Below, in pieces: positions 1-36,213 of a DNA stretch of 36,213 nt. Each line of letters starts with the position of its first letter. Within the stretch, counting starts at the first letter, position 1. The notes under the pieces were generated by a model, which was not told the origin of the DNA, ran no database searches, and saw only the letters and a list, made by a program, of their open reading frames with translations. Both the position numbers and the translations under genes were made by a program. The DNA comes from Deltaproteobacteria bacterium (GTDB taxonomy: Bacteria; Desulfobacterota; Deferrimicrobia; Deferrimicrobiales; Deferrimicrobiaceae), in the NCBI GenBank assembly GCA_021824125.1, contig JAKALO010000011.1, forward strand, positions 1 through 36,213. The letters are read 5' to 3'.

Positions 1-86
1 TCGTGAAGGCGGTAAGGAACCTGGAGAAGATCTCCGTACGGAACCTGGTCACGCACCTGGAGTGGAAACGGGAGGAATCCGCATGA
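1..86 (+). CDS. Host gene, C-terminal fragment
   Basis: An open frame starting at base 3 ends with TGA at 84-86 and encodes 27 residues ending in WKREESA. It is charged and looks like the end of a soluble protein. The family cannot be named from so little. The stop overlaps the ATG of the next gene (ATGA), so the two host genes were probably translationally coupled in one operon. It lies outside the prophage. Confidence 0.6.
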   Translation, partial: VKAVRNLEKISVRNLVTHLEWKREESA

Positions 87-190
87 ACAAGATCGACAAG
101 GACACGCTGTACCGAAAGATCGTCGAGTGTGGGGAGGTGATCGGTTTGGCAGTACCCCGGGCGAGCGAAATTAACCTCTTTCCTCAATAA
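83..190 (+). pseudogene. Host gene start, interrupted by the prophage
   Basis: ATG at 83 follows a GGGAGGAA ribosome site at 70-77 and overlaps the upstream stop. The first 18-21 codons (MNKIDKDTLYRKIVECGEVIG) look like normal host coding sequence; after about base 144 the frame enters phage end sequence and stops at TAA 188-190. The opening resembles the start of PAS sensor proteins (LYRKIVE...), but this is a weak guess from a few residues. The remainder of the gene should lie beyond the right end of the prophage, after a short target duplication. Confidence 0.55.
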
Positions 191-289
191 TTCCGAAAAC
201 CTAACCCCGAAATACCCCCCGAGGCCGCTTTGGCAGTAAACAGACCGAAATGAGCAGATTTCGCACCTTTTTGCACTTGCTTTGGCAGG
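145..289 (+). repeat. Left-end transposase-binding repeats (L1-L3)
   Basis: Three direct copies of TTTGGCAG occur at 145-152, 229-236 and 281-288. The first two extend to TTTGGCAGTA, and the second and third share a preceding GC. Multiple transposase sites within about 150-200 bp of the end are characteristic of Mu-type transposases. Here all three point the same way. The intervening sequence is AT-rich and holds no gene. The assignment as MuA-type sites is inference from position and repetition. Confidence 0.75.
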
Positions 290-350
290 GAAATAAGAGG
301 CTATTAAACCGGAATATCTTTATGGTGTCGGAGGATGCGAAGAATAACGG

Positions 351-412
351 CGCACAAGTTCAGTAAGCAAACTTGTGCGTATGACCACGTGGAACTTGTG
401 CGCGCACAAGTT
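351..412. promoter_or_regulatory. Cluster of four operator-like half-sites
   Basis: The decamer CGCACAAGTT occurs at 351-360, its reverse complement AACTTGTGCG at 370-379, then AACTTGTGCG at 393-402 abutting CGCACAAGTT at 403-412. The last two form a perfect 20-bp palindrome; the first two form an inverted repeat with a 9-base spacer. Such an array is typical of a dimeric or tetrameric repressor operator. Candidate binders are the S24 repressor or Ner. It could also act as the transposition enhancer that Mu-type elements need near the left end. No clear promoter was found beside it. Confidence 0.65.
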
Positions 413-437
413 TATTTAAGAGGCAGATATCATTGAT

Positions 438-461
438 GAAATATGTTAAAAAGCATATTTC
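438..461. repeat. Short inverted repeat in the left-end region
   Basis: GAAATATG (438-445) and CATATTTC (454-461) form a perfect 8-bp inverted repeat around an 8-base spacer. There is no T-run on either side, so it does not look like a terminator for the leftward cargo gene that ends at 543. It may be another protein-binding dyad. The rest of 413-542 is AT-rich and shows no supported gene. Confidence 0.4.
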
Positions 462-542
462 ACGATGCGATCAAACATGTGCGGAAGGGGGAGGAAAAAA
501 ATCGGATCCGCCATTTTTCTTCTTCATTGGTGTTTCTGTAAC

Positions 543-983
543 CTACTTTTTGCGTTTTGAAGGTGTTTTTGTTGCCTTTTTGCTTCTTGTGTTTTCATGT
601 AGATTAAACGGCCAATTACCACCATTTTTATATTCTTTGCATCCCTTCATCGATGCCCAGAGATACCCCCCTCTGGTGAAATTTATTTTCATAATATAAT
701 CATCAGGATAAATCTCTGACAAACTGATACAAGCGCGAGCACAACCTCCAAAAAAACTATTCATTTCATCGTCTTCCACATTCATTGGCATGCGAAGGAC
801 GTTCACATTCATTCTTTTTTGCGTTGCAGTCGCAGACACATGAAACCCGCCATCATTGATGGTAGATTCCACAAGTGTTTCAGTGTCTTTTTCTGTCCAC
901 CCATCAGGAAGCCGCGATGTAAAATCTTCGGCCGTAGCCATCCGTACAAAGAAAAACAGGGTAATAAACATCACCTTTTTCAT
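543..983 (-). CDS. Exported cargo protein of unknown function
   Basis: This 146-residue protein starts at ATG 983, with AAGGAAG a few bases upstream. Residues 1-18 form a clear Sec signal peptide (MKKVMFITLFFFVRMATA) with an Ala-x-Ala cleavage site. The mature part has three cysteines (81, 85, 115) and a lysine/arginine-rich tail (KKATKTPSKRKK). The family is not recognised. It lies 14 bases downstream of the repressor gene on the same strand, so it is probably co-transcribed with the repressor and made in the lysogen. Its composition is clearly more AT-rich than the rest of the phage, which suggests recent acquisition. A lysogenic-conversion role, such as altering the cell surface or excluding other phages, is inference only. 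Confidence 0.7.
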   Translation of the reverse strand: MKKVMFITLFFFVRMATAEDFTSRLPDGWTEKDTETLVESTINDGGFHVSATATQKRMNVNVLRMPMNVEDDEMNSFFGGCARACISLSEIYPDDYIMKINFTRGGYLWASMKGCKEYKNGGNWPFNLHENTRSKKATKTPSKRKK

Positions 984-997
984 AATCGCGCTTCCTT

Positions 998-1681
998 TCA
1001 GAGATTTCTACCGTGCCAGACGACACGGCCGATGACGGCCAGGTCCCTTCCATCACCGGGATCCATCGTGATCGGCCTGTAGGCCGGGTTCACGCTCGAG
1101 CATGTCAGGACGTTACCCGGCTCCCGCTGAATCCGCTTGACCATGAGGTGCCCATCGAACCGGATCACGTAAATTCCATCCACCGGCACGTTCGCCGCGC
1201 CCCGGTCCATCAGGATCATTTCGCCAGGTCGCAATAGCGGCTCCATACTGTCCCCTTCTATATATAGAAAGGAGAGACCTGCGGGATCGGCTCCGATCTG
1301 CTGTCGGATCCATGTCCGGTTGATGACCAAGAGGTCGACGATCTCCTCAGACTCGACAGGTGCACCGGGGCCTGCCGCGGCGCGGACGTCGTACAAAGGA
1401 ATGAAGGCATAGTCGGAGGAGCTCAGGCGAACGAGGGCGCTTGAAGGGATTGCCGCGAGCGACGATTGAGCGGTGGTTTTCGGGCCTTCACCGGTAGCGA
1501 GCCACTTCAGGTCAACCTCTCCTGCCTTCGCAATGGCCGCTGCTTTATCCATGCCCGGAAGTGAGCCGGCGAGATATTTTCTGAGTAAACCTTCTGAAAA
1601 TCCGCACCGTGAGGCGAATGAGTTGACAGACTCATCGGCGATAATTTCAGCCAATCGCTCTTTGAAGAGCCTTAATGACAT
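998..1681 (-). CDS. Lysogeny repressor, HTH + S24 peptidase (CI/LexA type)
   Basis: A 227-residue protein with an N-terminal helix-turn-helix (about residues 18-45, SFASRCGFSEGLLRKYLAG) and a C-terminal S24 self-cleavage domain. The catalytic serine lies in EGDSMEP (Ser145) and the lysine in MVKRI (Lys182). The likely cleavage point is Ala103-Gly104 in DVRAAAGPG. Repressors of this family are inactivated by RecA-stimulated self-cleavage, so SOS induction of the prophage is expected; Mu's own c repressor lacks this domain. It is divergent from the Ner gene, and the 109-base gap between them should hold the competing early and lysogenic promoters. The ATG at 1681 is preceded only by a weak AGG-type site. 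Confidence 0.93.
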   Translation of the reverse strand: MSLRLFKERLAEIIADESVNSFASRCGFSEGLLRKYLAGSLPGMDKAAAIAKAGEVDLKWLATGEGPKTTAQSSLAAIPSSALVRLSSSDYAFIPLYDVRAAAGPGAPVESEEIVDLLVINRTWIRQQIGADPAGLSFLYIEGDSMEPLLRPGEMILMDRGAANVPVDGIYVIRFDGHLMVKRIQREPGNVLTCSSVNPAYRPITMDPGDGRDLAVIGRVVWHGRNL

Positions 1682-1693
1682 CTCTTAACCTGT

Positions 1694-1783
1694 TGTTATA
1701 ATTAACATTATTTACAATTCGCCACCAAGTTCGAATTTACTTCGTATTTTAGGGTTGACATGTTCGCACCCAAGTATTATGTA
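1694..1783 (+). promoter_or_regulatory. Divergent repressor/early promoter region
   Basis: The repressor-Ner gap holds two dyads: TGTTA-TAAT-TAACA at 1694-1707 and AATTCG-N10-CGAATT at 1716-1737. A perfect -35 hexamer TTGACA is at 1755-1760, with TATGTA 17 bases after it (1778-1783) and TATTAT at 1775-1780 (spacing only 14). If TATGTA is the -10, transcription would start at about 1790, almost on the Ner ATG at 1791. On the other strand, a TATAAC-like -10 at about 1692-1697 could serve the repressor. The dyads are plausible operators for the repressor and Ner; the binding is inference. Confidence 0.55.
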
Positions 1784-1790
1784 TACCTCC

Positions 1791-2126
1791 ATGGAGAAAT
1801 TAAACGGACTGAAAAAACCAGCCCCTCCTTCGGACTGGCATTGTGCGGACATCGTCGCCGCATTATGGAAATCCGGCTGGACGCTCCGCAGGCTGTCGAT
1901 CTCCCACGGTTACGAGGCGGGCTCCGCGAAAAAAGCTCTCCGGAACCCCTGGCCCCGCATGGAGCGGATCATCGCCCACGCGATCGGCGTCGAGCCGTGG
2001 GATATATGGCCGTCACGGTACGACGAGGACCATAACCGGGCGATCGGCGTCCGCAGGCGTCTTCGCGCACTTCAGTCTATCAATCCCCCCGTTTCCATCA
2101 ATGTAAAAAAACGGAGGTCTCGTTAG
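1791..2126 (+). CDS. ner: Ner-like early transcription regulator
   Basis: The protein (111 residues from ATG 1791) contains the Ner/Nlp winged HTH signature: DWHCADIVAALWKSGWTLRRLS, then NPWPRMERIIAHAIGV, then WDIWPSRYDE. In Mu, Ner binds between the divergent early and repressor promoters and turns both down during lytic growth. Its place directly after the divergent control region fits this. ATG 1779 or TTG 1755 could extend it by 4 or 12 residues, but TTG 1755 coincides with a TTGACA -35 box. There is no good ribosome site before 1791, and a near-leaderless transcript is possible. The C-terminal 25 residues are basic and beyond the conserved domain. Confidence 0.85.
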   Translation: MEKLNGLKKPAPPSDWHCADIVAALWKSGWTLRRLSISHGYEAGSAKKALRNPWPRMERIIAHAIGVEPWDIWPSRYDEDHNRAIGVRRRLRALQSINPPVSINVKKRRSR

Positions 2127-2156
2127 ACATGCCGAAACGTGAAAGCTCGGAAAAGA

Positions 2157-2594
2157 TCAATCCAACAGTGTCCAGCGGACCTGTACTTTCCCTCCCTCTG
2201 TTCGATCGATCCACGATGCGGAGAGCAGGTTCGAGAGAATACCCCGCGGTCCTTTCGGGAATCCCAGCGGGGTTTCGCGTTGTGACTTTTCTAATGCGCG
2301 TGCGGCCTCCAGCGCCGAGCATACCAGGTGCGCAAGGTGCTCTCGATAGCGCTTGGGCAGACGGTCATAGCGCCGATGCATCGGTTCTGTGCGTGGCCGA
2401 GACAGGAACCACTCCAGCAGATATTCAAGAGCGTCCAGTTCTTGATCTTGTGGAACGCTTTTCCTCGGCGTCCTTTTCGGATCTATCCCGCACTCTCGTT
2501 CGATCGTTTCCAGCCTGGAGATTATTTCCGTTGGAAATAGCCACGTCATGTCGCGGGGGGTCAAACGCATGATCTCGAAACGTCGCGTTTTCAT
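2157..2594 (-). CDS. Leftward hypothetical protein in the early region
   Basis: A 145-residue basic, helix-rich protein (ELDALEYLLEWFLS, EHLAHLVCSALEAARALEKSQ) with no motif I recognise. It is read against the early operon and converges on ner, leaving a 30-base gap. The opposite-strand frame over the same bases (2129-2572) has an unnatural Ser/Pro/Arg-rich composition, so the leftward frame is preferred. ATG 2594 has no good ribosome site; the internal ATG at 2570 (MRLTPRDM) has a weak GAG. Together with the leftward gene at 3088 it may be cargo expressed from the prophage. Function unknown. Confidence 0.6.
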   Translation of the reverse strand: MKTRRFEIMRLTPRDMTWLFPTEIISRLETIERECGIDPKRTPRKSVPQDQELDALEYLLEWFLSRPRTEPMHRRYDRLPKRYREHLAHLVCSALEAARALEKSQRETPLGFPKGPRGILSNLLSASWIDRTEGGKVQVRWTLLD

Positions 2595-2628
2595 GGGCGA
2601 AGTCTACCACGGTTGCGGGTACTGATTC

Positions 2629-3081
2629 ATGTCGAAACGCCCCTTCATCGACGAGCGCCAGCTGGCCCTTACCGGCCTGTTCGAAATCCCCCGGAAGCCC
2701 GCGGAGACTCCCGGGGCCCTCAACTTCTCCATCGAGCTGCGTGGCGTCCTTTCCGATGCGCTCAAGAAAACCCCGCGGAGCCGGTACGAGGTGGCGGCGC
2801 GGATGAGCGAGCTACTCGGCGTCGAGGTGACGCGGTTTCAGCTCGACTCCTGGACGGCGGAGAGCCGCGACGGCTGGCGTTTCCCGTTCGAATACGCGGC
2901 GGCGCTCGAGGTCGCGTGCGAGACGACGTGCCTGCAGGAACTGCTCACCCGGAAACGTGGCAGTCGGATCCTCGTGGGCGAGGATACGCTCAAGGCGGAG
3001 CTGGGGAAGCTCGAGCTCCTCGAGGCGGAGATCCGCGACCGGCGGCGGGCGATCAAAAAACACCTGGAGGGGAAACGATGA
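2629..3081 (+). CDS. Early hypothetical protein
   Basis: A 150-residue soluble protein lying between two leftward genes. Its middle (SRYEVAARMSELLGVEVTRFQLDSWTAES, about residues 50-80) could be a small helix-turn-helix, and the C-terminus (about 125-150) is a charged helix that could form a coiled coil (LKAELGKLELLEAEIRDRRR). Codon use is typical of the phage. The ribosome site before ATG 2629 is weak. Proteins of this size are common just upstream of the transposase in Mu-like phages; a DNA-binding role is a guess. Confidence 0.7.
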   Translation: MSKRPFIDERQLALTGLFEIPRKPAETPGALNFSIELRGVLSDALKKTPRSRYEVAARMSELLGVEVTRFQLDSWTAESRDGWRFPFEYAAALEVACETTCLQELLTRKRGSRILVGEDTLKAELGKLELLEAEIRDRRRAIKKHLEGKR

Positions 3082-3087
3082 CACCAT

Positions 3088-3477
3088 TCATGCCTTCGGA
3101 AATTCCTGCTTCATCAGCAGCAAGAACCATTCTGTCAGGTCTGGAAGCTCGACTGATGAAAGCTCCAACTTCATCTTCATCAGCACATCAGTCGCGGCAT
3201 TCATCCGGTCGGCCAGAAGGGTTAGCAACATGGGATCAGTGCATCGAAATAGCTCGTCGGCAAATTCTTCGTCATAACAAAAGACCTTATCGAGCAGGTC
3301 GTTTACGGCGTCTCTATGCTTTTCTCGGAGCGCGTTGAGTTGGCCGGCCGCTTCGATCTCTTCCTGTTTCCGCAGGACATCCTCCCGGTTCAATCGGGAG
3401 TCCGTCAGGAGCACCTCGCAGACGAATTCATTCCAGATCTTGAAGACGACATCCGTCGGATAGACCTGCGTTTTCAT
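3088..3477 (-). CDS. Leftward hypothetical protein with its own promoter
   Basis: The start is ATG 3477 (MKTQVYPTDVVFKIWNE), 6 bases after a strong GGGAGGTG ribosome site; the frame runs upstream to 3552 without support. The 129-residue product is acidic and almost wholly helical (KHRDAVNDLLDKVFCYDEEFADELF), soluble, and matches no family I know. It ends 6 bases after the stop of the convergent gene at 2629-3081. A good sigma70-type promoter lies about 40 bases upstream of its ATG, so it can be expressed independently of the early operon and probably in the lysogen. Superinfection exclusion or phage defence is possible but unproven. Confidence 0.72.
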   Translation of the reverse strand: MKTQVYPTDVVFKIWNEFVCEVLLTDSRLNREDVLRKQEEIEAAGQLNALREKHRDAVNDLLDKVFCYDEEFADELFRCTDPMLLTLLADRMNAATDVLMKMKLELSSVELPDLTEWFLLLMKQEFPKA

Positions 3478-3523
3478 GGGGGGCACCTCCCTGAGGGCGA
3501 AGTTGGTGTGGCTGGCACCCGCC

Positions 3524-3552
3524 AATATAGCCCGAGCTCTGCCCCCCGCCAA
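3524..3552 (-). promoter_or_regulatory. Sigma70-like promoter for the leftward gene
   Basis: On the minus strand TTGGCG (3552-3547) is followed after exactly 17 bases by TATATT (3529-3524). The -10 matches consensus at 5 of 6 positions and the -35 at 4 of 6. The predicted start, near 3517, leaves a leader of about 40 bases carrying the GGGAGGTG site of the gene starting at 3477. Confidence 0.55.
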
Positions 3553-3572
3553 ATCGTAGGAGGAGAACCCAA

Positions 3573-3824
3573 ATGAAGCCCGTATCCCTCCCCCGTCGCA
3601 ATTCCCTGATCGGGTTCATCCCCATCCGAAGCAACAAGGCGCGCAAACCTTCGCTGATCGCCCGCACCGTCGACCGCCTTCGGCGATCGGCTCGGCGGAT
3701 CGGCGTCTGGTCGGAGGGCGTTCATTGGGCGACAGTCGCCGACGCCATCTTCTTCTCGGTTTTCATGCTGTCGCTGTTCGTCCTCTACTGGTGTGCCTAC
3801 CTTATGGGCTGGTGCGGACGATGA
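3573..3824 (+). CDS. Small membrane protein upstream of the transposase
   Basis: An 83-residue protein. ATG 3573 follows a GGAGGAG site. The N-terminal half is strongly basic (RRNSLIGFIPIRSNKARK), and residues about 57-79 form one hydrophobic segment (AIFFSVFMLSLFVLYWCAYLMGW), so it is predicted to sit in the inner membrane with a basic cytoplasmic N-terminus. Its stop overlaps the transposase ATG (ATGA at 3821-3824), implying coupled translation. The family is unknown. Confidence 0.7.
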   Translation: MKPVSLPRRNSLIGFIPIRSNKARKPSLIARTVDRLRRSARRIGVWSEGVHWATVADAIFFSVFMLSLFVLYWCAYLMGWCGR

Positions 3825-6010
3825 CGGATCGGTACTTCTCCGCGCGGGAGCTCGCGGGGCTCCCCGGGATGCCGGAAGATCGAAGCGGAGTTTTTCGGAT
3901 GGCTATCCGCGAATCCTGGCCCTCCCGTCCCCGTCAGGGGCGTGGTGGCGGCCGCGAATACCCCCTCTCCTGCCTTCCGGAGGAGACGCGCAGCGCGATC
4001 CTCGCCCGCCTGGTAGACGCCGCGGCGTCCACGCTGCCCGCGCTGATCCCGGAAGTCGTGCCGCCAGAGAAGTCCGCATCGCAACTTCCCGCCGTGGTCC
4101 CGCCCGGCGTTGTCACGCCCGGAACGCCCATCTTCGTCACGAAGAACGTGCGATTGAAGCTCCCCGCGGCGCCGACGGACGGCTCTCAGGCCCCGGAGAC
4201 CTTGAAAGACTGGCAACGTCGTGCGATGGAAGCCCGCCTGGCGATCCTCGGGCTGGTGGACGAGGTCGCGATGTCGCACGGCATCGATGCGGCGGTCTCT
4301 CACGTCGCCTCGATGGCCGCCCGGTACGAACTTCCTTCGCACATCCAGTCGATGATCCCGTGGGCGAACGCGCGACGCGGGCATGACGATGCACGTACAT
4401 TGTCCTGCCGCACGATTTTCCGGTGGATCTGCGCGCGGGAAGCGGGCAACGTCGCGCTGGCGCCGAGAAGCGCCGGCATGGACTGGATCCCCGCGTGGGC
4501 GCCCACGCTCCTGTCGCTGTTCCAGCGTCCGCAGAAGCCCGCGTTGACCGAGGCGTTGGCGCTGCTGCCGCAAGTCCTGCCCGCGGAGATCACCGCGCCC
4601 TCCTACTGGGCCGTCCGACGGTTCCTGCAACGCATCAACGTCGTGGATCTGCACCGGGGGCGGTTCGGTCCCCGGGAGATCCGCAAGATCCGGATCTTCG
4701 TGCGGCGGGACTTCTCCCAGTTTTTCCCCGGGGACATCTACGAGGCCGATGGCCACACCTTCGACGCCGAAGTGGCGCATCCGTCCCACGGGCGGCCGTT
4801 CCGTCCGGAGTGCGAGCTTGTCCTGGACGTCGTCACGCGGAAGGCGGTCGGCTGGTCGTCGGGGCTGGCCGAATCCACCTGGACGGTCATCGACGCCTTG
4901 CGACACGCCTGCGAGACGAACTGCGTGCCCGCCATGTACTACGTCGACCGGGGCTCCGGCCGCAACAACCACCTCTTAAACGACCTATCCACGGGGTTCA
5001 TCGCGCGTCTGGGGATCACCAAGACGCACAGCATCGCGTACAACTCGCAGGCGCGCGGCGCCGTCGAGCGGGCTCACCAGACGATCTTCATCGGCGTGGC
5101 GAAGACCCTTGCCACCTACATGGGCAAGCCGATGGATCCCGAGGCGAAGAAGAAGGTCTTCACGGCCACGCGGCTGGCCGTCGTCCAAAGGGTTTCCTCG
5201 CCGCTTCTGCCCTCCTGGGCGGAGTTTACAGCCGCCGTCGACGCGGGACTTGCGGCGTACAACGCCCGGCCGCACCGTGCCCTGCCCAAGTTCCGGGATC
5301 CCCAAACGGGGAAGATGCGCCACATGTCGCCCGACGAGCGTTGGGCGCAGTTCGTCGCGGAAGGATTCGAGCCGATCCGGATCACCCCGGAGGAGTCGAT
5401 CGACCTGTTCCGGCCGTACGAAGTCCGGATCTGCCAGCGCGGCGAGGTCAACCTGAAAAAAAACCGCTACTTCCACAAGGCCCTCGAGGGGTACCACGGG
5501 CAGCATGTCCGGGTGGGATACGACATGCACGACGCATCGCGCGTCTGGGTGCGGGATCTCGACGGCCGCCTGATCTGCGTGGCCGGCTTCGAGGCCAACA
5601 GCCGGGCCTTCTATCCCGTATCCGTGGTCGTACAGAAGCGCCTGGAGCGCGCCAAAGGACGGGAGCAGCGTCTGGAGGCCCACCTCGAAGAGGTCCGCGA
5701 GGAGCTTACGGGGGCAACGAATACGGTCGACGCGGACTTCTCCGACGACCTCACCCCCGAGGAGAAGGCGCGCGCGGACGAGCAGATCAAGGCCCTTGCG
5801 GCCCCTCGCGACGACGACGAGGTGGACGTGGCCGACGACGTCAAGTTCTGGCGATGGGGGATCGCGCACATGGACGAGCTCTCCGAGGACCAGAAGCGCT
5901 ACCTGGCCGAGCGCCTCGATCGCTCCCCCACGTTCCGGGAGCTGCTCGGCCTGGTGGACGAAGACACGGGTTTTAGCCAGCCGTCGGGACTGAGCGTCCC
6001 GGCGGTGTGA
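3821..6010 (+). CDS. A: Mu-type DDE transposase (A)
   Basis: A 729-residue transposase that cuts the prophage ends and joins them to target DNA during integration and replicative transposition. The N-terminus (MTDRYFSARELAGLPGMPE...REYPLSCLPEETR) is the Mu-type end-binding winged helix. The integrase-fold core carries the DDE triad at Asp310 (EADGHTFD), Asp376 (YVDRGSG) and Glu416 (GAVERAH). The Mu-transposase C-terminal region follows, and the last 130 residues are charged and probably contact the B ATPase. ATG 3821 overlaps the previous stop, and it fits the conserved N-terminus, so longer frames upstream are not used. Length is close to MuA (663). It looks intact. Confidence 0.95.
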   Translation: MTDRYFSARELAGLPGMPEDRSGVFRMAIRESWPSRPRQGRGGGREYPLSCLPEETRSAILARLVDAAASTLPALIPEVVPPEKSASQLPAVVPPGVVTPGTPIFVTKNVRLKLPAAPTDGSQAPETLKDWQRRAMEARLAILGLVDEVAMSHGIDAAVSHVASMAARYELPSHIQSMIPWANARRGHDDARTLSCRTIFRWICAREAGNVALAPRSAGMDWIPAWAPTLLSLFQRPQKPALTEALALLPQVLPAEITAPSYWAVRRFLQRINVVDLHRGRFGPREIRKIRIFVRRDFSQFFPGDIYEADGHTFDAEVAHPSHGRPFRPECELVLDVVTRKAVGWSSGLAESTWTVIDALRHACETNCVPAMYYVDRGSGRNNHLLNDLSTGFIARLGITKTHSIAYNSQARGAVERAHQTIFIGVAKTLATYMGKPMDPEAKKKVFTATRLAVVQRVSSPLLPSWAEFTAAVDAGLAAYNARPHRALPKFRDPQTGKMRHMSPDERWAQFVAEGFEPIRITPEESIDLFRPYEVRICQRGEVNLKKNRYFHKALEGYHGQHVRVGYDMHDASRVWVRDLDGRLICVAGFEANSRAFYPVSVVVQKRLERAKGREQRLEAHLEEVREELTGATNTVDADFSDDLTPEEKARADEQIKALAAPRDDDEVDVADDVKFWRWGIAHMDELSEDQKRYLAERLDRSPTFRELLGLVDEDTGFSQPSGLSVPAV

Positions 6011-6045
6011 GGCCATCGACAACCAACTTCAAGGAGGCGAGAGCG

Positions 6046-6816
6046 GTGAGACCAGGATTCGCGCAGACCAGCAACGTACAGCGGTTCAAGAACGGCATGT
6101 CCGTCGTGGAGGACCGTGGGGCCCGGGAGGCCTCGATGATGCTCGTCACGGGGGATCCGGGATTCGGCAAGACCGCCACGGTTTTCTGGTGGGCGACAAT
6201 GCACGGCGCGGTGTACCTGCGGGCGAAGGCCAACTACACGCCTTTCTGGCTGTTGTCCGAACTCGTGCAGGAGTTGAAAGGGCGCCCGTCGCGCAACTCC
6301 GAGGATCTGAGCAAGCAGGCGGTGATCTCCCTGGTGCGGGAGCCCCGTCCGATCATCATCGACGAGGTCGAGCACACCTTCCGGGACCTGAAGGTCCTCG
6401 AGACGATCCGCGACCTGGTCGACCTCGTATCCGTGCCGGTGGTGCTCGTGGGCACCGACCAGGTGCAGAACCGGGTGGCCCGGTACGCGCAGTTCTCCAG
6501 CCGGATCGCCTCCGTCGTGCAGTTCCGGCCCGCCAGCGTGGCGGACGTCCGGATCTGCTGCGACTGCAAGTGCGAGATCCCCGTCGCGGACGACCTGGTG
6601 GAGGAGATCCACCGGCAGGCGGGCGGCCGGATCCGCGAGGTGATGAACGCCATCGCCGTGGTGGAGCGGCAAGGCAAGGCCCGCACGGGATCCGCGGCGA
6701 AGCAGCCCATCACCCTGTCCGACATGGCGGGTAAATCGCTCACCCACGACTGGCAGGCTCGGCGGCCGAGGATGGTCCGGCCCGAATCCGCTCCTCCGGC
6801 GGCGGCCGCCCGGTGA
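6046..6816 (+). CDS. B: Mu B-type transposition ATPase
   Basis: A 256-residue AAA+ ATPase that selects target DNA and activates the transposase. Walker A is GDPGFGKTAT (Lys42), Walker B is IIIDEVEH (Asp106), and a sensor-like LVGTDQ follows. The GTG at 6046 is chosen because AAGGAGG lies 8 bases before it; the frame is open back to 6007, overlapping the end of A. MuB (312 residues) has an extra N-terminal HTH that this shorter form lacks, as in the B3/D3112 type. The end overlaps the next gene (GTGA). Confidence 0.92.
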   Translation: MRPGFAQTSNVQRFKNGMSVVEDRGAREASMMLVTGDPGFGKTATVFWWATMHGAVYLRAKANYTPFWLLSELVQELKGRPSRNSEDLSKQAVISLVREPRPIIIDEVEHTFRDLKVLETIRDLVDLVSVPVVLVGTDQVQNRVARYAQFSSRIASVVQFRPASVADVRICCDCKCEIPVADDLVEEIHRQAGGRIREVMNAIAVVERQGKARTGSAAKQPITLSDMAGKSLTHDWQARRPRMVRPESAPPAAAAR

Positions 6817-7379
6817 GAGGCACGGCCGACATCGTTCTCGCCGCCCTGGCGGAGGGCCCGGGATTTACGACGGCATGGGTCTCCAAGGCGACGGGCTTGA
6901 CCGGCAAGCAGGTCAGCGACGCCTGCGGCGTGCTGGCGCGGCGGGGATACCTCTCCTCCCGGGTGGCCGGCCGGTACCGGGTGACGGACGCCGGACGTGA
7001 GCTGCTCTCCGCCGGCGGGGCCATCAAGAGCGGGCACCCGGACGGACCCCGGGAGCGCCGGATCGCGCGTGGGAGCCTGCGGGAGCGCGTCTGGCGGGCG
7101 CTGGGGATGCTCCGGAAGGCGACGATCCCCGAACTGCTCTCGTTCGCCGCGGCGGGGCAGGAGAAGGCGGCCAACAACAACATCCGCAAATACCTCCTCG
7201 CGCTGGAGAAGTCCGGGCACGTCGTCCGGGACGCTCGGCGCGTTCCCGGCACCGCACCGACGAGCAACGGGTACGCGCTTTTCGTCCTGGTCGAGAAGAC
7301 GGGGCCGCGGGCGCCCGTCTACAGCAACCGCAAAGGGCACGTATACGACCCGAACACGCAAAAGGAGATCCCCCTGTGA
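6813..7379 (+). CDS. Winged-helix protein of the early operon
   Basis: A 188-residue protein. Two apparent winged-helix units can be seen: residues about 5-55 (VLAALAEGPGFTTAWVSKATGLTGKQVSDACGVLARRGYL, followed by RYRVTDAGRELL) and about 85-140 (VWRALGMLRKATIPELLSFA...NNIRKYLLALEKSGHVV). This arrangement suggests a DNA-binding regulator or a replication accessory protein. It is coupled to B by a GTGA overlap and to the next gene by another. Such proteins follow B in many transposable phages, but I know of no assigned role. Confidence 0.75.
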   Translation: MRGTADIVLAALAEGPGFTTAWVSKATGLTGKQVSDACGVLARRGYLSSRVAGRYRVTDAGRELLSAGGAIKSGHPDGPRERRIARGSLRERVWRALGMLRKATIPELLSFAAAGQEKAANNNIRKYLLALEKSGHVVRDARRVPGTAPTSNGYALFVLVEKTGPRAPVYSNRKGHVYDPNTQKEIPL

Positions 7380-7705
7380 ACTGGATCGATCTGCTCGCAT
7401 TGGCCGTTACGGAGCGCGGATCGGCGCGCGTCGCGAAGGAGATAGGCCTGTCCAGAACGACCGTACATATGGCGCTCAAAGGCACGTACAACGCCGACAC
7501 GAAGAACATCGAGCAGAAGGTGCTCGAAGCGTACGGGAAGACGGTTTGTCCCTTCTTAGGCCGGGTCCTGGACGGCCCCGAATGCCGCGCGTACCGGGAG
7601 CGGCCGGTGCCGATGAGCCACTACCAGGAAATTCAGCACTGGCAGACCTGCCAGAAGTGCGACGCACCGGTCTTCCCGGACACACCCGTCACGGACGAGG
7701 AATAA
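7376..7705 (+). CDS. Small HTH + zinc-ribbon early protein
   Basis: A 109-residue protein starting at GTG 7376 (AAAGGAG site). Residues about 12-45 form a Cro/LacI-like HTH (GSARVAKEIGLSRTTVHMALKG). The C-terminal half has cysteines at CPFLGRVLDGPEC and CQKC, suggesting a small metal-binding ribbon. The same two-part design is seen in many Mu-like phage early regions. The target is unknown; a role in early transcription control is inference. Confidence 0.75.
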   Translation: MNWIDLLALAVTERGSARVAKEIGLSRTTVHMALKGTYNADTKNIEQKVLEAYGKTVCPFLGRVLDGPECRAYRERPVPMSHYQEIQHWQTCQKCDAPVFPDTPVTDEE

Positions 7706-7726
7706 CGAAAAGGAGAGGAGCAGGGC

Positions 7727-8323
7727 ATGGCGACGAAAACGGCAAGGATCAAGCAGGAGGCGGTGAAGTTCCCGGTACCACAGACTCACGACCAGGTCGT
7801 GGAGGCGATCGCGGAGATCGGCCGCCGGCAGCGGGAGCGCGAGCGGATCAAGGCGGACATGAACGACAAGATGGCCGCGATCAAGGAACGGTTCGAGGAG
7901 GACGCCCGGCCGCACGGGGAGGCGATCCAGGCGATCCTCGACGGCGTGCAGACCTACTGCGAGGCGCATCGGGACGAGCTCACCAAGGAGGGGAAGATCA
8001 AGAGCGCAAACCTCTCCAGCGGGGAAGTCGGCTGGCGGATGTCGAACCCGAAGGTGGTCCTGAAAAACGCGGAGAAGGCGATCAAGGCGCTCAAAGAAGC
8101 CTTTCTCACCCGGTTCATCCGGCAGAAGGAAGAGGTGAACAAGGAGGAGATCCTGTCCGCCCGGGCGCTGGCGGCCGTCAAGGGGACCGACGAGAAGAAC
8201 GAAGAGGTGATCCAGGCCGCCCAGGCGATGGTCGCCCTCAAGGGGATCAAGGAGATCCGGATCGAGCAGGACGAGAACTTCTTCGTGAAGCCCTTCGAGA
8301 CCGATCTCGAAGAGATCGCCTGA
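7727..8323 (+). CDS. gam: Gam host-nuclease inhibitor
   Basis: A 198-residue Mu Gam family protein. Gam is a Ku-like dimer that binds double-stranded DNA ends and shields them from exonucleases such as RecBCD. The N-terminal coiled coil (ERIKADMNDKMAAIKERFEED) and the following SSGEVGWRMSNPKVVLKN segment are typical of the family. Length is close to Mu Gam (174). ATG 7727 follows GGAGAGGAG. It lies between the HTH/zinc protein and GemA, as expected for the early replication set. Confidence 0.9.
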   Translation: MATKTARIKQEAVKFPVPQTHDQVVEAIAEIGRRQRERERIKADMNDKMAAIKERFEEDARPHGEAIQAILDGVQTYCEAHRDELTKEGKIKSANLSSGEVGWRMSNPKVVLKNAEKAIKALKEAFLTRFIRQKEEVNKEEILSARALAAVKGTDEKNEEVIQAAQAMVALKGIKEIRIEQDENFFVKPFETDLEEIA

Positions 8324-8338
8324 AAAGGAGGGGGACCG

Positions 8339-8644
8339 ATGAGCGCCGTGGCTTGCCTCTGCGTACCCGACGACGCGTTCCCGTACGCCGAGCCGGTGGA
8401 CGTCTGCAACTGCTGCCGCCGGCGGTTTTACCGGTTCGAGCAGGTCTATCCGCACGTAATCGGCGTCCAGCGGGATCTCCAGGATGAGCCGCGGCTGGTC
8501 CTGTATATCTGCCCTCGCTGCGGATCCACCCAGGCCGTCCTTTGGGCGGAGGCTTCTTCCGAGATGCAGGACGTCGCGGAGAACGTCGAGCTGCTGGCGG
8601 CGATGATCGTGGCGGAAACGCCCGCCGTCGGGCCGGAGGCGTAA
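8339..8644 (+). CDS. Small cysteine-rich protein
   Basis: A 101-residue protein. Pairs CNCC (residues about 23-26) and CPRC (about 58-61) make a four-cysteine zinc ribbon likely. The C-terminus is an acidic helix. ATG 8339 follows AAAAGGAGG. It sits between gam and gemA in the early operon. The family and function are not recognised. Confidence 0.7.
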   Translation: MSAVACLCVPDDAFPYAEPVDVCNCCRRRFYRFEQVYPHVIGVQRDLQDEPRLVLYICPRCGSTQAVLWAEASSEMQDVAENVELLAAMIVAETPAVGPEA

Positions 8645-8648
8645 CGGA

Positions 8649-9065
8649 ATGGGCGCGGCCAACGCTTTTGATTCCCGCAACCGCGACCTGGCGGCGATCC
8701 ACGTGGCAAAGAAGATGCTCGGCCTGGACGACACCGCCTACCGGGAGATCGTCCTCCTGGTCACCGGCGCGTCTTCCGCGGCGGCGCTCTCCGAGGCGGA
8801 CCGCCACCGGCTGATCGAGCATTTCCGGAGGTTGGGGTTCGAGAAAAAGGGGGGAAGGCGCAACAACTCGGCCAACCCGCAACAGTCGAAGATCCGGTAC
8901 CTGTGGCGGGACCTGCACCGGGCCGGGGCGATCCGCGACAACTCGGACGCCGCCCTGGATTCGTACGTGCGGCGGATGACCGGGGCGGATTCGCTGCGGT
9001 TCCTGCTGCCGGATCAGGCGTGGCGGCTGATCGAGGCGATGAAGAAATGGCTGGCGAGGATCTGA
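8649..9065 (+). CDS. gemA: GemA-like (gp16) regulatory protein
   Basis: A 138-residue member of the DUF1018/GemA family. The pattern RNRDLAAIHVAKKMLGLDDTAYREIV and, later, QQSKIRYLWRDLHRAGAI...YVRRMTG is typical. In Mu, GemA affects host gene expression and DNA supercoiling during the lytic cycle. ATG 8649 closely follows the previous gene. It ends in TGATG, overlapping the Mor-family start, so the two are translationally coupled. Confidence 0.9.
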   Translation: MGAANAFDSRNRDLAAIHVAKKMLGLDDTAYREIVLLVTGASSAAALSEADRHRLIEHFRRLGFEKKGGRRNNSANPQQSKIRYLWRDLHRAGAIRDNSDAALDSYVRRMTGADSLRFLLPDQAWRLIEAMKKWLARI

Positions 9066-9415
9066 TGGAGAACTATCCCGAGGTCCTGCAAGACCTGGCC
9101 GATCAGATCGCCGAGCTGATGATGGAGCGCGGCGAGGGAGCGGAGGCCGCCGCGGAGATCGGGTTCAAGACGGCGGAGTTCCTGCGCGAGCACTGGGGCG
9201 GGCAGAAGATCTACATCCCCAAGGGCGTCACGTTCGCGGCCTCCCAGCGCGACATCGAGATCTACGGCCGCTTCCGGGGCGCCAACGCCCTGGACCTGTG
9301 CCGGGAATACGACATCACCAACACCCGGCTCTACCAGATCATCCACGCGGTGCGCAGGCTGCGGCGGCCGCCCGATCCGGAGCAGCCGGAACTGTTCAAG
9401 GAGGCGATGAAATGA
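9065..9415 (+). CDS. mor: Mor-family transcription activator
   Basis: A 116-residue Mor/C family activator. The N-terminal half is the dimerisation part (LQDLADQIAELMMERGEGAEAAAEIGFKTAEFLREHWGGQKIYIP), and the C-terminal HTH is ANALDLCREYDITNTRLYQIIHAVRR. In Mu, Mor activates the middle promoter and C the late promoters; both bind dyads at about -43 and recruit RNA polymerase. No second family member is seen here, so this one protein probably drives the late genes. Its likely targets are the paired elements at 12619 and 20401. ATG 9065 overlaps the gemA stop. Confidence 0.9.
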   Translation: MENYPEVLQDLADQIAELMMERGEGAEAAAEIGFKTAEFLREHWGGQKIYIPKGVTFAASQRDIEIYGRFRGANALDLCREYDITNTRLYQIIHAVRRLRRPPDPEQPELFKEAMK

Positions 9416-9582
9416 AAAAGATGGAGAAGGCGGAGAAGGTCGTTCTCGGCTGGTCGGCGGGCTCCGGGTTGGTCGCCTTTGGGATTTCCCGCATCTGGAA
9501 CGTTTCGTTCGGCAGCGCGGCGTTCGAGGTGCTGGTCGTGTGGGGGCTCACGATCATCCTGCTGAAGCTGTACGAGGAGTAA
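9412..9582 (+). CDS. Small two-segment membrane protein
   Basis: A 56-residue protein from ATG 9412, which overlaps the mor stop (ATGA) and follows GGAGG. After a basic start (MKKMEKAEK) it has a hydrophobic segment at about 10-25 and another at about 33-50 (FEVLVVWGLTIILLKLY). It is predicted to be an inner-membrane hairpin. The family is unknown. Confidence 0.6.
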   Translation: MKKMEKAEKVVLGWSAGSGLVAFGISRIWNVSFGSAAFEVLVVWGLTIILLKLYEE

Positions 9583-9591
9583 ATCGTCTTG

Positions 9592-10506
9592 ATGGCCTCC
9601 TGCCCGCATGAACAAGACGCGGTCAAGTGCATTGAAACCCGCCGGGAAAGGTTCCGTGCCGCCCGCCCCGACTTGCGGCCGTGGGAGTGCAATCCCTGCG
9701 AGTCCTGCAAGATCGGCCGCGACCGGGTCGAGGCGGGGGGAGTAGACCCAAACGAAAAGGATTACCTCAACGAAAAGCATGAGGTGGACTCGCACACTAC
9801 AAGGCCCGAGATTCGCGCGTGGCGGGAGCTCGGGAGGAAGGAGAAGGTGGCGGAACGGTTGCACAACGGTAGCAAATGTAATGCATTCCGCACTACAGCG
9901 ACGGGGTCGAAGCGGGAGGATAAGACCCCCAACGAAAATGATTACCACAACGAAAAGGAGGAGGCACAAGTGACGGTAAAAGATGGGAAGCGGGAACTCA
10001 TCCTGCAGGTCATCCAGAAAGCAAAGTGTGTCACTCGGGGGACCTTAGTCGGCGCTGTCGGACTTCCCAAGGCGGACGTGGAGCCGATCGCCAAGGCACT
10101 CGCATCGGAGGGATTCATCAAGATATGGCCCGGCACCAGGAGCGACTCTGTGATCTACACCATCCCGGATCATCCGAATCCCGTGGCGGCAAAACCCGTG
10201 TCGTCGAAAGCGGCTCTGCCGGCCGCACCGCGCGTCGTCAGTGAGCCGGCTGCCGCTACCCCCCCCTACAAGCCGCGTGCCAAGTCGGAGAAGCTGAAAT
10301 CGGCGGAGGGACGAACGAGCCCCGCAGGAGAGGCGTCGGCGCACGGGAGCCTCTTCGAGGTCGATCTGCGGTTCGTCGGGATCCTCCAGGAGCGAGCGGG
10401 GCGTTTGATGGGGGCGATCGCCTCGGAGAGCCCGATCGACGGCGAACTGCTCGACCTGTTCTGTCTCACGACCGACTGGCTGCGTGAGCGGAGGGCGACG
10501 GCATGA
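9592..10506 (+). CDS. Cys-cluster + winged-helix early protein
   Basis: An open frame of 304 residues from ATG 9592. The N-terminus has a cysteine cluster (CPHEQDAVKC and CNPCESC, residues 4-42). Residues about 50-125 are low-complexity and encoded partly by a 60-base duplicated DNA segment. From about 130 a winged helix follows (RELILQVIQKAKCVTRGTLVGAVGLPKADVEPIAKALASEGFI), then a Pro/Ala-rich linker and a C-terminal helix. GTG 9970 inside the frame has a stronger ribosome site (AAGGAGGAGG) and would give a 178-residue protein starting at the winged helix. So this may be two genes fused or read as one. Function unknown. Confidence 0.65.
   Translation: MASCPHEQDAVKCIETRRERFRAARPDLRPWECNPCESCKIGRDRVEAGGVDPNEKDYLNEKHEVDSHTTRPEIRAWRELGRKEKVAERLHNGSKCNAFRTTATGSKREDKTPNENDYHNEKEEAQVTVKDGKRELILQVIQKAKCVTRGTLVGAVGLPKADVEPIAKALASEGFIKIWPGTRSDSVIYTIPDHPNPVAAKPVSSKAALPAAPRVVSEPAAATPPYKPRAKSEKLKSAEGRTSPAGEASAHGSLFEVDLRFVGILQERAGRLMGAIASESPIDGELLDLFCLTTDWLRERRATA
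9725..9964 (+). repeat. Imperfect 60-base direct duplication
   Basis: Bases 9725-9784 and 9904-9964 are similar over about 60 positions: both begin GGGTCGA(G/A)GCGGG and share AACGAAAA(G/T)GATTACC(T/A)CAACGAAAAG. One extra C in the second copy shifts the frame, so only the second half is read as similar protein (PNEKDYLNEK and PNENDYHNEK). The duplication thus looks like a DNA-level event rather than a conserved protein repeat. Confidence 0.65.
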
Positions 10507-11087
10507 CCGACAAACAAACGGAAGTGGAAACGGAAGTCTATCTGTGGAACAGGACCTACCCCATCGGCATGCCGGTGACAGTGACCCTGGACAACGGGGA
10601 GAAGATGTTGACCTACACACGTTCGCTCGCATGGGAAGTCTGTGGCCAGGCGGTGATCCTTCTGAAAGGCATCATCGGCGGCTACCGCTTAAGCCGCGTT
10701 CGGGTGGTCGAGGAGAAGATGGAGTTTTTCGATGCGGTCTATTCGGACGTGACGATGAAGGAAGAAGACAAGATCTACTGGCTGTACAAGTCGTGCCAGC
10801 ACCTCACATCCCAGCTGCAGAAGGAGGAATCGATGGAAGGACTTACCGAAGGAAGGATGGTTCATTTCGTGATGCAGGACGGTGAGCATCGTGCGGCCGT
10901 CGTCGCCCGGGTGTGGCGGCCACAGACGCCGGAACGTCCGGGCTACTGCAACCTCACAGTCTTCACCGACTGGGGCAACGACGGCCCGGGCAACGATACC
11001 GGCTTCCGGCGGGAGACCTCGATCCTCTACTCGGAGGCCAAGGAGCCGAATACCTGGCACTGGATCGAGCGGGAGGGGGGGCAATGA
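10503..11087 (+). CDS. Early hypothetical protein, possible two-part fusion
   Basis: A 194-residue protein overlapping the previous stop at ATG 10503. Residues 1-115 are a compact unit with a beta-rich opening (YPIGMPVTVTLDNGEKM). The second part begins at an internal ATG (10833, MEGLTEGRMVHFVMQDG) preceded by AAGGAGGAATCG. It resembles a stand-alone small phage protein of the type EGR-VH-V-G-HR-A-VVRVW...NLTVFTD. Internal initiation could therefore produce a second, 84-residue product. It ends overlapping the next ATG. Function unknown. Confidence 0.7.
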   Translation: MTDKQTEVETEVYLWNRTYPIGMPVTVTLDNGEKMLTYTRSLAWEVCGQAVILLKGIIGGYRLSRVRVVEEKMEFFDAVYSDVTMKEEDKIYWLYKSCQHLTSQLQKEESMEGLTEGRMVHFVMQDGEHRAAVVARVWRPQTPERPGYCNLTVFTDWGNDGPGNDTGFRRETSILYSEAKEPNTWHWIEREGGQ

Positions 11088-11422
11088 AGATCACCGAGAT
11101 CGTCGTCTCCGCGGGCCGGACCTTCAACCATCCCTACGAGCAGTTCTCCAACCTGCGTCCCCAGGTCACGCTCAAGGCGACCATCGAGGGCGAGGATGAT
11201 CCGCTGGCCGCCGCGAAGGAGTTGCAGGGCAAGGCGGAGGCGCTGGTGGAAGACCACAAGCGGAGCATGCTCCAGACGCTCCACGAACTCCACCACCTCT
11301 CGATGGCCAAGCAGGAAGTGTACGACGTCGAGAGGAAACTGGCGAATCTCAACGATCGCCTCACCGAGCTGCGCAAGGAGAACCCGCAGTTGGTTCTCGA
11401 GCTTGGAGGAGGCGCGTCATGA
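11084..11422 (+). CDS. Small coiled-coil protein
   Basis: A 112-residue protein, ATG 11084 overlapping the previous stop and preceded by GGGAGGGGGG. After a short beta-like N-terminus (MKITEIVVSAGRTFNHPYEQFSNLRPQVTLKATIEG), residues about 45-105 form a long charged helix (VYDVERKLANLNDRLTELRKEN), likely a coiled coil. The opening resembles other phage proteins annotated only as hypothetical. Function unknown. Confidence 0.7.
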   Translation: MKITEIVVSAGRTFNHPYEQFSNLRPQVTLKATIEGEDDPLAAAKELQGKAEALVEDHKRSMLQTLHELHHLSMAKQEVYDVERKLANLNDRLTELRKENPQLVLELGGGAS

Positions 11423-11808
11423 AATGGGAGTATCTACACCCCGCCGACCGGCCCGTCGTGGACGGCCTGGAAAAGCATGAGATCGTCTACGCGAAGGACC
11501 AGCCGGAGTACATCCCGCTTCGATGCCTCCGGGCCAACACCGGGATGAGGGAGGTGCTGTCCCGGTGGACCCTCACGCCGGAGCAGCGGAAGATGGTCGC
11601 GGAAGGCGCGGATATCTTCCTCGAACTCAGCACGTTCGGCGACCCCCTCCAGCCGATACGGATCACCGTCTCGGCGGATCCCGAACCGTGGTTCTTCGAG
11701 CAGCGCATGAAGCTCCAGCTCGCTTGCGGGTGCTTCGGTACATGCAAGAGCCCTGAGCGGCCGCATGACGCGGATATTCCCGCGCCCGCTTTCCCGCACG
11801 GAGGATAG
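11419..11808 (+). CDS. Early hypothetical protein
   Basis: A 129-residue protein. ATG 11419 overlaps the previous stop and follows GGAGGAGG. It has mixed composition with a cysteine pair near the end (LACGCFGTCKS) and no motif I recognise. Codon use matches its neighbours, which supports expression as part of the early/middle operon. Confidence 0.65.
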   Translation: MKWEYLHPADRPVVDGLEKHEIVYAKDQPEYIPLRCLRANTGMREVLSRWTLTPEQRKMVAEGADIFLELSTFGDPLQPIRITVSADPEPWFFEQRMKLQLACGCFGTCKSPERPHDADIPAPAFPHGG

Positions 11809-11813
11809 AGGTG

Positions 11814-12149
11814 ATGGATCATACACCGGGGCCGTGGAGAATTTGCGGGGGCGGGCGGAAGGACTGGATCCGGATCGATGCGGGGGCGGTCAAGCCGGAT
11901 GGGGATCCTGATTCAGAACTCGGCGGGGAAACCCTATTCTACACCAACGAATTGAACTTAATGAACCCGGAAGCGAAACGCAAGGTGATCTCCTATTACC
12001 GTCTTGCGGCCGCCGCGCCGGAGCTGCTTGAAGCCGCAGAGGACGTGCTCGAGCAGTACAGGAAGTCCATCGTTCCGATCGGCCCGGACCTGTCAGATTC
12101 CATCAGGGTGTTCCTGGCCAACGCCGTCAGGAAGGCGAGGCGGGCATGA
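11814..12149 (+). CDS. Early hypothetical protein (TPGPW type)
   Basis: A 111-residue protein from ATG 11814 (GTG 11811 is also possible; GGAGG at 11800-11804 serves either). It shows the opening DHTPGPWRI and the segment RLAAAAPELLEAAEDVL, a combination found in many short phage proteins of unknown role. It overlaps the next small gene by 4 bases. Confidence 0.7.
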   Translation: MDHTPGPWRICGGGRKDWIRIDAGAVKPDGDPDSELGGETLFYTNELNLMNPEAKRKVISYYRLAAAAPELLEAAEDVLEQYRKSIVPIGPDLSDSIRVFLANAVRKARRA

Positions 12150-12286
12150 CGAAGGTATTCCCGATCGCCCTCGTCGTGCTCAACGGATGCGCGGCCGTCG
12201 TCTATGCCGCGCAGGGGCCGGACAGTTTGCGGAAGGCCGTCTTCTATTTGGCTTCCGCGGTGATCATCTCTGTAGTGACTTGGTGA
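12146..12286 (+). CDS. 46-residue membrane peptide
   Basis: ATG 12146 overlaps the previous stop (ATGA) and opens a 46-codon frame. It has two hydrophobic segments (VFPIALVVLNGCAAVVYAA and AVFYLASAVIISVVTW) separated by a short polar turn. It is likely an inner-membrane hairpin. Coupling to the previous gene and the natural composition support it despite its size. Function unknown. Confidence 0.5.
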   Translation: MTKVFPIALVVLNGCAAVVYAAQGPDSLRKAVFYLASAVIISVVTW

Positions 12287-12297
12287 AGAAGGCCGAA

Positions 12298-12333
12298 ACG
12301 GGGGCACCCGCCCCCGTCTGCCGGTTAGACCGG
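12298..12333 (+). terminator. Strong hairpin after the early/middle genes
   Basis: ACGGGGGC (12298-12305) pairs perfectly with GCCCCCGT (12310-12317) over an ACCC loop, and a second small stem CCGGT-TAG-ACCGG follows at 12321-12333. There is no T-run, so it is not a standard intrinsic terminator. It may slow or partly end early transcription, or protect mRNA. Confidence 0.35.
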
Positions 12334-12352
12334 CACTGAGGAGGCCGACATC

Positions 12353-12583
12353 GTGAAACCCTCCGCCGCCCGGGTCTTCGAGTATCTGAGGAGCAATATG
12401 GACCGCTAAGTCCCGGCGATGGAATTGCTGAACAACCTCCGCATGATCGATTACCGGTCGAGGATATCCGAGATCAACCGGGAATTCCGTTCGCGCGGAA
12501 GCCTCTCCCGCGTGGTCTCGCGGCGAATCCCCGGCCGCACGACGAACGCCTACCGGCTGGTGCTGTTCGAGACGACGCTTTAG
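12353..12583 (+). pseudogene. Small winged-helix gene with an internal stop
   Basis: GTG 12353 follows GAGGAGG and opens a 76-codon frame interrupted by one in-frame TAA at 12407-12409, after 18 residues (...LRSNMDR*). Read through, the protein has the form of small phage winged-helix proteins: KPSAARVFEYLRS, then MELLNNLRMIDYRSRISEINREFRSRG, then TNAYRLVLFE. The frame remains otherwise open and natural to TAG 12581. Hence a nonsense mutation, recoding, or restart downstream (ATG 12419, PAMELLNN) are all possible. A sequencing error cannot be excluded. Confidence 0.6.
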
Positions 12584-12610
12584 CGCCCCTTTTTCCCTCC
12601 CTCCCCCGTA

Positions 12611-12660
12611 CATTTCCCCAAATCTTTGGGGCTATTTACTCCGGGATATTTCCTACGGTG
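12611..12660 (+). promoter_or_regulatory. Putative late promoter before the lysis genes (Plys-like)
   Basis: The dyad CCCCAAA-TC-TTTGGGG (12616-12631) contains CAAATCTTTGGGG (12619-12631), a 13-mer found again at 20401. TACGGT at 12654-12659 may be the -10; it starts 35 bases after the 13-mer begins, as at the second site. The -35 position is poor (GCTATT), as expected for an activator-dependent promoter. The dyad centre would fall at about -43, where Mor/C-family activators bind in Mu. Location just before the lysis genes matches Mu Plys. The assignment is inference from repetition and position. Confidence 0.6.
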
Positions 12661-12666
12661 GCAAGG

Positions 12667-12691
12667 AGTGGCTGGCCCGAGGCCAGCCACT
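12667..12691 (+). other. Perfect 11-bp hairpin in the lysis leader
   Basis: AGTGGCTGGCC (12667-12677) pairs with GGCCAGCCACT (12681-12691) over a CGA loop, directly before the GGAGG (12696-12700) of the endolysin. If the predicted promoter is right, transcription starts at about 12666 and this stem is the very 5' end of the late mRNA. It could stabilise the message or tune endolysin translation. Confidence 0.6.
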
Positions 12692-12706
12692 CTCCGGAGG
12701 AAATGT

Positions 12707-13249
12707 ATGGACCCGCAGAACATCATCATCCACCACTCCGCCACGAAGGACGGCGTCAATAACGACTGGGACGCCATTCGCCGCTACCACATGTCGTGGC
12801 GGTACCAGGGGAGGATCCTCACCCCCGAGGAAGGCCAGGAGCACCTCGACAAGGGCGTAAAGGGCGTCGAGCGTCCGGACCGGGAGATCGGCTACCACCG
12901 GGGCTTCGAGCGCATCGGCACGACGCTCGTCCTTCGGGAAGGCCGTGCGATCGGCGATACCGGCGCGCACTGCCGCGAGCTCCACATGAACCTCAAATCC
13001 ATCGGGTACTGCATCGTGGGCAACTTCGACCTGGCGCCGCCGGATCTGGAACTTTTGAAGTTCGTGGCAGCGCAGGCCAAGAAGGACGTCGAGGCGTACG
13101 GGATCCCGGTCCAGGCGATCCGCGGCCATCGGGAGATCGGAAGCGACGCCGGCTTCGACTGGCGGAAAGGGCAATACAAGAGCTGTCCCGGGAAATATTT
13201 CCCGATGGACACGCTCCGCCAGTTCGTCGGCGGCACGTTGCCTGCGTGA
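12707..13249 (+). CDS. Endolysin, N-acetylmuramoyl-L-alanine amidase
   Basis: A 180-residue Amidase_2 (T7 lysozyme type) enzyme that cleaves the amide bond between MurNAc and the stem peptide. Zinc ligands are predicted at His9 (IIIHHSATKDG), His141 (RGHREIG) and Cys160 (KSCPGKYF). There is no signal peptide, so it needs the holin to reach the wall. ATG 12707 is chosen because GGAGG lies 6 bases upstream and the conserved domain starts at once. The first late gene after the putative Plys-type promoter. Confidence 0.92.
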   Translation: MDPQNIIIHHSATKDGVNNDWDAIRRYHMSWRYQGRILTPEEGQEHLDKGVKGVERPDREIGYHRGFERIGTTLVLREGRAIGDTGAHCRELHMNLKSIGYCIVGNFDLAPPDLELLKFVAAQAKKDVEAYGIPVQAIRGHREIGSDAGFDWRKGQYKSCPGKYFPMDTLRQFVGGTLPA

Positions 13250-13683
13250 TCGACGGCCTGTGCTGGCCGGGGTTTGCGGCCTGGGAGCCGCCGTACATGA
13301 AAGAAGAAGTCTGCCGGATGTGCCGGCGGATTCACGACGGATGCCCGAAGGGGGAAGCCGATGAAAAAGAATCGCTGGTCGTTCGAAGCCCTGATCCTTC
13401 TCCTCGCACTCCTGACACTCACGATCGTCAAGGTTCTTCCGGCAAGCGCGCAGGAGGATCTCGTCAATCAGCTAATGCCCCAGAACTGGGACGACTGGGC
13501 GGTGGTGATGCTGACGATCGGCGTGGTGCAGTTGCTAAAGATGCTCCTTCCCAGTCCCGACGGGGTTCCGCGGTGGGCGGCCGTCGTGACGGACCGGATC
13601 AACCGCGTGATGCCGTACATTCCGATCGCGATCGCCGCGGCGCTGTACGTCCTGTGGCAGCGCAGCGCCGTCGTTCTGGGTGA
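13246..13683 (+). CDS. Doubtful overlapping frame after the endolysin
   Basis: GTG 13246 overlaps the endolysin stop (GTGA), the usual sign of coupling. The first 38 residues look natural and carry a CRMCRRIHDGC metal-knuckle-like cluster. After about 13360 the frame overlaps the holin candidate and becomes Arg/Gly/Asp-rich, like a shadow. Either a short gene has lost its own end or only its beginning is meaningful. The 111 bases between 13249 and 13361 hold nothing else. Confidence 0.25.
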   Translation: MIDGLCWPGFAAWEPPYMKEEVCRMCRRIHDGCPKGEADEKESLVVRSPDPSPRTPDTHDRQGSSGKRAGGSRQSANAPELGRLGGGDADDRRGAVAKDAPSQSRRGSAVGGRRDGPDQPRDAVHSDRDRRGAVRPVAAQRRRSG

Positions 13684-13798
13684 AGACGGCCCTCTTCCCA
13701 CCGCGCCCATCGGGCAACTGATCGAGCACGGGGCGGTGCTTGGGATCTACGCGGCGTATCTCTACCGGGCAGGCAAAGTCACGATCTTCGGAGCGTAA
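13361..13798 (+). CDS. Multi-pass membrane protein, holin candidate
   Basis: A 145-residue protein with a signal-like N-terminal segment (about 9-30, ending ASA-QE) and hydrophobic segments at about 46-63, 85-101 and 119-136. It lies between the endolysin and the spanin pair, which is where a holin is expected. ATG 13361 follows AAGGGGGAA. It is larger than most holins and matches no family I can name, so the role rests on position and topology. It may be an antiholin or a pinholin partner of the product at 14473. Confidence 0.65.
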   Translation: MKKNRWSFEALILLLALLTLTIVKVLPASAQEDLVNQLMPQNWDDWAVVMLTIGVVQLLKMLLPSPDGVPRWAAVVTDRINRVMPYIPIAIAAALYVLWQRSAVVLGEDGPLPTAPIGQLIEHGAVLGIYAAYLYRAGKVTIFGA

Positions 13799-13810
13799 GG
13801 GAGGCATCGC

Positions 13811-14188
13811 GTGGCAGCGATCTTCGCATTCATCCTGAAGCGCCCGTGGATACTCGCCCTGGCGGCGCTTCTCCTGTTATCCGGCGGTCTGTACGTGAAG
13901 CTCAAGTCCGTCGAGGGGAAGCTTGTCCAGGCGCAGAGCCAGGTCGAGCTGCTCTCCCAGAAGATCGAGGAGCAAAACCGCGCCGTGCAGGCGTGGAAGA
14001 GCGCGGCGGGCATCCAGGCCGCCAGGGCAACAGAGGCCGAAGCGAAGGCCGCCCGGGCTCGCGTGGCTTCGGCCGGCCGGGTACAGCGGATCCTGAGCGA
14101 GCCGGTGCCCGCCGCATGTCCCGAAGCGATTCAATGGGCGGCGGAGAAGGGAATCGAGCTGGTGCAGGGATGGGAGGAGACGCCATGA
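13811..14188 (+). CDS. Inner-membrane spanin (Rz-like)
   Basis: A 125-residue protein from GTG 13811 (GGGAGG site). Residues about 13-30 form a single N-terminal anchor (WILALAALLLLSGGLYV). Residues about 32-95 are a periplasmic coiled coil (VEGKLVQAQSQVELLSQKIEEQNRAV...). This is the i-spanin design: anchored in the inner membrane and linked across the periplasm to the o-spanin to fuse the membranes after wall breakdown. The stop overlaps the o-spanin start. Confidence 0.85.
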   Translation: MAAIFAFILKRPWILALAALLLLSGGLYVKLKSVEGKLVQAQSQVELLSQKIEEQNRAVQAWKSAAGIQAARATEAEAKAARARVASAGRVQRILSEPVPAACPEAIQWAAEKGIELVQGWEETP

Positions 14189-14439
14189 AGAGGCTCGCCG
14201 CGATCGCCGCGATCTGCCTGCTCACCTCCGGCTGCGCGCACGCTCCCCCAACGGCGGAAATTCCCCTGGCCGTTCCTTGCCCCGCCCCACCGCAGGTGGT
14301 CCGTCCGCACCTGCCGATCGCCGATCTGCGCGCCGGAGACTCTCCCGACAACGTCGTGAAAGCCTACGCGGCCTCGGTGGAAACCCTCATCGGCTACGCG
14401 AGAGAGCTGGAGACGATTCTTTCCGGTTATCGCCGGTAG
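14185..14439 (+). CDS. Outer-membrane spanin lipoprotein (Rz1-like)
   Basis: An 84-residue lipoprotein. The signal peptide ends in the lipobox LTSGC (Cys17), and the mature N-terminus is proline-rich (APPTAEIPLAVPCPAPPQVVRP), as in Rz1. ATG 14185 overlaps the i-spanin stop. It should be lipid-anchored in the outer membrane and bind the i-spanin. This gene shows the host is diderm. Confidence 0.87.
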   Translation: MKRLAAIAAICLLTSGCAHAPPTAEIPLAVPCPAPPQVVRPHLPIADLRAGDSPDNVVKAYAASVETLIGYARELETILSGYRR

Positions 14440-14472
14440 GCGAGCCGATTCCTTAGCCGCAGGAGGTCCACC

Positions 14473-14715
14473 ATGCCACACGACGAAGATCTGATCCGGA
14501 ACCACAGCTTCATGCTGGGGGAGATCAACGGGTCGTTGAAGGCCCTCCACGCCGGGCAGGAACGGGTCCTGTCGGCCGTCCAATCCGTCGACGGGCGGCT
14601 GCGGACCGTGGAGAGCAAGTCCATCCGGAACGGCCTCTTGGCCGGCGGCGCCATGTCGGTCGCCACCCTCCTGCTGAAGGAATCGGTCAAATCCGCCCTC
14701 GGATTGAAGAGCTGA
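14473..14715 (+). CDS. Small coiled-coil membrane protein (holin/XhlA-like)
   Basis: An 80-residue protein, ATG 14473 after AGGAGG. The N-terminal half is helical (LIRNHSFMLGEINGSLKALHAGQERVLSAVQSVDGRLRTVE), and the C-terminal third holds a short hydrophobic segment (NGLLAGGAMSVATLLL). This helix-plus-anchor layout resembles XhlA-type lysis accessory proteins. It closes the lysis block directly before the small terminase. Confidence 0.6.
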   Translation: MPHDEDLIRNHSFMLGEINGSLKALHAGQERVLSAVQSVDGRLRTVESKSIRNGLLAGGAMSVATLLLKESVKSALGLKS

Positions 14716-14718
14716 AAA

Positions 14719-15219
14719 GTGGCTCACGGCGAAGAAACCCGGCGCTCCCTGCGAAGCGCCTACGTCCATCAGGGGTTCTCCCTCGAGGCCGCCTCGGAGA
14801 AGCTGGGGGTGTCGTTCGGCACCGCCGCGCGGTGGAAGCGGTCCGCCAAGGCCGACGGCGACGATTGGGACAAGGCGCGCGCGGCCGACCGGATGTCGGG
14901 CGAGGGGAAAGAGGCGGTCATCCAGGCGGTGATCGAGGATTACCTCCTGCTTCATCAGGCCACGATCGAGGACATCAAGCACGACAAGGAATCCTCGCCG
15001 ATCAAGCGTGCCGAAGCCCTCTCCCGCCTGGCGGACGCCTTCCACAAGACGATGCACGCCATGGGGGAGGTGTCTCCCGAGCTCTCCCACCTGGCGATCG
15101 CCAACGAGATCCTGCGGCACCTCTCCAAATTCGTCATCGAGAAGTACCCGGAGCACGGACCGGCGTTCGTCCGGATCCTCGAGCCCTTCGGGGCGGAAGT
15201 TGCGCGTATCTATGGGTAA
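14719..15219 (+). CDS. Terminase small subunit (DUF1804, Mu gp27-like)
   Basis: A 166-residue DUF1804 protein. Residues about 8-40 form an HTH typical of small terminases (RRSLRSAYVHQGFSLEAASEKLGVSFGTAARWKR). The rest is helical for oligomerisation. In Mu the equivalent (gp27) works with the large subunit to package DNA by headful from the left end. GTG 14719 is used; the stop overlaps the large terminase. Confidence 0.87.
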   Translation: MAHGEETRRSLRSAYVHQGFSLEAASEKLGVSFGTAARWKRSAKADGDDWDKARAADRMSGEGKEAVIQAVIEDYLLLHQATIEDIKHDKESSPIKRAEALSRLADAFHKTMHAMGEVSPELSHLAIANEILRHLSKFVIEKYPEHGPAFVRILEPFGAEVARIYG

Positions 15220-16828
15220 GGGCTTATCGCTTAAGGATTTCAAGCTGGGGCTCTCCGAGCTCTCCGCGCAGCTGCGCAAGATCATCGAAGCCCAGGTCAT
15301 GGGATTCGATCCGGATCCCGCGAAAGGCGCCGCCCGCCGGGAGAAGGCGCTCTCCTCCTACGAGTTCTTCACGAAGACGTATTTCCCGCATTACATCCAG
15401 TTTGACAACTCCGTGCTCCACGACTTTCTCTACCAGGAGCTTCCGGCCCTTGTGGAAAGCCCGACAGGGCAGCACGAGGCGATCGCCGCTCCCCGCGGAG
15501 AGGCCAAATCCACGCTCGTCTCCCAGATCTTCGTCTTGTGGTGCATCGCGAAACGGATCAAGCACTACCCGCTGATCGCCATGGATTCGTTCGACCAGGC
15601 GGCGATGATGATCGAGGCGATCAAGGCGGAGCTGGAGTTCAACCCGCGCCTCTCCCAGGACTTCCCGGAAGTATGCGGCCCCGGCCGACTCTGGCGGGAA
15701 GGGCTGATCATCACGGCGAACGACGTGAAGGTCCAGGGAGCGGGCTCCGGCAAGAAGTTGCGCGGGCTTCGGCACGGCCCGTACCGGCCCGACCTGGTCA
15801 TCGCCGACGACCTGGAGAACGACGAGAACGTCGTCTCCCCGCAGCAGCGCGACAAACTCGAGCGGTGGTTCGGAAAGACCGTCCTGAACCTCGGTCCCCC
15901 CGACGGCTCGATGGACGTGCTCGTCATCGGGACCGTCCTCCACTACGACTCCGTGCTGTCCCGGCTCCTGAAGAACCCCCTGTGGAAAACGAGGGTTTTC
16001 AAATCGGTCATCGAATGGCCCGACCGGATGGACCTGTGGGAGAAGTGGGAGGAGCTGCTCTTAAACGACGGCGACGGCGCCGCGGATGCCTACTACCGGC
16101 AGCGCAAAAAGGAGATGGACCGCGGCGCCGTGGTCTCCTGGCCGTCCGCGCGGCCTTTCCGGATGCTTATGGAGAAGCGCGCCCGGGACGGCCACGCATC
16201 GTTCGACTCCGAGCAGCAGAACGATCCGATCTCCTCCGAGGACGCGCTCTTCTCCAAGATCACCTTCTGGGTGTCACGCCTCCCCTCCTGGATCTTCTAC
16301 GGCGCGTGCGATCCGTCCCTGGGCAAGGCCGGCCAGAGCCGGGACCCCTCGGCGATCCTGGTGGGCGGGTTCGACCGGAAGACGGGGATCCTGGACGTCG
16401 TCGAGGCGGCGATCGCCAAGCGGCTGCCGGACAAGATCATCGAGGACATCATCGCCTACCAGAAGGAATACAAGTGCCTGGTCTGGGGGATCGAGTCGGT
16501 CCAGTTCCAGGAGTTCTTCCGGACGGAGCTCGTCAAGCGCTCCGCGCAGCGGGGCGTGCCCGTACCCGCCCGGGGCCTGATTCCGCACGCCGACAAGGTC
16601 CTACGCATCGAGAGCCTGCAGCCGCACGTGGCCAACGGGCTCATCCGGCTGCACCCGTCGCAGAAGGTGCTCAACGAACAACTGCGTCACTTCCCTAAAG
16701 CCGATCACGACGACGGACCGGACGCATTGCAGATGCTGTGGATGCTGGCGGTGTCCGGCCACGCAACGTACGCCTACAACCCGGTCGGGACGACCAAAGG
16801 GATCGGAAAGATCAAGGGGGCCTACTGA
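15212..16828 (+). CDS. Terminase large subunit (Mu gp28-like)
   Basis: A 538-residue packaging motor and nuclease. The Walker A-like loop is APRGEAKST (Lys99), Walker B is LVIADDLEND (Asp199/Asp200), followed by a coupling motif VIGTVLHYDS. The RNase H-fold nuclease has acidic residues at GACDPSLGK (Asp367) and HDDGPDALQ (Asp500, Asp501, Asp504). ATG 15212 overlaps the small subunit stop. The length is close to Mu gp28 (551). It looks complete. Confidence 0.93.
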   Translation: MGKGLSLKDFKLGLSELSAQLRKIIEAQVMGFDPDPAKGAARREKALSSYEFFTKTYFPHYIQFDNSVLHDFLYQELPALVESPTGQHEAIAAPRGEAKSTLVSQIFVLWCIAKRIKHYPLIAMDSFDQAAMMIEAIKAELEFNPRLSQDFPEVCGPGRLWREGLIITANDVKVQGAGSGKKLRGLRHGPYRPDLVIADDLENDENVVSPQQRDKLERWFGKTVLNLGPPDGSMDVLVIGTVLHYDSVLSRLLKNPLWKTRVFKSVIEWPDRMDLWEKWEELLLNDGDGAADAYYRQRKKEMDRGAVVSWPSARPFRMLMEKRARDGHASFDSEQQNDPISSEDALFSKITFWVSRLPSWIFYGACDPSLGKAGQSRDPSAILVGGFDRKTGILDVVEAAIAKRLPDKIIEDIIAYQKEYKCLVWGIESVQFQEFFRTELVKRSAQRGVPVPARGLIPHADKVLRIESLQPHVANGLIRLHPSQKVLNEQLRHFPKADHDDGPDALQMLWMLAVSGHATYAYNPVGTTKGIGKIKGAY

Positions 16829-18450
16829 TGGCGAAACTCCTGGATTACCGCGGCAACCCCGTGGACCTTGGAGCGCTGCGAGCCGAGATCGCCGCTCCCT
16901 CGTTGGCGGGGATCCGGCAGGTCATCTCCAACCACCCCGCCCAAGGCCTGACGCCCGCGCGCCTGGCGGGTCTATTGCGGCAGGCCGAGAACGGCTATCC
17001 GATCTCCTACCTCGAGCTGGCCGAGGAGATGGAGGAGAAGGACCTCCACTACCGCTCCGTGCTCGGCACCCGCAAACTGGCCGTCTCGGGCCTCCCGGCG
17101 GTCGTCGAAGCGGCGTCCGACGCGGCGGAAGACGTCGCGGCGGCCGACCTGGTACGGGAGGCGCTTCTCCAGGAGGGGTTCGAGGACGTGTTGATGGACG
17201 TCCTGGACGCCATCGGCAAGGGGTTCTCCGTCTGCGAAATCCTCTGGGACGCCTCCGAGTCGGAGTGGCGGCCACGGGAGATCGTCTGGCGGGATCCCCG
17301 CTGGTTCGTGCTCTCCCAGGTAGACGGCCGCACGGTGCTGCTGCTGGATGAGAAGGACTTGAACGGCCTCGTCCTGGCTCCCTACAAGTTCATCGTCCAT
17401 ACACCCAAGGTCAAATCCGGCCTTCCGCTGCGCGGCGGGATCGCCCGGGCCGCGGCCTGGGCGTACCTCTTCAAAAACTACGGTCTCAAGGACTGGGTGG
17501 CGTTCGCGGAGGTCTACGGCCAGCCGGTGCGGGTGGGAAAATACGGCCCCGGCGCTCTGCCGGAGGACGTCAACGTGCTGAAGGAAGCGGTGGCATCCAT
17601 CGGGTCCGACGCCGGCGCGGTGATTCCCGATTCGATGTTGATCGAGTTCGTCGACCACGTCGGCAAGGCCGCCTCCGCCCAGGTGTACGAGCGGTTGCTC
17701 GACTACCTCGACAAGCAGGTAAGCAAAGCCGTCCTCGGGCATTCCGGATCCGCCGACTCCACACCGGGCAAGCTCGGCGGCGAGGACGAAGCCAAAGACG
17801 TCCGCAAGGACCTGTTGATCGCGGATGCGAAGCAGTTGTGCGCCACGCTCAACCGCCAACTCGTCCGTCCCGTGGTGGATCTGAACATGGGTCCGCGCGC
17901 GGCCTATCCGAAGATCCGCCTGCAGATGGAGGAGTCCGAAGATCTGACCGCCCTGGCCGGCAACCTGAACACGCTCGTCCCGATGGGCGTCAAGGTCTCC
18001 GCCTCTTGGGCGCGCGACAAGTTCGGGATCCCCGATCCGGACCCGAAGGAGGAGCTCCTGGCGGCTCCTGCCAATCCGTTCTCTCCTCCTGCGGGACCTT
18101 GGCCTCCGAATGATCCTTCCGCCGCCGCGGCCGCCGCCGCGGCCACCGCGCGTCGGACGGACCGGACGGAATGTCCGCATTGCCGGGCGGCCAACGCGGC
18201 CGGCACGGCGGCGCCGGACGTCGCTGACGCATACGCCGAACAGGGCGGGACGCGCGTCCTGCCGTTGATGGACGCGCTGATCGCGCCGATCCGCGACCTC
18301 ATTGAGCGCGCGACGACCCTCGAAGAGGTCCGGGACGGCCTGCTCTCCCTGTACCGGGACATGGATCCCGTCAAACTCGGCGAACTGATGGCGCTGGCGC
18401 TGTCCGCCGCGGATCTCTCCGGGCGGTTCGAGGTCGGCAATGGCCGGTGA
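16828..18450 (+). CDS. Portal protein (DUF935, Mu gp29-like)
   Basis: A 540-residue DUF935 portal forming the ring at the DNA-entry vertex. Typical segments are EEKDLHYRSVLGTRKLAV, GFSVCEILWD, KDWVAFAEVYGQPVRVGKY and the later DYLDKQVSKAVLG. Residues about 430-450 hold a run of eight alanines followed by a CPHC motif, an odd linker between the portal body and the C-terminal helix bundle. ATG 16828 overlaps the terminase stop (TGATG). It is followed by F with an 11-base overlap. Confidence 0.92.
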   Translation: MAKLLDYRGNPVDLGALRAEIAAPSLAGIRQVISNHPAQGLTPARLAGLLRQAENGYPISYLELAEEMEEKDLHYRSVLGTRKLAVSGLPAVVEAASDAAEDVAAADLVREALLQEGFEDVLMDVLDAIGKGFSVCEILWDASESEWRPREIVWRDPRWFVLSQVDGRTVLLLDEKDLNGLVLAPYKFIVHTPKVKSGLPLRGGIARAAAWAYLFKNYGLKDWVAFAEVYGQPVRVGKYGPGALPEDVNVLKEAVASIGSDAGAVIPDSMLIEFVDHVGKAASAQVYERLLDYLDKQVSKAVLGHSGSADSTPGKLGGEDEAKDVRKDLLIADAKQLCATLNRQLVRPVVDLNMGPRAAYPKIRLQMEESEDLTALAGNLNTLVPMGVKVSASWARDKFGIPDPDPKEELLAAPANPFSPPAGPWPPNDPSAAAAAAAATARRTDRTECPHCRAANAAGTAAPDVADAYAEQGGTRVLPLMDALIAPIRDLIERATTLEEVRDGLLSLYRDMDPVKLGELMALALSAADLSGRFEVGNGR

Positions 18451-19657
18451 AATCCGATACTCCTCCCTGCCCTTTCAGGAGGCGATCGATTTCTTCCGGG
18501 AGGAGGTGAACCTGCCCACGCAGCATTGGGACGACCTGTGGCAGGGGATGCACGCGCGCGGCTTCATGGTGGCCGGCGCGGCGAAGACCGAGATTCTGGC
18601 GGATTTCCGCAGCGCCGTCGACAAGGCGATCTCCCAGGGGACGACGCTCGACGAGTTCCGTAAAAGTTTCGATTCGATCGTCGCCAACAACGGCTGGAGC
18701 TACAAGGGCGGGCGGAACTGGAGGAGCGAGTTGATCTTCTCCACGAACATCCGCACGGCGTACGCCGCCGGCCGGTACAAGCAGATGACCGATCCGGACG
18801 TCGCCTCCTACCGGCCTAACTGGCAATACCGGCACGGCGACAGCGTCGTACCGCGGCCGCTGCACCTGTCCTGGGACGGACTGGTCCTTCCCGCGGACGA
18901 CGCCTGGTGGAAGGAGCACTACCCGCCGAACGGCTGGGGATGCAAGTGCCGGGCGTTCGCGCTCTCCGATCGGGACATGAAGAAAGCCGGCAAGGACGGC
19001 CCCGATACGGCGCCGGATAACGGGACGTACGAGTGGGCGGATCGAAACGGCGAGGTGCACGACGTCCCCAACGGGATCGATCCGGGCTGGGATTACAACG
19101 TCGGCGAGGCGGCCTGGGGGCGGCAGCTCTCCGCGCAGTCGATGGCCGACTGGGGGAAGGAAGGCGCCGCGGCCTGGGAATCTCTTACGCAGGGGAACTG
19201 GCAAAGCGCCGGACGGCCGGAGGAGATTCCGTTCGACGATCCGCAGGCGGAAGCGGTGCCGCCGTTATCCACCGGGAAACAGGCGGAGCAGGCGTTGCGG
19301 AAGATCCTCGGCGGCGAGGAGAAGGTCTTCTCGTTCAGTGAAGGAGATTTCCGGTACGACACGCTGGTCAACGCGGTCTCGCTGTCCGGCCACATCCCGC
19401 TGGACCGGTCGTCGTTTTTGCCCTTCCTCGCGGAGACGCTCACCGATCCGTTCGAGGTATGGCAATCCTTCGAACGCCACAAGGGGACCGGGAAGGTCGT
19501 GCTGCGGCAGCGGATCGTCAAGGGAGTCGCCCTGGGCGATGGGACGGGAACGCTGTCCGTGGCCAACGCCAGCAAGGGGCTCCTCGAAGGATGGTCCGTC
19601 GTTTCGGTCGGGAACATCAACGATCAACGGCGTGGGCAACTGGTCTGGAAGAGGTAA
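18440..19657 (+). CDS. Mu F-like head protein with C-terminal nuclease-toxin domain
   Basis: A 405-residue protein. Residues about 60-175 form the Mu F/SPP1 gp7 minicapsid domain, with FSTNIRTAYAAGRY (about 100-113) and the YPPNGWGCKCRA signature (about 161-172). It is a minor head protein injected or built in at the portal vertex. The C-terminal region, about residues 280-405 (WQSFERHKGTGKVVLRQRIVKGV...GTLSVANASKGLLEGWSVV), looks like the PBECR group (phage Barnase-EndoU-ColicinE5/D-RelE-like nucleases), known as a fusion to phage F proteins. It may act on host RNA after entry; activity is inferred. Confidence 0.88.
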   Translation: MAGEIRYSSLPFQEAIDFFREEVNLPTQHWDDLWQGMHARGFMVAGAAKTEILADFRSAVDKAISQGTTLDEFRKSFDSIVANNGWSYKGGRNWRSELIFSTNIRTAYAAGRYKQMTDPDVASYRPNWQYRHGDSVVPRPLHLSWDGLVLPADDAWWKEHYPPNGWGCKCRAFALSDRDMKKAGKDGPDTAPDNGTYEWADRNGEVHDVPNGIDPGWDYNVGEAAWGRQLSAQSMADWGKEGAAAWESLTQGNWQSAGRPEEIPFDDPQAEAVPPLSTGKQAEQALRKILGGEEKVFSFSEGDFRYDTLVNAVSLSGHIPLDRSSFLPFLAETLTDPFEVWQSFERHKGTGKVVLRQRIVKGVALGDGTGTLSVANASKGLLEGWSVVSVGNINDQRRGQLVWKR

Positions 19658-19666
19658 GGAGATCCG

Positions 19667-20182
19667 ATGCCGATCGAGATCGTCGTAGAGGATAGCGGGA
19701 TCCGGGAGGCGCTCTCGCGCCTGGCGGCGAAGGTGCGCAACCTTGCCCCCGCGATGAAGAACATCGGGGAATACCTGCAGCGCTCCACCTGGGAGCGGTT
19801 CGACGCGCAGAAGGATCCGTCCGGCAAGCCGTGGGCGAAACTGAAAGCCTCCACGCTGGCGAGGAAGAAGACCTCGAAGATCCTGATCGAGAGTTCGCGC
19901 TTGCGGGATTCCATCGTCTACCACGCGGACAACGACCAGGTCGAGGTCGGCACCAACGTCGTCTACGCCGCGATCCACCAGTTCGGGGGGAAGACCGCTC
20001 CCCGAACGATCCGTCCCACCCGCAAAAAAGCGCTCTTCTGGCCGGGGGCGTCTCATCCGGTCGGCGCGGTCAACCACCCCGGCTCGCAGATCCCCGCCCG
20101 ACCCTTCCTCGGAGTCTCCGACGAGGACAAGGCGGAGATCCTCGATATCATCCGCGACCATGTCTTTTTGGGGGAGAAATGA
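19667..20182 (+). CDS. gpG-like virion morphogenesis protein
   Basis: A 171-residue protein of the phage virion morphogenesis/tail completion family (Mu gpG, gp31). The family pattern STWERFDAQKDPSGKPWAKL, then SSRLRDSIVYHADNDQVEVGTNVVYAAIHQFGG, then IPARPFLGVS is clear. It is thought to act at the head-tail joint. ATG 19667 follows AAGGAG. After it comes a 265-base gap holding the second putative late promoter. Confidence 0.88.
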   Translation: MPIEIVVEDSGIREALSRLAAKVRNLAPAMKNIGEYLQRSTWERFDAQKDPSGKPWAKLKASTLARKKTSKILIESSRLRDSIVYHADNDQVEVGTNVVYAAIHQFGGKTAPRTIRPTRKKALFWPGASHPVGAVNHPGSQIPARPFLGVSDEDKAEILDIIRDHVFLGEK

Positions 20183-20211
20183 AAAAAACGCCGTATTTGC
20201 CCCTAGGATCG

Positions 20212-20258
20212 ACGATCTCCCTTTTTCCGCACTACCCCACGGCTCGCGGGGAGATCGT
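20212..20258 (+). terminator. Inverted repeat after the gpG gene
   Basis: ACGATCTCCC (20212-20221) and GGGAGATCGT (20249-20258) form a perfect 10-bp stem around 27 bases, followed by TAAAATTTAAA. A second inverted repeat TGTCCGG/CCGGACA lies at 20295-20301/20327-20333. The loop is long and the T-content low, so termination is possible but not certain. The gap 20183-20392 contains no supported gene. Confidence 0.4.
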
Positions 20259-20392
20259 AAAATTTAAACAGTGTCTAAACGGGTCAAATGGGCATGTCCG
20301 GTTAGCGGAGCCCCCCTCATTTTCCGCCGGACAGGGTCCACTCCCATCGTCCGAGGCCGGTTTGCAAGGGATAACTCCCGCTAAATCAATGA

Positions 20393-20441
20393 GTTTTCCT
20401 CAAATCTTTGGGGAGATTCCCTCTTTTGCGAAAGGTAGGGT
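20393..20441 (+). promoter_or_regulatory. Putative late promoter before the head protease (PI-like)
   Basis: TTTCC-T-CAAATCTTTGGGG (13-mer at 20401-20413) repeats the element at 12619, with ATT-N2-CTC conserved after it. TAGGGTG at 20436-20442 starts 35 bases after the 13-mer begins, the same offset as TACGGTG at 12654. Mu has its late promoter PI in the same position, just before gene I. If TAGGGT is the -10, transcription starts on or near the I start codon (20448), which would make the mRNA nearly leaderless; this weakens the exact -10 call but not the shared element. Confidence 0.6.
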
Positions 20442-20447
20442 GCAATC

Positions 20448-21515
20448 ATGCCGACCGTAACCTTTCAAGCCTCCTGCGCACAGGCCCTCCCCGAGGGGCT
20501 CTCCGAATGGATCCAGCTCCTGCCGGCGGGAGAGATCGTCACCCGGGACGGACGCGGACCCTACAAGAACACGAACCCCCAGGGAATCGTCGAGGAATTT
20601 CTCGCCTACGGAATGCCCGTCGCCATCGACTACGAGCACCAGAGCCTGGACGCGGAAGAAAAAACCGCGCCGACGCCGGCGGCCGGATGGATCACCGAGC
20701 TGGAGATCCGGGGCGGCGAGATCTGGGCGCGGGTGGAGTGGAACGAACGCGCCGCGGAGATGATCGCCGCGAAGGAGTACCGGTACATCAGCCCCGTGTT
20801 CCAGTACGACCCCAAAACCGGCGTCGTCGGCCGGATCGTCAGCGCGGGGCTCACTAACCGACCGAACCTGTATCTACAGGCGGTAGCCCGACAAGGAGGG
20901 AACATGAACGAACTGATCGAACGTCTCTGCATGATGCTCAACCTGCCCGTGACGAGCACGACGGAGGAGATCGTCACGCATCTGCAGCGCCTGATCGACC
21001 TGGTCCAGGGGAACGCCTCCGCCGCCCAGGAGATCGCGACGGCGCTGTCGCTGCCCGACGGCACCGAGCTCCCCGCGATCGCGACGGCCGTCGCCTCGCG
21101 CCTTAGCCAGGAGCCGGATCCGGCCAGGTTCGTGCCGCGCGCCGAGCACGACCGCGTGGCGAACACCCTGCAGCAGCTCCAGGAGCAGGGCAAGAAGGAC
21201 GAGGCGGCGCGCAAAGTGGCCAATGCGATCGCCGCCCGCAAGGTCTCCCCGGCGATGAAAAGCTGGGCGACCGATTACGCGACGAGGGATCCGGAAGGAT
21301 TCGCCGCCTTCGTGGCGGCGGCGCCGGCGATCGTCGCGGAAGGCTCCGTCGCGCCCGCCGGAGCGCCGAAGGGATCGGTGCTGGATGCGGATGCGGCGGC
21401 GCAGAAGCAGACTCTGATCGACCAGTACAAGGCGGCCCATGCGGGTGTATCCGACAAGGACGCCCTCCTGGCGGTCGCAGCGGCCAACACCGAACTCTTC
21501 AGGGAAAGGAGATAG
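20448..21515 (+). CDS. I: Mu I-like prohead protease
   Basis: A 355-residue protein of the Mu gpI family. The protease half (about 1-150) shows VAIDYEHQSL (about 58-67), GWITELEIRGGEIWARVEWN and YRYISPVF (111-118). The C-terminal half is the scaffold. In Mu, I cleaves the scaffold during prohead maturation. Only a weak GGTAGGG ribosome site precedes ATG 20448. A strong internal start at 20904 would give a separate scaffold. Confidence 0.88.
   Translation: MPTVTFQASCAQALPEGLSEWIQLLPAGEIVTRDGRGPYKNTNPQGIVEEFLAYGMPVAIDYEHQSLDAEEKTAPTPAAGWITELEIRGGEIWARVEWNERAAEMIAAKEYRYISPVFQYDPKTGVVGRIVSAGLTNRPNLYLQAVARQGGNMNELIERLCMMLNLPVTSTTEEIVTHLQRLIDLVQGNASAAQEIATALSLPDGTELPAIATAVASRLSQEPDPARFVPRAEHDRVANTLQQLQEQGKKDEAARKVANAIAARKVSPAMKSWATDYATRDPEGFAAFVAAAPAIVAEGSVAPAGAPKGSVLDADAAAQKQTLIDQYKAAHAGVSDKDALLAVAAANTELFRERR
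20904..21515 (+). CDS. Z: Nested scaffold protein (Mu Z-like)
   Basis: ATG 20904 lies in frame at residue 153 of I, preceded by AAGGAGGGAAC, a much better ribosome site than that of I itself. The 203-residue product (MNELIERLCMMLNLPV...) is helical with a long charged middle (AEHDRVANTLQQLQEQGKKDEAARKVANAIAARK), typical of scaffolds. Mu uses the same design, with Z translated from inside I. Stronger initiation here would give the excess of scaffold over protease that assembly needs. Confidence 0.8.
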   Translation: MNELIERLCMMLNLPVTSTTEEIVTHLQRLIDLVQGNASAAQEIATALSLPDGTELPAIATAVASRLSQEPDPARFVPRAEHDRVANTLQQLQEQGKKDEAARKVANAIAARKVSPAMKSWATDYATRDPEGFAAFVAAAPAIVAEGSVAPAGAPKGSVLDADAAAQKQTLIDQYKAAHAGVSDKDALLAVAAANTELFRERR

Positions 21516-21521
21516 AACGCC

Positions 21522-21908
21522 ATGATGGGACCCACGACCGGATGTCTGGAGAAATCCGTAAAGTGCACGGCGGCGATCGCCACGGCCTTCCTGATCGCCA
21601 AGTTCGGCGCCGACGACGACACGCTGTCGCAGGCCACCGCGGCCGCGGAGCCGCTGATCGGCATCTTCCAACACACTACCTCCGCCGCGGGCGAAGAGGT
21701 CCGCGTCGCGCTCGACGGGATCAGTAAGGTGAAGCTCGGCGGGGGCGTGACGCGGGGCGATCGCTTGACCTCGGACGCCGCCGGCAAGGCCGTGGCGATC
21801 GGCGCGGTGGCGGGCACCAACTACAACTCGATCGGCACGGCCCTGGCCTCGGGCGTGGCGGACGACATCATCCCCGTCCACCTCTGCCCCAGCCGGCCGC
21901 AGGGATAA
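21522..21908 (+). CDS. Capsid decoration protein (DUF2190-like)
   Basis: A 128-residue protein with the pattern of DUF2190 head cement/decoration proteins: AAAEPLIGIFQHTTSAAGEEVRVALDGISKVKLGGGVTRGDRLTSDAAGKAV. ATG 21522 (MMGP) follows AAAGGAGATAGAACGCC. It lies between the protease/scaffold and the capsid, where such stabilising proteins are common in siphoviruses. Confidence 0.8.
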   Translation: MMGPTTGCLEKSVKCTAAIATAFLIAKFGADDDTLSQATAAAEPLIGIFQHTTSAAGEEVRVALDGISKVKLGGGVTRGDRLTSDAAGKAVAIGAVAGTNYNSIGTALASGVADDIIPVHLCPSRPQG

Positions 21909-21971
21909 ACCAACCTCTCTGATCGCGTCCCGCGCGGGCGCATGGACTGAAACGAAAGGAGATCACAAGCG

Positions 21972-22913
21972 ATGCCGACCCCGAAATCCCTGCACGTCGA
22001 CGCGATTCTCACGAACCTCTCGGTCAAATACCGCAACGAGGACATGATCTGGCCGCTTCTGCTGCCGGTCATCCCCGTCGGCAAGCGGAGCGACAAGTAC
22101 TTCGTCTACAACAAGGCGGACAGCTACCGGCTCGCCGACGACAAGATCGGGCCGAAGTCTCTGCCCAACGAGGCCGACTGGGGCGTCTCGACGGACAACT
22201 ACTCCGTCAAGGACCACGCCCTGGGCGACTGGCTGCCCCAGGAGACGATCGACAACTCCGACAACCCGGTCCAGCCGGAAGTCGACACGAACGACTTCGT
22301 GAACGGCCTCCTGGACGTCGCCCAGGAGAAGCGCGTGGCGGACCTGGTCTTCAACGCCGCCACCTACCCCGTGGGGAACAAGGTCCAGCTCGCCGGAGTG
22401 ACCCAGTGGGGCGGGACCTCCGACAACCCGATCAACGACGTCCTGACCGCCGTGGAGAGCTGCTTCGTCAGAGCGAACACGCTCGTGTTCGGACAGGCGG
22501 CGTGGCAGAAATTCCGCACGCTCCCCGAGATCCTGGACGCCGTGAAGTCCACGTCCCGGTACCAGGGATCGCCCGGCGGGCTGGCGACGAATCCCGAGGT
22601 CGCCGCGCTCTTCGAGGTCGATCGCGTCCTGGTCGGCCGCGCGCGGTACATCAGCTCGAACGAAGGCCAGGCGGACACGTACGCCCGGCTGTGGGGCAAG
22701 CACTTCGCGGCCCTCCACGTCGTGCCCGGGAATCCTGGGATCAAGAGCATCACCTTCGGCGGCACCTTCTCCGAGACCCGCCGGCAGACCCAGCGGGACT
22801 TCGATCCCAAGCGCGGCATCAAGGGCGCCCACTTCATCAAGGTCGCCTGGAACTCGGACGAGAAGATCATCGCGTCCGACCTGGGGTACTTCATCCAGGA
22901 CGCCGTGGCGTAA
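21972..22913 (+). CDS. Major capsid protein
   Basis: A 313-residue protein forming the icosahedral shell. It follows protease, scaffold and decoration genes and has a strong AAAGGAG site. Segments such as DMIWPLLLPVIPVGKRSDKYFVYNKAD, GLLDVAQEKRVADLVFNAATYP and VFGQAAWQKFRTLPEILDAVKSTS are typical of a capsid family usual in siphovirus-type phages rather than the Mu gpT family; the HK97 fold is expected. A stable hairpin follows it. Identity rests on context plus these segments. Confidence 0.85.
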   Translation: MPTPKSLHVDAILTNLSVKYRNEDMIWPLLLPVIPVGKRSDKYFVYNKADSYRLADDKIGPKSLPNEADWGVSTDNYSVKDHALGDWLPQETIDNSDNPVQPEVDTNDFVNGLLDVAQEKRVADLVFNAATYPVGNKVQLAGVTQWGGTSDNPINDVLTAVESCFVRANTLVFGQAAWQKFRTLPEILDAVKSTSRYQGSPGGLATNPEVAALFEVDRVLVGRARYISSNEGQADTYARLWGKHFAALHVVPGNPGIKSITFGGTFSETRRQTQRDFDPKRGIKGAHFIKVAWNSDEKIIASDLGYFIQDAVA

Positions 22914-22945
22914 GTAAAGGGCGGCGTAAACCGTAAAACCGAACC

Positions 22946-22969
22946 GGGGCGGTCCGAAAGGGCCGCCCC
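22946..22969 (+). terminator. Stem-loop with GAAA tetraloop after the capsid gene
   Basis: GGGGCGGTCC (22946-22955) pairs with GGGCCGCCCC (22960-22969), with one G-T pair, over a GAAA tetraloop. No T-run follows, so it more likely blocks 3' exonucleases or partly terminates, favouring high capsid mRNA levels over downstream genes. Confidence 0.55.
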
Positions 22970-22992
22970 ATCCCTGATGAAGGAGAAGGCAT

Positions 22993-23184
22993 ATGGCGAA
23001 GTATCGGGTGCTTGACATGCATCTCCGGCTTGCGGTGGGGGATAAAGTCCGGGATTTCGCGCCGGGCGACGTCGTGGAGCTCTCCCCGGAAGAGGCGGAA
23101 AAGATCGGGAAGAACGTGGAGCCGGTCCCTGCCGACGAGAGCGAAGGCGCGGAAGGCGGCAAGAAGGGCAAGAAGGAGAAGTAA
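22993..23184 (+). CDS. Small head-region protein
   Basis: A 63-residue protein after GGAGAAGG. The first 40 residues form a small beta-like unit (YRVLDMHLRLAVGDKVRDFAPGDVVELSPEEAEKIG), similar to short phage proteins often found next to the capsid gene. The tail is a Lys/Gly/Glu-rich low-complexity run (GGKKGKKEK). Function unknown. Confidence 0.65.
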   Translation: MAKYRVLDMHLRLAVGDKVRDFAPGDVVELSPEEAEKIGKNVEPVPADESEGAEGGKKGKKEK

Positions 23185-23187
23185 GCG

Positions 23188-23613
23188 GTGGCCTACGCAA
23201 CCCAGGCGGATATGGAGGAGCGGTTCGGCGCGGGGGAGCTGCTGAAGATCACCGACCGCTCCAATCCCCCCACGGGGGCGATCGACGCGGCGGTCGTCAC
23301 CCGTGCGCTCTCCGACGCCGAGGCGGAGATCAACGGGTATCTGGCGGCACGCTATACGCTGCCGCTGTCGTCCACACCCGCCGTCCTGAAGCGCCTGTGC
23401 TGCGTTATCGCGCGCTACTACCTGTACGACGACTGGGCGAACGAACAGGTCCGGGCCCAGTTCGAGGATGCGACGAAAGTGCTGAAGCTCATTGCAGAAG
23501 GAAAGGTGCTCCTGGGGACCGAGCCGGCGGCGGCACCAGAGACGCGGGCGTCCAAGCCGCAGTTCACCACGTCCGACCGGGTGTTCTCCCGGGGATCGCT
23601 CGAGGAGTTCTAA
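23188..23613 (+). CDS. Head-tail connector candidate (DUF1320, Mu gp36-like)
   Basis: A 141-residue DUF1320 protein. The family opening YATQADMEERFGAGELLKITDR and the segment ALSDAEAEINGYLAARYTLPL...LKRLCCVIARYYLYDD are clear. In Mu-like phages it sits at the head-tail boundary and is assumed to be a connector. GTG 23188 follows AAGGAG. Confidence 0.88.
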   Translation: MAYATQADMEERFGAGELLKITDRSNPPTGAIDAAVVTRALSDAEAEINGYLAARYTLPLSSTPAVLKRLCCVIARYYLYDDWANEQVRAQFEDATKVLKLIAEGKVLLGTEPAAAPETRASKPQFTTSDRVFSRGSLEEF

Positions 23614-23622
23614 GGAGCGCCG

Positions 23623-24081
23623 ATGCCTGAATCAATCCGAGAGAGGATCCTGAGCGATCTGACGGCCGCCGTCTCTGGCGTCACCCAGGCCGCCGGGTAC
23701 GCGATCGATATCCGAACGGTGGGCAGGGTCCGCCGGGAGCCGTACCAGGCGCATGAATATCCCGCGGTGAACCTCCTCGAAGGGCCGGAACGAAAACAGG
23801 CCGGCCCGACGGCGCTTACCACCTGCTTCCTGCCGGTCGTCCTGGAGATCTCCGTGTGGGACAAAAACGCCCTGGCGGTTGCGGCGAACCGGGCGATGGC
23901 GGCGGTCATCAAGGCCACCCTGGCCGACCGGACGCGCGGCGGGCTGGCGATCGACACGGAGGAGACCGGCAACAAGATGTTCGTCGACGAGACGGATCCG
24001 ACCCGGCCGATCGGCGGATTCCGCGTGGAGTTCACGATCGAGTACCGGCACGCCGAGAGCGATCCGTACTCGGTGAACTGA
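23623..24081 (+). CDS. Tail terminator/completion candidate
   Basis: A 152-residue protein after AAGGAG, directly downstream of the gp36-like gene. It opens with a helix (SIRERILSDLTAAVSGV), followed by beta segments (PAVNLLEGPE, FLPVVLEISVWD, GGFRVEFTIEYRH). This layout matches tail terminator proteins of the lambda gpU type and Mu gp37 neighbourhood. The assignment rests on position and secondary-structure pattern. Confidence 0.65.
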   Translation: MPESIRERILSDLTAAVSGVTQAAGYAIDIRTVGRVRREPYQAHEYPAVNLLEGPERKQAGPTALTTCFLPVVLEISVWDKNALAVAANRAMAAVIKATLADRTRGGLAIDTEETGNKMFVDETDPTRPIGGFRVEFTIEYRHAESDPYSVN

Positions 24082-24099
24082 GAGATGAAGGAGGACAGC

Positions 24100-24318
24100 A
24101 TGGCGAACGAGCCTGCGACCGTAACCTTCCGGGTCCGTCCCGGGGGATCGTGCCGGGCAGAAAAGAACCCGGAATCGGGAGAGGAAACGATCGTCGTGGT
24201 CGAGCCGGACACGAGCGACAACGAAAACCCCGGCGGAAACGTCGAGGAGATCCCGGAACCGACCGTTGCGCCCACGGAGGGCCAGACGCCGGGCCGATCC
24301 GCAAGAGGGAGGAGATAA
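24100..24318 (+). CDS. Small low-complexity protein
   Basis: A 72-residue protein from ATG 24100, chosen because GAAGGAGG lies just upstream; an upstream ATG at 24085 has no such site. The first 20 residues (MANEPATVTFRVRPGGSCRA) may fold; the remainder is acidic, Pro/Thr-rich and probably disordered. It lies between the terminator candidate and the tail tube gene. Function unknown. Confidence 0.6.
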   Translation: MANEPATVTFRVRPGGSCRAEKNPESGEETIVVVEPDTSDNENPGGNVEEIPEPTVAPTEGQTPGRSARGRR

Positions 24319-24321
24319 CCG

Positions 24322-25245
24322 ATGCTGGTACGCAAACGCACGCTGCTTGGAAAGATCGAAGCCACCTACGGGGTCGATCCGGTGCCGGTCCCGGCCACCG
24401 ACGCGATTCTCGAGAAGAATCTCGACGTCCGGGAGATCGGCGAGGAGCTCGTCCGGGACTTCGCCCGGTCTTCCCTGTCTCCCCTGCCGCATGTGATCGG
24501 GGAGAAATACGCCGAGCTCAAGTTCCAGACGGAACTGAAAGGCTCCGGCGCGGCCGGCACAGCTCCGGAGATCGGCAAGCTCTTCAGGGCGTGCGGGTTC
24601 GCGGAGACGATCGTTGCCCTCACCTCGGCGGCGTACGATCCGTCGTCCGCATCGTTCTCCTCGATCACCTTCTACGTCTACCGTGACGGGATCCTCCACA
24701 AGCTGACCGGCGCGCGGGGGACGTTCGACGTCGATCTCACCGTCGGAAAATACGGCGTCATCAACTGGACCTTCCAGGGTCTCTACGTCGCCGTCTCCGA
24801 TTCGGCGCTCGTCTCCGGGACGTACAACGCAACGCTGCCGCCGGTGGTCCTGAACGCGGCGTTCTCCGCCGGAGGGTACGCCGCGGTAGCGACGAAGGTG
24901 TCGCTGAACATGGCGAACGAACTCGCCCTCCGGCGGGATTTGAGCGCGGCGAACGGAATCCGGGAGGTCCTGATCACCGGCTGGGACGGCCGGGGCGGAT
25001 CCTTCGATCCCGAGGCGGTCCTCGAGGCGACGCATCCGTTCTTCGCCAACTGGGCGTCGGCGGCCCAGGCGGCGCTTACCGTCACGGTGGGCGGCACGGC
25101 CGGGAACAGGTGCGTCATCACGGCGCCGAAGGCCCAGTACAAGTCGATCTCCCCGGGCGACCGGGACAAGATCTACGTCTACGACATCCCGATCCGCCTG
25201 GCGCAGTCCGTGGGGGACGACGAGGTGAAGCTCCTGTTCAACTGA
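24322..25245 (+). CDS. Major tail tube protein
   Basis: A 307-residue protein after GGGAGGAG. The opening RKRTLLGKIEATYGVDPVPVPATDAILEKNLDV is typical of siphovirus tail tube proteins, followed by beta-rich tube domains and possible Ig-like decoration (residues about 120-200). It precedes the chaperone pair and the tape measure in standard siphovirus order. No sheath gene is found before it, which argues for a non-contractile tail. Confidence 0.82.
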   Translation: MLVRKRTLLGKIEATYGVDPVPVPATDAILEKNLDVREIGEELVRDFARSSLSPLPHVIGEKYAELKFQTELKGSGAAGTAPEIGKLFRACGFAETIVALTSAAYDPSSASFSSITFYVYRDGILHKLTGARGTFDVDLTVGKYGVINWTFQGLYVAVSDSALVSGTYNATLPPVVLNAAFSAGGYAAVATKVSLNMANELALRRDLSAANGIREVLITGWDGRGGSFDPEAVLEATHPFFANWASAAQAALTVTVGGTAGNRCVITAPKAQYKSISPGDRDKIYVYDIPIRLAQSVGDDEVKLLFN

Positions 25246-25278
25246 TGAAAACCGGGGCGTTGCGCCCGCCCCGGCCCC

Positions 25279-25312
25279 GGGAGGGAGGCTCACCGCCTCC
25301 GGCCTCCCTCCC
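25279..25312 (+). terminator. Alternative stem-loops after the tail tube gene
   Basis: GGGAGGGAGGC (25279-25289) pairs with GCCTCCCTCCC (25302-25312), an 11-bp stem. An alternative, GGAGGC-TCACC-GCCTCC (25284-25300), uses part of the same strand and excludes it. Only TTT follows, after a C-run. It probably reduces read-through from the highly expressed tube gene into the chaperone genes, or protects its 3' end. The 119-base gap holds no gene. Confidence 0.5.
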
Positions 25313-25364
25313 CCCCCTTTCGATTGCCAGGAGACGGATCACGCCGAAAAAGGAGACGACGAGA

Positions 25365-25748
25365 ATGCCGATCGCGGTTGATCCGAACAAAAGTTGGGAA
25401 TACACCCTCGAATGTGATCGGGAGCTTCCTCCGGAACAGCAGACGGTCTTCGAGCTGAAGGTCCTCTCGGCCCGGGACCTGGCGGCGATCCAGGACGGCG
25501 CGACGAAGGGAAACGTCGACGGCTCCCTTGAGTTCAAGTCCGGCTCGCAGACCCTCCGCATCCTGGACCTGGGCGTGCGCGGGTGGAGGAATTTTAAGGA
25601 TGCCGACGGCGCCGATGTCCCCTACCGGGAGAACAACGGCAAGCCGCGGCCCGAGAATTGGGACTGCTTGCGGCCGGAGTGGCGCAGGGAGCTGGCCAAC
25701 GCCATCACCGAACAAAACCGCCTCTCGGAGGAGGAAAGAAAAAACTGA
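25365..25748 (+). CDS. Tail assembly chaperone, short form (G-like)
   Basis: A 127-residue protein between the tube and tape measure genes, ATG 25365 after AAGGAG. Its position and the frameshift signal at its end identify it as the lambda G-type chaperone that coats the tape measure during tail assembly. It opens with beta-like sequence (SWEYTLECDRELPPEQQTVFELKVLSARDLA), as tail chaperones often do. It ends EEERKN just at the slippery site. Confidence 0.82.
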   Translation: MPIAVDPNKSWEYTLECDRELPPEQQTVFELKVLSARDLAAIQDGATKGNVDGSLEFKSGSQTLRILDLGVRGWRNFKDADGADVPYRENNGKPRPENWDCLRPEWRRELANAITEQNRLSEEERKN

Positions 25749-25778
25749 TCGTGCTCGCGGCGTTCCTCGCCGGCGAGC
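25739..25778 (+). promoter_or_regulatory. Programmed -1 frameshift site with stem-loop
   Basis: The heptamer A AAA AAC (25739-25745) is in the correct register, and the zero-frame stop TGA (25746-25748) follows at once. Seven bases after the heptamer a stem begins: GCTCGC (25753-25758) with GCGAGC (25773-25778), continued by GGCG (25759-25762) with CGCC (25768-25771), one bulged G at 25772 and a TTCCT loop. A GGAGG at about 25729-25733, upstream of the heptamer, could act as a stimulating Shine-Dalgarno. All standard elements of bacterial -1 frameshifting are present. Confidence 0.88.
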
Positions 25779-26065
25779 TGGAGGAATATGACTGCAAGAC
25801 GTGCGCGGACGAGCTTCAACCGATGCGGGGATGCACGGAAGACGCCCTCCGGCCGGTGCTCGTCTTCGAGGACAAGACGGAGCTTACCCGGTGTCCTGTG
25901 CGATCCATCACCCCGGATCTGTGGCACGTCGCCCGGGCGTATCGCTACAAGGAGGCCGGCTTGTTCCCCGCGTCGGGCGGTTGGCTGGAGCAGAGCGCGA
26001 CGCTGCTCGAGGCGTTCGACCTGCTCGACCGGGAGATCGCCTCGTACGCCCCGAAGAAACGCTGA
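25745..26065 (+). CDS. Tail chaperone frameshift extension (T of G-T)
   Basis: The -1 frame continues from the slippery site for 106 codons (LIVLAAFLAGELEEYDCKTCADELQPM...). The expected fusion, join(25365..25745,25745..26065), is 233 residues. The T part contains cysteines CKTC, C and C, and contacts the tube subunit in lambda. A separate start at GTG 25751 is possible but less likely given the frameshift signals. The fused form is needed at a low ratio to the short form. Confidence 0.82.
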   Translation: MIVLAAFLAGELEEYDCKTCADELQPMRGCTEDALRPVLVFEDKTELTRCPVRSITPDLWHVARAYRYKEAGLFPASGGWLEQSATLLEAFDLLDREIASYAPKKR

Positions 26066-26093
26066 TCATCCGATGAGATCGGACGGGTAAACG

Positions 26094-28817
26094 ATGGGCA
26101 AAAACGACGAACTGAAGATCGTCATCCGGGCGCAGGACTTCGCCACCGGCGAGTTGAACAAGATCAACGGGGCGTTTTCCGCGTTCACCGGCAAACTCAC
26201 GTCGGGATTCAACGCCCTGAAAACACATTGGGTCGCCGCCGCGGCCGCGTTCTACGCCGTCATGAGGACTCTCTCCACCGGCTGGGATCTCTTCGAAAAA
26301 GGAGCCGGAAGGAAGGATCAGATCGAGGCGCTCGATCGCTTGGTGGCGAAGTACAACACGTCCGCCACCGAGATCTTATCGGCGATCAAGAGATCCTCCC
26401 ACGGGCTGATCGATACGAAGACGGCGCTGGATTCCATCGGCGACGCCGTCATGCGGAACCTTGATCCGCGGATCCTCGAGAAGTTCGCCGCCGGTGCCGT
26501 CGTCATGGCGAAGGCGACCGGTGGATCCACCGCGGCGGCATACGCCGAGATCATCGAAGCCGTCTCTACCGGGCAGGCAAGGGCGCTGAAGAAAATCACC
26601 GGTGTGATGGATATGAAGGAGAAATACGGCGAGGGGTTCATGTCGTTTTCCGAAGGCCAGCAGGCGGCGCTGCGGATGCAGTTGGTGCTGGAGAAGTTGA
26701 CGGAGCGCCAACGGGAATACGGCGTGGTGATCGTCGAGTCGGACGACAAGATCGTCCAGTTCAAGAACACCATCGAGGATTTAAAAACCGCAGTTGGCAT
26801 GGGGTTGGAAACTCTCTTTGGAGCTTCGTTCGGGGACTTCAAAAAGGGGATCGACGACGCGGTGAAAAGCGTGCAGGCGTTCGTGAAGGAAAACAACGGG
26901 CTTTTTGAGGGGATTGCGGGGGTCTTGAAAACCATAGGCGGGAGCCTCGGGAGCATCCTGGGGAACATCTGGCAAATGATAAAGGACTCCGGAGCGCTGC
27001 AATTGGTTTGGCTCGGAGTCTCGGCCGCATTGAAAGTCGTGAATCTTGCACTCGGAGCGATGGCCGATATTATCAACGGATTGAAGAAGGGTACGTACGC
27101 GGTAGGAGCCCTTCTCATGGAATTCGGGGCGGATTTCTTCGATTACATATCCAATTCCGGAGCGGCGCTCGAGGGGTACGACGGCCACGTCAATGTCATT
27201 TCCAACAGTTTGAGGAAGCAACAGAAAATACTTGAGGACAAACTGAAGGCGGGCGACAAAGACAAATCGTATCTTTTGGAAGCGATCGAGAAGAACAAAG
27301 CCCTCCTGAAGATCCAGCAGGAAGGGGTCAAAGCCGCGAAGGAGGCGAAGAAGGCGGCGGGGACGTTTATCCCTCCTCCGACAACGGGGTTCTCCGAAGC
27401 GCAGAAGAAATCCGTCGAGGATTTCCTGTCCTGGTACAAGACGCAGTCCGCCCAGGTCGCCGGCGAGATCAAGGCGCTTCATGGAGACGAAGCGGGAGCG
27501 CTGAAGGATCAGTACGAGCAGTCGTTGGAAGAGATTGCGGCGAAGGCGCGGGAACTGAAAAAGAACAACTTGCTCGTGGAGAAGGACGGCACCTTCACGA
27601 TCGCCCCGATGCTGAACGACGAAGGCCGCGCGAAGGCGGCCGAAGCGCTCAAGGCGTACAACGACCTGCGGGAAAAATACACCACGCTGTTCCACGACAA
27701 GGAAATCCTCCTGCAGGTGCAGACGGACGCCAGGATCGCGGAGCTCTCCATCTACGACTATGAGGCGATCCACAAGACGAAGTTGGAGTTGCTTAAAAAA
27801 CAACTGAGTGAAAATCCCGCGCTCCTCCAGGCGGCGCTGGCCAACGAGAATCTACTCTACGACGGTGCGAACCGGGAACGGGTGAACGAAGCCCGGAAAA
27901 TGTACGAGGACATGGCCGGCCTCTGGCTCGAAGGGTCGCAAAAGACGATCGCGGATCTCAAATCCGCCTACCAGGATGACCTGGCGGCGTTCCGGGAGAA
28001 GGTCTACCAGAAGAAAGCCACCTGGGAAGAGTACGACGCCTACGTCCGGGGCAGGGAACACCGGCTGCAGGAGGATCTGAAGAAGATCCAGGGCACCTCC
28101 ACCGACGGCATGAAGGACGCCGTGCGGGATTACATCGACGCGTCCGGCAACGAATACAACCGCGGGAAGGATTTCTTCGATAAGTCGGTCGGCGGGATGG
28201 AGAGCGCGATCGGCGACTTCCTGTACGCCGCGTCCCAGGGGACCTTCAAAGTCCGCGAGATGTTCCAGTCGATGGGGCTGTCGATCCTCAAAGCCGCTTC
28301 GGAGATCATCGCCAAGATGATCGCGCTAAAAATCGTCGCGGGGATCGGTTCGATCTTCTCCCCGTCCTCCACTCCATCGGCGGGCAGTGGATGGGCGATC
28401 GGCGGTGATTCACCGGCGACGTTTTCCGGCGCCGGTGTTGGGTTCACGACGGCATTAGGAGGTATTTATCGCGGAGGTTGGCAGCCGGCCTTTGCATTCC
28501 CCGGTGGAGGGTCGATGCCGTTTAGGGCGTTCTCCTCCGGCGGCATCGTAAAGCGTCCGACCGTCGGGCTGGTCGGTGAAGGCGGGCAGAACGAGGCCGT
28601 CGTTCCCCTTCCGGACGGGAAAGCGATCCCGGTGAAGATGCAGGGGGGCGACGGGGAAAAGACGATCATCGTCCAGAACGAGTGGACCATCAACACGCTC
28701 GATGCGAACGGATTCGACCAGCTCCTCTCCAGCCGGAAATCGACGATCGACGGGATGATGGCGGACTCGCTCGCCCGGGCCGGCCTGGTGCGCGACGCCA
28801 TGAGGAGGTACCGGTAG
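26094..28817 (+). CDS. Tail tape measure protein
   Basis: A 907-residue protein setting tail length. At about 1.5 angstrom per residue it predicts a tail near 135 nm. It follows the chaperone pair. Hydrophobic stretches lie at about residues 45-60 and 270-350 (IAGVLKTIGGSLGSILGNIWQMIKDSG and on), followed by coiled-coil helices and a lambda-H-like C-terminus (MFQSMGLSILKAASEIIAKMIALKIVAGIGSIF...PAFAFPGGGSMPFRAFSSGGIVKRPTVGLVGEGG). Bases about 26760-27320 look more AT-rich than the rest, suggesting a recombined middle module. ATG 26094 has a weak ribosome site. Confidence 0.92.
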   Translation: MGKNDELKIVIRAQDFATGELNKINGAFSAFTGKLTSGFNALKTHWVAAAAAFYAVMRTLSTGWDLFEKGAGRKDQIEALDRLVAKYNTSATEILSAIKRSSHGLIDTKTALDSIGDAVMRNLDPRILEKFAAGAVVMAKATGGSTAAAYAEIIEAVSTGQARALKKITGVMDMKEKYGEGFMSFSEGQQAALRMQLVLEKLTERQREYGVVIVESDDKIVQFKNTIEDLKTAVGMGLETLFGASFGDFKKGIDDAVKSVQAFVKENNGLFEGIAGVLKTIGGSLGSILGNIWQMIKDSGALQLVWLGVSAALKVVNLALGAMADIINGLKKGTYAVGALLMEFGADFFDYISNSGAALEGYDGHVNVISNSLRKQQKILEDKLKAGDKDKSYLLEAIEKNKALLKIQQEGVKAAKEAKKAAGTFIPPPTTGFSEAQKKSVEDFLSWYKTQSAQVAGEIKALHGDEAGALKDQYEQSLEEIAAKARELKKNNLLVEKDGTFTIAPMLNDEGRAKAAEALKAYNDLREKYTTLFHDKEILLQVQTDARIAELSIYDYEAIHKTKLELLKKQLSENPALLQAALANENLLYDGANRERVNEARKMYEDMAGLWLEGSQKTIADLKSAYQDDLAAFREKVYQKKATWEEYDAYVRGREHRLQEDLKKIQGTSTDGMKDAVRDYIDASGNEYNRGKDFFDKSVGGMESAIGDFLYAASQGTFKVREMFQSMGLSILKAASEIIAKMIALKIVAGIGSIFSPSSTPSAGSGWAIGGDSPATFSGAGVGFTTALGGIYRGGWQPAFAFPGGGSMPFRAFSSGGIVKRPTVGLVGEGGQNEAVVPLPDGKAIPVKMQGGDGEKTIIVQNEWTINTLDANGFDQLLSSRKSTIDGMMADSLARAGLVRDAMRRYR

Positions 28818-29417
28818 ATGACGATCCCGGTATTCCCCTCCGGCGTTCTGTTCGAGCGCGCTCCGTACAAGGAGAACTGGAAGACCCTCTCCAATCAGTC
28901 GGAGGGCGGGGTGGAGCAGCGGATCGGCAAATGGACCCGGCCGATCCGCCAGTTCGAGGTCATCGCCAATCTGATGGAGCAGTCTGCGGAGGCGGACGTC
29001 CTCCTGAACTTCATCCACGCCCGGAAAGGCGCGTTCGAGCCGTTTCTCTTCATCACGCGGTCGAAACGGTCGTGGGAGAAGGTGTTCGTCGGCGCGGGGA
29101 CGGGATCCCGGCGGGTGTGGGTTCTGCCGTTCCTTGAATGGGACTTCCTGACCGTTTACGTCGGCGGGGTCGAGGTGTTCTGGGGGCCGGATTATGACGT
29201 CCTCTCCGCCGCCGGCCCGGGCGGATCGGATCTGATCGTGTTCCGGGTATCGGTCGCCAACACGGCGGTCATCGAGGCGGACGGGGGGAACGCGAAGTTC
29301 GTCGCCTACGTCCGGGCGACGGATCTGTACGAAGACGACCACGTCCAGTACGGGCGGTTCAACGCGCGGCTTTCCCTTACCGAGGTGAAGGCCGACGTGG
29401 ATCCCTACGCATCATGA
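28818..29417 (+). CDS. Distal tail protein (DUF2460-like N-terminus)
   Basis: A 199-residue protein directly after the tape measure, where distal tail proteins lie. The N-terminal part (FERAPYKENWKTLSNQSEGGVEQRI...RKGAFEPFLFI) resembles short baseplate hub proteins of the DUF2460 kind. The C-terminal part (VFVGAGTGSRRVWVLPFLEWDFLTVYVGGVEVFWGPDYDVLSAAG) is a small beta domain that is repeated as a separate protein by the next gene. GGAGG lies inside the tape measure end. Confidence 0.72.
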   Translation: MTIPVFPSGVLFERAPYKENWKTLSNQSEGGVEQRIGKWTRPIRQFEVIANLMEQSAEADVLLNFIHARKGAFEPFLFITRSKRSWEKVFVGAGTGSRRVWVLPFLEWDFLTVYVGGVEVFWGPDYDVLSAAGPGGSDLIVFRVSVANTAVIEADGGNAKFVAYVRATDLYEDDHVQYGRFNARLSLTEVKADVDPYAS

Positions 29418-29722
29418 CCGCCGACCAGGTCTACATCGCCACCGGAGACGGATCGACGCGGGTGTTTCTTCTGCCGGTGACCGGATGGACGTTCCTCACG
29501 GTCCGGGAGCGCGGCGGCGCGGAATTTCTGTTCGGGCCGGATTACGACGTCCTGAACGCAGCCGGGGAGTACGGGCTCGACTACCTCGTCTTCCGGACGG
29601 CGCTGGCGGCCGGGCTGATATTGGAGATCGATTTCGTCGACGGCTCCTATATCCATCTGCTCGACCAGCTGGACGTCACGGTTGAGGCCGCGGATCCCTA
29701 TATCACCCTGGAGGCCCTCTGA
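29414..29722 (+). CDS. Duplicate of the distal tail protein C-terminal domain
   Basis: A 102-residue protein, ATG 29414 overlapping the previous stop. It matches the end of the upstream protein: VYIATGDGSTRVFLLPVTGWTFLTV...FLFGPDYDVLNAAG...YLVFRTALAAGLILEIDF, compared with VFVGAGTGSRRVWVLPFLEWDFLTV...FWGPDYDVLSAAG...IVFRVSVANTAVIEAD. A tandem duplication of one beta domain, later split into its own gene, is the simplest reading. It is likely a structural tail-tip part. Confidence 0.75.
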   Translation: MTADQVYIATGDGSTRVFLLPVTGWTFLTVRERGGAEFLFGPDYDVLNAAGEYGLDYLVFRTALAAGLILEIDFVDGSYIHLLDQLDVTVEAADPYITLEAL

Positions 29723-30012
29723 TGCAGAAGGAGTTCACCCTGGGAGATGCGGTCCGGTTCAAGGCGACCTTCCGGGACTCGGCCGGGGCGCTCTTTGATC
29801 CCACCTCCACGACGGGCACGGTCTACGACGCCGCCAACGCTGTCGTCACGACGTTTGCTTCGCTCACGAAGCTCGCAACGGGGGTGTACGTGGCCGATTG
29901 GCAGACCACCGCGGGGGTAAACCCCGCAGGGGCCTATTCCTTCGAGGCGACCGGGATCTGGGGAGCGCTGACGTACAAGCGATTCGCACGGAACATCGCA
30001 CGGCTTGTGTGA
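29722..30012 (+). CDS. Small Ig-like tail protein
   Basis: A 96-residue protein, ATG 29722 overlapping the previous stop. Its pattern (FTLGDAVRFKATFRDSAGALFDPTSTTGTVYDAANAVVTTFASLTKLATGVYVADWQT) is that of a small Ig-like or BppU-type beta sandwich, common next to receptor-binding proteins. It may be a fibre adaptor; this is inference from fold pattern and neighbours. Confidence 0.68.
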   Translation: MQKEFTLGDAVRFKATFRDSAGALFDPTSTTGTVYDAANAVVTTFASLTKLATGVYVADWQTTAGVNPAGAYSFEATGIWGALTYKRFARNIARLV

Positions 30013-30027
30013 CAGGAGGATAGGCTG

Positions 30028-31608
30028 ATGACGATCTCCCTCATGCTCCCCTTGGTCGGAAAGACGCAGACCGACCTGAAGCGCGTGGATAAAGGCACCG
30101 GCCCCCTTTCCTTCACCAGGGCCACGACGGCCACGCGGCTCAATCCGGACACCAACCTGATCGAGTCAGTGGCGAGCGGGGATCTTCGCGAAGACGGGAG
30201 AGGGTATTACAACCGGCTTCTCTATTCCGAGGATTTCAGCCAGGCGGCGTGGGTCAAGACGAACGTCGCCGTTTCGAACGACAACGTGCTGGGGCCGAAC
30301 GGAAAGACCGGCTTAGCGCAGACGCTGACCGCGTCCGCGTCGAACGGAACGTGCCTGCAAGCGCTCATCGATGTCTCCCGCGCTCGGTACGGATCGATCT
30401 ACCTGAAGCGGAAAACCGGCTCCGGGACTATCCAGATAACGTTGGACGGCGGATCGACGTGGACCACGGTTGCGGTGACGGGCGACTGGACTCGCCTCGG
30501 GGCGGGGCAGACCCTTGCAAATCCTTCCTTCGGCGTCCGGTTCGTCACGAGTGGCGACGCGGTCTACGCGTGGGGCGCGCAGGTTGCGGACGGCTCCTCG
30601 GCCACTCGTTACGTCAGGTCCGGCGCAAATCCTGCCTACGCCCCGCTCGGCGTGCTGATCGAGGGGCAGAGGACGAATATGATCTATCCGAGCAACCTTG
30701 GCGGAGCGGGTTGGAGCAATACAAACCCACCCTGCATGACTTGTACGGAAAATGCTCTTATAGCCCCAGACGGTACATTGACCGCTCCGCTGATCACAGC
30801 TACTGCGGGAGATTATATTGGGCGCCATTTAGTGATGACTCCCAGTTTTATTACCGGCCATACTTATAATTTTAGTTTTTGGGTGAAAAGAATTTCTGGA
30901 GATATTCCGCCTCAATGGAGAATCGACAGCAGCTTATTTGCAGAGATGCACGATTATACTCAAGACCTCACTCTCGGAGAATGGCACCGCGAAACCTGCA
31001 CCTTCACTGCTGACTTCACCGGAACAGTTTCGATGCAGCTGTATTACGATTACACCACCAACAACACGTCGGCGTGGTCTTTCTGGGGCTTCCAATTGGA
31101 GGAGGGCCCCTTCCCCTCCTCCTACATTCCGACCACCAGCGCGGCGGTGACGAGGAACAGCGACGCAGTGACGTTCGCAAACAGCGGAAACCTTTCCGGG
31201 GTGATCGGGTCGCTTGTGTTTGAGTGTGATTCTTACCAAGGAACTATCTTCAACGATTTTTACTTCCTTGATTCGTCTTCCGGTGCCGGCACTCCAATCC
31301 TATGCCGGAACGGGAATTACCTCCGTTTTTGGGACGGAAATGCGTCCACATATATAACGGAGAGGCCGTTCTCAGACACAGCGAGGTACATCTTAGTGGC
31401 GGCGTGGGGCGGTGGCGCGGCCCGAATTACAAGAAACGGTTTGACACCCATCGGTGCCGGTTTCAGTGGAAATCAGGGCGCGGGAAGCACCAGTTCGATC
31501 GGGTCTTATCTATCCGATCCAACATATTTCCTTTTCGGCCATATAAAGAACCTCCTGATATTCAATCGTGCCCTTTTCGATGCCGAAATGATCGCAATAA
31601 CCTCATAG
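30028..31608 (+). CDS. Receptor-binding/tail fibre protein with lectin-like modules
   Basis: A 526-residue protein, ATG 30028 after ACAGGAGG. An N-terminal part (LPLVGKTQTDLKRVDKGTGPLSFTRATTATRLN) is typical of phage head-spike/tail-fibre domains. Two carbohydrate-binding-like beta modules follow (about 65-200 from NRLLYSEDFSQAAWVKTN, and about 220-390 from NMIYPSNLGGAGWSNTN), each ending in YVRSG or SYIPTTSAAV. A concanavalin-like domain closes it (about 400-526). Bases about 30700-31000 and 31200-31610 are more AT-rich than the gene start, pointing to swapped modules. It probably decides host range. Confidence 0.75.
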   Translation: MTISLMLPLVGKTQTDLKRVDKGTGPLSFTRATTATRLNPDTNLIESVASGDLREDGRGYYNRLLYSEDFSQAAWVKTNVAVSNDNVLGPNGKTGLAQTLTASASNGTCLQALIDVSRARYGSIYLKRKTGSGTIQITLDGGSTWTTVAVTGDWTRLGAGQTLANPSFGVRFVTSGDAVYAWGAQVADGSSATRYVRSGANPAYAPLGVLIEGQRTNMIYPSNLGGAGWSNTNPPCMTCTENALIAPDGTLTAPLITATAGDYIGRHLVMTPSFITGHTYNFSFWVKRISGDIPPQWRIDSSLFAEMHDYTQDLTLGEWHRETCTFTADFTGTVSMQLYYDYTTNNTSAWSFWGFQLEEGPFPSSYIPTTSAAVTRNSDAVTFANSGNLSGVIGSLVFECDSYQGTIFNDFYFLDSSSGAGTPILCRNGNYLRFWDGNASTYITERPFSDTARYILVAAWGGGAARITRNGLTPIGAGFSGNQGAGSTSSIGSYLSDPTYFLFGHIKNLLIFNRALFDAEMIAITS

Positions 31609-31619
31609 GAGGCTGCACC

Positions 31620-32027
31620 ATGCCGAAACTCGTGTACGTGAAGATCAAGCCGATCACCGTGGAATCCGTCCTCAGCCCCCCGAGAGCTGTCGTCGAGATC
31701 GCCGGGAAGCGGATCGACCAGCCAATCTGCCAAACCCCGGACGATGGGTCCGGGATCCCGGTGTGGGCCGCTGTCGTGGACGATGAGACGCATGCGGCGA
31801 TCGCGGCCGAGCCGGAGTTCCTGGGGACTGGCCTCCTCGAGGTCCAGGCGAAAAATCCCGACGTCTTCGACCTCATCACCGTGCAGGAAGTCGCTGACGC
31901 CAAGGCGCCCGGCGGGAAACGGATCATCGGCATGGGAGAGAAGGCCGCCGTCGGGGATGTCGTCCTTGAAACCCGCCCCGCGCACACCTTCGGGGGATGG
32001 GATCCGATGACGGGAGATCCGAAATGA
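31620..32027 (+). CDS. Fibre-associated hypothetical protein
   Basis: A 135-residue protein from ATG 31620 (AGGAGG site), the first start after the fibre gene. It has an N-terminal beta unit (KLVYVKIKPITVESVLSPPRAVVEIAGKRID), a helical middle and an unstructured end. It could be a chaperone or small structural partner of the fibre. The family is not recognised. It overlaps the next gene by ATGA. Confidence 0.65.
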   Translation: MPKLVYVKIKPITVESVLSPPRAVVEIAGKRIDQPICQTPDDGSGIPVWAAVVDDETHAAIAAEPEFLGTGLLEVQAKNPDVFDLITVQEVADAKAPGGKRIIGMGEKAAVGDVVLETRPAHTFGGWDPMTGDPK

Positions 32028-32518
32028 CAATCGCGGGAAAGAAGATCTCGGCGATCGTCGTCGCGACGTGCATCATCGTCGCCGCGTTCCTGGTCCTGTT
32101 CTGTACCGCGATCAAAAGCCACGGCGCGGACCTGACCCGCCTCGAGGTCAGCATGGCCTTCGCGCCTCCGCACAACGAACCGGTCGTGGGTGAGCACGTC
32201 GCCCGCTACAAGATCGAGGGGGACGCCGGGATCCGGATCTGGAAGATCAACGTGGACGGGAACGCGAAGATCTGGTTCCTGAACCGGTGGGACCCGCCGG
32301 ACGTGGTCGGCCACGGCTTTCCAACCGCTTGGGAAAACTCCCGGTGGGGAGCCGAATCCATCCGCCTGGACTGGACGGTGAAGGCGGGAATCGACCTGGC
32401 GCCGCGCCTGCAGACCTACATCGAGCACAACAAATGGGGGTACCTCTCGGGGACGCTCCCTTCCTCCCACGTCAGCGAATATTACTGGCTGGCCGGCATC
32501 CGGTACCGGTACCGGTAG
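32024..32518 (+). CDS. Exported or membrane-anchored protein inside the tail cluster
   Basis: A 164-residue protein from ATG 32024 (overlap with previous stop). Residues about 8-30 are a strong hydrophobic segment after a basic start (GKKISAIVVATCIIVAAFLVLFCTAIKSHGA). This is either a signal peptide or an anchor. The remainder has alternating beta-like strands (YKIEGDAGIRIWKINVDGNAKIWFL) and ends in aromatic residues (EYYWLAGIRYRYR), similar to a small outer-membrane barrel. An exported protein is unexpected between virion genes and may change the cell surface; this is inference. Confidence 0.68.
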   Translation: MTIAGKKISAIVVATCIIVAAFLVLFCTAIKSHGADLTRLEVSMAFAPPHNEPVVGEHVARYKIEGDAGIRIWKINVDGNAKIWFLNRWDPPDVVGHGFPTAWENSRWGAESIRLDWTVKAGIDLAPRLQTYIEHNKWGYLSGTLPSSHVSEYYWLAGIRYRYR

Positions 32519-32530
32519 GAGATCCCTTAA

Positions 32531-33226
32531 ATGACGATCACCATCGACCCGGCCTCTCAGGCCCAGGCGCAGGCCGCGTTCACGCGATCGGCGCTCCTGT
32601 TCGAGTTCTATCTGACTGCCGGCACGCAGTTCTTTACGACCTGCGACCGGCCCCTGCTGTATGCTGCGAACACCTACGAGCCCTTCCCGATCCAGATCGG
32701 CGAGATCAAGAAATCCTCCATGGGGCTGACCGACGACGTGACCGTCGTCCTGTCGAACGTCAGCAGGGACATCGCCGCTCTCCTTCTTTCCGAGACGTTC
32801 CGTGGGAAGCGTGCGGTGATCCGCCGCGTCTTCCTGTCGGACGCCTACACGATCACCGTCCCCTTCGTCGTATTCGACGGCCTGGTGGACGAGGTGACCG
32901 GCAAGGAGGAAAAGGACTCCTCGGTCATCGTGGCGACGCTCACGACCGACCTCGCGTACTGGCAGAAGTCGCTCCCGGGTCGGCAGTACCAGGCGACCTG
33001 CCAGTGGGCGTTCAAGTCCACGGGTTGCGGATACGCCGGCGCGGAGACGTGGTGCAACCGGACATGGGAGCGGTGCAAGGCCCTGCTGAATCAGACCCGC
33101 TACTCAGGGTTCCGGCATCTTCCGAAGCTGGAGTCGATGCCCGTCTGGTGGGGAAAGGCGAACCCAACTTCTTCATCCTCGACGGCTCACGTCCCCATCG
33201 GGACGTGGCCCGGGAACATGAGGTAG
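32531..33226 (+). CDS. Tail tip protein L-like (DUF2163)
   Basis: A 231-residue protein. The N-terminal pattern ALLFEFYLTAGTQFFTTCDRPLLYAANTYEPFPI is that of DUF2163/lambda L-type tip proteins. The C-terminal cluster Cys157, Cys166, Cys175 and Cys182 (CQWAFKSTGCGYAGAETWCNRTWERC) matches the four cysteines that hold an iron-sulfur cluster in lambda gpL. It sits before K- and J-like genes as in lambda. ATG 32531 has a GGAG site. Confidence 0.87.
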   Translation: MTITIDPASQAQAQAAFTRSALLFEFYLTAGTQFFTTCDRPLLYAANTYEPFPIQIGEIKKSSMGLTDDVTVVLSNVSRDIAALLLSETFRGKRAVIRRVFLSDAYTITVPFVVFDGLVDEVTGKEEKDSSVIVATLTTDLAYWQKSLPGRQYQATCQWAFKSTGCGYAGAETWCNRTWERCKALLNQTRYSGFRHLPKLESMPVWWGKANPTSSSSTAHVPIGTWPGNMR

Positions 33227-33228
33227 CC

Positions 33229-33552
33229 GTGCTCGAGGCGGAACTCATGGAAAAGGTCCACGGCTTCCTCGGGAAGACGCACGACGAACTTCCCTGCTGG
33301 AAGATCGTCGACAACCTGTACTCCGTCCCGATCGAGAAATACGCGGAGGTCTCCCGCGACTTCGTCCAGGTGGGCGACGTGGTGATCTTCGGCGAAGACG
33401 ACGGGTCCCTCTGTCCCGACCATTCCATCGGGGTGTACCTGGGAAACGGGAAAGTCGTTACGTCGCTGCGGGATCGCGGTTGCGTGATCGTGCCGTGGCG
33501 GTTTGTCAGGGAATTTTACGTCGGGGGGTTGCGCGTTGGGCGGCGGGTTTAA
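33229..33552 (+). CDS. NlpC/P60-like tail peptidase (K-like)
   Basis: A 107-residue protein from GTG 33229 (GAGG site; ATG 33247 is an alternative). It has the cysteine peptidase pattern with Cys23 (THDELPCWKIVDNLY) and His65 (CPDHSIGVYLGNGKVVTS). In lambda, K cleaves peptidoglycan or helps tip assembly. It is shorter than K because the N-terminal Mov34-like domain is absent. It overlaps the J-like gene. Confidence 0.82.
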   Translation: MLEAELMEKVHGFLGKTHDELPCWKIVDNLYSVPIEKYAEVSRDFVQVGDVVIFGEDDGSLCPDHSIGVYLGNGKVVTSLRDRGCVIVPWRFVREFYVGGLRVGRRV

Positions 33553-36213
33553 GAAAATAGCCGGATACGTCCTGATCGGCATTGCCGCCATAGCGTCCAT
33601 CGTAGCTCCGGTGTTTTCGAGTGTCTGGATCAAACTCGCCTACTACGGAGCGGTCATGGCGATGGCTGCCGGCGGCTCCATGCTCCTGAACCAGGTGGCG
33701 AAGAAGGAGATGGCGGAGGCTCTCGCGCGCGCGCAATCCATGGCCGCCGGGCTTCAGGCGAACATCCGATCCTCCCAGGCGGTCATTCCCGTGATTTACG
33801 GCCGCCAGCGCGTCGGCGGGAATTACGTCTATATGAAGCCCTCCGGAGGAAACAACGAGATCCTGCATTCCGTTCTCGCGCTTTGCGAAGGCGAGATCGA
33901 CGCCATCGAGAAGATGTACTTCAACGACGTCATCGTCTGGACGGCGGAACAAGGCAACTTCGAAGGGCCGTTCCGTGACCTCTTTACAATGGACTCCCGC
34001 CTCGGGACGGACGGCCAGACCTATTTCGCCCAGATCCATACGATCGACGCCGATTTCGAGGACACGTATCCGAACACCGCCGTCGTCTACCTGAAGCTGA
34101 CCTACGATCAGAATGTGTTCCAGGGTGTTCCGCAGGTGAATTTCGTCATCCGCGGGAAGAAATGCTACGACCCACGGGACACGACGACGAAATGGACGCA
34201 GACCGGCCCTCTCCAGCTCCGGGACCTGATGACGAACGATCGCTACGGCGCCGGCATTTCCCAGGCGAAGATGGACGACGTGGCAATCGCGGAGGCGGCG
34301 AATTATGCGGAGGCCCTGATCACCCGGACGACCGCCCTGACCATGCACGAGTTCCTCACCTACGGAAACGGCGACCTGCATGGGCCGGTTTTTGTGGCGA
34401 CCGCAGGGAGTTATCCCGTCACCTTCACCTTGCCATGGGGATCGGCGTGCCCCGGCACCCTAAGTCTTACATGTATGGGGTTTACCGGAACGGACGACGG
34501 AGCGGGGGTCATCAGCGGCGGCGGGTTCGCAGGAACGATCAACTACGGGACGAACTCAGTCACGCTGACGGCCGGCCCCGCTTCGGACGGCGAGAACGAC
34601 AGCGGGATCTACGCGACCTACCGGGACGGCTGGTATGTCCTGCACGCGAAATTGACCTATATTTCCGTGAAGCCGGGATCGGTCTCCTTTTCCTCCGCGG
34701 ACGAATCGGTGACCGACAACGGCCTCGGGGTCCTCACCGGCAGCCTCGGTGGATCGGGGACGATCAACTACACCACAGGGGCGATCGCCTTCACCTTCAA
34801 GCTGTCGGTCCCCCGGTACGATCCCATCACGGCGACGTACCAGACGGAAACCGGCGCCAGGTTCCAGACGAACTTCTTCGCCACCTCGGGATCCGCGGCG
34901 TTGGACGTTCTCCGGGAACTCACCTCACAGTTCCGCGGGTACCTCCTCTATTCCGCCGGTACCTACAAGATCCGGATCGACAAGCCGGAGATGGCCGTCG
35001 CCGCGTTCCAGTCGGGCGGGCTGGAGGACGGGACGAACAACATCATCGACGGCTCGTTCTCCTGGCAGCAGGCCGGCCTGGCCGAGATCCCGACCCGCCT
35101 CCGGGCGAAATGGATCGATCCCACGGAAGATTGGAAGGTGAAGGACTACCTCGTGGACCTCGCGGATATCACCACGGAGCGCCGCGAGACGACCATCGAG
35201 TTGTATGCCTGCACGAACATCGACGTGGTGGAAAGGATCATCCGGACACAGGCGAATCTCGTGATGCAGGACGTCAAATGCAATTTCAAGACGATGCTCG
35301 GCGCACTTGTCCTCGAGCCTGGCGACGTGGTGACGATGACGCATCCGGCGGCGAGATGGGTGAACAAGACCTTCCGGGTGGCCGGAATTGAGGATGTGCT
35401 GGCTTCCGAGTACGTCTCTCTCTCCCTGATCGGATACGACTCCGCCGCCTACGTGGACGATCCGCAGACGGTTACGATGAATCCCCCCGTGGTGACCCCC
35501 GGGGTGGATCCGCAAGCCCCCCCTCCGCAGGTGACGGGGCTCACCCTCACGGAGTTCTGGCGCCTGATGAAGGACGGCACCTGGTCCTCGTGGATTCAGG
35601 TGACCTACGCGGCCCCGGCGAACTATCCGTACCTCGACGCCTTCGAGATCTATTCCAGGGTGGCCACCGACTCAACGTCCCTCTATTCCCTGGCCGGCGA
35701 GACGAAATCCACGGTGTTCGAGATCGGACCCGTGAAGGAGAACGTACGGTACTCGATCATGGTCGTCACCCGGTCGATGAGCGGTGTCCGGTACTATCCG
35801 TCCGGGACGTTCGCCACAATCAAGCCCACGGGAAAGACCGGGCTCCCGACGACTCCGGCGTTTGTCGATGCGGCGTGCACCTTCACGGACCGCGTGGTCC
35901 TGAACTGGTCGCCGATCGCGGATACGGACCTCGGCAACTACGAGCTGCGGACGGATCTCGTGTGGGGAAACGCGACGAACCGGCTGTACCTCGGGAAGGG
36001 AACGTCCTTCTGGATGCAGGCGGCCGCCGCCTCCTACACCGTCTACCTGAAATCGATCGACACGAGCGGGAACTATTCGCTCAGCTACGCGACGAAGACC
36101 CTCACGAATGGCGCCCCCACGGCCCCGACCGTGACGACGGACTATATCGGCCGGGATTGCATCGTGAAATGGGGAGCGTCTCCGGATCTCGACTTCTCGA
36201 AATGGGTCCTGAC
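33536..36213 (+). CDS. Tip attachment protein J-like, partial
   Basis: The frame opens at TTG 33536 (after GGGGGG) and stays open to the window edge, giving at least 892 residues. A hydrophobic segment lies at about 6-24 (IAGYVLIGIAAIASIVAPVF), typical of siphovirus tip proteins. SQAVIPVIYGRQRVGGNYVY (about 78-98) and the following hub region (LHSVLALCEGEIDAIEKMYFND) are J-like. Residues about 281-435 hold two Ig-like repeats (GTINYGTNSVTLT and GTINYTTGAIAFTF). Fibronectin type III-like domains start at about 660. It should contact the host receptor. Any start at ATG 33658 would lose the hydrophobic segment. Confidence 0.87.
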   Translation, partial: MGGGFKKIAGYVLIGIAAIASIVAPVFSSVWIKLAYYGAVMAMAAGGSMLLNQVAKKEMAEALARAQSMAAGLQANIRSSQAVIPVIYGRQRVGGNYVYMKPSGGNNEILHSVLALCEGEIDAIEKMYFNDVIVWTAEQGNFEGPFRDLFTMDSRLGTDGQTYFAQIHTIDADFEDTYPNTAVVYLKLTYDQNVFQGVPQVNFVIRGKKCYDPRDTTTKWTQTGPLQLRDLMTNDRYGAGISQAKMDDVAIAEAANYAEALITRTTALTMHEFLTYGNGDLHGPVFVATAGSYPVTFTLPWGSACPGTLSLTCMGFTGTDDGAGVISGGGFAGTINYGTNSVTLTAGPASDGENDSGIYATYRDGWYVLHAKLTYISVKPGSVSFSSADESVTDNGLGVLTGSLGGSGTINYTTGAIAFTFKLSVPRYDPITATYQTETGARFQTNFFATSGSAALDVLRELTSQFRGYLLYSAGTYKIRIDKPEMAVAAFQSGGLEDGTNNIIDGSFSWQQAGLAEIPTRLRAKWIDPTEDWKVKDYLVDLADITTERRETTIELYACTNIDVVERIIRTQANLVMQDVKCNFKTMLGALVLEPGDVVTMTHPAARWVNKTFRVAGIEDVLASEYVSLSLIGYDSAAYVDDPQTVTMNPPVVTPGVDPQAPPPQVTGLTLTEFWRLMKDGTWSSWIQVTYAAPANYPYLDAFEIYSRVATDSTSLYSLAGETKSTVFEIGPVKENVRYSIMVVTRSMSGVRYYPSGTFATIKPTGKTGLPTTPAFVDAACTFTDRVVLNWSPIADTDLGNYELRTDLVWGNATNRLYLGKGTSFWMQAAAASYTVYLKSIDTSGNYSLSYATKTLTNGAPTAPTVTTDYIGRDCIVKWGASPDLDFSKWVL

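Follow-up and report, generated by a model that had tools for sequence, protein, structure and literature searches.

The window analysed here, a stretch of 36,213 nucleotides from contig JAKALO010000011.1 (assembly GCA_021824125.1), contains a phage with a Mu-type transposase whose nearest counterparts among named phages are found in Pseudomonas phage MP22 and its relatives (about 40% identity), and the element is a Mu-like prophage. Between its tail tube gene (Pfam PF18906) and its tape measure gene (phrog_1716, Pfam PF09718) sit two ORFs that resemble in arrangement the G and T tail assembly chaperone genes of phage lambda, and which are referred to here as G-like and T-like (Table 1). The G-like ORF is preceded by a Shine-Dalgarno-like AAGGAG at positions 25350-25355, and at its 3' end the zero frame reads ..AGA AAA AAC TGA, i.e. 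the heptamer lies in the X XXY YYZ phase that a -1 slip requires. The -1 frame reads AAA AAA CTG ATC from the same point and runs to a TGA at 26063-26065, which would give a fusion protein of about 233 aa. A preliminary description of this DNA had pointed out the in-frame A AAA AAC followed at once by TGA, a GGAGG just upstream (here part of GGAGGAGG), a -1 frame that continues for 106 codons, and a position between the tube and tape measure genes; each of these elements is present.

Table 1. Features of the putative tail chaperone frameshift locus and its neighbours (positions in the window)
Feature	Position	Strand	Basis or remark
Tail tube gene, upstream neighbour	24322..25245	+	Pfam PF18906 Phage_tube_2, E 9.5e-16
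Zero-frame G-like tail assembly chaperone ORF, 127 aa	25365..25748	+	Open frame, ATG 25365 to TGA 25746-25748
GGAGGAGG, Shine-Dalgarno-like, possible stimulator	25727..25734	+	Sequence; not uniformly conserved
Slippery heptamer A AAA AAC	25739..25745	+	In phase; equivalent in 24/24 distinct junctions
-1 frame T-like extension, 106 codons past the heptamer	25739..26065	+	Conserved protein in relatives; dN/dS 0.23-0.31
Zero-frame stop TGA	25746..25748	+	Sequence; directly 3' of the heptamer
GTG, possible alternative start in the -1 frame, not conserved	25751..25753	+	Present in window, C32, L008; not in L006, L007
Predicted bulged 10-bp hairpin	25753..25778	+	RNA fold; shape common to window and L008 only
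Four conserved Cys codons	25793-25795, 25802-25804, 25832-25834, 25892-25894 (span 25793..25894)	+	CxxC...C...C, in 19/24 T-like domains
Tape measure gene, downstream neighbour	26094..28817	+	phrog_1716, E 4.7e-17; Pfam PF09718

Close relatives of the locus

Another contig of the same genome, C32 (loci L005, L038 and L039), carries a second, related prophage of the transposable type, which is up to 84% identical to that of the window in places and possesses the same candidate frameshift site. Outside the window's own genome, no homologs of the G-like protein were found in 59 relatives and 395 genomes of the phylum. The segment GGAAAGAAAAAAC is letter-for-letter identical in the C32 prophage and in three IMG/VR loci (L006, L007 and L008), and compared with the window the G-like proteins of these four relatives are 66-85% identical and their T-like proteins 49-88% identical. 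In L006 and L007 the zero-frame stop lies one codon later and the GTG found at position 25751 of the window is missing, while the heptamer is unchanged; it is therefore the heptamer that has been kept, and not the immediate stop or the possible start codon.

Distribution of the heptamer among related junctions

Profile searches yielded 18 IMG/VR loci, 13 of which contributed distinct junctions to the analysis (the count excludes L012, L015, L017 and L018, each of which repeats a neighbour), and nine named phages, chosen by a homologous tube gene, were added. An in-phase heptamer is present in all 24 distinct junctions (AAAAAAC in 15, GGGAAAC in six and AAAAAAA in three), a count that is to be read as descriptive and not as a series of independent trials, because the loci are related, the G-like protein served in part to select them, and each site was found through a search for such a heptamer. 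The end of the heptamer is separated from the zero-frame stop by 0-27 nt. The yardstick for such counts is provided by the remaining ORFs of the same loci that are 100 aa or longer: three out of 243 have an in-phase heptamer no more than 27 nt from their stop, as against 24 of 24 junctions. Taken by itself, the string AAAAAAC says little, since the window contains nine copies of it versus 2.0 expected; for the peptide R-K-N, the codon usage of the phage would give AGA AAA AAC with a probability of 0.005. The open -1 frame, too, is weak evidence when taken alone, the DNA being GC-rich: a frame open for 108 codons also appears in 4% of shuffles.

Analysis of the second slip codon reveals that it is AAC or AAA in all 24 junctions (e.g. 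positions 25743-25745 of the window) and never AAG. The single tRNA-Lys found in the host genome has the anticodon UUU, as in E. coli, so that a different set of lysine tRNAs does not explain the use of AAC in place of AAG.

The T-like -1 ORF exhibits a dN/dS of 0.23-0.31, indicative of purifying selection, and the G-like half is under purifying selection as well. In eight of the 24 junctions, no ATG, GTG or TTG is found in the open stretch of the -1 frame ahead of the conserved domain, and there the full domain could not be made by ordinary initiation. In one related locus at 4001-4420 of L019, a 97-kb IMG/VR contig, neither a heptamer nor a -1 extension was detected with the G-like ORF. Downstream of this ORF lies a second stretch similar to the G-like motif.

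RNA structure and the upstream Shine-Dalgarno-like sequence

A bulged, GC-rich stem had been proposed to begin 7 bases downstream of the heptamer, and a hairpin is indeed predicted there, with 25753-25762 paired to 25768-25778, a single bulged base at 25772, a spacer of 7 nt and a folding energy of -18.5 kcal/mol. Judged against shuffled sequences, the hairpin of the window alone is predicted to be only modestly better than expected (z of -2.0 in a tight window and about -1.4 in wider ones). The exact hairpin is shared with L008 only; for C32, L006 and L007 a different, longer-range stem is predicted that uses the same CTCGCGG 5' arm, and covariation, judged by pair counts over the five close sequences, lends support to neither candidate stem. 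Over the 60 nt downstream of the 24 junctions, the mean z is -1.57 versus -0.19 in control windows from the same genes (Wilcoxon p 4e-6, for loci that are related and non-independent). Because predicted folding is enriched over the 24 junctions but the hairpin of the window recurs only in L008, a folded RNA downstream appears to be a general feature of these junctions without one conserved shape. Thus, of the two elements that the preliminary description had suggested comparing in related phages, the heptamer or an equivalent is retained in all 24 distinct junctions, but the shape of the stem is not. No Rfam match was obtained at the site.

The Shine-Dalgarno-like element of the GGAGGAGG type is strong in four of the five close relatives and weak in many of the other loci. 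In the window, GGAGG is separated from the heptamer by 4 nt, which is shorter than the spacing of roughly 10 nt in E. coli dnaX.

Sequence and fold analysis of the two proteins

Homologs of the G-like protein share a GLRGWRNFKD motif, found at the same position in the relatives. Searches of Pfam and PHROGs gave no match for either the G-like or the T-like protein of the window, and with aligned members the hits were at the level of chance, the best of them being a weak one to phrog_313 "Tail assembly chaperone" (E 0.054). For an AlphaFold2 model of the G part (pLDDT 79), the first-ranked PDB match is the tail assembly chaperone of HK97 (2ob9), again a weak one (E 0.24, TM 0.37-0.42), and for a model of the T part (pLDDT 86) fold searches found no significant match.

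The T part contains a CxxC...C...C pattern in 19 of the 24 junctions; this motif is absent from the T parts of S-CBS1, RC1, S-LBS1, S-CBS3 and L016. Those of S-CBS1 and RC1 match DUF1799 (Pfam PF08809), a family for which no match was found in the T-like protein of the window or in its aligned members. Judging from the sequence pattern, the four cysteines possibly bind zinc. We suggest, as a tentative proposal that is open to considerable doubt, that the T-like extension may represent an undescribed class of Cys4 zinc-ribbon-like, metal-binding tail-tube recruiters, which would occur in phages of Rhizobium, Agrobacterium, Rhodobacter, Alteromonas and uncultured hosts and would in every case be added on through -1 slippage at X XXA AAC or A AAA AAA.

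Interpretation of the junction and alternative explanations

The comparison with related loci makes programmed -1 frameshifting by the ribosome very likely, and the site very probably works in the same manner as that of lambda G/G-T. The same reading had been offered in the preliminary description, and it is strengthened by the gene order, the phase of the heptamer, its retention amid changing surroundings, the purifying selection on the -1 frame, the enriched folding downstream and the eight relatives devoid of a start codon. According to this model, the majority of ribosomes would produce the 127-aa G-like chaperone and terminate at TGA 25746, while a minority would slip back by one base at A AAA AAC, aided by RNA structure just downstream and perhaps also by the Shine-Dalgarno-like sequence upstream, and would synthesize the fusion of about 233 aa, whose added domain bears the four conserved cysteines. 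If the two forms act as in lambda, the partner of the short one would be the tape measure protein, and the rare long one would recruit tail-tube subunits. Slippage itself, its rate and the roles of the proteins are what we infer from these comparisons. Several observations count against the frameshift reading: neither protein matches a known chaperone family, the shape of the hairpin in the window is not conserved, L019 has no heptamer or extension, and E. coli has better slip sites than A_AAA_AAC, which is less shift-prone there than A_AAA_AAG (PMC5009743). The term "textbook", applied to the site earlier, passes over this last point.

The -1 ORF might instead be a gene in its own right, with ribosomes re-initiating at GTG 25751 once they have terminated at TGA 25746. 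Such a scenario is consistent with the location of the GTG two bases past the stop in the window, C32 and L008, with the presence of GGAGGAGG upstream, and with the occurrence in some relatives of an ATG soon after the heptamer (e.g. at +21 in Rhodobacter phage RcZahn). However, L006 and L007 lack the GTG while their heptamer is unchanged, eight of the 24 junctions offer no ATG, GTG or TTG in the -1 frame ahead of the conserved domain, and GGAGG and the GTG are 16 nt apart, a long distance for initiation, all of which leaves re-initiation improbable. Translation from GTG 25751 only, which the preliminary description had named as the finding that would speak against a frameshift, is likewise disfavoured by the absence of this codon from L006 and L007, where the heptamer stays.

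Two further explanations start from the run of six A in the window. It could in principle provoke slippage of RNA polymerase, so that the frame would be changed in the transcript and not by the ribosome; yet six A are short for polymerase slippage, the heptamer GGGAAAC of six junctions contains no such run, and both the reading-frame phase and the downstream structure fit ribosomal slippage, and we consider a transcriptional origin of the frame change very improbable. Homopolymers are also prone to sequencing error and the window comes from an assembly of 246 contigs, which might suggest that the A run was misassembled or that a single gene has been disrupted to give the two ORFs. Hardly any credence can be given to this idea, as 24 junctions, drawn from numerous different records, show the same frame relation at varying distances to the stop, and purifying selection acts on both halves.

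Relationship to known tail chaperone frameshifts

In phage lambda, low-level -1 frameshifting gives rise to G and G-T, the partner of G being the tape measure protein and that of T the tube protein, and the conservation of such frameshifts in tail chaperone genes extends widely across the long-tailed phages, even though the sequences show little similarity (PMC5009743). The window shares with lambda the order tube - G - T - tape measure, an in-phase heptamer near the end of G, a -1 extension and a downstream RNA structure as a plausible stimulator, and differs from it in that its proteins lack detectable similarity to known families and its T part possesses the Cys4 motif. The heptamer is G GGA AAG in lambda and A AAA AAC in the window. 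Chaperones of the G/G-T type are absent from the virion. Slip sites of the same kind as that of the window, G_GGA_AAC and A_AAA_AAC, have been reported for g-t of HCTV-1 and HCTV-2, which are haloarchaeal viruses and thus have archaeal hosts (PMC5009743). In the Mu-like Pseudomonas siphophage PaMx73 a putative -1 tail chaperone site, T TTT TTC, has been described 43 codons before the stop (PMC4378225); PaMx73 is a transposable siphophage of the D3112 group, i.e. of the group with transposases nearest to that of the window. Synechococcus phage S-CBS1 and Rhodobacter phage RC1 agree with the window in the location of the site, the kind of heptamer and a homologous tube protein, but differ in the T part, which in them is DUF1799 without the Cys4 motif. 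The junctions described here would add to the known G/G-T class a divergent chaperone family that is absent from Pfam and PHROGs, and offer a Cys-rich T domain for which metal binding and tube binding are testable.

Other candidate slip sites in the window

Two additional heptamers in the window were considered and taken as chance occurrences. GGGAAAG at 33151-33157, in phase with the hub gene (32531-33226) and 25 codons upstream of the stop, could have suggested a hub-to-peptidase frameshift into a -1 ORF; it was rejected because the C32 prophage conserves that frame only from GTG 33229 on. The other, AAAAAAC at 5458, lies in frame within the transposase gene, 184 codons away from the stop in GC-rich DNA.

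Unannotated junctions in named phages

The records of all nine named phages carry no annotation of a frameshift or a joined gene at this site, and our analysis points out phages among them in which a putative frameshift has gone unannotated. This bears on the published remark on RcZahn, according to which there is no clear evidence of a frameshift (PMC8601537). In the RcZahn genome (L035), an in-phase AAAAAAC is located at 4540-4546, at the end of gp27, and the 139-codon -1 frame corresponds to gp28. Alteromonas phage P24 (L033) contains at 3763-4071 an unannotated T-like Cys4 ORF, 103 codons long, whose frame offers no start codon.
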